From: Gibbula magus
Lineage: Eukaryota; Mollusca; Gastropoda; Trochida; Trochidae
Assembly (NCBI GenBank): GCA_936450465.1
Contig: OW388289.1
Location: 79,100,593-79,164,592, forward strand
Length of the DNA stretch: 64,000 nucleotides
Direction of reading: 5' to 3'
A program made the translations under genes and the position numbers. Position 1 is the stretch's first letter. Each line of letters opens with the position of its first letter. Below are positions 1 to 64,000 of the stretch, in pieces. The notes beneath the pieces are model-generated. The model was not told the DNA's origin. It was given only the letters and a program-made list of their open reading frames with translations, and ran no database searches.

Positions 1-703
1 CTTTTTAGAAAACTTACTAATCATCTAAATAAGACTGAACAAAACAAAATAAGACTGAAAATGAAGTAACTTAATTCAAATGTGCCACCATGAACGAACG
101 TGGCTGAAACTCATTTAAATTTTGCTAAGTGAACTCACTGGACATTGTACTAAACTGATTTAATAGAAATTGATATTTGTTGAAGAATTGTTCTTCGTTG
201 AAGATTTATTCTTTAAAAAGCATACAATCTAGAACTTTGATGCAGAGCATATTATAAGGATAGATTAGTTACAATGATGAGTTATTTTTCTAGTAATGTG
301 CTACAATTTTCCCCTTTGCTGTACATGTATTTGGCGATAAAATTTGATTTCACAACAATGATCTTAAAAGTCAGTTTCTAAATATAGATGAATAAATACA
401 TAGTTGTCAAAACCATGTTAGAATTGAGCGAAATCCGACAAAATAAAGTCTTTGCATTAATGTACAATGAAGTTATCATGAAATTAAAGAAGCCTTGCAT
501 CTTTCCCAAAAGGTGCGATGGTAAATTGATCGGCCATACCATGTTATTCGTCAGTGTCCGGGCATTAAATCACCTTAGTAAATTAAATGGGTCACACAAA
601 CAGCTTAACCATTTAGGAACCGGGCTATAGCCTCACTGTATTGATTGTCAATTGACATTATCATATACAGAGGTTAACCATTAAAATATGTATTGTGTAG
701 TCT

Positions 704-1568
704 TTAAAGGGACAGTAGTACGTTTTTTTCGCTCAAATAAGTTGATGAAATGCATTTGAAAAATAATGTTACTAATAGTAAAACACTCTTCTCTGTTCGA
801 AAAATCAAGTTTAACAAGTAATTGTCACAAACGTGACCATGTCCCCCGCCGCAATTAAGAAATGAGCTAAAATAATGGACACACAGCTTGTACCGAGTAG
901 TGACATTTACATCAAAAAAATTAAAATGGTCAAAGTCTTGTAGTGACCTTGAAAACGGGGCCAAGGTCACCCAAATCGACTGGTGTCTGCGTATTCCCCA
1001 AATGAACACAGGTACCAAATGTGAAGACTCTAGGTACAGCAGTTCATGAGATATCGTGCTAACAACATTTGACAATCAGTCTTGTAGTGACCTTGAAAAT
1101 AATTTCAAGGTCAACCACATCGACTGGTATCTGGATATTCCCCAAATGAAGACTGATACTAAATTTAAAATCAATAGTTCTAGCGGTTCATGAGGAATCG
1201 CACTAACAACATTTTAAAAACGTTTCAAAGTCTCGCCGTGACCTTGTAAATGAGGTCAAGGTCACCGAAAACTTTTCAGGTCTGCGTATTCCCCAGATGA
1301 AGACTGGTACCAAGTTTGAAGATTCTAGGTTGAGCGGTTCATTAGATATCGCATTAACAAGAAGCGGGACGGACGGACGGACGGGGGGCAAAAATTAGTG
1401 TACATGTTTCGGTAAAGCCATCGGAATCGTTTTTGTAATTTGAAATAATAAAATGTGTTCAAATGAAAATGGCCGCCAAGCAAGTAAATATGAATGACAT
1501 AAACTATCATTAAAAATGGGAAATTAAAAAAAGTAAAACTTGTAAAAAAGGTGCTACTGCCCCTTTAA
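704..1568. mobile_element. TTAA-flanked MITE (family 1), interrupted by a nested repeat
   Basis: Ends are TTAA-AGGGACAGTAGTACG and GGTGCTACTGCCCCT-TTAA, which are inverted repeats with TTAA at each end, as in piggyBac-type non-autonomous elements. Copy B has an unoccupied site at the matching place (GTAATATTGAAGTACAAT near 26925), so the insertion followed the segmental duplication. Related uninterrupted copies lie at 28199-28563 and 57720-58020. Confidence 0.75.
813..1388. repeat. AGGTCA-rich dispersed repeat nested in the MITE
   Basis: Comparison with the intact MITE at 28199-28563 shows foreign sequence between AAAATCAAG and AAAATTAGTGTACATG. The insert starts like the repeat at 20232 (AACAAG then AGTTGTCAC or AATTGTCAC). 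It carries several TGACCTTG / CAAGGTCA motifs and ends in a GGACGGACGG run. Short reverse-strand frames here arise from the repeated motif and are not genes. Confidence 0.65.
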
Positions 1569-1574
1569 GTACAA

Positions 1575-2500
1575 TCCTCTTCTCTCTATATGCAATTTAT
1601 TTACACAAAGGTTCATCATTTTAGTTTACACATGCATGACTTTTACCACAAATCAATGAATATAAACCCACCAAGCTTTGCGATGGGTCTCCATTTCACA
1701 ATTCTGTTATGTTGTGTTGGTGGGGGTGCATCGTCTAGTGTTTATATTTGCAGACAAAACATTACCAGCTGGAAGACTGAAACTTGAAGGGTTGTATATG
1801 CAGGTGCCCCTCAGAGAATTACTTCAAAACATGAACAGGAAAATATGGTGTGATTGTTTCAAGCTCGTTCTCTTTGATTATTACTTGAGCATTGTATTCC
1901 GGTCAGGATCATCAAATAAACTTGACGTAAATCTTAATCTCTTAATCTCACTTTTGAAAATGTTTTCAGGAAAAAAATTAAAATCCATAGGAATTAAAAC
2001 ACTTTGAAAGTTCAATAAAAATTAAATTGTATAATGAATCACGTTACTTCTATAATAAACATATAGCGCAGGCAATACTTTGAAGATATTGATTTGGCGT
2101 GATGAAGGGGCAGGAGTGTTTACTTAACTGCCTGTTTATTTTGAGATATCCAATCACGTGGTTCGTGTATCATCATGTGAGATCAATTCAACACCTACAT
2201 CATTGCTGGCCAGACAAAGATTGGTTGATCAAGAATTCAAATATTTTCCCAGGGATGTTTGCTGAAAGAGGTTCGATCTGAGCAGATGTTGAGAATGATC
2301 ATCATTGTTTTCAATATTAGTAGATATTGTGGTTGTTGGTGAGAGGTGTGGAATTAATTGTTTTTGTATACATTCATTCAACAAAACTCATGTATTACAA
2401 GTACATATTTTATTGGTTGTATGGTCCATTCATTCAAGGTGGTATACATTAAAATACCATGGAGCTATGTATTCGACCATTTCTTTTATCTTTCCTGAAA
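1575..2500 (+). repeat. Module copy M1 of a four-copy internal duplication
   Basis: Marked by GTTTATATTTGCAGACAAAA at about 1740 and by a block at 2190-2260 (CATTGCTGGCCAGACAAAG), with matching blocks in M2 (about 12.1 kb), M3 (about 27.0 kb) and M4 (about 36.2 kb). The 1678-2007 frame (109 residues, none recognised) crosses the TTTATATTTGCAG site, which looks more like a splice acceptor. A second short frame starting ATGGGTCTCC at 1684 would give a signal-peptide-like start, but it is not preserved in M3. The module could be a decayed exon cluster or a conserved non-coding block. Confidence 0.5.
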
Positions 2501-4895
2501 TATAGCAATTACAGATAAAACCAATGTAAGCACATTGATGACTTAAGGGAATTATTACAGTATCTTAAAATGTATGATGATTTCTTAATGTTATTGCTGT
2601 TGAAGATGAGCACCTCCAATGAATTGTTTAACTAGCTTGACAGAGCATGTGAATATGGCATCAATATGAATACACAATTACATGAAGATATAAAATAATT
2701 GGTTTGGATTGTGACTGTACCATGGTTATCAAACTTGACATTTACTACTTAAACACCATGAGCCAAACATGATATCCCTGTCTATCACACGCTGTCATAA
2801 GCAACTGCATGTATATATAAATGTGCAATATCTAAATCTAGATAAATTCAGATCAACTCTAAACTCCATGATACTACATTGGATATTGCGAACGCAAGCA
2901 CGTTCTGGGTTATAAAATGGATCAACTATAACACGTTTGCTTATGGGGAAGAACCGGCTTGTGTCTTGTGTCTTGTGTGTACACTTTTAAATACTCATCC
3001 GTGTTTTTTTCTATTTTGACGGAGGTAGTTTTCCAGTTATTATTACCTATATGTAAACACCGTTGGAAGCGATTGGAAATATATCATTTTGAACATGTAA
3101 ATAATGAAGCAAATGTTTAACTGTCAATGGATCAGTAGTCATCATGGCCATCAAGTGCTTCCAACTTATTGTCGTCTCTATGCATCACTAGGCACTGCAG
3201 AAACAAGCGAAACTAGTGTTCTTCAGCAGGCTCAATTACACGTGGCAACGACTAAGCTGTAACACATACGTATGTTCTTAATGATGGTAAACCGATTTAA
3301 CTGTTAAATAGGTTAAAGTATCCATAATAATGAATATATTTTCCTTTTCATGAAAAACTTGTGATCTGACTGTCTCCAATTGCATATGTATACTAATGCA
3401 GACAGCATAGAATTTGCCAAATCATCATTATCCTGACTATGCGAAACATTGTGACAAAATGCAAGACATACATGTACCTCAGATTAATATGACATTAACA
3501 AAAATTCATTTAAAACCGCTCAATCACACCAATGTACATGCAGAAAACACCAATATCAAAGAGGATTACATTGTATACATGCATCAATTGTTTAATGAGC
3601 TGAGCCAATCACTGTGACTTTTTTAAATCGTGTTAGTAAAATAGATTTGAGTTTCTGGTCAATACCAATGATCAATGCTGTCGCTATTTAATGTAGTTAA
3701 CCAGTTCTTTTATAACGTTATAGTTTACCGTTAAAAGGTATTTACATTTCGATTTGTATCATCTGAATGTTCCTGATATTTTTTATTCCCCAAGCTTGTA
3801 GTCACTTTGGTGAACATCATATCGAGATTTTCTAAAGCAATACATTTTTGCTTTTCTATATTAACTATATTTTTTTATAATTAACCTTATGATATTTTCC
3901 TGATTCTTGTAAGGCTTTTAACTCTTTGGTTTTATGTTGCAAATGTATTTTCAATTAGGTATTTAACTTAAATGTATCACTGTTAATGGCCCAAGCGGCA
4001 ATGAAGTATAACTCACTCACTCACTGAACTAAATGTATAAACACGTGTGTCTATATTATGATACTGACATATTGGATAAGAATCATACATCTAAGTGATC
4101 GTTAAACAAGTTTAAATATGTGTTATGATATATAGTATATGTGTCCAAATTATGTAAGAGGAATCATACGTTAAGTGCACATGCTGCTTATACACATGTG
4201 TAGAAGAATCGGTAAGTTACTTTTTCACCACCAGTATATTGTGAAACATGAGATCCAGTGCTGCTTCAAAATAAAGCAGTTTCCCTTCCCGGAGGAAAAA
4301 AGTCGTCCCAGCAAATAAACAGTGATATATTATTACCTATTATTCCTACTTTGTGCGAGTCAGTGCTTTGGAAGAAAATAATGCAACCCGTAAATAATAA
4401 ATGACTATTTCAGGTATGTGTGGAATGTATCATGATAAAAAAGATATAGAATGCCTACATGACTATATATCCCAAAAGTGACCGTCTGTACATACATTTT
4501 GAAATAAATTGCCTTTTTCTGACAGTTAAATGTCATAGAAACAATTATAACAATTCAGATGGTCATTAATATGCTTAGAGTCATATGATTTCAGATCAAT
4601 GATAAGTTTCAAAGGTATCTCCAGGAACATGTTAACTATGGCAGTAAGAGTTATACGTGAATAGAGAACATGTAATGTCATATGCTTAAGCGTGGTATAC
4701 CTATTTTCGTTATGTATGACCACTATTACTACCACATATGACATCTCGAGACAGAGAACTTATCTGTGTAACGCATGTAGTTACAAGTATATGTTTGCTG
4801 AACATTTACCACTGCGGTAGATATATGGTAATGTTGTAAAGGCCTATGCTACACTGATGCAACGAGGCTCGTTGTAAAACGATAAACAATATGAA
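2501..4895. other. No gene seen
   Basis: AT-rich sequence. 2690-3160 matches copy B at 29430-29940 and 4740-4895 matches 30040-30200. The stretch 3160-4740 has no counterpart in B, so it is an insertion in A or a loss from B. No terminal repeats or coding signal were found. Confidence 0.5.
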
Positions 4896-4899
4896 ATAT

Positions 4900-5600
4900 G
4901 TATGGATATCGATGATTTTAACCCTCAGGTGAAACCAAAGGGGGTTTATGTCGTGGCGCAGCCCGTCTGTCCGTCCGTTCGTCCCGAAAATGCTACTTGT
5001 GTTCTGAAATCAACTCCTCCCGTGGTTGTTACCAATCTTTCTGAAACTTTACACATGCTTTGGATATACATCGGTCATACGCATGTGTTCTTTTGGGACT
5101 GATCGGATTAATATTCTCAGAGTGATGGCCCTTGACTTAGAGCGGCATTTCTATTTCAGACAGACAGTCCCTGTGTTCTGAAATCAACTCCTCCCACGGT
5201 TTTTAAACGATCTTTCTGAAACTGTACATACATCGGTGATACGCGTGTGCTGTTTTGGGACCGATCGGATTAATATTTCAAGAGTTAGGGTCCATGACTT
5301 AAAGCGCTCGGCTTTCCAATTTCAGACTGGCGGTAACTTTTAATTCGTCAGCGTTTGAAAATGTTATATTCCCAACGTCACAGACTAATGTTATTATTAT
5401 TTACCTTTGACCATGTGACCTTGACCTTGATGTAGGATCGATTTGTGAGAAATTTAACCATGGCCATAATTTTAATCGATTGGTGATATTTCGCATGCTT
5501 ATTTATTTTTAATAGGTCATTACAGTACCCTTACATTTAAACTGATTTCGATGATAAGGAACGCGGGGGTTCTTGTTCTCTCAGATCACTCTTGTTATTA
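4900..5600. repeat. Dispersed repeat with a tandem pair of about 168-base units
   Basis: The unit beginning TGTTCTGAAATCAACTCCTC at 5000 recurs at 5172. Both units carry CTTTCTGAAACT and a shared GGACYGATCGGATTAATATT end. The repeat starts after a run of GTCCGTCCGTTCGTCC and ends with a GCGGGGGTTCTTGTTCTCTC box near 5563-5590. A TGACCTTGACCTTGA motif (two abutting AGGTCA half sites on the reverse strand) is at about 5418. It is missing from copy B, which has the 30220-30610 foldback at nearly the same place. Confidence 0.6.
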
Positions 5601-6009
5601 CTTACGGATACAAAAAGGCCAATATCCTAAGGATATTACCCCAATTACCACATGACAGATGAGTTCATATGAGAATGGATCTTCATTTATAGTGAATATT
5701 TTGATTTGGATATTTCAATGTAAAGTTTCCCGTGACTGTTTCAATAGTAACAATACCCAACCAAAAGCAAATAACATTATGATATCATGTAATCCTTTGA
5801 TATATCAAGGAGATGCAACTATCACCAATCCTAACTAACGAAATAACATAGCAATTAAACTGTCGAGGTCGATATACATTGTACGAGAAACAGCATGAAT
5901 TTGTCTCAATTGATATTCTGTGTAAAGTCGACTGAATAACAATCACAGTAAACAGATAGGAGATAGGCCTTCAAAACTCTCTTGTTGGTCCAAGTTTTTT
6001 TCTGAATAT

Positions 6010-6300
6010 CTGTAAAATCAAAATGAAGTTGTCCCCTTCCTGGGAATCATGAGACATCTAACGATCCAATCTGCTTTAATGTTACAGAAATAGCAGCACC
6101 ATTTTAATGTTTCCAAAGCTAATTGAAAATCAATACCAGCCAATGGTTTCCTTTCGTGTCTAAACAAATAAATATCTTTTGCTACAAAGAAGGATTAAAC
6201 ATCAAGCTACATCTGTCTGTAGGGTCCTGTGGTATTGGGAGATCATTGCTTTGATTATAAACCATGTCTGAGAAGTTAAAGGGCATCCAACGATATGCAT
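6010..6300 (-). other. Highly conserved island in copy A, possible minus-strand exon
   Basis: About 230 bases (6060-6290) are almost identical to 31630-31865, while the flanks have drifted. On the minus strand a good acceptor (CCCTTTAACTTCTCAG) precedes an open stretch reading MVYNQSNDLPIPQDPTDRC and ending LMFNPSL-stop. Copy B reads the same with one extra Ser codon, an in-frame 3-base difference, and the same stop. A further conserved stretch beyond the stop could be a 3' UTR or a second exon starting with AAAGATATTTATT after CTTCTTTGTAG. I do not recognise the peptide. It may instead be a conserved non-coding element or recent gene conversion. Confidence 0.35.
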
Positions 6301-6888
6301 ACCTTGTCTTGGAACTTAATGCAAATGAAACGGTATGCACACCAAATCATATCCCTCTGCGTAAACAAATTTTAAGCTTAACTGATAACCTTAAACTTTA
6401 AATATTTACTTAACTGGACGAATGTAAAATGGCATTGTAATCCGTTATTATATCAATCATATAAATGAAGACACACTGGTAATGGAAAGAATAATCGACG
6501 CAAGAATGAACTGAAGGTATTATCAGTTGTAGACTTATCCGTAAAAAAGATAAGAACAATCATTCATAATGCTACTCGAATACGCTGTTTCAAACAAAAA
6601 ATTAGCAGTCACATAAGTAAGGTTCATCGAGTTAACATGACCTTTGACGTACGAACTCCATATCAAATTTGTTACAGTGCAATAATCATCATCATATGTG
6701 ATCTACGTGGAATGTCTTTTCGTGTACCAACAGTTGAATTAATTTAAAGCAGTGCTGCAATGATTGTGAGAGAAACGATGTAAATTATGTATTGTGTGAA
6801 TTAAATCGCATCTTGTCTGATGTTTGTCTTATATTTTACATGTAGTTGTATTCCATAATGCTTATGGGAAGATAGCTCCCTAGAGAAG
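6301..6888. other. No gene seen
   Basis: Diverged counterpart of 31866-32520 in copy B. The best shared block is CGAATGTAAAATGGCATTGTAATCC (6419-6443 against 31971-31995). No coding signal. Confidence 0.5.
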
Positions 6889-7025
6889 TGAAAACTGGCA
6901 TTATTCATGGTATTGTACTTCCATGGCTAGACACCCAATCACCAGTATTTCAAGTCAAGGATATCTAATTTTCATCATAATAAGCGACGTAGAAGCGTTC
7001 TTTACATATAAAGTAGTCTCTTGTT
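6889..7025. other. Second conserved island in copy A
   Basis: Nearly identical to 32525-32665 through ATGGCTAGACA, CAATCACCAGTATTTCAAGT and AATAAGCGACGTAGAAGCG. A looser third relative lies at 8440-8570 within copy A. On the minus strand the shared part reads EILVIGCLAM at the end of an open stretch, comparable to EFLIDCLAK in the 8.4-kb copy, but the A/B substitutions at its end are all replacement changes. Coding status is undecided. Confidence 0.35.
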
Positions 7026-7502
7026 GATACTGTTGCAAGTCCTGAAAGGACTAAATTTATGTTATTTTTTTTTATCTTTTGTCAATTTATATTTGCGATT
7101 ATGTACATATTTGAAGTAGCATTGTAAAATTTGAACCACATTATCTTAATTATCTCATCTGCAACAAGCATCCTCACAAGCATTGAATAGTTACAAAGAC
7201 TTTCTCGAGACATTCCTCAGATAGAACTCGATTTGAATGGTGTTAATATGATGATGTCTTTATCACAAAAATGGATGAGAACTAGCGATCAAGCTGATTC
7301 TGAACAATACAAACACAACGGCACGTCCCACTGTTGTTAAATGTATACAGTATTGTGTCAGTGTTTCTGAAACCAGAAATGTAAACAATATATAGAAATA
7401 TCACATAACTTCAAATCGAACAATATTGAATTTCTGGAAGGATATATATGATCACACATCGAAATTCAATTCAGAATTTTGCTTACCACATGAACATTCA
7501 TG

Positions 7503-7814
7503 TTATACATGATATAGCGCAACTTCCCAATGCAAAGCATAAGTCTTACCAGTCTCCATTACTGGCTGAGTTAGCCAGGAGACTTTGAAAGGTGAATATA
7601 GCGGTGTGTAATCCACCTTCAGCGATAGGATATGACATCTGATAACACAATCATAATCAAGGTATTGTTGGAGCCATGCGGATACAAACCTTGATGCAAC
7701 AAGCTGTTTGGAAAGACGTTTTCTGTAAAATATGTATGTTTTACAACATTTTTGACACAAATTCTTTGCCAATACAGGTATTCCCCAGCTAATGTCGATT
7801 ATTGGTTCATACAT
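7503..7814 (-). CDS. Candidate internal exon in copy A, unrecognised
   Basis: 103-codon minus-strand open frame. Within it, a good acceptor (ACATATTTTACAG, ending at about 7724) and a perfect donor (GAGACTG then GTAAGACT, near 7548) bound an open stretch that begins KRLSKQLVASRFVSAWLQQY and ends LTQPVMET. It contains two Cys (CVIRC) and reads as beta-rich. The counterpart in copy B (about 33270-33430) is badly diverged and not open, so at best one copy is functional. It lies between the two-exon candidate at 8.4-9.0 kb and the conserved island at 6.0-6.3 kb, all on the minus strand, so they could be one gene. No family assigned. Confidence 0.22.
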   Translation of the reverse strand: MYEPIIDISWGIPVLAKNLCQKCCKTYIFYRKRLSKQLVASRFVSAWLQQYLDYDCVIRCHILSLKVDYTPLYSPFKVSWLTQPVMETGKTYALHWEVALYHV

Positions 7815-8447
7815 ATCATCACCTTCGATCTTTACAAACCAATCAGTATATTCTGAGGTAAGTAAGTTGATTTAAACTTCAACAACAACAGTATTTTCAC
7901 TTCAAATTCACCGAATTAGAGTGATCACTTTTACAATTTTAAGATTTCGCTTATGAAATACTATGCTATGAATTAAACAATATTTCAGTTAGCTAATGGC
8001 AGACATACAGACATGTTTTATTCATTATAATAATTATAAGGTCAAGTGGGCCAAAATTACAATTGAAGTCACATCTTGACAGCTTGAGATTGAGTGATAG
8101 AGATAATGGTTTTACATCCTCTGCGGGGTAACATTAATGCATTTGAAATGGAAAAGTCTCAGCACTTAAAGGCAAGTATTTGAAAGGCATTTAGTTTAAA
8201 GGCTCATGGGGAAAGCTTATGTCACTAAATTAAATATATCTAAACCACGTCACTTACATGTATAGAGTCATCATATATTTTTCGTTTGTATTGATAATGT
8301 GCATAGTTAATAAACAAGTTTCAAGTCTGCAAGTGTATTGAATTGAAAAATAATAAAATATGTTGGATTTTGAGTGACCATGCATATCAATCTGAAAGTT
8401 TAAAGTAGATATAGACCGGCTCTCGAAGGCTATTGATGCTTCAATTA

Positions 8448-8995
8448 TCAATGGTGTTGCTCTACCTTGGCTAGACAATCAATTAGGAACTCTTTGCTAA
8501 ATTGATATTTAATTTTCCTCTTTATGAACATAACACGTTTAGCAGAAATTACTTCAAAGTGAAAGTGCCCGCCATTAGATCTCCAAGACGAAAGTATTGA
8601 AAACCTATTATTATCATCAGGAATCGTATTCTTCTTTTGTGTTCCTCTACTGAAGTTGTGGGTTTGATTCGGAAACAGCGTTTTGACGTATCCAAAATAT
8701 TTGGGCATTTTAGGATTTTTTAAATCAAAAAGGGAGTTTACCCTAAACATAAAAAATATCAAAACGACAGACATGAAACATGAAATGGAGAGTACTGATT
8801 GGTTGCATTTGAAGTTACATTGTAGTTGTTAGCGACTAAGACGACAGCGTTTTCTCGTTTAATGTGTTTCGCTCGGTATATGATACTTGATTTCGTGAAA
8901 TCAATTGACCATAATATGCTCATAGAAAAGGAAGAACAAATCAGAGAGAAGAAAACAAACAAAATAAGTTTATTTGTGTTATTTACATGACACAT
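8448..8995 (-). CDS. Candidate two-exon secreted glycoprotein, unrecognised
   Basis: Minus strand. Exon a runs 8995-8796 from an ATG; exon b runs 8742-8448. The 53-base intron has a GTACTC donor and a TTTTTTATGTTTAG acceptor. It is phase 2 and restores the frame exactly (Q, then VNSLFDLKNP). The product would be 164 residues. Residues 1-25 look like a signal peptide (core LILFVFFSLICSSFS). Sequons NVT, NAT, NQT and NFS follow, then a basic C-terminal part ending LIDCLAKVEQHH. The sequons and signal peptide fit a secreted protein. Against it, the intron is very short, the donor is weak, copy B has no counterpart for most of it, and I recognise no domain. Its 3' end overlaps a relative of the conserved island at 6889-7025. 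Confidence 0.3.
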
Positions 8996-9125
8996 ATTCG
9001 AAGGGTGCACACTAATTAGCAAGACCCGTTACATTCAAATGATAAAATATCAATCATATTATATGTAATATCCTTTTTTGTGGCAAGGAGATTTTCTTAG
9101 AAAAGAGCTCATGATCGAAAATCTG

Positions 9126-10321
9126 GAGTAATTGAAGGGTCGAAATGACGGGGGCTCCATAATGATGTTTAAATGCTACTGAAGTAAGAGAAACCAAGGA
9201 ACTGATCATACAAGCTGATCAAAATAGCAGAGATGATTTGCTGTTACATGACATACAGAAAATTTGGCTGCAGAACAGAAATGTACTTGAAGCATCGTAT
9301 TTAGTGAATTTGGTTGCAGTCCCCTATAGGGATCTGCAACCAAATTTATTTACAGCAGTTATTCATCATTATTCCTACCTTGGCAAATAAATATCTGGTT
9401 GCAGAGAAAAATAATAGTGTGTTGACAAGCACATAGGATTAGTTTGGTTGTAGAGGTTTTCAAATTTATTAAATTTGATAAAAATATGATGACATTTTCT
9501 GAATCAATTCGGCAAGTTCTCTCTCGCTAAGGGTATGACGTAATGAAACCAATGTATGTAACGCATCCTCCGATGGGCTCATTCCGTATCAACCATTTCT
9601 AACAAAAACAAAAAATTCATGTTAATTAATTTTGGTTGCTTTTATTCACGTTTCTAGATAGGAAGTATTCATTAAAATAACTTAATGCTGTTTATTTCCT
9701 AATAAACTAATTTAGCAATCAAAGATATCTATGACAACCAATCAGAATTGTGATAAGATTTGACAAGAAATAGAATTCATCTCGCGGCCACGTTGTCAGC
9801 TGGTTGTAAACAAAAGTACCTATCAAGGCATTGCTTATGGTAGGAAATGTCAAATTAAACAAGTTTAGTGAGTAGTTTCTATCTATAGCATTAGAAATGA
9901 CAGCAACATGATAATATGACATGATCGAAAACCGGACTCGATTACGATCGCTAAGAAGTTTCCGCTAACTGTAAATATTGAAATAAAAGGGAAGGAAGGT
10001 TCCAATATTCGTCAGATCATGATATTTTTCTTCTGCAACCAAATTGTGTCAAGTCAAGGCTGTTCTGTTTGATGAAAACATGTATTTTAATGGTTTAAAA
10101 AGTTTGGTTGCAGTTGCCCATAGGGACTGCAACCAAATTCAGAAATGACCCGATTTCCAGGTGAAGTTATAATCTGCAAACAAATTCAAAGATATCATGT
10201 TAAATATCATGCCTTAGATAATTATTTCAGCTATCAGAACTTCATCTGAGCAATTTTGAAAAGCGTGGTTGCATTTTATGGCTAGTTTAGACACCCCGTC
10301 GTTGGGACCCTTCAATTACTC
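9126..10321. mobile_element. Non-autonomous DNA element with inverted ends and two internal palindromes
   Basis: Inverted ends are GAGTAATTGAAGGGTC (9126) and GACCCTTCAATTACTC (ending 10321), followed inward by a shared GACGGGG. The 1.2-kb interior repeats TTTGGTTGCAG many times. It contains two hairpins, 9307-9346 and 10102-10139, each TTTGGTTGCAG / CTGCAACCAAA around a CCC-TA-GGG-like core. The matching place in copy B (between 33.5 and 33.95 kb) lacks it. CGAAAATCTG flanks both sides a few bases out, a possible target duplication. No transposase frame. Confidence 0.6.
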
Positions 10322-12049
10322 TTAGGCCGAAAATCTGAAGCAAGTAAACTATGTGGGATGAGAGTGAAGTACACACAGACCATTTGTCCTGCTGCTGTAG
10401 ATTGCTGGTAAAAATAGCTCTCTATCTATTGCTTTATTTTTTAACCGATTTAATTTTTAGATGAAATTAAGAATTTTAGAGTCGTATTCAAAGCGTGTTA
10501 TGAAAATATATTGTCCCTTAAATAATAATAAGTAACTAGATGTAGTTGTTAAGGGTCACAAAAGTGAGCCGCCTGGAGCCAACTAGCTTTCTGGATTTTT
10601 CTAGACTGATCATAAACAACGTTATGAAACATTATGGAAGTTCTTTGACTCTGTTTGATGGAAAATAGAGCTGTTTTTGGAACGGAGTAGCATTCTATTT
10701 CTATTGGATTGTGCCGTATCAACTGTAAACAAACATCGACAACATCCAACACTACTGGTGGCTAAATAAAGACATTTGTAGCTTTTAGAAAATTTATGTG
10801 ACTCTATTGTTTCTCATTTGTATCTTACTCGAACACGTGTATTGTTAAGCTGATTGTGTATTATATTTCTTACAATTTGAATAATAAAATGCTTATTTGT
10901 TTTCATTTGTTCGTCTCCTCTAGGGACTTCATTATCTTATTTGCTAAGTATAACAAGCGTAAATTATTATAAATTTTGTATGTTTTCAAAAAGTATTTGT
11001 TCGCAAATGGCTAAATAGATGACTGATGTCTTATTTGTTTAGTATCAAATAAAGGAACAAGTTTTCATAAACACATCTATCATAGTTTAGTTTGAAGGGA
11101 CATTGTATTTTTCAATGAAAGACATTCTAATATGGTTTACATCTATGTATGCGTTAATTATAAAAACAACATATATTATGATATAACTTATCATCAAACA
11201 TTGTAAAATAAAACCAGGCCGCAAAAAAGGCATAACGTGAAACCTCCAAAAACTTAGTATAAAAAATGTGAGGTATCTACACCAAATCGTTGTTTTTATT
11301 GTCGAAAAGTAAAATAGTCTTGCATATATAGTTTACTAGTTAAATATTAATATATAAATATATATTGATATTATTTAAAATTTGTCTCTGTGGTTAGACA
11401 TTTTGGAACCAAATACCATCTTCACATTCAATAAAACAATTATAAGGATCAGAATATTTACATAAACATATAAATTTACGACTGATAAATTCCCTCTCAA
11501 AACGTTATCACTTAAACTGCTACATCTGTTTCCTCTTGCGCGTAACATACTTAACGGACTCTATCATTGTTGTAGAATGGGTAGCCATGTTAGAAAAAGG
11601 TCCGTATCTACCTTCGTTATCATTTGTGCATTAAAATGTTCATACTGGATGCTGATAACTCTTAATCTTTAATGTTCCAACGAAATCATTTCTATTTGAC
11701 ATGCCTACTCTTAAGAGGTCAACTGAATTTAGATTCATATGTATTAATTGAAAAGTTAAAGATTAACATTCCTAGCAATAAATGACAGTCTGAGCCTTGA
11801 TTAAACATCATGGCCCAACATGAAAATCTATATAATCTATAGGGAACTTGTATCATATCATTGTAGCTTTCTGATATATCATTGCTATATATATTGCAAT
11901 GGAAATCCCCAGTAAACAGCATTAGTACATGAAACTTTCTGATTTTATATCTATGTAATCTTCGAATGTAATTAATTAATTCATTCATTCATTCCTTTAC
12001 ATACATGTATGTCTTGAAATATCTTAAACCGAATACTTGCATAGCAGAA
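10322..12049. other. No gene seen; collinear with copy B
   Basis: 10380-10790 matches 33950-34050 and 34560-34880; 10790-11990 matches 34890-36180. The best-kept blocks are GCTTTCTGGATTTTTCTAGACTG (10587-10609) and AAACTGCTACATCTGTTTCCTCTTGCG. No conserved open frame runs through either copy. 10490-10540 shows the unoccupied site of the MITE inserted in B at 34059. Confidence 0.5.
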
Positions 12050-12830
12050 ATCCTGAAAGCAGTTATAACAAGGTCATGACGAGTGGTACTCCATCAGAAC
12101 GATCATTGATGACAGACAGTTGCAACTGAATCGCATGTTTTCTGTAACATTGTTTTGGGTAATTTGTATCTTTCCCAAGCATCTTCATGTGTTTATATTT
12201 GCAGACAAAACACCATCAGCTGGGAGAAAGAAATCTGAAGCTTCGCATATGTGAGGGTGGGGCCCAGGAGAGAAGTTTAAAACACATGGCTATGTTGAGG
12301 CTGTTGAACTTTCTCTGGATATTGTATGAACATTTATGACCAATCGCATGGGTTTAAGCATGGACATTAAAAAGGAATATAATTCTTATTCATATTGTTT
12401 TAAACAGTCCACTAAAATAATGGCAGCTTTCTTTGAATAATCGAACTTGCACTTTAGTATAAATCTCCCCATCTCCTGTCATGACACAGTTGTTCCTGAT
12501 AATTATATCTCATTGTCGCTAACATCAATGCAACAATGTTAAGTTGAAGCTAAAGATGTCCTGTCACATGTTGCCACACACGATCACCTAGCCTGCTTTC
12601 ATCTGCATATCATGTTCTACTTCACTGTAACTGATTGTTGCTGCCCAGGCAAAGGTCTGTTGTTCAGGAGGTCAACTATTTGTTTTATCACAGCATAGAT
12701 ATTTGCTCTAAGTGATTCCGTAGGAAGGAAGTACGAACATTGTTTGTTGTTTCTGATCCATTTTGTTCTGAAAGAGATGTGAAGAATGTGCTGAATAACA
12801 TATATAACATAACGCTATAACATGCATCAG
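12050..12830 (+). repeat. Module copy M2
   Basis: Closest to M4 (36.19-37.0 kb). Shared blocks are CAACTGAATCGCATGTTTT, GTTTATATTTGCAGACAAAA, GGTTATGTTGAGGCTGTTGA (GGCTATG in M2) and TGTTCTACTTCACTGTAA. If TTTATATTTGCAG is an acceptor, the following bases read KTPSAGRKKSEASHM before AT-GTGAGG, a possible donor; M4 lacks that donor. A second possible exon reads DVLSHVATHD here and DVLSHIQQHD in M4, both running to FYFT. The frames are only partly preserved, so this looks like a decayed gene or conserved non-coding DNA. Confidence 0.45.
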
Positions 12831-13833
12831 AGCTTTCAGCTTTTTGGTTGGTTCGTAACATATCCAGGTGGAAACTTAAAATGATCTATCAGGTACAGCC
12901 ATTGAACGTATATACTATAGGTATATCATATTAATAACCTTTGTGTTTTCTTCACAACCATTGAGGAAAATACCATAGTTGTAGCAGGTTTTATCATTCT
13001 CGTTCTTACAAGCTGCACAACATGGCATCCACGGATTATATTGCAGTTTTAAATATAATTCTCAAATGAAAAATACGTGACTATTTACATTTTGTACCTT
13101 TATGTAATATTACGCATATTGTAATAGTTTGATTGACAATCTTATGAAACGGATGTGGAGAAGCAAGGATTACAGGATATATTTAATCTGGAGTTTCTGG
13201 TTTCTGGTGTCTGATTATTTTTGAAGAACTAGGATTTCGGTAAAATTATGATTCATAAATGTTTGATAACATGTTGGCACCGGCTGACTAACAAAGAAGA
13301 CCCTGATGAGCTAACCAACTTATTATACAATTAGGTATCGCAAAATATAACAATTAGCAAAAATAAGCCTTGACTCATGTTTTAAGATGTAACACTAACA
13401 AATAAAGCAGTTATTGTTATATCAAAATATCTCCTGCAAATCATATCATTTAGCGATATAAAGCCCATTTTAGTCATACATCGACATTTCAACATAGTTA
13501 GCATTACATGTACATAAAAACCAAAAATGACTTAAGGGGTATACATTTACAAATGATGTCATTTCCTCGGTGTGTTATATTGCACAAGTATTTTTTTGTT
13601 GCTACCTGTTTTTGCGTACTATATTGCTTCAATGACCAATATTATGTTGGCGAATGATACCAGGTGACACTGATAATTTCTTTAAAATATCTATTTAATC
13701 TAATCAGAAACCTACTACAATACTCCAGGACAAATGTTAGTTTATCTATATGGTTTAACTACAACGCGACTATTTATACATGTATGATCGTGTTACAGAT
13801 ACCCGAAAACTCGATATGTTACCAAAAATTGGC
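12831..13833. other. No gene seen
   Basis: AT-rich; partly unmatched in copy B. No terminal repeats or splice-supported frames. Confidence 0.5.
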
Positions 13834-14070
13834 TCCATTTACCACCCAAGACAATCACTGAGACCCAACCCGTCATGAGTGCTAGACATTCCATCGACAA
13901 ATAAAAAGAACTTCGGTGACAGGGCTTCCTGTAAAGCAGCACCATGTCTTTGGAACAACCTACCATCAAATATCCAAAACATCGAAGACCTTGAACTGTT
14001 CAAACATGTCCTTAAAACTCAGCAAAAGTGTTGTAAATGGCGCTATATAAATACTAATATTATTTATTAA
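13834..14070 (+). pseudogene. 3' end of a LINE reverse transcriptase (fragment)
   Basis: The frame reads IYHPRQSLRPNPS-stop-VLDIPSTN, then FGDRASCKAAPCLWNNLPSNI, then a LELFKHVLKT segment. This is the typical carboxy end of non-LTR retrotransposon ORF2 (Y-x-P-R-x-x-LR, GDRA, AP-x-LWN-x-LP, F-K-x-x-LKT). It has one in-frame stop and no upstream RT domain, so it is a 5'-truncated, dead copy. It ends in a TATTATTTATTAATAA-like tail. Confidence 0.7.
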
Positions 14071-16890
14071 TAACTATATTTTATCATAAATGAAATGTGT
14101 TTCAATTATACAAGATGTACACATGCTAGTGTTATAGCAATAAATCCTCATACTAATCAGATTCAAAGCATTTCATGAATGGTTGTTAACCATTTGCATG
14201 TTTTCAGACGAGGTGCGCAGATGGTGACGTTCAAATAAATGGATATTACAGTATGTTCATATCGTTACCGACATGTCAATATTCGTCTGATCAATGATAC
14301 TGATTATTCCAGTAAGTCTATATAAAAGGCAATGAATAGTAATATAGACTACATGTACAGACTATAAATGTTAACATTTCGCATCAGGGAAGCTACTCAG
14401 GCGAAACGTGTCTATGATAGCGAATATTGAGTCGGGATTCCTGATAACTATCATATATATTATTGATATTCAAACTCAAATCTCAAACTTCCTACGGACA
14501 CACACACTTATGTATTATTATTTTTCCTAATTCAGTAGCATCAAAGATGTGGAAATTATATTTTTATTGGATACAATCAAATTCATGGTAGAACACAGAT
14601 ATGTTTAATCTCTGTTTTTATGCTGTCACATATTTTGCGTAGAAATGTCTTATGTAGTGTTAATATTTATTATGTATCAACTTTCATTGAAAACCCTTCA
14701 GAGAATAGAGTTTACCAATTAAGTATAGTAAAATTCTGTGTGTCTCTTTGAACGTCCACACGTGACGAAATGGCTGTGTTTTTAGCATAACATTGAATAT
14801 CCTATAACAAAGAAAGATCGTGAGGAACAGTTCCAATGACTCTCTTAAACAGATAAATCGATTCTCATCACATAGGTCAAGATGGTTCAACTTACATTGA
14901 CAGAAAGGGTGTTTGTCGAGTGAATTCCGCTGATTATGTGCTCTATAGTCAATATTTACTTGGAATCCATATTGGATAAGTAAACCTCCAAATACACATT
15001 CCTAATGATTCAAAATAGCTCCTCTTTATGTTTCATTAGGATAAATGATGTCCTATGTCCAAACTTTCATTTTGAGCCAGCATCTTGGAAAAGAAGGCTC
15101 ACAATACTTTATTCATCCTGAGTTATTTCCACATGTAGTATTCGTACGTGTACATTTGTAAAGTAGTACACATTTTCAAAATGGAGAATTATCTTCTGAT
15201 TATCAGTATTATCAGTGATACTGTCATTACTGCCACAACTGTTGATGTACATTTACTGCTCTTGCCTGATTAGTATTAATTGAATTTTAATATTTGGCTA
15301 GTAAAATAGATTAAAGAAAGCCTTTAATTGTAATTTCACGTGTGTCATTGGCGAAACGTAAAGTAAGAGGGGTTGATGGACCAAATGAATCCTTGTAGGT
15401 ACAATAATCTTCAGTATTAGTGCTTTTAGGACAGGGGAAATGTTTCCCGGTTCTGAATCAGACAGGTAATTTGCCACACACAGTAAGCATTTATTGAATT
15501 TCCGAACCAATTTGTCTTGACACAATCAGGCCCAGCTATATTCCCTTAACTAGGAACAAACTAGCAAATGTTTTTCAAACTTCTCTTTTATTTTTGTGTG
15601 TGCTAATGTTACTCTGGTACTTCGAAAAAAAGATATATTCAATGAAATGTATTCAAGGTTTTACTTTACATGGTTAAACATATATAGTGAGAAAAGAAAG
15701 TTAAAAATACGAAATTACAATAAATTATGACAATATAAGCAATATGTTAACCAGTTATAATATGTCATGACAAAGCAGACAAAGTGATCAATAATATGTG
15801 ATGTAGGGAGGAAATGTGTCCTTTCATATAGCAATTAAATTTCTTAAAAAGGTTATACCGCTGCAAGTACAACTTAACATATGTGACATAAAGGAAATTT
15901 CAGAATTATTTTTTATCGGGATACTTGAAAACTTTAAAACTGCAATGTATTTCCTAAATTATTTACATATGTGCTAAATACTGACGAACGTGTTACATGT
16001 CATAAACACGTTTTGAAAACATGTGAGTAACTAACTGGAAAATGAAATCATATTGCAGCAGTTAACAAAATAAACATGCTCTGATGAAATGGAGTAAATA
16101 TTTTTAAAACGGTTTATAAGCTTAAAGTGTCAACGTTTACATTGTTTGCACAAGGATTGTGCAACATTCTCTTATAGGTTACATACATTAAATACCACAT
16201 GAAGTTTTTGCAACATTGATGAAAGCTATTAATTTGAAATGTCTGTCATTACTTTTTTCATGATGGGAATGCGTATTGCATTTACTTCAAAATCACTCAT
16301 GTATGTGCATTCACGTTTTTATATGCTTGTTCACACGTCAAAATGGACTTCTTCTAAGTAATAAATTTTAATTTTGAGTTTAGTTTTAGAGGGTTTATTT
16401 TTTAAAGCATTCTGAAAATATCATTTCCAATTTCAATATCTGAGAGAAGGATTAATGATCATCCAGATCTTTTATCAAACACGTAATGTTTTGAAATCAT
16501 TGAACTGACTTCACTCTAATTGGAAACATCCCAAGTGGTGGAAGCTATTCAGGTCACATCTGAAGAGGTATCGTCTGGGAATATTGACTTATGAGACCTT
16601 TAAGTTTGACTATGTGCTACTATGTCAATACCTTCAGAGTAAATAGACACGTCGCTACATTTAGAGTTAGAGTGCCTTGTTTCATTAATGAATGAGTAAA
16701 CATCTAGAAATATGACAATTGTATATGATGACAACCTGCAGATGTTTTTATTATCACACACGCTCTACATTAATATTACATGAATACATGTTATATATTG
16801 TTTAATGAAAATCCAACCAAGAATTCGAAAATAAGTAATGATTGTCTCAAATCAATTGTCTACTGAGGCTGTTCTCGAATATACACTCCT
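14071..16890. other. No gene seen; collinear with copy B
   Basis: 14520-15180 matches 38350-38960, 15190-15640 matches 41280-41645 across the Tc1 insertion site of B, and 15640-16890 matches 42720-42830 and 44690-45811. Near 14385-14410 a CAGGGAAGCTACTCAGGCGAAACG box resembles the GAAACG-containing box seen near 56.0 kb. Short frames at 14684-14890 and 15298-15525 (minus) have counterparts in B (38.55-38.78 and 41.36-41.59 kb) but no recognisable product. Confidence 0.45.
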
Positions 16891-19232
16891 AACATATAAA
16901 TACACTTTCTTTTCTAGTTATTACATGTATATATTTATGATTGCAAACAAATTCAAAATTTCTATGAAGACAACACAGAAGAATATAGAACAATAACTTC
17001 AGCTTTACAATTGGTGTAAAAGACAAAAAAATCAGCACATCGTCTGATGACAGTAACTAAATGATTCCTAAATCAATACTGCTCGTTCAACAAATAGAAA
17101 TTAAAATGTCTGGAACCCTTAAGCAAAACTGGTTTACATCGTCAGACACGTACATAAGGAAGCAGGCATTGATTGTCAATGACCTGTCGCTTTAAAATGA
17201 CTACCAGGAACAACACTGTCTTGTGATCTATCGCTTATTCTCACTTTCAAATAGAACTGCATGTGTAATTACAGTTAGATGTATTTCCGAATTTAATATT
17301 GTCGCATCCTTTAAACAATACTTTAATGAGTTGCCTCGCAAACTATTGAATACTACAGTTTGAAACGATTAGAAAGATTGTCATTGCTCCAACATAAATG
17401 ACAGAAATGTATCATTATTGCATGTGAATGAAGCCATGTGATTATTAAAAGGCCAACCCAAATATCCCCCCAAATATCTACTATTCACGGACATAGTTAA
17501 CATTTCCCACTAGTAAATCAGTTGCAATTAAGTTTCCTGGACATAGAGAGTCAGAATTGATGTTTGTGTAACATATTCCACTGGTTATGTTTTCTCTCTT
17601 ATGACCGCTAATGTCAAGTTTAATTAATCCACTGACTGCCGATTATCATTTTGGAATAAACAGAGCATAAGGATTAAGATGGGAAATAAAATTCATTTAG
17701 AAACATTTAGATATAATTTATTATGAACAGTTTGATTGCATTAAGTTACAAACAATAGTATGTTATAAAAAACATACCTATAGTACATGAAATATTCATA
17801 GTAGCTAGTGCTAGTTTGCTACATTGTTCATAATAAATACATTTCTACATTGTTTGTATTTACACACCAAATATTAAATATTGATAATTGTAAGATTTGA
17901 TTACTGAACAGATCAACATTTAATATATCCACAGGTACAAATTCGTATAAACTTTAACTATATTTTCTAGACTTTTAGCATTTTATATATTTAAATGATA
18001 TTAAGCCGGCATTTAAGAACCTTGAAAAATATTCTTAAATCCACGGAAACAGTGATGTGAGGTAACAGTTATTACAAATAAATCATGATTTATTCAAACT
18101 GAATTCCAAGTACGTGGGGATTGGAAGCTGCGAGTCCTATTATTTACTACGTTTGACATTGAACACTGACATACATTGAATGTAAATCTCTGGTGTCAAG
18201 TTACAATCATGACATATGATAGTCGTTTGCATTATTAACTGTGAAGAGTTTAATGAGCTTCCTTTTCCCTCTTAGTATATTATACATGTAAAAGTTGCAC
18301 ATATTGTTTTATTTGTTGTCAAATCTCCCTTTGGCAAAACTGATATAATTTTAGTAATGATAAAAAGACTCTCTTCGTGGCAATTCAAACAATATATGAA
18401 TCTTTATGTTATACATTGATAAATATGTTTGCATTGTCTGAACCGGAAACAACGTTAACGGGTATTAATAACAGTATATCCTTTTACTGAAAGGATCTCA
18501 TTTCGTAATTTTCCATTGAGACAAGGATCGGAAATGTAAATAAATCATGCATGACTGGCCAATTATATGTCTGAATCTAAAGTTGGGAATCAAACATTTC
18601 TATGTAGTCACTATTCAATTGATAACAAACGTGTTTCATTATCAGCATTCTCAACTGAACTATGTTAAAAACAGACACATACCTTATTTATTTAAGATAT
18701 AAAATACTTATCTGTCTATATGTAATATCCTTTTCGATTTTAATAATTCTTCAGATGTTCATGATCTCAACTCTTTTAACATGTCAATAGAGAAACTATA
18801 CATATGCCAATGGTATGTTTATGTATATTTGATTCGTCAACTTCATGCTTCTGTTAGCATATGTTGTGTTAACCTTTAAGGATGTGTTGCTTACCTTCTA
18901 AACGATGCTTCAGTAAGGCTTAAACTTATATTGACGAACGTGAATCAAATACAAATAAACGATTCATATAATGTCAACATATGACGTTAATCAAGTATGT
19001 GATTTATGTATTATGTCTATTACGTATGAATATACTATGAATATCCATTAATGACTCAGTAAACAGAACTTTACCAATGTTGGTTTGAGATTGAATAGTG
19101 CAATAACACCAGGTTTCAGAAATTTGTTAAAGTAACATAACACTAAAAGTATGGCCTTTTAATCAGTTCGTGAAGATAAATTGAAATTAGAATGTTAATA
19201 CTCTGTGTGTTTACAAAACTTACTTGATTTGC

Positions 19233-19235
<3 letters not shown>
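16891..19235. other. No gene seen; single-copy spacer
   Basis: AT-rich interval just past the end of copy A. No open frame over 60 codons and no repeat I can delimit. Confidence 0.5.

Positions 19236-19316
<81 letters not shown>
19236..19316. repeat. (TA)n microsatellite, about 40 units
   Basis: Uninterrupted alternating TA run. The reverse-strand frame of Ile-Tyr repeats across it is an artefact. Confidence 0.95.
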
Positions 19317-19321
<5 letters not shown>

Positions 19322-20231
19322 CACACACATTCTTCAGTTATTTATTTGGATGCTTCATATCACGTACATTTAAACGCTTATCTAAATTTGTTAAGCTCAA
19401 TAAGAATGAAATATAGCTTTCTGTTACTCATTCACTCATAATGAATATTATTTTTGCTTAGACCCATTTTAACAGATTGTGTTTGAATGTGCCTTTCAAT
19501 TTGCAATAGTAATGGTCTCAAACTGACGAAATTATAAACATTAGATTTTATTTGAACTAGGTTGGTGGAATTAGAATCATCTGTCATCTAGAGTGAAAGG
19601 TTGAAGAAAGCATTCCACGATAGAACACGGTTGCAAGGGCTGATTAAGGTTCAAGTTAGTCAATAAAATAAATCCCTATGAGAATAGTTTTGTGTGATAT
19701 CAGCAGTCTTGATAGTTAGGTATAGCAGATATATATACTTGTCAATTCCACTGTCTGGGTGCCTAGGTCTATCATGTCATGGTAAACATTCTGTGTTAAA
19801 TGCCCTGATATATATCACGAATGGGTAGGTAATTTGGATATATAATTTGCAACAGACAATGGAATTAGGGGTTTAATGATACAAAGGAATTGTGGTGTGT
19901 CACTATGGTTGATTATTTTAGTTTTAGCTGACTTTAATGAAATTGTTTCAGATGTGTTTCCTCTCATTAATCCAATTCTATCAAACACTGAGCTACTGTT
20001 TTGCTGAATTTACCAATTTTTGGATATCCAAACCCGGTATTGCATTTGGGATCTAAATTTTTTCGTTTTTAAGATGTTGATCTCAAAGCATCCAAAAAAT
20101 ACTGCAAGATTGAAAATGTTATAATTTTTATGGCATCACCTTATGTTAGCGTTATTCTTTCTGGAAAACCTTCATTGTTGCTTCTTCATAGGTAAATTGG
20201 CGGAGTTGCTCTCTGTAAAATGTTTGTTAGA
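19317..20231. other. No gene seen
   Basis: AT-rich; nothing beyond scattered short frames. Confidence 0.5.
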
Positions 20232-20650
20232 AACAAGCAGTTGTCACTAAGGTGACATGATCATTTCAGTTTATTAATAAACATGTCAAAAATTAGAAAT
20301 TTCGCTGTGACCTAGAAAATAACCCAATGGTTACCAACATCTTCCCTAAGATGTGCTTTGTGTTTGTGTGAAATTCCAGTGAAAGGTTATTGACATATCC
20401 CACTAACAAACTTAACATGCACATTAACATGTCGAAAGATTCGAAGTTCCACTGTGACCTTGAGCATAATGTCAAGGTCATCAAAATCTAATCAGCCCTT
20501 TGACTTCCCTTGGAGAAGCGAATGGTTCTTGAGATATTCCGCTGACAAGGGTTAAATGACAAAGTCCCGTACGTGGACGGATGCACGGATGGACGCAGCC
20601 GAATACTATGTCCCCCGCCTCGCGCTAAACTCGTGGCGGGGGATAATAAA
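20232..20650. repeat. AGGTCA-rich dispersed repeat, fullest copy
   Basis: Begins AACAAGCAGTTGTCACTAAG and ends GTCCCCCGCC, then CTAAACTCGTGGCGGGGGAT. The end forms a GC-rich hairpin (CCCCCGCC with GGCGGGGG). Inside are TGACCTTGA and TCAAGGTCA, plus ACGGATGGACGCAGCCGAATACTATG, which recurs in shortened form at 47470-47530. Confidence 0.75.
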
Positions 20651-22669
20651 AGTTGCTCGATCGGAGGCACATAGTGAGAACCTTAACAATCATGTTAGAG
20701 AGCAAACGCTGTAAAACGCTTTGCTAATCCAGACGCTGCCAACACTGACGGTCGTTATTTAGGAGGTTGCATCTGTCCATGCAGGTTTTATGTATCCTCA
20801 ATAGACATACGCAAAGGGAGTAGCATATCCATCACAAAATCATCATTAAGATATGATACGGTAGGTTTAAAAGCGATGAATTCAACAACCACCAATAATA
20901 TCAATAAGACATGATAAGATAAGAGATAATAAATAAGTGTCTCCAAGGTAATTAGTCAACAGAAAGACTATGGTTGTCACATTATGTTAAGTTGTAGGTT
21001 GTAACTGTAACCACTGATATGTTGTTGTTACGCCCCACACCAGAGTCAAAAGTAACAAATGTATATTATCTCTAAATGAATGAGTTCATGTCAAGCATTA
21101 TATTTATGCATATAGACAATGTACACTAATAATATCATATATGATATTGATTAACTTTTTGAGAAAAACTGTTGGAATGAATATAATGAAGAGAATACAT
21201 GTATATGTGTAACAATGTCTCTAGTTATGAACACAGACAACATAAGCATTGAAACATTGGATATTGGTTATAGGGAAATAGCGACTCATATTTTCCCTTC
21301 ATTATTACAATACATGTACATTGTTTTCATATGTTCTTGATATTCAAATGAAACACACCTATTGAAATCTCAGTTTCAGTTAAGTTCACAAGTGTCATAC
21401 CAATGTAAGTAATTAAGTGAGTTATATTTTATGCACATGGTATTGCTTTCAATGATCAAATATTGACATCAGGTTGCAAATTTGCTAGTAATGTCCATTT
21501 TACCTCCTGATATCGCCCAAACTAAATCCAAGAATATAGTAATTTGCCTGTTTACACAGTATCACTGATAATTGATACAGACATGAAGGAGCATAATGAA
21601 CAATAAAGTAACTGTTACTAAAAGCAGACTATATTCATTTGTTTTCTAAATTTCGAATTGAGCCAAAATTTACTGCCTTCTTTCCACAGTAGGGAGAAGC
21701 CACTTGATCTTTCATTTTTTATGTGTACAACGTCATTAGTAGGAGTCTTTTGGAGCATTCTACCATTCACAGTTGTTCATGGCAAACAAAAGTTGGCTTC
21801 AATACGATTAAATTGATGTACGGTATAAGATGTTTACAAACGAGATATTCGTCCTGTGGTCACTTCACAAACTTACTTTTCACATGTAATATTTACATTT
21901 GTATCTCTACAATCGGGCATGATTTCTGTCTGGATAACAGGATGTGGCTGTATTTGTTTGAAGGAAATATTACACTCGATAAGGATGCTGTCTACAGACG
22001 TACGTACATGGGGTTTTAGCTATTGAGGGAAACTCGTTGAATGATGCCTGTAGACCGATCGTCTACATTGTAGTTTACCAGGTTTTAAGAATACTGTCTA
22101 CTCTCATTGCACAATTTACTAATTAGGTACTTTACATAGTTTAAGTCAAGGAGAATTGAGATAATGTACAATAACCATACTACTTTTAAATTGATCAGTA
22201 CTCATTCAGTGTAATCTCTATTAAAATATTTTGTCTGCTGATCATCTAATGTGTATATGTTGGTCAGGAACAGTTATTTGTATGTCCATATTTTCAGAAT
22301 ATTAATATCTATATATTTGATACACTTGCACCTAATGAACGACAACGCAATAACTAGGTCTGGGAGTACTTGTTCAAGGATTGATACTTTGCCATGTATA
22401 TTGTAACTTATCACAGCGACAGTCTTTTCAATATGTGTCCACTTGAAATTGTGGGGGGAAATTACAATGCTTCCTGGAAGAATATGCATTCCTTTCATTC
22501 TGAGAACAATTGCATACAATAAGGAGCAACAACAAGCAAATAATTGAAACACTAGTGATCGCCCATATAAAGCAAGTGAAATCACCTACAATGTGTTGAA
22601 ATTAAGACAGTATTTACTCTGTCACGTTACAATCGAAACAGTTATGAAGTCAGACATCAATATTATGTA
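20651..22669. other. No supported gene; two unexplained open frames
   Basis: The plus-strand frame 21723-22019 (98 codons) and the minus-strand frame 22274-22585 (103 codons) are the longest here. Neither starts with ATG at its 5' limit and neither has clear flanking splice signals or a recognisable domain. The second includes a stretch GSIVISPHNFKWTHIEKTVA that looks protein-like, but I cannot support an exon call. Confidence 0.3.
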
Positions 22670-22776
22670 ATGGAGAATGCATGAGGAGCCGTGGATTCGT
22701 TAAAAATAATCAACGAGCCCCGAAGGGGCGAGTTGATTATTTTTAACGAATCCACGGCTCCTCATGCATTCTCCAT
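22670..22776. repeat. 107-bp near-perfect palindrome
   Basis: Arms run from ATGGAGAATGCATGAGGAG on the left to CTCCTCATGCATTCTCCAT on the right, through CCGTGGATTCGTTAAAAATA. They close on a CCCC-GAA-GGGG core at the centre. By eye only the few bases beside the core are mismatched. It could be a tiny foldback element or the joined ends of a larger one. Confidence 0.9.
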
Positions 22777-23034
22777 CTTAATCCATGTATGTGATTATCT
22801 AGCATTATAGACAATACATTTCAATTATGTAACCTAAAATTGTTTTATCATTTTGCAAATTTCGGTGCCCATTCATTGAATATGGTACACGCACGTGCAT
22901 GGCGCAAAGCGATTTGACTAACAGCCAACGTCCTGCATTTCATGTGTTTCAGCACGACCCTCATGCGTTTCACACTTTACCAGTCTTGTTTTGAATGCAG
23001 GGATCTTACTGACAAACAATCAAATGATTACCAG

Positions 23035-23108
23035 CAGGCCTGGTAGTCTAATAGGTTAGGGCGCTGCGTAACAGACGAAGGGTTACATGTTCGATTCCCG
23101 GGTCAGAC
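23035..23108 (+). repeat. tRNA-like sequence, probable SINE head
   Basis: An A-box-like TAGTCTAATAGG and a B-box-like TGTTCGATTCCC are about 40 bases apart, as in RNA polymerase III internal promoters. The T stem (ACATG against CCCGG) does not pair and the acceptor ends do not match, so it cannot fold as a functional tRNA. Confidence 0.3.
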
Positions 23109-24680
23109 ATTACAAAAATAATCAGATATTTTAAGATTCTAATCAGATATACTAAGACAAAATACATCATTATTGAACAAATTACTTTGTGAGCCATTAC
23201 GATAATGTCAAAACCTGACACCCCTCCTGACTGGATTAGTCAATGACCAGTAGATTCTTAAAAGTAATCCACTGTTAACACAATAGAGTGACGTCATCAC
23301 CGTGGATTAAGCTCGTGTAATATAACAGTAAGAGTACCACATTACAATTAAAAATTGTCATTTATCTCTTATAGATAAAATATGATCAGGCATGCTCTTT
23401 AAAGTTATCTACTTACAACAAGTATTCCCATTGGGCAACTATCATTGCTATAGGTTTTAGATGGGAAAATAGTATTGCCATTTCACGTGATAGAATTTAT
23501 TTCACATTTTCATCTCTGTCGATACTTCACATTACATCTCTTATCATATCAATAAATAGTAAAGTAATGGTATACAGTGTTCATCAACAAACTGTGTTAA
23601 TCACGCAGAATGTACTAGTCATTTTGAGAATATTTAAGCACATCGTAATCTTATATTTGTCTTCTATAAACATAATTTTATCTAAACTCTAGGATAATTT
23701 TATTAACTTTAGAATTAATCAAAGCTGTTATGTAAATGGAAGGAAGGCTAATAACTGAATTACTACTATATCCAATGGATTTGTGTTTACTGAAGTCATG
23801 GAATACGGCAGATCAGACACATTATGGTATACTTATATGATACAATGTATCGTTTATCTCACACTTATACATAGATGTAGCTCCTCTTCATTCTGTGTCT
23901 TTGAAGGCACGATAATAATATTACATTAACCGATGGAAATGTACGATGATATATCACTGCGTAGAACCCGCCGGTAGGGGTGTTTAGCTTCCTCTAATAT
24001 CCTCACCTGATCTAGTTAATCAATTGCCGTATTGCAATATAACCGGATGTCAATGTATTTTAATAGTAAATGCACATATCGAATACATATTTAAAGAACT
24101 TTCAAATAATGTTCTTCCCTTACATGCAATGTTGTTGAGATTATACCAGTGAATTAAACTTACTTGAATGAAACGTGCTACAGTTGTTTTTACTGGACGT
24201 CATGGTTAAGTTAAGTTGTCATATTTAAGGAAATGTTTCCATAATACGGTGAAAGTTTTGGAAGATGATATTTTAGATAAAGGATGAATTGGTGTGTGCA
24301 AAACTTCTTGGAATTACCTAAATACTCTATATGAATAAATCTATATTAAGTATTTTCACGAAAACATCCTAGTTAAAAGCTCGAAATCTTCCGGGCTGCA
24401 CCTTTAAAGCAATATTCACAGAATTTCACATGGGCATGTACACGTACACCTAGGACACACTTATTATTCACAGACATCACTTTAAACTTTATTTTAGGTT
24501 ACTTTAGCATGTTAGTATTGACTAAAAGTTGATACGTTTTATTTTCAAATGAAAATCAAGGAACGAGTCGTACATGTAATTTACATAACCTATATGATCA
24601 CACAGATATGGAGAAATGATTAATTTGTTCAAATAGTACTTGCAGTCCACACTCAACTGCACAAGAAACCTCACAACATT
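23109..24680. other. No gene seen
   Basis: AT-rich. CGTGGATTAAG near 23303 echoes the palindrome arms (CCGTGGATTCG), so 22670-23320 may be one composite repeat. Nothing else is delimited. Confidence 0.4.
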
Positions 24681-25183
24681 TTAAAGGCGCTGTAGCACGT
24701 GTTTCTTACTGAAATAATGTGATCTCACGAAAAGGGAATTACGTGTTGAATAATACCCTTGAATCAACATATACAGTTCTAAAACGAATGCGAATCGATT
24801 CCCAAACGAGCGGCAATTTTAAGGTGTTCACATTAAAATGACCTATCAAAGGTGGTTCAAGTGATCTAACTGATGTAGCGATACCTAATCACTCAAAGTA
24901 GAATTTATGATATATTACCATGATAGAATGGTCTATCATCTTGCTGTCTGAACTCTCAAATTCGCATGAGACCTATAAACGTACCTCTACACCACTGAAC
25001 TGTCGCTTTATACGTCGCATCATTTTCTTTCAATAGGGATAACAGTTGTCTATGTATATGGCTTATCGGGTGGTGTAATGAGATGCTTTACCCTCTTATA
25101 TAACAATATATTGTATAAACTTTAATGATAAATAGCAGATTTGAAAAAATAAATATGCGAAAAACATGCTACAGCGCCTTTAA
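24681..25183. mobile_element. TTAA-flanked MITE (family 2)
   Basis: Ends are TTAA-AGGCGCTGTAGCACG and CATGCTACAGCGCCT-TTAA, inverted and flanked by TTAA. Related in end sequence to family 1 (CAGTAGCACG) but distinct. No coding content. Confidence 0.75.
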
Positions 25184-26324
25184 AAAAAGAAAAAAATCAT
25201 TGACTTTACGTTTTGCTTCTTGTGGATATTTTCTTTTATGAAAGTTTGGTATTTTGGTTTCCAAAAACATGTTACATTATACAAAGAAATGAATGTGAAT
25301 GTTAGTGGTTGTTATGTGAGTAATTCCATTCTTTCTAGTCAACTGGTTAAACTTTAGTCTACGCCTCTTTGTCAGAAGTTGCTAGTGACAGCACTACGAA
25401 CCTTTAAAATCACAAATTGACGTATGGTTTGTGTAAAACAAAGGGAAGAGTTTAATTAACGGTTTGAACTGGATAGAAGAAAATGCATTTTAAAACAAAT
25501 GCCTTTTTACCAATAGTTTTAAGTATTTTTTAAAAAAAGGATGGAATATCACCAACCAGTTTCTTCCTCATTTTGCAACATAAAATAAGTTTTGATGTCT
25601 GAAAGTCAACTTGGTACAAAAACATGATGTTGTTGACATCTGAAAGCTAATTTGTATTACCCAGTGTAGGTACAAGGACAATAGTTATTATTCGTATTAA
25701 ATCAGTGACATTAAAATTTCCGTCCTAAGAAATCTCTCACAAAATCTACTTTTCGTGTGAGATCCCACATCATCACATTTCAGTTTTGAATATTGGGGGT
25801 ACTAAACTTTTTTCCATTTTTCCATAATCTATGACTATTTCAATAAGATTATGAATTACAATTGACTTATATATTGTGTTGGAATCTTCAGAAACATAGC
25901 ACTCTTATAATGGAAGAATTACTAATTAAACTTTTTTATATATTTATTTAGTCACATGACAATAACGGGTCCGGGTAATGTGGTGGGTACCCGGGTCTTT
26001 CTCAGTACCCACCCATCCCGGGTATCCGGGTCACCAGTATCAGCTCTAGTTATTCTTATCTATGCTTCAATCATCACGATTCGGATTCAAAATAAGACCC
26101 TAGTTATGTAGATACAATTGTTTCAGAATTTCAACAATGTCTTCCTATTAGGCCACAGAGTATACATTGCAGATTGGTTTCTATAGTTTCAGTCTCTGAT
26201 GGAGAAAAAATAATCCTTTGCGACTGCACGAAGCTAATGAATAACACAGGAAACTGACTTAAATGTCAAGTTGGACTTTTAAAAAAGTTTAATTCATCAT
26301 GGTCCGACATTCAGGTGATGTATT
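25184..26324. other. No gene seen; GC pocket of CCGGGT repeats at about 25966-26032
   Basis: Otherwise AT-rich. The pocket has repeated GGGT-CCGGG / CCCGGGT words in both orientations (GGGTACCCGGG, CCGGGTATCCGGG) and may be the end of an old DNA transposon. Copy B starts at or before 26325. Confidence 0.4.
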
Positions 26325-26924
26325 CACTTTTTAAAAAATTACTAATTATCTAAATAAGATTGAAAATTCAGTTCTTTAATTACAATTTACCACCATGAAC
26401 GCACGTGGCTGAAACTCATTTAACGTTTAGCTAAATGAACACAGTGTACATACTTTATAAATTAGTTTAACAGAAATTACTAATACAATTTATTTGTTCT
26501 TTAAGAAACATGCCATCGAGAACTTACGCAGAACGTATTACAATTCTAAGGATTCGGTTGGCTACAATAATTCGCTATTGTTCTAGTCGTGTCAGTTGAC
26601 ATGTATTTGGTGATAACATTTGATTTCACAACAATCTTAAAAGTTAGTTTCTAAATAAAGATGAATTAATATGTACTTGTTAAAACTATGTTACACTTCT
26701 GACGATGTCATCAATTTAAAGATCCTCCATGTCGTCTTGGTTCTTAAATATTGTAATATTTATGAATCAGTGAGTCAGCATTGACTCATCTTAGTAAATC
26801 AGAAAGCTCACACATACAGCGTAACCATTTAGCAGCTGAGCTGTAGACCAACTGTATTTAATGTCATTTGATATTATCATATACAGAGGCTTAATCATTA
26901 AAATATTACATGTTGTAATATTGA

Positions 26925-27610
26925 AGTACAATTTTCTTTCTGCCTTAAACATTTATTTACACAACGTTTTTGCACATTCAATGAATATAAACCCTTTTAT
27001 AGCAGCTTTGTGATGTCTCGCCATTTCACAATTCCATTACATTGTTTTGGTTAAAGTGCATGGCACGCATTTGCAGGTGTTTATATTTGCCGACATTACT
27101 GTGCTGCACATGGAAATTGTAGAAACCGCTCAGAGAACTATGTCGAAACATCAACAGGACAATGTAGTGTTAATGTTAAAACTCGTTCTGTGATTATTAC
27201 AGGAGCATTGTACTCCGATGAGAGTTGTCAAGCATACACGACTTAAATCTTTATATCTAATTCCCACATTTGAAAATATCTTCAGTACTAAAAACTCATA
27301 ACAAAAAGAAACATTTGGAACCAAAATAATAATAAAACTAGACTTGTTTTATGAATAATATTACTTCTAATAAACACCTAGCGAAGGCAATACCTTGAAG
27401 ATATTGCTCTGGCTTGATGAAGGGGCAGCAGTGTTTACTTAACTGACTGTTTGTTTGCAGGTTTAAAATCATAAGATTCATTCCGCAGATCATCATGTGA
27501 GACCAGTCCCACATCTACAACATTACTGGCCATGTAAATTTTGGTTGATCAAGAATTCAAATGTTTTTTCAGAGATACTTGCAGAAAGAGGTTCCATTTG
27601 AGCCTAGTAT
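26925..27610 (+). repeat. Module copy M3
   Basis: Counterpart of M1. Shared blocks are CCATTTCACAATTC, GTTTATATTTGC, GGCAATACCTTGAAGATATTG and TTGGTTGATCAAGAATTCAAAT. The acceptor-like TTTGCAG of M1 reads TTTGCCG here, and no M1 frame survives. It is the most decayed of the four. Confidence 0.5.
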
Positions 27611-28198
27611 TTTCTTTGTTCTTGGTGTTATGGAGCTCTTTAACAATATCTAATTTCACCTCTTTTAGTTACGCAATCTTCAATCTTTAAGCCTGTCTCA
27701 AATCTACATCAATGCAAGTAAACACCTGTGTAATTTGGTAAGTAAATATTATATCTCAAAGCAATTATGCATGTGCAGATGAAAGCCTTTGCACCAAATG
27801 TAATTTTCTTTTTGGATTTACCTAGTGCAGAAATTGCTTAATCATATGTAAGTTAAGGCATCAAATTTCAAGCAAGCTGACTTTAACATTATTTAACTGC
27901 GGGACGCCAGATTCTTGATGTGAATGGAGATGCAGTGTACATTCTGTCAAATATATATTTAGACTTACAACACAAAACTCAACAATGTATAATACATTTG
28001 AAGGAGACAGCAATTTGTTAATATATTGTTTGTTCTTGTTAAGTTATCTTTAGTATAGGTTCTATTCCCAGCTAAAACGTTTTTAGTGTCCATTCATCAT
28101 GTTTAAGTACTACAAATGTGATCAGATCTTCAACGCCATAACCAATAGATGTGTTGTGATAATTATAAGATGATAAGACCTCCTACATGATAAAACTA
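27611..28198. other. No gene seen; sequence unmatched in copy A
   Basis: About 27600-28890 is absent from A, where M1 sequence runs straight on to the TTAGTAGATATTGTGGTTGT block (2318). The family-1 MITE lies inside it. Confidence 0.45.
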
Positions 28199-28563
28199 TT
28201 AAAGGGGCAGTAGCACGTTTTTTTGCAAACATTTTTTTTCTCAAATTTTCCATTTATAATGATAGTTTTTGTCATTTATATTAACTATAGAGGGTGAAAC
28301 ATCTTATTACACAAACCAATTATCCGTAGTGGTTATAACGGTGTTGCATATAAAGCAAAAATTGCATGGCGGCCATTTTATTGTGAACACATTTTATTAT
28401 TTCGAATGACAAAAATAATTCACATGGCTTTACGGAACCATGTACACTAATTTTTTAACTTGATTTTCCTAATAGAGAAGGGTGTTTTACTATTGGTGAC
28501 ATTATTTTTCAAATACATTTCATCAACTTATTTGAGCGAAAAAACGTGCTACTGCCCCTTTAA
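28199..28563. mobile_element. TTAA-flanked MITE (family 1), intact
   Basis: TTAA-AGGGGCAGTAGCACG and CGTGCTACTGCCCCT-TTAA. This 365-bp copy shows the uninterrupted form of the element at 704-1568 and lies in the reverse orientation to it. Confidence 0.85.
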
Positions 28564-30210
28564 TACCTTATTCGACAAGTATACACAGATCAGAACATCA
28601 CAACATTATTTGGCCTCCAGCAGTACCACATTGTTTTTATCACGTAGCAACCTACAGGTCAAAAGGGTAAACTAAAGTTATATATAACATTTACACATAA
28701 ATTTTGTTTGATAGGCGTCAAATACCAGACGTGCTGATTAAGTTAAAATCATCTCACTCGATGTGCATATTCATTCCCAAAACGACAAAGAAGTCCCAAT
28801 TACATGTTACTTATATCGCCCGTTTTCAATGTTTGACCCATGTGTGATGCATGTGATCAGGGAGACAAAAATACGATAAAAATATTATAGTCACTATTTC
28901 CAATATTAGTAAATATTGTGGTTGTCTGCGAGAGGTGTTCGATTTATTTTTCAATGTTTTGTAAGTTATTCGACTACTGTGGCTTAACATTCTTTACATA
29001 TTCATGCAACAAAACTGGTTGTGTGGTCCATTCATTCAAGGTGGTATATACATGTATGTTAATACATCATGCAGCTATGTATCTGACCATTCCTTTTATT
29101 TTTCCTGGAATTCAGCGTAACAGATGAAACCAATGTAAGCACAATAAGACCAAAGAAACTTATTGCTGTGCATATAGATGTATGATGAGTTCTTAATGTT
29201 CTTACTGTTGATGATTAGCGCTTCCAATGAATTGTGTAACTAACTTGACAGAGACATATTAATAAACAGTTGTTTCTTTGAAACCATTTCTTTGTGAATA
29301 CCTTGTAGATTGTTCCCAGTCTACTCAATCATTTATATGACAGTTGTATGCTACTGTATGCTACTATTTATGGACAACATGAATTACACATTGCTGTCAT
29401 TAATGTCAATACAGATTGACATGTACATATAAAATAATTGGATAGGACTGCGACTGTACCATCATGTAATCTGAAATCATTGAACTTGATACTTACAAAT
29501 TAAACACCATTATCTTTCAGAAGAGGACACATCATGTATAATTGTCAAACACCTGAATAAACTGCACAACACTATCTCGTTCGTGAGAATGCACGCATAG
29601 TATATATCATAGAAGGACGGCAATGCGTGTTATCGGTCTGTTCTATTTTTCTCATAATAAACATGTGGTTGACTACAACGGAATCACATGTTAAATGTAC
29701 GAAATATAATCAGTTTTATTACGGGTCAGAACCAGCTTGTGTGTGCCTATGTGTAAACTTTTAAATATTCATCCGTGTCATGATCAACAACTACCCTGAA
29801 TATTTTTCCTATTTTGGAGAAGGTTGTTTTCCAGTTACTTGTAATATTACCTATACATGTTTGGAGGCGTTGGAAAATAGATTATGTTGTACAATGAAAA
29901 AATAATGGATCATTACTCATCATGGTTTCCAAGCTCTTTCAACTTATTGTCTTCTTTATACATCATCGCTTCAACATTTTAACGTTTTTAAAATAATATG
30001 TTTTTTATCAACTAGTTTTACTGTCAAACAGATTAAAGTTTCTCGAGAAAAGAACTGATATGTGTAACACATCATGTATTTACAAATAGGTATATGATGA
30101 ACAGTTACCAATGTAGCTACTACGGTAGACGGATGGAGTTGTGGATATGTTACACTGATGCAACGATACTCGTCATAAAACAATATACAATATGAAATCT
30201 GTATGGATAC
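28564..30210. other. No gene seen; collinear with copy A
   Basis: 28890-29140 matches 2310-2530, 29430-29940 matches 2690-3160, and 30040-30200 matches 4750-4890. No shared open frame. Confidence 0.5.
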
Positions 30211-30219
30211 TGGTTAGTT

Positions 30220-30610
30220 CATCCTCGTTTACCCAGGGTTTTATATATGCTCCGTTTCTCTCCACTATATCACCCATGGGAAACTCTGTCAGCGAAATCT
30301 GTACTAAAATTACCCGCCCTTGGCCGGCGTGACGAAGTCAGTAACCAAAGAAAATACTCAATACGATAAGACTGAAATGGTCAAGGGAGATAACCGGTGA
30401 CGGAGGGCTAACAAAATGACCTCGCGCGCTTTGCAACGAAGTGATATGAATTGTCATTGGCTAGCAGGTCGAAGCTGCGTAGCGGTTTGATTGGCTCACG
30501 CCGGCCAAGGGCGGGTAATTTGAGTACAGATTTCTCTGATGAAATTTCCGATGGGTGATATAGTGGAGAGTAACGGAGCATATAAAAAAAACCCTGGGTA
30601 ACCGAGGATG
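30220..30610. mobile_element. 391-bp foldback element with 9-bp target duplication (MULE-type)
   Basis: Termini are CATCCTCG and CGAGGATG. The arms stay complementary for about 110 bases (ACCCGCCCTTGGCCGGCGTGA pairs with CACGCCGGCCAAGGGCGGGT). TGGTTAGTT is repeated directly at 30211-30219 and 30611-30619. A 9-bp duplication with long inverted arms and no gene fits a non-autonomous Mutator-like element. Copy A has no such insert. Confidence 0.85.
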
Positions 30611-31564
30611 TGGTTAGTTATGTTACTTAGTAATACATGTGTCAATATTTTATGAATATTACCAAAATAAATTACCACATAAAGAAATCGTTTATTTCAG
30701 AAGGTATCGGAATTTATAGTGAATGTTTTAATTTGGATATGTCACTGTAAACTTTCCTGTGACTGTTTTAATAGTGAACAAAAACCAACAATACTATTAT
30801 AATATCTTGTTATACTCTGAATTGTCAATGCGAAGCGACAATAACATATAACATTTAACAGTCGAGGTCACAGTACGAGAACCATAGAATGAGATTTTCT
30901 CAGTTGATTTACTCACATAAAAGCATTCGAAAGTATATTCAAACATTCGAGAAGCAGGTTGAACTAAAAAGCTATACAAATATTGTTTTCAAGTCTGCCT
31001 ATCCAAATGCCACCACGATCATGATAGCTAAAGGTTGATATTTGGCAGAGCACTTATCAAGATAAATATATATTACCGAGAGATTTCCATATATCTTCTG
31101 ACGGCTATTCGTATTCAAAACATGTGCTTAGCTTTTCATTCTAATACTTTCCATCGACAGTAGATTACTGTCAAGTGATGTCATTTCATGTGGTAAACGA
31201 TGCTCAATTATCATACATGTTATATGTCAATCAGTGAAATAAAAATGTTATCAGAACGACAAAATAAACAACTGTAGTCACTGAGAGATCAAAAGTAAAC
31301 AGCAAAACTTGACAGTTGATTTCAGAGCACATGAATGGTTTATTACCTTTCACAAGGTTGGTCTTGAATAATAGCAAAAACACAGACACAAATGGAGTAA
31401 GTACCGTCACAAGCTTAAACTGACTTCTTGTCTGAGGGATACTATAATAATGAGATCATTACAATACAAAGACACACAAGTTAAAAAGAACATTCTGTGT
31501 AAAGTCCACTGAATAACATTCACAGAATACACAAATGATATCGTCCTTCGAAACTACATTTTTG
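30611..31564. other. No gene seen; collinear with copy A
   Basis: 30700-30880 matches 5680-5890; 31490-31530 matches 5920-5950. No shared coding frame. Confidence 0.45.
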
Positions 31565-31865
31565 GTCAAAGTTATTTTCTGAATATCTGTAACATCTAAA
31601 GAAAGTTGGCACTCCCTGTGCATTTTTAGACGTCTAACGATCCAATCTGCTTTAATGTTACTGAAATAGCAGCACCATTTTAATGTTTCCAAAGCTAATT
31701 GAAAATCAATACCAGCCAATGGTTTCCTTTCGTGTCTAAACCAATAAATATCTCTTGCTACAAAGAAGGATTAAACATCCAGCAACATCTGTCTGCAGGG
31801 TCCTGTGGTATTGGGAGATCATTGCTGCTTTGATTATAAACCATGTCTTAGAAGTTAAAGGATAT
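31565..31865 (-). other. Highly conserved island in copy B, possible minus-strand exon
   Basis: Partner of 6010-6300. On the minus strand it reads MVYNQSSNDLPIPQDPADRC and then CWMFNPSL-stop, one in-frame codon longer than A. Beyond the stop an open stretch after CTTCTTTGTAG reads RDIYWFRHERKPLAGIDFQ, then LALETLKWCCYFSNIKADWI, and stays open for 86 codons from a later Met. In A this second stretch is broken by a stop near its end. The acceptor-like tract (TTTAACTTCTAAG) is weaker here than in A. Confidence 0.35.
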
Positions 31866-34058
31866 GAAACGATACGCATGTCAATTTATATCCCTCTGCA
31901 AAATCAAAAGCATAACTCATATCAGTATACAGAAATAGATAACCTTCAATATTTTAAGATTTACTGGGCGAATGTAAAATGGCATTGTAATCCTTTATCG
32001 AACAGTCATATAAATTAAGTTCATAATCGAAAGACCAACCGACGAAAATATTAACTAAAGTTATTATTATTTCTTTAAGCTATCCATAAATGGATAAGAA
32101 CAATCATTTATAGATAAACAACTTCTTTATTCTGAAAGCATGGGGTGTCAATAAATATTCTTGTATAGATTTCAAGTAATAATGACGTTGTTTATCCATC
32201 AATGATTGTACTTATTTGATGGTCAGGAGATACGTAAACGTAAAATAAATATTGTCATATTCGAAGAGTGTTAGTTCGAGGCTGTGTACTTTGCACCGGA
32301 GAAGGATGTGTTTATTGGTGTTGTCATCTATTACTAGAGTGTGGATTAGTGTGATCTCTGTGGATTTTTTAAGGATTGTACAAACAGCTGAATTACAATT
32401 TGTTTTAAACTAGTGTTGAAATTATTGTGATAGAAACGATACTTACATTCAGAGGCTAATTCTTGTACAGGGACGAAATATGTTGTTCATATTGTACATA
32501 TATGGTTTAGAGGACAAAGAGTCCATAGAGAAGTGAATATTTGCATTATTCATGGTATCGTATATCCATGGCTAGACAACCAATCACCAGTATTTCAAGT
32601 CAAGGATATCTAATTTTCATCGCAATAAGCGACGTAGAAGCGTTCTTTACATATAAAGTAGTCTCTTGTTGCTACTGAAAAAGTTAACAATAATAACGCC
32701 ATAGCGTTGGTTGTAAATTATGGGTTTCACAGTGGTTAGCAGTGTCACGTCACGTCGTGACAGAAACAAATTCTTTTTTTTTTTATCGTTTGTCAATTTA
32801 TGTTTTGGATTATGTACACATAGCATTGTCAAATTTATATATTTATATATGTGTCACTTTGAATATCAATACAAACACATCGCATTACCGATATAATAAT
32901 CAAATATTGACTAATTCGAGAAAAGTGTCAAAGATAAAACTTGACAAACAATGTCAAAATTAAATTACAAATATTGCAGACTTACTTACAAATGGGCTAT
33001 GCATACTAAAGGCATACACAAGAAAGGATAGTTTCAAAATAGTATTTATGTTCATGTTTTCCATAGCTAAATAAAGGAATATACTATTTCAGTGACTTCG
33101 ACAACTGTAACTTCATGTACAAAGCACACTTTACTCTTGTCATTAAAACAGTTAGACTTATTCGATACTAAGACAGTTAGTATGTCATTCCCTAAGTGCG
33201 AATCAGCAGTCAATAACATTACTTTTCGAGCAATAATGGGATGAGAAGTTTGATTATCACTCATCAAATTTCAATTCAAGACTGGCCAACAACATACAGT
33301 TTATAAGTACATGTATGGCAGGTAGTAACCAACCTTCAGCTATACGATGAAACGTATGGTTACTCAGGCATGGTCAGGGTATTGACAGTATTTGATAGTG
33401 TGATTCAGACAATGGTTTTACCCTGGATTTTTCAATAACCATCAACAATTTTCTTTAAAATTGGCAACCAAATTGTAAATATCAGCCATATCAGAATTAA
33501 GGTCATTGTAGATTTTACATCCTGTGGAGGTAACATTAATGAATTTGAACAAATCTCAACAGTAACGAGAATTTCGCCTAAGTAGAACAGAGGTTGAATG
33601 ACAAACAGCACATTTAAACGTATATACAAATAACAGCCCAATATAAATTCTTAGGATTGTTTGTTGTCCATTTGTTTTCATGTTTGTTGTTTGTGTTTTG
33701 CTTTTATATTTTACAACAAGTTAGTTTGGGCAGGAGAGCGAAAAGGTCACTGTTGGTCCAATCATCGGCATTAAAGTCACCTACCTACTTACCTACCTAT
33801 CTACCTACCAAATTCTAAGAATCTCAAAACTATTATAGAGACTTTCGCTAGACGTCGACTGATGCCACCTTGTTCTGCTATTTTGAAACGGAAACTGAAC
33901 CTTCAGTGCAATTTCGTGTTGTTAGGGTAGCTGTCTTCAAATACATCCTCCGTAGGACCTGTAATAGCTTCCGCGACTGTAGCTTGCTGGACAAACTAGT
34001 CATCTTACTATTGGTTTATTTTAACCGATCACCAATGTTTGGAGTCGCATAGAGCGTG
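31866..34058. other. No gene seen; collinear with copy A; island at 32525-32665
   Basis: 32525-32665 is nearly identical to 6889-7025. 33500-33550 matches 8115-8160 (TTTTACATCCTGTGGAGGTA). A short CTAC/CTAT tetranucleotide run lies near 33780-33808. The two-exon candidate and the 1.2-kb element of copy A are both absent here. Confidence 0.5.
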
Positions 34059-34530
34059 TTAAAGGTACATCCATTGTGTTGTTGGGGGTCACATGTTGCA
34101 AACGTTATAAATGGTGTTATTTTATCGAGAAGTACCGACTGTTACCGAAAACCACCATTTTGATGATAGAAGACTTAGCATATTGACGATGTGAAGGTTA
34201 AAGTAGTGATTTCTGATCGAAAAGCGGACAATGCACAGCGTGTGGCGCGCGCCAATGAGTCAAACGTAATTTTATATAACAGAATTAAAGACAAATTTGA
34301 GTTGATAATGTTTAATAGGTCACATAACTAATGTTTCGGTTCCTGCACATGCATAATGAAATTACTTAATTTTAATTGGAAACTAGTAATTATGATATAC
34401 ATGTATTTGGCGATTTGGGATAAATATGCAAGCTGAATAATTTAATGTGTATTGTAGACATCACATGTGGTGAGTTGGAACGTATTAAAGCCAAATAAAA
34501 GTTTATGAAACACAATGGATGCACCTTTAA
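34059..34530. mobile_element. TTAA-flanked MITE (family 3), copy 1
   Basis: TTAA-AGGTACATCCATTGTGTT and AAACACAATGGATGCACCT-TTAA. The unoccupied site survives in copy A near 10500 (GCGTGTTATGAAAATATA), so the insertion is younger than the segmental duplication. Confidence 0.85.
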
Positions 34531-36189
34531 GAAAATGTACTTTTCCGTTATTCATAGTAAATAACTAGATGAAGTTGTTTTTTGGGTTCACAAAGTATTA
34601 TTGAGCAACCTGGATTTGATTCCAAACTTGTGACACAGAAAGGACTTGGACAGGTAAAGGACTTACTACATGGAGTGAGCTCCCTTCCCTTCCAGTCAGG
34701 TTTGGCTACTAGCTTTTTGGATTTTTTTAGACTGCTCATAAACAATGTTATGGAACAATATGGAAGCTTCTTTGACTATCTGGTGACAGTTTGAGTTATG
34801 GAACGGACTGGCATTCTAGACAGTTGACACTATTTCCAGTGGATTGTGCCATTGCAACTGTAAAACTCATCGCAATATAGACATTCATGAACAACACCCA
34901 AGGCTTCTTTTGTAGCTTTTATAATATATTTGTACTCAAAAGTATCTCATTTGTATCTTCCTTGAAAATGTTTTTCATTTGTTGGTTTCCTCTGGGGACT
35001 CAATTATCAAATTTGCTAAGCTTGTTGAGGGGTATTTTCTTTCAAGAATATTTGATCGGAAACTGCTAAATAAGATTGATGGTTTTATTGTATCAAATTA
35101 AAGAACACGTTTGCGGGGACATTGTCATTTTTGTTTTAAATCGTCATTAGAAAACATAGTTGATATATACATATATACGGTATGCTTCATTTCAACTATA
35201 ATAACATTATTATCCAAAGGTAAGGCCCGCAAAAGTGGAAAACATCTTTAGTTGTTATAATGATATGTATAGATGTATACTTCTAATATGATTTACATCT
35301 ATGTATGCGTCAACTTTATTTTAAACTTTTAAACAGGCCGAAAAAGGGCATTTTTAACATGGAAACCTACATGTCAATATCATACAAAAGTGGGAGGTAT
35401 CGTCATCGAATCTTTCTTTATATTGTCTTAACGTTTTTAAAAGACGTCCACAAAAATAAGCATAGTTGATTTTGTTTATGATGACAAAATTGTGTAATGT
35501 TTAATGAGTAAAGTATTATTTCATATATTATTATGCATTAATATCATTTGAAATTTGTATCTGTTGTTGAAAAAAATAATATTGTCCGATATGTAATGAA
35601 ACAATTATAATGATCAGGATATTTACATAAACAATATGAATTTGCTTCTGATAAACTTCCTCTGAAAACCACTTCACTTAAACTGCTACATCTGTTTCTT
35701 CTTGCGTGTAAGATACTTAACTGACTCTATCACTGTTGTAGTAAGATCGAATCCTGGGTAGCCATGTTAGAAAAGCTCGTAACCACCTTTATTATAATAT
35801 GTGCATACAAATATTCACACTGGTTGCTGATAAATCATAAATCTTTAATGTTCCACAGACATTATTTCTATTTGACATGGTTACTCTCAAAAGGTCAACT
35901 GTATTAAGATTCATAAATATTAATTATTGAAATGTTAAATTATTAATATTTCCTAGCAATAAATGACATTCCAGGCCTTGGTTATCATGGTCAAACTTAA
36001 ATGTTCAAATCTAAATATTTTATAGGGAACTTGTATCATTTAAATGATATCTTTCTGATGTTTCATTGCTGTATATAATGCAATGGGTATCCACTGTAAA
36101 TACTATTAGTGTAATGTATGTTTCTGATTCTATATCTACGTAATCCTCGCCTGTCATTCAATAATCATTCACTCATTCCTTTAAATATT
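34531..36189. other. No gene seen; small insert at about 34602-34705
   Basis: Collinear with 10540-11990, except for about 100 bases after TTGAGCAACCTGGATTTG that A lacks. The frame 34582-34794 runs across the insert boundary, so it is a chance frame. Confidence 0.5.
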
Positions 36190-37010
36190 TTAAACCGAAT
36201 ATGAACTGGTTAACTAGGTCAACTATTCAAGGTATTCATGACGAAAATCACTCCATAATAACAGTCATCGGTGACAGACTGACGCAACTGAATCGCATGT
36301 TTTTTGTAACATTATTTTGGGTAATTTGTATCTTTACCCAAGCATCTTTCTGTGTTTATATTTGCAGACAAAATACCGACATCTGAAAGAAAGAAACCTG
36401 AAGCTTCGCAAATGTTAGGGTGGGGCCCATGGGATAACCTTAAAACACGTGGTTATGTTGAGGCTGTTGAACTTTCTCTGGATAATGTATGAACATTTAT
36501 GACTATTTGCTTGGGTTAAAAATAAATGTTTATCTCTTGCCATTATAATGTATTGTATATTGTTTTAAACAGTTCATGTGATTGTGTAAACAGGTTTCAA
36601 TCTAATTCACTAAAATAAAGTCAGCTACCTTAGAAAAATCAAACCTGCACATTATGATAAATATCCCTATCTCGATTAATGACTCAATCATTCCATATAC
36701 CTCAATATCGCTAACATCAATGCAACAATTTCCAATTGAAGCTGAAGATGTGCTGTCACATATTCAACAACACGATCAGCTAGCCTGCTTCCATGTGTAT
36801 GTCGTGTTCTACTTCACTGTAAGTGGTTGTTGCTGGCCAAACAAAGGTTTGTTGTTTAAGGGGTAAACTATTTTCTATCACAGCATAGTTATTTGTGCTA
36901 AGTGATTCCGTAGGAAGGAAGTACGAACATTGTTTGTTTGTTTCTGATCCATTTGGTTCTGAAAGAGATGTGAGGAATTTGCTTTACTTGGTATCTTATG
37001 TATCAAAGCT
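36190..37010 (+). repeat. Module copy M4
   Basis: Counterpart of M2 and the least broken copy. After TTTATATTTGCAG one frame stays open through KIPTSERKKPEASQMLGWG and VEAVELSLDNV. A second stretch, 36654-36804, reads LTSMQQFPIEAEDVLSHIQQ and ends FYFT immediately before ACT-GTAAGT, a perfect donor. These could be two exons of a gene, but the donor after the first is lost and I recognise no domain. A signal-peptide-like frame at 36309 is shifted by one base relative to M2. Confidence 0.35.
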
Positions 37011-37361
37011 TTCAGAGTTGTGGAAAGTTAATTATTGCAAACGAATAAATTGTCTGCTCTAACGAAGAGCAAATAACTAAGTATATGTTCTGTTTTGTGT
37101 CACCATTTAATAGTGATATATTTACAGAGCAGTTGTTTATAAAAATAGCAAAAAAATCCTAAGGCATGATAAGATCTCAATGAAAAGTAATGTATTGGAT
37201 GATTCAATTGTTAAACAGTAAACACACAAAGAGTCTTCAGATGAGTTCCATTAATGAGGTCATATCAATAGTGTTTAGACAATTAAAATCACTTTCCTCT
37301 CAAAATGACGAACGTTTCGCGTTTAAATATATTCATTTCGCAAAATAATAACATTTATCTG
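37011..37361. other. No gene seen
   Basis: AT-rich spacer before the MITE. Confidence 0.5.
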
Positions 37362-37859
37362 TTAAAGGTGCATCCATTGTGTTTCATAAAATTTGATTTG
37401 GCTTTAATACGTTCCAACACACCATATGTGTTGTTTACATTACAAACAAATTCACTTAGCTTGCATATTCATCCCCAATCGTCAAACATATGATATTTAC
37501 TAGTTTCCAATTAAAATCGAGTAACATCATTATGTATGTGCAGAAACCGAAAGTGCACGTCCTATATGCATGCACAGTAGTTATATAACCTATTGAACAT
37601 TATCAACCCAAATGTGTTATTTTGTCTGGCGTAAATAAGATTCCAAAATTACGTTTGACTCATTGACGCGCGCCACACGCGGTGTATTGTCCGGTTTTCG
37701 ATAAGAAATCACGACTTTTACCTCCATATCGTCAATACACTAAGTCGAGTATCATCAAAATGGTTGTTTTCGGTAATAGTTGGTACTTCTCGATGAAATA
37801 AGACCATCTATAACGTTTGTCATATTTGACCCCCAACAACACAATGGATGTACCTTTAA
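37362..37859. mobile_element. TTAA-flanked MITE (family 3), copy 2, inverted
   Basis: TTAA-AGGTGCATCCATTGTGTT and AACACAATGGATGTACCT-TTAA. Its right end matches the left end of copy 1, so the pair sits in opposite orientation 2.8 kb apart. A worn relative without clear ends is at about 41690-41970. Confidence 0.85.
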
Positions 37860-39393
37860 TGATATGAACTTTTCATTTCGAAAAGGAGTTATTAGCAAAA
37901 GAAGTGAAGCATTCTGTTTTACTAAAATCAGAAAGATTAAGAATTAAGTGTTATTCCATCTGGGATTCATACTTTTACGGGACATATTCTTAGAAACCTA
38001 GTAATAAGATGTTGGAAGACGGGAATTAGCAAAAAAGAGTACAATATATTATTACAGGTACTAGAAATGACCTTCAATTGACAGACATAGTAGAAATGAT
38101 GCTGGCAAAGATTGAGGTAGGGTTATGGAATTTTATCGCGTATTGTGTTGCAATTTGCCACACTTTTTAATTAACATGTTACGGCACCCCCTTTTTACAA
38201 TTTAACACACTAATATTGATATTACCTTTTACCGCATTTTTATTACAATTTACCGTTTTACAATTTAACACAGTTAAACAATTTTACCGCATTTATTAGA
38301 TTTTACGTTGTAACACACATTTCATTTAGAAATGTGTGTAATATATCAGTTTTGTCAAATACAGTACTATCAAAGATATATAGATAATATTATATTTGGA
38401 AATAATGACCTAAATGGTAGAACGTAGATATGTTTCGTCTCTCTTCTTTCACTGTCACATATTTCATGTCTGAATTACTGTTAATATTTATATATTTACG
38501 TTTAACAATTTAAGCTGAATATTGCACTGTGTACCTCTCCGAACGTCCACTAGTGAACAAATGGCTCTGCTTCTAATATAATATTGAAGATCGTATAACA
38601 AAGAAAGCTCGTGAGGAACAATTCCAATAAATCTCTCCAACACTTATATCGATTCTCATCACTTAGGTCAAGATGGTTCAACTGACATTGACAGAAAGGG
38701 TGTTTGCCGAGTGAATTCTGCTGATTATGTGCTCTATAGTCAATGTTTGCTTGGGATCCACACTGGATAAGTAAACGTCTCAATACATATTCCTATTGAT
38801 TCAAAATAGCTCCTCGTTACGTTTCACTATGTTTAATTAATCATATCCTACATGCAAACTTTCAATTAAAGCCAGCGTATTGGAATACAAAAAGAAGGCT
38901 AACAATGTGTTTCATCCTGAATTATTTTCCACATGTAATATTCGTACGTGTATATATGTAGGGTTGTAGTCAAAAGTGCGGAATGAACCATGGAGGCAAA
39001 AGGGCCGTTGAAAAAGTAGGCAGGCCCATCAAGGGTCGTGTTCCAAGTCAAAAGGGTCGAACAAAAAAGTTTAGATTTTTTGCTAGATATGTTATTGACA
39101 TTCATAATAACCATAACAGTTCACATTATAATTTAATCTGTCAGCACAGACAACTTTATAGTTAGAATGTCTCTGCTCCTTGGTACTAATGCGCTGGGTC
39201 TAGCATGTTGCAAGTGGTATCCTCTACTAATGATCTGGGTGACATAAACGTTGTAGTTGTTTTCTTATGTCCGTTTGTTGTCATATAAAAACATAATTTC
39301 AAATAATTTCTTTCGTAAGCGATATGAGAGCAGGTCCAATAACTTCACCCAATACCGAGAGTAGTATATATTTGAGATATATATTGAAAACTA
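37860..39393. other. No gene seen
   Basis: 38110-38340 has repeated TTTTACCGCATTT and TACAATTTAACACA words. 38350-38960 matches 14520-15150. 38961-39393 is unmatched in A and carries only a chance 60-codon frame. Confidence 0.45.
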
Positions 39394-41276
39394 AACTGAA
39401 CGCCAAAAGAAATGTTACACCTCTTTGAATTTGAATATCATAAAAAGTTATGTGTTTAGAATAATTCGCTTTGTTGTGCTGTAACACTCGATCAGTTTAT
39501 TTTTTTGTGCTAAAATAGCAGACCTGTAACCTTAATGGTAAATAAGTTATCGCCAGTTCTTCATGGGTGGGGTCAATTGACCTATTTCCGATCATGCAAT
39601 AATTGAAGGGAAAATTGTAAAAATAGTTGGAAAATTAATCAAACTGACTTTGTCTTCTTTGATAATGAATGCACATTCATAAACAAGGAAATTAGTTATG
39701 ATTTTGGATATAGTTATTCGTTATTTTGTCTGAATATGACGAAATATTGAGATTTTTTCTATTCTAAACACAACCATAAGATTTTAAGAAAACGTTTTTG
39801 TTAAAAATGTGCTTCGACTGTTTTAGGAAGCATTGGCACATGTTTACGGACTAGATTTGTTTCTAAATCTTTCTAAATAGTGAACTTCTTAAACATTTTG
39901 GTTTTCATCAGAAGGATCATGTCACTAAAACGTAGCCATAAAATGTTTACCACGCATGCAATACACGTGAAATCAGTTGGTAACGGGTATTCATTATTTC
40001 ACATCATAATTCGATAACAATGCCGAGATTAACAACTGAAGAGCGGGAAAGAACGATTGGAATGATGCAGACTGGGTCCACTGATGGAGAAGTCGCTGCC
40101 ACATTCGGATGTCATCGTCTCACCATTTTAGGCTGCGTGGACGTCTACAACAGACTGGATCGACCGAGCTAGAAGCGGCAGGCCGCCAGTGAAAACCCGA
40201 AATGAAGACCGGTACCCGCTTCAACTGCATCTCAGGAACCCCTTTCAAGCCGCCCCATCGACAGCTTCTACTGCACTTGGACACCAAATCAGTCCCCAGA
40301 CGGTGAGAAGAAAGCTCCAACAACATGGACTGAGGTCATACCGGCCGATGCAAGCAATGCTGTTGTCGCGCCGACATCGACAAAACAGGGTTGCTTGGGC
40401 CAGAAATGTTCGACGTTGGCAGAATCAAAACTGGCAGAGAGTGTTATTTTCCGAAGAAAGTCGGTTCCAGATGCACGTAACAGACGGGAGAAGGAGGGTC
40501 TACCATGGCCGGGGTGAGAGGGAGGCACGCTGCTGCGTACAGGAAGTTATCCCTTTCGGTGAAGGCAGCGTCATGGTCTGAGGTGAGATACGCGACAACG
40601 CAACCACCGACGTCATTGTCATTGACGGCAATCTGACGGCGCAGAGTTACATTGACTGGGTCCTACATCCAGAGGTTATCCCATTCTTATAAGGCCATCC
40701 ACACACTTTTTCAACAGGACAATGCTCGCCCTCATGTAGCCAGAGTGACGTTACAGTACCTCAACGTCAACAACGTCCACGTTTTGCCGTGTCCTGCCAG
40801 ATCGCCCGATATGAATCCCATCGAGCACCTCTGGGATTACATCGATGGAAGGATCCGTCAACGTCGACACCAACCACACACACACGTCAACTTATTGCTG
40901 CATTGATGGCTGAATGGAGGCAGATACCACCTGCTTTCATCAGACGACTGACGTTTTCTGTGAGACGAAGAGTTAAGGCATGTTTGAATGCCAACGGCGG
41001 ACATACCAGATACTGATCACATACAATTTGTCAATAAAAAATAATGATTATTCTATGATTTTGTTGTTTTTGGTGCATGATCGGAAATAGGACAATTGAC
41101 CCTACCCATGAAGAACTGGCATACGTATTTACCATTAAAGTTACAGGTCTGCTATTTTAGCACCAAACACTTAACTAATGGAGTGTTACAATACAACAAA
41201 GCGAATTCCTCTGAACACGTAACTTTTTATGATATTCAAATTCAAAGAGGTATAACATTTCTTTTGGCGTTCAGTT
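39394..41276 (+). mobile_element. Tc1-like transposon, complete with long inverted repeats
   Basis: Termini are AACTGAACGCCAAAAGAAAT and its complement ending GGCGTTCAGTT, with TA at both sides (39392-39393 and 41277-41278). The inverted repeats run inward for about 220 bases (GGTAAATAAGTTATCGCCAG pairs with CTGGCATACGTATTTACC, and CCGATCATGCA pairs with TGCATGATCGG). 1,883 bp is a normal length for this group. Copy A has the sequence without it near 15190, so it is a post-duplication insertion. Confidence 0.9.
40021..41016 (+). pseudogene. Tc1-like DD34E transposase, inactivated
   Basis: Starts MPRLTTEERERTIGMMQTGS, a paired-like helix-turn-helix region, and continues in shifted frames. Recognisable parts are VRRKLQQHGLRSYRPM, NWQRVLFSEESRF (first catalytic Asp replaced: LFSDES is usual, here LFSEES), FQQDNARPHVARV (second Asp) and PARSPDMNPIEHLWD (Glu, 34 residues later). 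It is broken by frameshifts near 40130-40190 and 40860-40900, and by stops including a TGA where VMVWG is expected (near 40578). The element cannot mobilise itself. It sits centrally between the element's inverted repeats. Confidence 0.9.
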
Positions 41277-43223
41277 TATCTTCCGATTATCATTCATATC
41301 CACGAGACTAGCATTAATGACACGACTGTTGATGTGCATTTACTGCACATGGTTTATTTGTATTATCGAATTAAATAAAATAAAGGCTGCACTTGCAATT
41401 TCACGTGTGTCATTGACGAAACGTAAAGAAAGAAGAGTCGATGGACCAAATGAATCCATGCAAGTACAAGAATTTTCAGCATTAGTGCTTTTAGGACAGG
41501 GGAAATGTTTCCCGGTTCTGAATCAGACAGGTAATTTGCCACACGCAGTAAGCATTTAGTGAAATTCCGAACCAATTTGTCTTGACACAATCAGGTCCAG
41601 CTACTACTCCCTTAACTAGGAACAAACTAGCAGATGTTTTTTAAGCTTCTGTTTTCACTTTCTTGTTGATTTTTTGTTAACGAATGTCAAATTATTACAT
41701 TCATTGTGTTTCATAATATTTTATTTATGAAAACTGAAACTACACGTCCTTTCGTCTGTTGCAAATTACATTTAAAAAATAGCCTTTGAAAAATTTACGC
41801 GGGCCAACCACAATGCAGAAATAACTACTTTTACCTTTATGTCGACACTATACTGAGAGTCAAAATGGTAATTTTCGGCAACATTCATGATCAGTAAAAT
41901 GACCAAATGTTACCATTTTTAAGGTTGTGCATATATCATCGATAGCAACACAACAAGTGTTTAAATACGAACTAAATTGCAATATGGAGATAAGATTCAC
42001 ATTCATGTGATAATACAATGGCCGATATTATATTTTATCTACTACAAACTATAACTACAAAATTTGAAGGTTGTCTCATGTGGGCAGCTATTTACATTCA
42101 ATTATAATGAAATATATATTGTTATGTCTTCGCAATAATCATAATGTGTACGATGATTTGTTTCAACTTCAGGCAGAGTATGACCTTGGTTAAAGCAACG
42201 GTATTCTGAGGAGAAAAAAAGACCCAACTAAATTTTGTATTTGATATTTGATAACTTAAATTCATGTAAACATAAAAAAACATTCAGTGTTTAAAAGAGA
42301 ATAACATTAACGTCCCTGAGATTTTTGTCCTATCCGTTTTTATTTGAAGTAGTATCGTAAACTAAAGCAAAAAGCCACTTAGCTTTGAGACACTTAATTG
42401 GGTAGAACCTGTCACTCTGGGCTTGCTTTTAATGCATTTTCATTCACTTTTTCCTGTTACACAAACCAGAAAATCGTTTTTCAATTGGACCAAAAGAGGT
42501 AATTAGTTTTGAGATGATGAAGTTTAAAAGAATTCAGTAAAAATGTCAGAACAAACTTAACAGCTAAATTAGCCATGACACGGGTTTTGATGACTATTGT
42601 AATTTTCTGGAATAATTTTAGCTTATGTTTATGATTTAAAACTTGTTGATGAGTTTGATTAGACAGTAGCAATACTTGGAAATACATTAATGCAGTGGTT
42701 AATGTACTACCAAACCAAAATATCTTCAATGAAATATATTCTAGGTTTCACTTTACATGGTTAAACGTATAGCGGGACAGGGAAGTTACATATACGAAAT
42801 TACAATAAATGATGCTATTATAATAATTGTTTAGCAGTGAAGACATACGTTTCATGTGTTGTATGGATGGATAGTTCCTGAATTGTCGACAATTTAATCC
42901 CTGTAAAAACAAAGTAGGGAGACAGACGCCGACAGTCTTCAAGCACCAGTGGCTGGGATTAAGCTGTTGTTATAATCACATGGGTAGCACAGATTTTAGA
43001 AACGATAGAAAACGAAATAAACATTCAGTCAGTTATTCAACAATAAAGGTTGGTCTTGTGTTATGTGTCACACACATTTCACAGAACATAGAATTCCGGC
43101 GACATACACAAGAATAAATCATATATTCATATCACATAATGATAACATATAATGTACACACACAGTAGAACAGTTTAACTATTATTAAATTATACAATAT
43201 AATGAAACACGTCAGTCTCTTAT
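41277..43223. other. No gene seen; collinear parts of copy B
   Basis: 41280-41645 matches 15190-15640. 41690-41970 is a decayed family-3 MITE (TCATTGTGTTTCATAA, TCAAAATGGTAATTTTCGG). 42720-42830 matches 15635-15720. The frames at 42481-42729 and 42748-42942 are not supported. Confidence 0.45.
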
Positions 43224-43641
43224 TTAGTTTAATTTCAGCATATGCGACACGGCATCAGCATACTGCATGAGAGGGATGGCACCAATAGCCAGGCTGTTCT
43301 TGAGGTTGTCCAGACGTGTGTTGATATTCTGGTACTTTCTTTTCTTCGGTGGTAGCCTCTGGCCAGCTCTGTACTGAACCATTCGTATCTCGTTCAGTTT
43401 TTGTTCGTCTATCAAGAATTTCGCCATCTCAAAGACAAAGACATGAGTTTCTTCATTCTCCCGTGCCACCCCTCCAGGTGGTTGTTGGTGCGGGGGCCGT
43501 CTGTCGCAAAATGGTTCCAGGATGGAAGGTCGCCCTCGACCTACTGTGTGATGATGTAGTCCTGTCAGCTGCAGACATCTGTCATCTTGTGGCATGACCG
43601 CCGGTGTTTCCAGCCAAGCGTCCTCGACCTGAAACTATAAA
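43224..43641 (-). pseudogene. C-terminal remnant of a MULE transposase
   Basis: After an acceptor-like TTTTATAGTTTCAG the minus strand reads VEDAWLETPAVMPQDDRCLQ. One frame then gives DYIITQ-stop-VEGDLPSWNHFATDG and PRTNNHLEGWHGRM, the hallmark NNHLEGWH box of MULE/FLYWCH transposases. The frame then shifts to HVFVFEMAKFLIDEQKLNEI and runs to HMLKLN-stop. The catalytic DDE core upstream is missing. At least one stop and two frame changes make it a dead fragment. Confidence 0.75.
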
Positions 43642-43804
43642 ACATACCATTAATATTGAATTATGAATTCATAACATGTATTTTAGTTTAGTGATCTGTC
43701 TTTCTTTACCATCTCACCTATTATGTATTTAAAGAATATACATGATTTAAACTTATTCAAGATGAATCTGGTTTGGTAAACAAGCCATTTATAAATATAC
43801 TTAC

Positions 43805-44096
43805 ACCCGCCAGTGGAATCAGAGGTAGGACTGCACAACGTCTGACCAACTTTCGCTTCGGTTGCCTCATGATTGTGTGCTGATGGTTGTTTAGAGATGA
43901 TGTAATTCACTGTAGAAACTGTGGAACCACAATCAGATTTCTGACATTTCCAAGACACCCAGCCCTCTGTTCTCCTTTTGTTGACTCTATAATTATATCC
44001 TCCCATACATAAGTATTTGCCACCATGAGAAGTAGAAAGAAAGTAGTGCTGCAGTTGTGCATTTGCCATGATGGAAGTGATGTTTGAGATACTCAT
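43805..44096 (-). CDS. FLYWCH zinc-finger exon (MULE-derived)
   Basis: Begins at an ATG and stays open for 97 codons to a perfect donor (GGCGGGT then GTAAGT). Residues 21-80 form a FLYWCH-type domain: GGKYLCMGGYNYRVNKRR, WVSWKCQKSDCGSTV and AHNHEA. Zinc ligands are C51, C56, H74 and H76. In these transposons the FLYWCH domain binds DNA ahead of the MULE transposase. Here the transposase core is gone and only its tail survives at 43224-43641, and the donor phase (1) does not match that tail's frame. The intact domain and splice site leave room for a domesticated DNA-binding gene, but a decaying element is the simpler reading. Confidence 0.6.
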
Positions 44097-46276
44097 GTCA
44101 CTGCCTTATATATTGATATATGATTGGATTACATGTAACTAATTAAATTGAGTGAAATCAATATATGATTGAATTAACTAATTAAACTGAGTGAATACAT
44201 TGAGAATTGGTGAACACATCTGGAATAGGTGACTAATAGGTGAACTCCACACTCTAATAGGTGAACATATCTCAATCCCTCCGCACCTGAGTTCAATTTT
44301 CACTGAAATCCAGAGTTTAATCCATTAAAACAACATCACAAAAACAACATGGCACATCAAAGGAGTTTTAACATTGACCCCTACTGTCGACAATTCAGAA
44401 AGACACCGTATGGATAAACGTAATTGTGTATTTAATTAACACCCCTCGTTATGCTTGAATGAATGCTTTATTATTCTAGTCAGTAGATTGAATATTTCAA
44501 GAACATGATTGGAAACGAGTGTATATTTAAAGTGATGCAGTAGCAGAAAACGGAGCCCACGTCAATGGGGCAAAGCTACAGTTATTACACTAAAACTAAC
44601 ACAATGTCAATTTTGTATTCCGAAAAATACACATACAATTTGCTATCGAAAAATTATGTAGAACTTACTAATGTCAATGAACTTCAAGTAGAGAAAGACG
44701 TTTTGAGAAGACAAGACAAACAAAGCAGACAAAGTGATAAAAAATATGTAGTGTAGGGAGGAAATGTACATGTGTCCTTTCATACACCAATTAACTTTCT
44801 TAAAAATCATATATTGCTGCAACTACAACTTAACAACATATGTGACATAAATGAAATTTCAAAACCATATTTATTTTAGAACTGCAATATATTTCCTAAA
44901 TTATTTACATATGGGCTAAATACTGACGAACGTGTTACATGTTATCAATAAGTTTTGAAAACATGTAAGCAACTAACTGGAAAATGAAATAAATTTGCAA
45001 CAGTTAACAAAATAAACACGCTGTGCTGAAAATGAAGTAACTTTTTTAAAACTAAGCTTAAAGTGTCAGCATTTTTTGCACACGGAATGTGGAGCATTCA
45101 CTTATAAGTTGCATACGTTAGATATGAAGCACCTATAGTTTTTACAACATTGATGAAAGCTATTAATTTAAATTTCTGCCATTACGTTTTTCATGTTGGC
45201 TTGCTCATTACATGTCTTCAGTATCATAAATTTATGTACATGAACTTTTACTATTACTTGTTCACAAATCAAAGTACACTTATATTCACACTTTCATGAA
45301 GTTTAATAATAATAAAGTTTTGTGTTTGATTGATTTAAATTATAAAGCATTCTTAAAATGAAATTTCCAATTGTTATACCTGAGAGACGGATTCTTGATT
45401 TCCAAGACATTTTATCAAACACCTAATGTTCTGATATCATTGAACTGACCTCACCATAAACGTTAAACATTCCACATGAAGGAAGCTTAACTGGTCAAAT
45501 CTGAAGAAGAATCGTTTCTATGCAAATATCTTTCAAGTAAACAGACACGCCGCTATACATTTTGAGTTTAAGAGTTACAGCTTGTTTCGTACATGAAATG
45601 GGTAAAGAGCTAAAAATATGACACTTTTATATGAATACAACCTGCAATTGTTTATATCAACATAATACACTCTTCAAGAATATAACATTAAGATTATGTA
45701 CATGTCATACATTATTAAAATGAAAATCCAACCCAGAATTAGAAAATAAGTAATGACTGTCTCAAATCATGTTAATTACTACTGAGGCTGTTTCGGAATA
45801 TACATTCTGGGACTAGTTATACCCCGTTACGACGAAGGTTTTAGTGAGGCACGCTCACTTTTTTGCTTGTTTATCTTCTGCAAATAAATACATTGGTATA
45901 CTTTTATGATACATTATGAATTGTGATTGTATGAACACACTTTTCTGATGTTAATAAGACGTCATAATTTTGATTAAAATACGAAACTAACATAGCGTAT
46001 CTAGCCGTAAATTTTGATAAATATTGACTCATATGTACACCAAACGATTTCGTTCATAATGTACGTGCATATGTGGTAGCCGCATATTTCATTTATGATA
46101 TCATATAATATTTTATGTATTTTAATCACATGTAATAAAGTTGCACACATGCATATTAGCATGTGTCTATTATCAATGTCTATAGTATTTTAAGGTGTTC
46201 AATTGCGTTTTATATAGCAGCCATGTCAATTTCATGTGCCTGCATTTAGAGGGATAGTCTATTTCATTGGTAGGGG
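44097..46276. other. No gene seen; right end of copy B at 45811
   Basis: 44690-45811 matches 15770-16890. Between 44100 and 44300 there is a local run of repeated TAGGTGAAC / GGTGAACAC words. Nothing coding. Confidence 0.45.
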
Positions 46277-47032
46277 TGTTACCCGGGTCGGTCTATTCTT
46301 TATTGTCTTTCTCTTACTCTATTGTCGTTTCTCGTGCATGACTGATTTGCATGCTTTTGCACTTTACTTATCACATGTCACTGAGACACAACACTGCAAG
46401 ACAGACTGAGTTACAGATTAAGGTTAGTTTCTAATATTAAATAGTTTTGCATAAATATTATTTTATAAACCTAAACCTAAACTTATATCTAAAGTTAAAG
46501 TAAGTAAATGTAATATTAGTGTTGTAAAAGTAATAGTATTTAGTAATAAGAAGTTTGGTAAAAATGTTTATTCAATAGTGTGACCTGAAAGTTATTTGGG
46601 TTCACGGTAAGGTTTTATCTATGCAATAATGGTAAACTGTATCATTAGTATTATATGTGATATATTGCTTGTATATGTTTTATATATAACACTTTTACCA
46701 TTTGCTCTATAGATGGGTTAGAACCTGTATACATGCAGCCTGGTATCCGGCATGAGATGTACGCATAGTAGACGCATAGTATATTATTATACTTTCTAAA
46801 TCATTAATCTATAATGACTAGTATCGGTGTGACTAATGCTTAAGTAATGTGCTTTTATTTTGAGAATGTATTTGTATGTATTTATATTGATATGTGTATG
46901 TATGTTGATTATTTGTACTGAATGTTTTAAAAATGTTTCAGGGTGTCTAAACTAGAGATTGATATCATCAATAAACGTCCTCCACACCCAAGCAAGTGTT
47001 CGTCATCTATTCATACGTTCACCCCTGCTACA
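46277..47032. mobile_element. Possible solo LTR
   Basis: Runs from TGTTACCCGGGT to ACCCCTGCTACA, the TG...CA ends of an LTR, with AATAAA at 46970-46975 about 60 bases before the end. No flanking target duplication is evident (AGGGG on the left, CATAG on the right). No primer-binding site or gag/pol sequence is adjacent. The call rests on end structure alone. Confidence 0.3.
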
Positions 47033-47229
47033 CATAGTTAAGAAAATTAACATTTTGAAAAATGATAACCACATTTTGTATCCACATTTATTTATAAATC
47101 ATTATCGGTGAAGATAGTTTTATCTTTAAAAGGAAGCAGATTTTAACTGATGGTACAGATGTACATTGTATTTATTTCTTAGACAACAAACAGTTACTAG
47201 AATGTATTTCTTCTTAACATTATATTTCC

Positions 47230-47532
47230 CTTTGTCGGAGTGTCTCCTCTTCAACAGTTCGAAAAGAATTTACGTTAGATCTCCGTCACTTGCTGGGATT
47301 CCCAACATCGTCAACATGCGAGGTCACGATGAATAAATTTACCTTGAAATGAAGGTCAAGGTCACAAACCTCTGTAGGAACATTACTCTTCCTATGATGA
47401 ACCCATATGCAAAATATGAAACGGATCCAGTGAATAGTATTTGAGTTATTCCATTTCGTACGGACGTACGGACGGACGCAGCCGAATACTATATCCCCCG
47501 CTTTGCGCTAAACGCGCGGCGTGGGATAATAA
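47230..47532. repeat. AGGTCA-rich dispersed repeat, third copy
   Basis: Contains GAAGGTCAAGGTCACA, two abutting AGGTCA half sites. It ends GACGGACGCAGCCGAATACT, then CCCCCGC and GGATAATAAAG, as at 20573-20650. Confidence 0.65.
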
Positions 47533-48257
47533 AGTAGTCCAGGCAGTGTCAAAGTTCATCGTTGAAAGCGCGCGCATTTAAGTTGATGAAATCGATAAAA
47601 AAAAATTCACGTAAATTGGTGACAGGGTGTTACTATTAATGCCGATAACTCTTTAGATAACTCTTAAATCATTCGGTGACCCCCACATTTTCTTTTATTT
47701 TTGGATATAAAAAAAACATAATAAACATGCTATTTTGAAAGAATAAGCGGATTCTAAATTTTGTATTTCATTGTCCCATCTCTCCTTAAACTTGACCAAT
47801 GGCAGTTATGCGACTTTTCAATATCCCCTTGGTCCAGGATAGGCAACCCCTTTGCTTTTCCAACTTTATGCGTAACAAAAGGAGCTTATATTTTCTGAAT
47901 TTTGTTTCTGCCAGTGCCAGGTACATCATAAAGCTCTATGTCATAACGGCAACTGTGACCAAGTCTTATTTCTCCAAGCTACGTCATCCAAGTACTTATT
48001 GTCATCAACATGTTTTGTCTGGAGCATCGATTATAAACTGATTACTTCATGCTCGTGTTTATTCGAATTGCAGTCCTCTCTCAAATCTGTGATGTCCTAT
48101 ATGGTTGCCCCGATATCTTACCCATTAAAAATGTCATTTGATAGTGTTTAGTGTCTTAATTAAGTGGTTGAGTATAATGTTCTTTATTTCATTCAGCTGG
48201 GACAGGGATTTGATTCTTTATCATCGAGAAGTATCTTAGATTAGATGAGTACCGCAG

Positions 48258-48258
<1 letters not shown>
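47533..48258. other. No supported gene
   Basis: The 47799-48041 frame opens with a real ATG (MAVMRLFNIPLVQ) but has no splice support or recognisable domain. Confidence 0.35.

Positions 48259-48298
<40 letters not shown>
48259..48298. repeat. (TA)n microsatellite
   Basis: Uninterrupted TA run of about 20 units. Confidence 0.95.
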
Positions 48299-48302
<4 letters not shown>

Positions 48303-48676
48303 GTATGGACATTTACATCAAATCGGCAAAAGAAACGTATCACCTCAGTTTATTTTATCATATGTATGATTTTCAATTGAAAATATCTCATTTTTTCGAA
48401 ATGATAATCTTAAACTGAAAAGTAAAGGTGTTCAGTCAGCAGTCAAAGAAAACTTCTACATGTCTTTTTAATTTAAAAAAAAGAAATTTTAAATTGTAAA
48501 CTTCTTAAAAAATTATGTTTGATGATTCACAATTGTCCATTGACATATTAGACATATTAAACAAAGAAATTTTAACTAAAATGTAACCTCAGTCACCAAT
48601 TAATTCATTCAAACTACTGCAGATAAGTATCATTGTATCTTGTCACAGTCAAATGCATCTTATTTCTTTTAAATAG

Positions 48677-48857
48677 CATTTGCATTAATCAAAACCAAGT
48701 TTCGTTTGCCGATGAGTTTAGCTACTATTCACAATATGCTAAGGAACAACTATGTGATATGAAACTAAAACATACTATTAAGTCAATTCTGAATGAAATC
48801 GCATTGCTTATTGGAAGTGCGGCTCCAATATGTGGATTCCATACATGTTTTGTGTGA
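48677..48857 (+). CDS. Candidate terminal exon of an unrecognised helical protein
   Basis: Acceptor TCTTATTTCTTTTAAATAG is followed by 60 open codons and a stop. The peptide reads ICINQNQVSFADEFSYYSQY, a charged helical stretch AKEQLCDMKLKHTIKSILNE, then APICGFHTCFV. It has five Cys. No upstream exon could be paired with it. A helical segment followed by a Cys-bearing tail could suit a small secreted protein, but this is weak. Confidence 0.2.
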
Positions 48858-49749
48858 CAAATGCATACCGAAAGTTTATTCATCTACATTGTACTTGTGC
48901 ATTTCAGTGGAAATATCATGCAATTTAGCATGTCTTTGAAGCATCACATCAACACGGAAACTAAACCTATCAATTTGCAGTTTTGCATTGTAAGGAGACA
49001 GTCGAGTGTTATGATATACCGGGTAATCTGATGTTATGCCTCATAGTAAACAGTTACAGTTTTGACAGCTCTTTGAAGTGACCAGGGGTCAAACTTTTCA
49101 AAACTACAGTTTTTATTTTCTTATATGAAATATTCAGTAGGTGATCAACTGGGTAAAACATGCATTATATGTAACCGTTTCCTCTTTTACTCATTTAAAG
49201 TATTTGTGATGAACTTGTTCTCAATTAGTCGATATGAAGCCAAGCTTATTTATATTTAAAAATAAGGAAATTTGGATTTTCAAAATATAACCACTTCTGT
49301 CTATTTCATTATGCCAGATTGCATAAACATTCACTATTGACGATAAGATAACAGGATACATTTGAGATTATTTTACTCATGTATATGTGCTCATTCATTG
49401 TCAATGTATGATTGTATTGACGTTACAATGAACGTCCATTTACATGATTTTTTTCACTAATATACACGTGTAGGTGAACAAACTTTTTGTATGCAGCTGT
49501 ATATAAGTCGATCATTCCGTGATTTGCAAACTTCTTATCGATGTCATGAAAGGCATTTACGTGATTAACTCTGCCTCAAGTCCAGGTAGTATATAACCAA
49601 TTTAGCTAATATTATGAATAATTGCACAAACATAGTGTACCATTTATAATCAATTACTCATTATTAGACTCTTCATTATTTAAGAAGGATGTTATTACTA
49701 TTAAAAAGCGGTAATATTCCGATTATATGAATAAGCCTAAAGCTAAAAG
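48858..49749. other. No gene seen
   Basis: AT-rich spacer. Confidence 0.5.
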
Positions 49750-49985
49750 ACTAATCAATTAGAGACATGGTTGTATAAAGAAACGGTTAATCAACTGTCA
49801 CTTGATCATCGAGCTATTTTGGAGCTTTCTGAAGAAGTTATTTACTCATTAGTACGGTACGTAAGAGGGTTATCCGAGTGTTCTAGTTCGCCTGTTTTTT
49901 GTTCGGTACATTGTCGAAGAGTGTATGTAGAGAACCAATACCTTACACAGAAACAGTTGTTCGACTTAAATTATGTTGTTCCCAG

Positions 49986-50034
<49 letters not shown>

Positions 50035-50209
50035 TTGAAATATTAACTTGAAATTAATGTAGTATTACTATTCAAGACTTATTGGTTGCAATATTGCTTT
50101 ATTTTGTTTTCAGATATGTCAATATTCAGATCTCATGATTGCTCTTGCTGGTATCGGTGCTGTGATTAACGTATGGACGTCTCGAGTACTGATTGTATAC
50201 AGCTGCTGA
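49750..50209 (+). CDS. Candidate last two exons of an unrecognised gene
   Basis: Exon 49750-49860 (37 codons: TNQLETWLYKETVNQLSLDH, then RAILELSEEVIYSLVRY) ends in a strong donor (GGTAC then GTAAGAG). Exon 50114-50209 follows a strong acceptor (GCTTTATTTTGTTTTCAG) and reads ICQYSDLMIALAGIGAVINV, then WTSRVLIVYSC-stop. Both junctions are phase 0, so the frame continues cleanly. The intron holds the (TA)n run at 49991-50030. The first exon's acceptor (CTAAAAG) is poor and no start codon is found upstream. The peptide is helical then hydrophobic. A faint likeness to a cyclin box was considered and not accepted. Confidence 0.3.
49991..50030. repeat. (TA)n microsatellite
   Basis: About 20 units, inside the candidate intron. 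Confidence 0.95.
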
Positions 50210-51937
50210 ACAAAAGTTTGTTTCATTGCTTTGTTTACATGACTTTGGAGACTTAAGACACAAGTAACAAGTTAACAAATACTTGTATTGTAGCATTATT
50301 TCGTATCACAAGAAAGAATATTCAATAAGGAATATTAATCCCTTTTGTTTTTCTCAGTAACTTTATTTGTTTTTAGACAAAATACCAAAATTATTCACCA
50401 ACTTTCAAACTTCCTAGCTTGAAGTAAGCATTCCACAGGCATTACCAATAATTTCCAAAAGAGTCTAAATAATCAATTTATGTCTTGGGAATTCCAAGGG
50501 TATTCCAATTATGATGTACGTGTTCCGGACAGCCAAAATGAACAACCACTCATGGTAATATGTTTTTATTTTGGTGAAATATGATTTTTGTAATCAGATG
50601 TACAAGACATTCACATCGTGTTTTAGGTCTTTGATGATCACATTCTGACATTTCTGGGAATTAAAGAATACCAACCAGCTTCTAAGATTCCAGGTGCCAT
50701 TTTCTGACAATACCCCCAAAATGGGCTTGGGTGGGTGTTTTACAGTCGCCTCTGAACAATTACTTCGATATATTTTACTTTGGAGACTTCTTATTTACAT
50801 CGTACAACTATAACTTAAATATTTGAAAACAGATTTGTTGGCGAAAGGAACGTGGTTCCAATCCTGCCCCCGGTAATATCTGAGTACTCTGCAGAGCTAC
50901 AGATAAGGTTTTGGTTGATTGAGAAATGTACTCGCTTGTGCTCACCGTAATTGAGTATCCATCATTTCTTTTGAGTAACCAAATAAAGTGTACGTAGGTA
51001 CGCAGTTGGGTATTTTACCTATTTTGTATTATGTCGAATTGACTAAACATTAAGGAGGTTTTGCACACTAGGTAAAATCCATTAAATATTCATATGAATT
51101 GGTCATAAGAAAATGAAAAATAAATAATTCTAGTTGATGCCACAAGCTAATAAAGATCCCACACCTTTCATACTTTTAGTCTCTGTCTTACACAATTTTC
51201 CAAATATCCAATATTCTTATTTCTTATTTTGATCTCAATTTAAAGAGTATAAAATATGAGGTCATTATAAATGAAATAAAAGGCTTTTCAGTATTGATTA
51301 ATAATATTTAAAAACAAAAAGTATGCATGTATGACGAAATTTCTCTAAAGTTCTAGAATTTCTTAATTCAAAACCCATTACAGTGACCCTTAAATTTAAA
51401 TACCCATAGAATTTAATCTACAAATCCATATACCGAAAAAAAAGGGGAGTTCACCATACTATATTAATAATATCTTTAGAAAATTAAGATATTGTCACAA
51501 TTTTGTCCAAAGGAGATAACTCCAAGCTTGACTGAGTATTAATTAAATACCATTTTCACATTAATATATTACAGACAAATATGTTGTTGTAACATTAAAC
51601 AAAGTCTATTTCGATTAGTTACAACAAAATAATAATGATCCGATTAATATAGAATCATTAAAAATTCCAATGCACACGTATGACACTGTTATTGAAGTTG
51701 GCCACAGTCGCTACAAGGCAATGCACTTCTGTTAACTGGGAGTGTTCAGAAACAAGGTTTGTTGAACCCCTTTAAGTGCTGATTCATCTGATATTTATAG
51801 TATATATTCGATCTGTAATGTAATATGAGAGATAATTCTAAAGACTTCCAAGTGATTACGCATATTTGTTCAAAATAACCATATCGGACATGGCCATAGT
51901 CCATGCTGAACCATAGATAATGTTACAAACAACTCAC
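50210..51937. other. No gene seen
   Basis: If the signal-peptide exon at 51938-52112 is real, its downstream exons (minus strand) should lie here or further left. I could not identify any. Confidence 0.4.
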
Positions 51938-52112
51938 ACAGGATTAAATTTTTATTTTTCACTGAAACAGTAACACGCCAGCCAGACTGGTAAATCTTTA
52001 ATTGAATGGTATGGTCGCAATACAACTGTTTGCTTTGTAGGCCAACGCAAACTACTTCGTGGTAGATAGTGAACGTATAGAACGTTAGAAGCGCGATTAT
52101 AAGTACTTCCAT
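51938..52112 (-). CDS. Candidate first coding exon of a secreted protein
   Basis: ATG at 52112-52110 on the minus strand opens MEVLIIALLTFYTFTIYHEV, a good signal peptide. It continues with VCVGLQSKQLYCDHTIQLKI and YQSGWRVTVSVKNKNLIL, then a perfect phase-1 donor (CCTGT then GTGAGT). A TATA-like box lies about 50-60 bases upstream. Phase-1 exons after signal peptides are common in modular extracellular proteins. The C-x-G-x5-L-x-C spacing slightly recalls the start of a SUEL/galactose-binding lectin domain, but the rest is not visible. Without splicing the frame would run to 51870. I am fairly confident of an exon and have no firm family. Confidence 0.4.
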
Positions 52113-52160
52113 ACCAGTTGATAACAGCAACACGTCTGTGTGGTCGGAGAGAACTGCTGA

Positions 52161-52212
52161 GATAATATTATAGCACTGTACTACCGGGTTTCAGATTTCA
52201 GTTACTGAAACC
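52161..52212 (-). promoter_or_regulatory. TATA-like box and palindromic TTTC/GAAA element
   Basis: On the minus strand TATAATATTATC (52172-52161) precedes the signal-peptide exon. Just upstream, 52187-52212 contains the exact 15-bp palindrome TTTCAGTTACTGAAA inside a longer GGTTTCAG...CTGAAACC inverted pair, plus a direct TTTCAGATTTCAG pair. Spaced GAAA/TTTC words are the core of IRF-type sites, though the 3-base spacing is not the classic 2. Binding by any factor is inference. Confidence 0.35.
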
Positions 52213-53689
52213 GATTACCATGTACGCAAGTCAATCTTTGACATTACTTTGTTTACGCATTAGACACCAACGTAATTGAGTATTTTCAAAAGTGTAAGCG
52301 TACTTGTAGGCAAAAGAACTTAGAGGAATTGGGTTTTTACTAAAATTAATGCGTAAATTACGCAAATACGCAGCTTATCTGTAGCTATGGACTATTCTCC
52401 ATTGTCTAGAGACATGTGAATGGTCCGAAAACCAACTCTTTTCTGCATGATACCCCTCAGAATGTTAAGACTGGAGAGCTGTTCATGTACATTGATTTTG
52501 TATCCATCGGTCTCTCCATGAGTTGTGCATCATGGTTTGCAGGATCTTCATGCATCAAACACATCTTCTGTGGCATGAATTTTTTAAATCAACTTTTTCA
52601 TACCATGATATGTGACCCTGCAATTATATATTTCGATCATTTGTTTGTAGTTCTGCCCATTTCATTCCGCTGTGCCTTACAATGACAATCCAGGTTCATT
52701 CAGTAAAAGATGAATTTCTTCGCTTCAACAGTGACCAATGACCATTTATAGCTCATTTTGTAGGGAAATCATTTAGCTTCCGTATCGTTGTCATCGACTG
52801 TGCCATAAAAGTTGTTTTTGATGCGAAATATGACTTTGATGCGAAAAATTATCATGGGGTGGTGTCGTCGTTACATCCCTTTCCTTTTATAAAGTAATTG
52901 GGTAGGGTCTATATAGGTATATGTCTCTCAAACGCTGTTTCTAAGCGATACTGTTGCAGCATAGCGATTGGAATGTAACATAAGACAACTATTATTGTCT
53001 AATCAACTCCAAAGGAAAAGTTGAAAATTTTTAACTAAAATTTCTTTAAATATTATCAAATTCAATATTTTACAATTTAAGTTATGCCACTTAGCAAAGT
53101 TATTGACTGATTATAACAACTTTAAAGTATCAATGTTAAGTGCACTCCATGTTAAGTGATCGCATTACGGAAGTTGATAGGATTATACTTGATATTAAAG
53201 CTATTGATTCAGTGAGAGCCAGTCGTGCATCACAAATTACAGAAACAGTCATACACATGTAAAGTAAGTGTATACGGTAACTGATTGTTGTGTCTGAAGA
53301 TTATCGCCTACCGTTTGTTACACAGTGTCTAATTACTGAATATATGCGATAATGAATTTGATTAATTCCTTACAGAAAATACACCTTAATTTATCAGGAT
53401 TTATGAATAACAGGGTATTATACTCATTTGTTATCAGTATTCATTACTTTTAAAGTTCTCTTATGAAACTGGAAGTGCTTGTAAAATCCCCAAATAAAGT
53501 AAGTAAGGGGTGCTTTTCGATATTTAAACACATTTTGTTTCTTTGTTATGTGTTGAAGAATTTTGAAGTTATTGCCTGTTCTATAATATTTAAATTGTTT
53601 TAAAAATAATTAATCTACTTTATATTTAGATTAAAAACATTTTTTTAAATTTTTACACGGGTAATGTTGTCTAACGTAGATATGAATAT
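52213..53689. other. No gene seen
   Basis: AT-rich. The plus-strand frame 52416-52685 lacks an ATG start and splice support. Confidence 0.45.
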
Positions 53690-55325
53690 GTACAACCTCC
53701 TAAGTCAATGGGGATTCTAACTGGTAGATTTTGACCACAAATAATGGCCTCAGGGGTCATTACATAAAAAGCTATTTTCATATTCCTCTCCAGTACGGGG
53801 GTAATCAATTGTAGATTATCCAGTACACAAAATACTAGAAAGCTGAAATGCCTTGGCCAGTGGGGATTTTAAATTGTAAATTTACAGTGTTGTGACCAAA
53901 TTTTCATCTTCTTCTCTAGTACAAAATGCTCTAGAAAGCTGAAAATGTGTATACAGACTCCATTGCAAAGGGGAATTCTCACGAATTATAGTTCTGTTGA
54001 TGGGGGATATCAAGGTAACATCAATTTTATGAAGAATTTGAAAAAGTCAAACAGCATTGGCTCGACGGTCACTTCTGTAGACATCAACGTCAAATCAATG
54101 TAAATGATCACAATCAAGGTAGTCAAATGATTTCAAACAATTAAAGTGATACGTAATTAACGGTGGCCCATAGGGGACATTAAGTATTTTTTATAGTATA
54201 TTGGATTTCTCTCAATGAAACCACAGAATACTGTACTGAAAATACGGAAAACCTAGTATAAAACACGAGAAACTCAAAATGAAACACGAACTACTCACAC
54301 TGAAAAATTAAATACTGATAAATGAAATTCTAATGTACTACCTATTATGCCCAAAGGGATATTATAATAAATTTAAAAAGACTTCATTACAACTATTACT
54401 TCCTCGAAATTGCATTTGAAAAAAAACCCCAAATGACAACATATTTGAGGTGGAAAGGGTTATTATTTTATAAAAAAAATACTTAATGTCACTTTTGGGC
54501 CACCATAGAAATTGGAATATGATGTAATAAAACTATGTAAATAAAATGCTAATAAAGTTAATAACTCTCATTTCTGCCACACCCAATTATTTGCTACTGA
54601 ATGATGCAGTGTAAAGAAAAGTAACTTTTTAGAGCTATTTGATATTTCTTATTATGTAATCTTTTCTAATACATTATATAATGGGATTTACGCATATAGT
54701 TGTAATGTGGCATGTGCTGATATTTAAGCTGATATTCAAATGTCTGATAAGAAATAATTGAAATATGTATGTGCCTGAAAGGCCCGACGGGCTTATGGCA
54801 TTGCATGGTTCCGGCGTCTGTCCGTCCATCCGTCCGTCTGTAAACTTTTCGCATTTTCGTCTTCTTCTAAGAACCACTTGGTCTACGGAGCTGAAAGTCT
54901 GCAGACTCCTTGGCTAATGGGGATTCTAGATTCTAGATCTCAATTGGGGTCACAAGGGTCACATCCTTAAAAATCTATTTTCATCTTCTTCTCCAGTTCA
55001 AAAGGTCTAGAGAACTGAAAAGTTGTGTGCAGACTCATTGGACAATGGGGATTCGAAATTGTAGATTTCGTGACCCCGTGACCCCAAATAGGGTCACAGA
55101 GGTCATGACCTGAACAGCTACTTTCGTCTTGAGATTTTAAGTGCTCTTTAAGGGAGGTAATTTAAAGGAAACAACAGTGATGAATTGAATGTTCAAGTGT
55201 GTCTTTATTTGAAGGGGATTTTATATAGGTCAGAGGGGTAAGAACCTTAAGACCTATTTCATCTTCTCATCTTCTTCATGTTTCCTATGTTACCTCTCAC
55301 CTTGAAGTTGACATTTTTAATTAGT
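53690..55325. repeat. Dispersed repeat of imperfect modules, split by a MITE
   Basis: A module of roughly CTGAAA...GACTC-x-TTGG-x-CAATGGGGATTCTA-x-ATTGTAGATTT recurs near 53695, 53845, 53945, 54890 and 55015. It alternates with GTCACAGGGGTCA-type words and CTTCTTCTCCAGT-x-CAAAA. A GTCCGTCCATCCGTCCGTCTG run marks 54818-54840. The middle (about 54060-54760) is foreign sequence including the 54161-54507 MITE. Confidence 0.6.
54161..54507. mobile_element. MITE with GGTGGCCCA / TGGGCCACC ends
   Basis: The left end CGGTGGCCCATAGGGGACAT runs on as TAAGTATTTTTTATA. The right end AAAAATACTTAATGTCACTT runs on as TTGGGCCACCATAG. They are inverted over about 40 bases. The interior is AT-rich and non-coding. 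The target duplication is unclear. Confidence 0.7.
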
Positions 55326-56550
55326 TAATGTATATAAAGCCTGATGAGGTATAGAGCCAGTGGCTCTATTTTTATATTAAAGGCGAATATTGCTTATTCC
55401 TACTTCATCATTGTGCACAGAATATCTCCCAAACCTGCTCTATACAAGATTCAACACTGGTGATGTAATAGAATGCGTCCACACATCTGCTAACCATGTT
55501 CACGAGCAAGACGGACCTGTACACCTGTACAATGTACACCATTGCAAATAATCCTGACTCCACCACCTGACTATAAGTGTACTTATCTTTACATGTACAA
55601 TGTTGCAAACCAACTACTCAAAATAAGAATCAACAGTAAGTAATTAAGTTATTATGATATTGGATATTCATTTTTACCTATTTGCAGACCTATCATATTT
55701 ATATGATCGTTTACTCAAACTATCCTAATATTATAACATTATAAAAATCAATAATGCAAATATGAAATTTGAGGCTAACTATGTTACACAGAGTCTAAAC
55801 AGCTTTACAAATTAATGACATTTGATGAATAAATATGACTACATGTTCATGTTTACAGCTTATGTAGTTTTTCGTAAAATCCTGTTGGCCGCTATCACCG
55901 AACAAATCCCTGCCCCAAACTGAGGCTTGGGTTGATCGACTCGAGCAAGATACTTTAATATTGAAATCGTTTTTGAAGGGATTTAGAAGTGACATATACA
56001 TGTATAAGAACGACGTTTCAGAGTATATACCAACTCCTTCATCGGGTGGAATGTGATGAAGTTGTGGATATCTAGTCGAAACGTCGAATATTTTCACATT
56101 AAGGAAGTTGTTTTCCAGAAAAGCGTCCTGATATTATTGAAATTGTTCCTGTGCTGACCAAGCAGTATCAACTTTGGGTAGCTGGTAGTGGCTTCGCGCC
56201 TGTGACCATCAAACCTTAGTGATCATCTTAGTGCCACCTTTAGCCATCATTTATGTGTAGAAAAGAACACAAGTATATCTTCGTTATGATTGCCATTTAT
56301 TAATACCTGACATACATCAGCAATGAATAACACTTCTATATACCTAAAATATCTTTTTTATTATAATTGATCATGAGTATGTATGTATGATTGAAACTAA
56401 TAAGCTATACATCATACGCTACTAAATAATGAAAAAATAAATATATTGTGTATTCTTCTATAAATCTGTATTTCATTATTTTCACCAATATTCCAATTTA
56501 GGCACGTCAAGCTTCAAAACGTGTGAATATTCCATATATGTGATCCCAAA
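55326..56550. other. Retroelement-like fragment; no intact gene
   Basis: The minus-strand frame 55795-56097 includes PPDEGVGIYSETSF, which comes from a GAAGGAG...GAAACGTCG box also present inverted at 56080-56090 (GAAACGTCGAA). The two form a stem around 56009-56088. Such boxes are typical of repeated retroelement ends. The 55408-55608 frame and the opposite-strand stretch after CATTGTGCACAG (55419) are both open but unrecognised. Confidence 0.35.
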
Positions 56551-56993
56551 TGGGTCAAGTCTTTGAAATTTTCAAAGACTCAGAAGTCATATTGGGAACT
56601 GCGGCACGTAACAAATACATTAAGCATTTGTCTTGCTTTATCTTATTCTGCAAAATACAGCTCAAAGATCTCCCAAGAGGTTTTAAAATCCAATTACACT
56701 TCTACAGACAGCATAAACAGGAAAAACATTAGTTGTTTTCTTTAGAGGTGAATAGGATGTTTCCTTTCTCTTAAAGCAGCAGCCTTTCAGTAAATTAATC
56801 AAAAGATATTTGCTCAAAGGCAAACTTTCTCTTCAAGGCAGAGCCATGAAAAATGTAAATCAGTAATTGAAATGGGACATGCTATGTTTCATCATCCCTA
56901 AATGTTTCCAGACAAGTGTCGATAAACCGTTTACCAATAACTCCATTTCCAAGAGTATGACGTTGTATCCCAAGTACGGATCTATCCCATCTT

Positions 56994-56994
<1 letters not shown>
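56551..56994. other. Copy of the sequence downstream of the cytokine gene
   Basis: 56660-56820 resembles 62400-62550 in order and spacing. Otherwise non-coding. Two overlapping 60-codon frames here are chance. Confidence 0.45.
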
Positions 56995-57034
<40 letters not shown>

Positions 57035-57218
57035 TATGAATCTGCCTTGGCAAAAGCGAACTGTACGTCATGTTGTATCCCAAGTACGGATCTATCCCAT
57101 CTTAAGATGGGATAGCTCTACGGGCTATCCCAACTGTGGATAAATCGGCATCTGAAATTGAGATATCCCATCTTAAGATATCCCGTCTCAAATTCGCTTT
57201 TGTCAAGGCAGATTCATA

Positions 57219-57267
<49 letters not shown>
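56995..57267. repeat. Foldback with (AGT)13 and (ACT)16 ends
   Basis: (AGT)13 at 56995-57033 and (ACT)16 at 57220-57267 are reverse complements. Inside them, 57034-57060 pairs with 57193-57219 over 27 bases with one mismatch. The loop carries a 24-bp perfect palindrome at 57092-57115 around ATCTTAAGAT. A block just outside the left arm (GTTGTATCCCAAGTACGGAT at about 56963) is repeated inside at about 57072. The poly-Thr frame across it is an artefact. Confidence 0.9.
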
Positions 57268-57268
<1 letters not shown>

Positions 57269-57719
57269 TAACAACTATATATGGAGCCGCCTATATTGGC
57301 AAAAAAGATCAAGGATATTTTAATTGTTAAAAGATGTGCACTTCATAATTGACCAACAGACGACCAATGGGAATAGTTTTAATAATGATTTTTTTTTTGT
57401 TTATACAGTTTTAAATTCACGATGACAACTTAACAACCTTAATGTCTCTTTTATTCTACGTCTACAGCAATTTCACGGACGACATCTATATCAATTATGC
57501 AACAACACGCGCCTACAAGTATATAATCCAGAATGAAACAATTTAACACGTATGCGTGATCCGTTATCTGCGAGTTCAAAATTACACACATAGGTTTTTT
57601 TTGGCAATTTACAATGATGGCTGTCTTATTTGTCGGATTTATATTCAATAGTATTTATGTTACAGAAAGAAAAAAAGAAAGAGAATGTACAAGCTGTAAT
57701 AATAATCATACATAGTAAT

Positions 57720-58020
57720 TTAAAGGGGCAGTGGCACGTTTTTCGCTCCAATAAGTTGATGACATATATTTGAAAAACAATGTCACTAGTAGTAAAACAT
57801 TCTTCTCTCTTCCGAAAATCATCCGAGAATGGGAATTGTTTTTGTAATTCCAAATAATAAAATGTGTTCACATATGCGCAACACCGTTATTACCAATACG
57901 GATAATTGGTTTGTGTAATAAGATGTTTTACCAATCACGGCAAATATAAATACAAAAACTATCATTTTAATTGGGAAATTTGAAAAAATAAGATTTGAAA
58001 AAAGTGCTACAGCCCCTTCA
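57720..58020. mobile_element. TTAA-flanked MITE (family 1), third copy
   Basis: TTAA-AGGGGCAGTGGCACG on the left; GTGCTACAGCCCCT-TCAA on the right, with one base of the TTAA changed. Internal sequence matches 28199-28563 in reverse orientation and the ends of 704-1568 in the same orientation. Confidence 0.75.
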
Positions 58021-59301
58021 AGTTAGCCGTATACGTTACTATAACGTGTGCATGCTGTTTGGTTTCAGTAAAAGCTATGTTGCATAAGTTTAAAATCAAA
58101 TATCTTCATTAATTCTCCGTAAACATTCTCTTTGTATGAATATGATCATACGTTACACATCTACAAACTATCCTTGAGAGCCTTTTTAATATGGGAATTT
58201 ATTGCACGTTTGTAAAATTTGTATTCCACATTTGAAATAAATGCGAATTGTACATATAAACAATTTCACAGATCACCCTTCACATTTCACATGTTGAGCC
58301 TGCTACACATGTTTGACACAAACAAAATCCTGCGTAATCTTAAAATGGTATAATTTCACACGTTTCATTCCATTTTCCTTTCATATCTCTATCCTGGTTT
58401 CAGTTTAAGATGTATGTCGGTTTCTGTACAACGGTGTCAGTCAAATGTGTTGCCGTTAACTCAGGAATACATATATACACGTGACACACTAATCTTCTTA
58501 CATATCACTTTACAGATTAGATCAGGTGTAATTGTTAATAGAGGAATACATTTATTTCTCAAATTACAAAACTATTGGTTGCAATCGTGAATTACACACA
58601 TATGATAAATAAGATTATATTTGAAAAATAATAATCGATTCTTCTGGGGGTTCTATGCACGTTTCTGTTGAATCATTAATATCCATAGAGATAGTTTAGT
58701 ACATATTATCACTGCCACATGTGTATGACCAATTTAATACACTGTTGTTTTACTTTTGACGTTACAGGGCTGTAAATATTATAGTTAACACATCACATAG
58801 TTAATGATAAATTGCATCACGCTCATGAACACACAAACAGTTCATTCTTTTGAAAAACATTTAAAAACATATTAAATTATAATCCAGTCACAAAATAACT
58901 TTTGTACTCAATAAATCTACTTAATAGTTTCTAATAAGAACATTTCACTTGAAAATGACGCGTGAAGCAAAGGAAACCCCGAATAGCAACCATTTCAAAG
59001 GTTTAATTCTTAACTTTAATGTAATTAAGTAATGAAAAATAACAAAGGTTTAAAGGTTAAAACTGTTTATAAGCACACACAATCAAGGAAGCTAATATGA
59101 TATAAATGAGTATAGCTGAAGATAACCACCGACATTAAGAAATTAACGATATAGTGACGTTGCTGAACTAATTGTAGGTGGTTTCTCATATCTAACCAAA
59201 ATCCCCTCATATGGGAAATGATTGGAAATGAACATCAATCGAGATTTCATTTTCGAAAGTATTTTCCATTTTGGAGTTAAGATTCCCCGTCTTTGATCAT
59301 A
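58021..59301. other. Intergenic sequence upstream of the cytokine candidate
   Basis: No repeat or coding exon delimited. It would hold the upstream regulatory region of the gene starting near 59330. Confidence 0.45.
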
Positions 59302-59330
59302 TATAAGTTAAATGGATAATAGCAGTACCA
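59302..59330 (+). promoter_or_regulatory. TATA box and initiator of the helical-cytokine candidate
   Basis: TATAAG lies at 59302-59307. An initiator-like CCATTCT is placed so that its A falls at 59330, 28 bases downstream, which is the normal TATA-to-start spacing. The first exon then ends at 59379 in a near-perfect donor (AAAAG then GTAAGT). Upstream there are two partial kappa-B-like sites on the reverse strand (GGGGATTTTG near 59200 and GGGGAATC near 59285). Each misses two consensus positions and I would not rely on them. The start point is inferred from spacing, not from transcript data. Confidence 0.6.
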
Positions 59331-59607
59331 TTCTTCAAGGACGCAACGACAGCAGATTCATCGTTACTTTTGTGAAAAGGTAAGTTGAATTATTCACTAT
59401 GACAATAATAACATGAGTACATATTTTACAATTTTAAAATTTAATCACTTTTATAGAACTTAAATTATACTATATATAAATTAATAAAATAATTCATTTG
59501 TTCTTTAAGACTTATATCATGTTGAAGCACTGCAACTTACAAATAAAAAGTAGTATAGTATACCATTCATGTTGTTTTAAATCTTGTTCCAGGAGCTAAA
59601 CTACGCT

Positions 59608-61313
59608 ATGATGAACAAAGTACAATTTGGCGTTTTCATTTCCAATCTGGTTATACTCGTTCATACAACGCCAATTTCTATGTCCCTAAATGATCCATGT
59701 GGTGGGACAAGCGTTGCCATAACTACGGAAGTGTCACCACAAGAGCCAATTGCTGACAGAAATACGAGCATTGAAGACGTCGCTAACTCAGCTTTGGCAT
59801 CTGCTAAAGAAGCCAGAAGTCTACGAAAAAAATACCACAACAATGACTCAAATGTAGGGATCATAGGTCTCAGTTTGAAATGGTTATAAATGAATAATCG
59901 TTATTTCCTTTTAAACCTCACCATTCATAAATATGATATCAATTCATGTGCAATTTAGAGATTCTTAAAGGGCATAATCTTGATGGTAAGGTCATTTATA
60001 CATGTATGTCCAATGTTATAATTTGTGTTACTTAATTGAGAATTATCAACTTTAACAGAAAATAACCAGTTTAAGGTCAATCAGTTCATTATAACGAAAA
60101 TACAACCATTCAAAGTCGTGGCCATGATCGAAAACCGGACAATGGACCTTGACTTGTTGCAGCCATTAAGTCAAACGTAATTTTGGAAACTTTAATAAAG
60201 TAAATAGGAAGGCAGATGTGCTTCTATAGCGTTTGATAAGTCTAATAACGAGTACACACGTGAGATAGAGCAATAATTGTCGGCTACTACACATTGAAAT
60301 ATGATGTATTAAGCATCTGGGGGTGAATATAAAAGTCGAGTAAGAAGATATAACCTAACCCTGGACCTTTCGCAATATGGTGTATATTAGAACCCAATAA
60401 AATATCATGCAAAACTGATCATGCATCTAGCATCATTTAGTTAATGAAATGAGTGATGGTATTTAAGCAACTATATTCAAATGTCAGATTAACAATTGAA
60501 ATATGTATGTATATGTATATATTCCAGCCAAGGATTGCCAATTCTCTTGCTTCTTTCCTGAACACAACTCATCTCCCGAACATGCCCTATGCTAGATCAA
60601 ACACTATTAGCAATGTGAGTGAAGGTTTTCTCATATCTCCAATTTATTCAATCAGCAATGTCTTTCATTAGTTTTACATAACCTATAACCAAATGTAAAT
60701 GTCCAATTTTATGAGGATAATTATGTTTTCATGATTATACATGTTCATTTAACACACTTTTTAAACATAATTTTACAGGCTTGCAGATGAGCCTTGGTAC
60801 AAACTGGCAACAATATCGTAGTTAGTACAATGAATCTCAAATCAACGGGTAGACTTTCTGAACTATTTATATGCATTTATGATACTGTTCTTGAACATGA
60901 GCGAACTGAATAGCGCAGTAAACCACGTTAATCAACTTGATTTATTTCCAATTTTGCAGATAAGCCAAGCTTTGCAAAATGACTTCAATGACGTTGCTAG
61001 AATTGCTGTGTACATGGAGAATGTTCTACAACATGAAAACAGTAGCAGCGTTAACGGATACAGTCAAGAGATGTCTTTATTCCTTTCAACATTGAAAAAC
61101 ACTCTCTGTAAAATAAAAATTGCAGCAGATTCACATGGCGAGGTTCTAAATAATTCGATTGGTAACAACACTATTCCCGAGGATTGCCAACAGATCACTT
61201 CCCTCGCTGAGAGATATTGTCGTGACTATATAGTGTTTCGGGATTCAAAAGAATATTTGGCCGATATGGCATCCGAATACGCAACGTACATTCAAAACCA
61301 AGAATGGTATTAA
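59608..61313 (+). CDS. Secreted four-helix protein, candidate IL-6/CNTF-like long-chain helical cytokine (spliced)
   Basis: I place a non-coding exon 1 at about 59330-59379 and coding exons at 59608-59853, 60528-60614 and 60960-61313. Acceptors are TTGTTCCAG, TATTCCAG and TTTTGCAG; donors are AAT/GTAGGG and AAT/GTGAGT. Both coding introns are phase 0. The product is 228 residues. Residues 1-24 form a signal peptide (hydrophobic core VQFGVFISNLVILV). Amphipathic helices are predicted at about 52-77 (A), 114-136 (B), 146-169 (C) and 190-224 (D). Exon 3 (83-111), with LPNMP, would be the A-B loop. Cysteines are at 31, 161, 187 and 198; N-glycosylation sequons are at 52, 94, 111, 138, 175 and 180. 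Helix D (RDYIVFRDSKEYLADMASEY) has the D-aromatic, hydrophobic pair, basic-acidic, aromatic-Leu spacing I associate with CNTF/CLCF1-type cytokines. Known: class I helical cytokine genes typically use phase-0 introns and encode about 200-230 residues. Inferred: a secreted ligand of a gp130/Domeless-like receptor acting through JAK/STAT. That the gene is real is likely; the family call is moderate. An unrelated helical secreted protein is the main alternative. Confidence 0.72.
59854..60527 (+). other. Intron 2 of the cytokine candidate, with a decayed MITE copy
   Basis: Phase-0 intron between coding exons. At about 60100-60440 it carries a degraded relative of the TTAA MITE found at 34059-34530 and 37362-37859. 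It shares ATCGAAAACCGGACAATG and the GTCAAACGTAATTTTGGAA block, in the same order as the 34-kb copy. No terminal repeats survive. Confidence 0.5.
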
Positions 61314-62090
61314 AAAACTGGATTAGTTGTCACATATTCAAATGACGATTATGGCGATATTTTGAGCATTTCGAGCAACAAGAATACCATCACAGATAAC
61401 GTTAACTGATCAGTTACCTTGCAGAAAGATAAGGTCAAGACTATACAGTTTGTGCTTATCCTACTGTCAGGATCATTGGTATACTGTATTGACATAAGGT
61501 AGAACTGGTTTTAACCTATTTAGAAAATAACATTGTTATTTGGAAAATATTTTGAGAACTCATTGCAATGTTTATGTTGTATCTGACTATTCCTTCAAAC
61601 GCGTACTACATGTAAGTGGGGTTTTTTTTATAATAAGTTCTGTTTTGGGGTTATTCCTTCTTTGAAATGGTTGTTGACCATTTACGTTAACATTCAGGAA
61701 ACCTCCATTGCTCCATTGCTTCCTTAACTGTAGCAAGATTAAACAAACAAAAAGAAAACGGCTACGTTGTATTTTGAGAAGGTCTTACGTTTACAAAAGG
61801 TTAATGTTTTATTCTACAGACTTTCATGACTTACGCAAGGATAAGAGAACTATATGCTCAACTGATAACAGAAACAACTTATAATATTATTCTGTTATAT
61901 CATAATATATATATATAATCAGAATGCCTTTTTGAAAAATAATTGGTGTCACTGTACAAGTTAAAATGCCAGCTGTGTCTCTCAACACATCAAATCTTTT
62001 GTGACAGAAGCAGATAATGCAATTGTATTGGAATATTAAATCTGTCTCGTATTTAGGGTATTTGTTCTCTTCATTTTCTTTTTTACATAC

Positions 62091-62096
62091 AATAAA
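62091..62096 (+). terminator. Poly(A) signal candidate for the cytokine gene
   Basis: This is a canonical AATAAA in AT-rich sequence, giving a 3' UTR of roughly 0.8 kb after the stop at 61311-61313. It is the first canonical hexamer I noticed downstream of the stop. Variant signals nearer the stop (an ATTAAA near 61736) cannot be excluded. Confidence 0.4.
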
Positions 62097-64000
62097 ACAT
62101 ATGTCTTGTTATTAAAAGTTTTCCTAAATATTTCGTTGTTATATATCAACGCTTAAATGTGTATAAACATGTGTATTATCCGTCTTTGTTTTACACAAAT
62201 TTGACATTAAATCGGGCCTTGAAAGAACAAGTTACATCACAAATTATAAGTGAATTTTAATCGAAGAGTAATTAATCTCATTAACACTTATCAATTTAAT
62301 TATTTAAATATATGAATTATGAATGATAGATGAACATACATGTATATGCGCAACATTTGTCATCCAAAACATAATAATTCATTGGATATTGAAGGTTTTG
62401 CACTACATTCAAAGGCCTCCAACAAGATTTCAAATCCGATTACAGTTCAACAGATAGTCTGACTGTGACAACATTCATTGCTTCATCAGAGGTTATTTTA
62501 GTTTTCCACTCTCTCTAAATATAAAATCAGCCTTTCAGGAAACAATCCATGTCTGTTGTCAAGGGTACACGTTTTTATTGAGGTAATAATTTATGGATTT
62601 CCCGCAGATGAGACGTTGCTGATTGAATACATCAGCTAAATAGTAAAATACAATGTGGCAAATACAAAACTCTTATAATATAAGTAAGAGAATCCGTTAG
62701 TATTTCTATGAATTGACGATGAATCAACATTCATACCCTGTAGATTGTCTAGAAGTCATATCATCAATACAAATCAATATCTAAAGCTTCGCCACTTATA
62801 GAGCATGTATAACAAACCATGTACTTAAAACATTTGCGGAATTTAATTTTACTCAGCAACTATCACGATCTATGCAGAAACTGGAAATAGCATAACCTGT
62901 TTTTTTATACAAAATCTTAATTTGCCCTCAATTTTCCAATTTGGCTGGATAGATTAAACAACTTTCTCATTACATGCCTAGTTTATGAGCTTCGCATTTC
63001 AATAGATAAACAATGTTTATGTAACAAAAAAACATGTATGTTTCAATCGAAAGGTTTAGAGATTGACAAATTGGCATTTTACTTATAGTTGAAACATGCA
63101 AATAATTAGTGGGTTTTTTTCTGCGATAGATGATTGCTGTTACTTCATTATTTACACATGAAGGCGTTTGGTTCTTGAAAACAATCTGGTGGAAAGTGGA
63201 ATATCATAGATAATTCATAAATGTTATTTTACAGATACATGTACAGCTATTGAATTAAACATGTAGCAGAACGACATTTCAAATTCGCAATTCATTCCAG
63301 AACATGTTTAGATCCTTCACTCAACATCTGTTTTTAGCAAATGAGTTAGATTTTTGAAAATCAATTAGCACCATATAACCATAATCTAATAACAGTGTAT
63401 GGCGCTTTGGCTTCGAGGCATATGTGCATGTAAAGATTAAAATTGGCACTTCAGCAAAATGACACATTTCATTTTCAACTGTTTTAGTCTTGATATGCCC
63501 TTGGATCTACTTATTGACTTTGAAGACGTGGAAATGTAATTGCATATGTACACATATGAAAAAGGTTGCACACACCAACAAGTAGTAGTGATTACACATG
63601 CATTCAAGTAACATGTATGTGTCATCAATGGAATTTAAAACACTAAAGCATTTACTCTCAGCAAATGAATCACGAAAACATAAAACATTCACCAATTAGA
63701 CTTTTCTGTTCATACATTGAAAGTCTTTCTTTTCATATTAGGATGTAGTTCAAAGACAACATACATTGTAGACACATTCTCAATTCAATTACCGACCTAC
63801 AGACAAGACTAAATGGAAATCACAAAGTACTTCTTGCCGAAAGACTTAACACGTTCCCCTTTCTTCTTATATTCCAGAATTAACCGAGTTGTTTAGTTTT
63901 GCAAATTGGACGATTTGCGTTTTGTCCATAGAGAATCGTTAATCATGTTCTACTGTCGTTGTAATAAGTATAACAACATTATCCTTAAACAACCAATGTC
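62097..64000. other. No gene seen downstream of the cytokine candidate
   Basis: AT-rich sequence with no exon I can support. 62400-62550 is a diverged copy of 56660-56820 (CAAGATTTCAAATCCGATTA against GAGGTTTTAAAATCCAATTA, followed by a shared CAGCCTTTCAG block). The short reverse-strand frames near 63.5 kb have no splice context or recognisable domain. Confidence 0.5.

Follow-up and report, generated by a model that had tools for sequence, protein, structure and literature searches.

The window, by which we mean the whole 64,000-nucleotide stretch of Gibbula magus DNA that was analysed, carries a gene at 59330..62096. The gene is real and has the limits proposed for it in the original prediction. 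A TATA-like box (ATATATAAG, 59299) and an initiator-like CCATTCT (59328) were read from the plus-strand sequence at the head of a non-coding exon that ends in AAAAG at 59379 and is followed by GTAAGT, placing the donor at 59379|59380. The promoter block and this non-coding first exon span 59299..59379, and they and all of the following exons are on the plus strand. The first intron closes with the acceptor CAG at 59590-59592. The first coding exon (59593..59853) begins with a 15-base leader before the ATG at 59608, and its coding part, 59608-59853, specifies 82 amino acids that include a signal-peptide-like start, P30-C31 and predicted helix A. The second coding exon (60528..60614) is a predicted A-B loop exon of 29 residues, phase 0 on both sides, that holds the invariant L93. 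The third coding exon (60960..61313) encodes 117 amino acids and the stop, and spans predicted helices B, C (with C161) and D (with R199 and D206). A 3' untranslated region, assigned from sequence only, would occupy 61314..62096, up to the AATAAA at 62091-62096.

Every junction of the window gene is GT...AG, and both coding introns are in phase 0. The joined product is 228 amino acids long, with four cysteines (31, 161, 187 and 198), seven N-x-S/T sites and a net charge of -7; family members range in charge from -15 to +10. The original prediction had described a TATA/initiator promoter, a non-coding exon and three coding exons with clean splice sites and phase-0 introns, an A-B loop on its own exon, and a 228-residue product with four cysteines and several sequons. 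All of these were recovered, the exon structure letter for letter. The signal peptide that it proposed is present as a hydrophobic, signal-peptide-like start, from which secretion would probably follow.

A genome search with the window product located a paralogue, P2, about 45 kb downstream on the same chromosome (G000:C1:79207036-79208206, minus strand). Exon by exon, 42/81, 17/28 and 77/114 residues are identical between the window gene and P2, and BLASTN aligns the three coding exons and their short flanks as separate blocks. The phase-0 introns and the separate loop exon are kept in P2, and the block that runs from the TATA-like box through the initiator and first exon to the donor aligns there as well, at a local score of 42, where none of 100 shuffles exceeded 34. 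The exon junctions rest on conservation among paralogues. That the exons, the promoter block and the cysteines are conserved across paralogues also argues against there being no gene here, only open frames that happen to be strung together by sequences resembling splice sites, a reading that we consider extremely improbable.

The gene family in the Gibbula magus genome

The family was sought in 1,470,318,725 bases of genome sequence in 140 contigs, with the window product and then the array members C15c, C15b and C15g as queries, counting one third-coding-exon match as one gene. By this rule there are at least 19 copies: 2 on C1, 1 on C13, 15 in an array on C15 and 1 at C15:55.24 Mb. The array spans 280 kb (4,407,519 to 4,687,833), and 15 of its 15 copies are on the plus strand. 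Thirteen of the 19 copies were modelled, namely the window gene, P2, C15a to C15f, C15g (by eye), and L036, L038, L040 and L041, for which the script put the first-coding-exon donor two codons early. L037, L039 and the C13 copy were read in part, and another 3 of the 19 are known as search matches alone. Three coding exons are found in the window gene, P2, C15a to C15g and four further array members; the start-codon exon of C15b to C15f was looked for and not found. One subfamily has a Ser/Thr-rich stretch in its first coding exon.

The window gene and P2 form an older pair, for which dN is 0.233 and dS 0.669 over 223 aligned codons; as read from these codons, purifying selection acts on the pair. 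Among young array copies dN/dS ranges from 0.83 to 2.30 in 6/6 pairs, with few substitutions; the ratios were calculated over exons of matching length, which leaves 261 bases for 3 of the 6 pairs. Also, the third coding exon of C15c has a dN/dS of 0.31 relative to the C13 copy. The tandem array and the young-pair ratios accord with rapid evolution in a signalling or immune family, and fast tandem evolution would suit reproductive or defence proteins too.

The alignment took in 11 of the 13 modelled genes, L036 and L041 being omitted as close copies of L040. The sole positions invariant in 11/11 aligned members are P30, C31, L93, C161, R199 and D206, and the identical set was already obtained with 6, 8 and 9 members. 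One cysteine pair is therefore universal. Member C15a has these two cysteines and no others, so that a C31-C161 disulphide is the natural reading, and we treat the bond as putative.

Hydrophobicity averaged over 8 members shows periodicity maxima at residues 55-72 (helix A, score 0.33), 110-127 (B, 0.35) and 146-163 (C, 0.39) and, in a long helix D, at 185-202 (0.51) plus 203-220 (0.38). All five exceed the single-window 95% null of 0.32. Amphipathic stretches thus lie where helices A, B, C and D of the original prediction would be, but the profile-wide 95% null of 0.48 is beaten by 185-202, in D, alone. The four-helix arrangement of the spliced product is a predicted one. When the third coding exon was folded alone, without an alignment, helices were modelled at 3-25, 36-57, 74-93 and 97-113 of that exon with low confidence (mean pLDDT 57.3), and a fold comparison of this model returned generic bundle matches only; we take the model to be neutral on topology, neither for nor against.

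Long-chain class I cytokine genes of the IL-6/CNTF kind have an intron pattern of phase 1 (in the signal region), phase 0 (after helix A) and phase 0 (after the A-B loop). In the window gene the introns fall after predicted helix A and after the loop. The phase-0 pair occurs in 9/9 modelled members compared, but for C15a to C15f the script had phase 0 built in, so that the unconstrained readings are those of the window gene, P2 and C15g. The upstream acceptor is in phase 1 within the signal region in 5 of the 9 (C15b, c, d, e and f), and in the other 4 it lies 2 to 15 bases ahead of the modelled ATG. A permissive alignment to human growth hormone (GH), made blind to intron positions, places the two introns at GH 33|34 and 66|67, where column confidence is low. 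These are 2 and 5 residues from the introns of the GH gene, which we take to be at 31|32 and 71|72. The phase-1 acceptor is weak evidence by itself, because phase-1 introns are generally over-represented close to where signal peptides are cleaved, as described in PMC1626468. In teleost IL-4/13, which also belongs to class I, the introns are all phase 0 according to the account in PMC5440397.

Comparison with known protein families

A database of 5.8 billion proteins, which takes in nr, UniRef and other eukaryote sources, was searched at word-based sensitivity. The single sequence gave 155 candidates, none at E 10, and six members as queries gave 2615 candidates, none at E 1. Since the database includes nr and UniRef, this absence of relatives is informative, within word-based sensitivity. 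Likewise, hmmscan of 9/9 members against Pfam, up to E 10, found no IL-6-family model, and PDB sequences yielded no cytokine to the single sequence, to a 6-member profile or to a 9-member profile. The family appears to be one without a credible relative in Pfam, the PDB sequences or the protein database searched.

The original prediction had called the product a candidate IL-6/CNTF-type cytokine, with CNTF/CLCF1-like residue spacing in helix D, and had proposed a profile search. Family profiles starting near P30-C31 were compared by hhalign with targets whose sequences were mostly reconstructed rather than taken from a database. In the 8-member comparison with permissive realignment, the joint CNTF+CLCF1+CT-1 profile scored 20.9 (P 0.025, 173 columns), GH 18.0 (P 0.055, 150 columns), CNTF 18.0 (P 0.057) and LIF 16.1 (P 0.11), in long alignments whose column confidence is low across large parts. 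Under default settings the LIF alignment shrinks to 48 columns and those with CNTF-type profiles to between 50 and 66. Measured against 24 column shuffles, the top z scores among 21 targets were 3.02 (GH), 2.53 (LIF) and 2.43 (CNTF), and a decoy, apolipophorin III, came next at 2.18.

Dependence on segment order was assessed by permuting five blocks (n = 60, 8 members). The true score was reached by 0 permutations for CNTF, 1 for CNTF+CLCF1+CT-1, 5 for GH and 10 for GHx2, and by 25 for CLCF1, 27 for LIF, and 60 each for OSM, EPO and IFN. Enrichment of the CNTF side barely moved the scores (joint family 20.9 to 21.3, CNTF 18.0 to 18.5), with P values of 0.022 for the joint family, 0.055 for CNTF and 0.13 for CLCF1. 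It weakened the order test, in which the score was now reached by 11/60 permutations for the joint family (formerly 1/60), 5/60 for CNTF (formerly 0/60) and 17/60 for CLCF1.

When the profile was extended to 11 members, the joint CNTF family led all 29 overlapping targets with a score of 24.5, and its reversed controls scored 17.5 and 15.4; the P value of 0.0062 is uncorrected for the 29 targets and does not survive correction. This score was reached by 1/80 block permutations and 0/80 within-block shuffles. The corresponding counts, each out of 80, were 13 and 1 for GHx2, 7 and 1 for CLCF1, and 23 and 9 for IL-10. For OSM, IL-6, G-CSF, IL-11 and EPO, P was 0.24 to 0.57. LIF dropped to 9.4 (P 0.78), under its reversed controls, and OSM never rose above its own, with 8 or 11 members. 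One long-chain class I branch is repeatedly preferred on uncorrected statistics, which is suggestive. The IL-6/CNTF-type call stood in part: the CNTF family led the 29 profiles, its score reached by 1/80 permutations, but it did so without a Pfam or PDB match, at an uncorrected P, and with an order test that enrichment had weakened to 11/60 with 8 members. We regard membership of the IL-6/CNTF family as no more than suggested.

The likenesses to individual cytokines are partial. Positions 83-141 of the family profile align with residues 67-121 of CNTF, which cover its helices B to C, in the comparison with the CNTF/CLCF1/CT-1 group (PF01110, PF06875), and the CNTF gene has a phase-0 intron after helix A, as in the snail family; CNTF has neither a signal peptide nor this pairing of an N-terminal with a helix-C cysteine. 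That pair does align in LIF, where C31 and C161 fall on C18 and C131 (8 members, permissive setting only), but the LIF likeness, with its P of 0.11 and its 27/60 permutations, is lost with 11 members. GH offers the 150-column permissive alignment and the nearby introns, against which stand its P of 0.055, its 5/60 permutations and the low column confidence at the intron sites; The GH gene also contains an additional intron, and the GH disulphides differ from the pair of the snail family.

Class II cytokines, of the interferon or IL-10/IL-22 type, were considered as an alternative, since Pfam IL22 is hit, at E 0.15, by one of the nine members. Type I interferons have an N-terminal cysteine bonded to helix C, which counts in the same direction. 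With 8 members, however, IFNA2, IL10 and IL22 score under their reversed controls, and with 11 members neither IFNA2 nor IL10 exceeds its controls and IL22 reaches 10.6 against 9.0 and 10.7, so that a class II identity seems quite improbable. The oyster protein CgIFNLP, reported in PMC8218723 as an interferon-like molluscan cytokine, favours this alternative, and we liken it to the family by description, not by sequence.

The host is a trochid, and vetigastropods have helical sperm proteins that arose by duplication and evolve fast, which favours a gamete protein of the sperm lysin, sp18 or TMAP kind. Of these three, the comparison covered lysin. A likewise reconstructed abalone lysin sequence scored at background in hhalign, 10.6 (8 members) and 9.2 (11 members) against 9.6 to 12.1 for reversed controls, and lysin is absent among the 3 PDB matches listed for family profiles. 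Lysin is also cysteine-free and strongly basic, whereas the cysteine pair is present in 11/11 members and the window product has a charge of -7. We assign little probability to a gamete protein of this kind.

A broader alternative is a secreted helical protein confined to this lineage and outside the cytokines, for instance one that serves mucosal, egg or seminal-fluid defence or recognition, whose helices and one universal cysteine pair came to look cytokine-like by convergence. The lack of a credible relative in Pfam, the PDB and the protein database speaks for it, as do the large tandem array, the dN/dS near or above 1 in young copies and the Ser/Thr-rich first coding exon of one subfamily. 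Weighing on the other side are the order-dependence of the CNTF-profile preference (1/80 block permutations), the loop exon and intron placement, which resemble those of class I cytokine genes, and the purifying selection on the older pair. On balance this is a possible explanation, though we think it the less probable one.

Proposed cytokine-like ligands and the JAK/STAT module

We consider the best explanation to be a new secreted, probably helical family whose members are most likely cytokine-like ligands, a reading to which we give about an even chance. From the sequences we infer a product that would be secreted after removal of the signal peptide and that is probably N-glycosylated, disulphide-stapled and helical. 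The chain would pack as a four-helix bundle in the order A, loop exon, B, C and long D, with the putative C31-C161 pair tying the N-terminal tail to helix C. Such a product may serve as a soluble ligand for a receptor on haemocytes or in tissue, and this receptor could plausibly be a gp130/Domeless one that feeds JAK/STAT.

A stronger version of the cytokine reading makes the family a true homologue of the IL-6/CNTF/GH group, as the lophotrochozoan branch of long-chain class I cytokines, and a source of ligands for a molluscan gp130/Domeless-JAK-STAT module. We rate this homology as rather unlikely, since both the intron mapping and the end-to-end alignments depend on the permissive setting and the enriched CNTF side weakened the order test. 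If the homology were true, class I cytokines would predate the protostome/deuterostome split. If the likeness is convergent, the snail would still have a secreted family that has expanded in tandem and that has no relative in the searched collections.

According to a 2026 survey, IL-6-family cytokines are found in vertebrates only, while the receptor, JAK and STAT are found in molluscs, and its authors could not rule out other ligands (PMC13203501). The same survey describes the Drosophila Unpaired proteins as invertebrate ligands of the gp130-like receptor Domeless, and it is by this description, not by sequence, that we liken the snail family to them. The snail multigene family offers concrete, testable candidates for the missing molluscan ligand.

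The genome was also searched for the remainder of the pathway. STAT is present in Gibbula magus: STAT_bind scores above the cut-off in two neighbouring stretches on C9. The JAK-type models PF17887 and PF18377 were silent in the genome and equally silent in all controls. A Domeless-like receptor was sought with two probes and not found among the loci read. The best genome match to IL6Ra-bind (PF09240) was sub-threshold (E 0.21) and lies in a gene that reads like an RNA-binding one. A gp130 probe gave 25 matches at E up to 10, of which 12 had their loci read; none of these 12 has WSxWS on the strand that matched, and where a frame could be read the locus resembles, by eye, FN3 domains of the titin, usherin and contactin type. 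Apart from the pathway, the genome contains 16 haemocyanin beta-sandwich domains in a single cluster, 16/16 of them above the cut-off, one of which matches molluscan haemocyanins in the PDB, KLH1 included.

Additional cysteines in the window gene and its neighbouring paralogue

Besides the universal cysteine pair of the family, the product of the window gene carries two further cysteines, C187 and C198, which are spaced by 11 residues and lie close to the beginning of predicted helix D (window positions 61218-61253). Among the nine members compared, the window gene shares this pair with P2, its paralogue about 45 kb away on the opposite strand.

Variation among the copies on C15 and C13

In the first coding exon of L037, a distant family copy lying outside the tandem array (C15:55236620-55238094, minus strand), several tandem Ser/Thr-rich units resembling TGSQPTDQTTSQSS separate the invariant PC motif from helix A. 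Fewer such units are present in the four modelled array copies (L036, L038, L040 and L041), and the repeat in L037 and the array copies is mucin-like. The ratio dN/dS ranges from 0.83 to 2.30 in all six pairs of these young tandem copies; the values derive from few substitutions and suggest relaxed or diversifying selection. The C13 copy, L014 (C13:69772679-69774018), is near-identical to C15c, a family member on C15, but the acceptor regions 5' of their first coding exons are unlike, and L014 is possibly a broken or re-started duplicate.

Transposon-type frames and a haemocyanin cluster

For the rest of the window, open frames of at least 110 residues were listed, and the Pfam search covered three of them besides the window gene. 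Two are transposon-type: the frame at 40132-40578 (plus strand) matches PF01498, the helix-turn-helix of Tc3-type transposases, at E = 6.7e-13, and the one at 43686-44105 (minus strand) matches PF04500, the FLYWCH zinc finger, at E = 2.8e-7. Elsewhere in the genome, a haemocyanin cluster at C6:44959924-45007312 contains 16 beta-sandwich domains, a number that would be consistent with two putative genes of eight functional units each.
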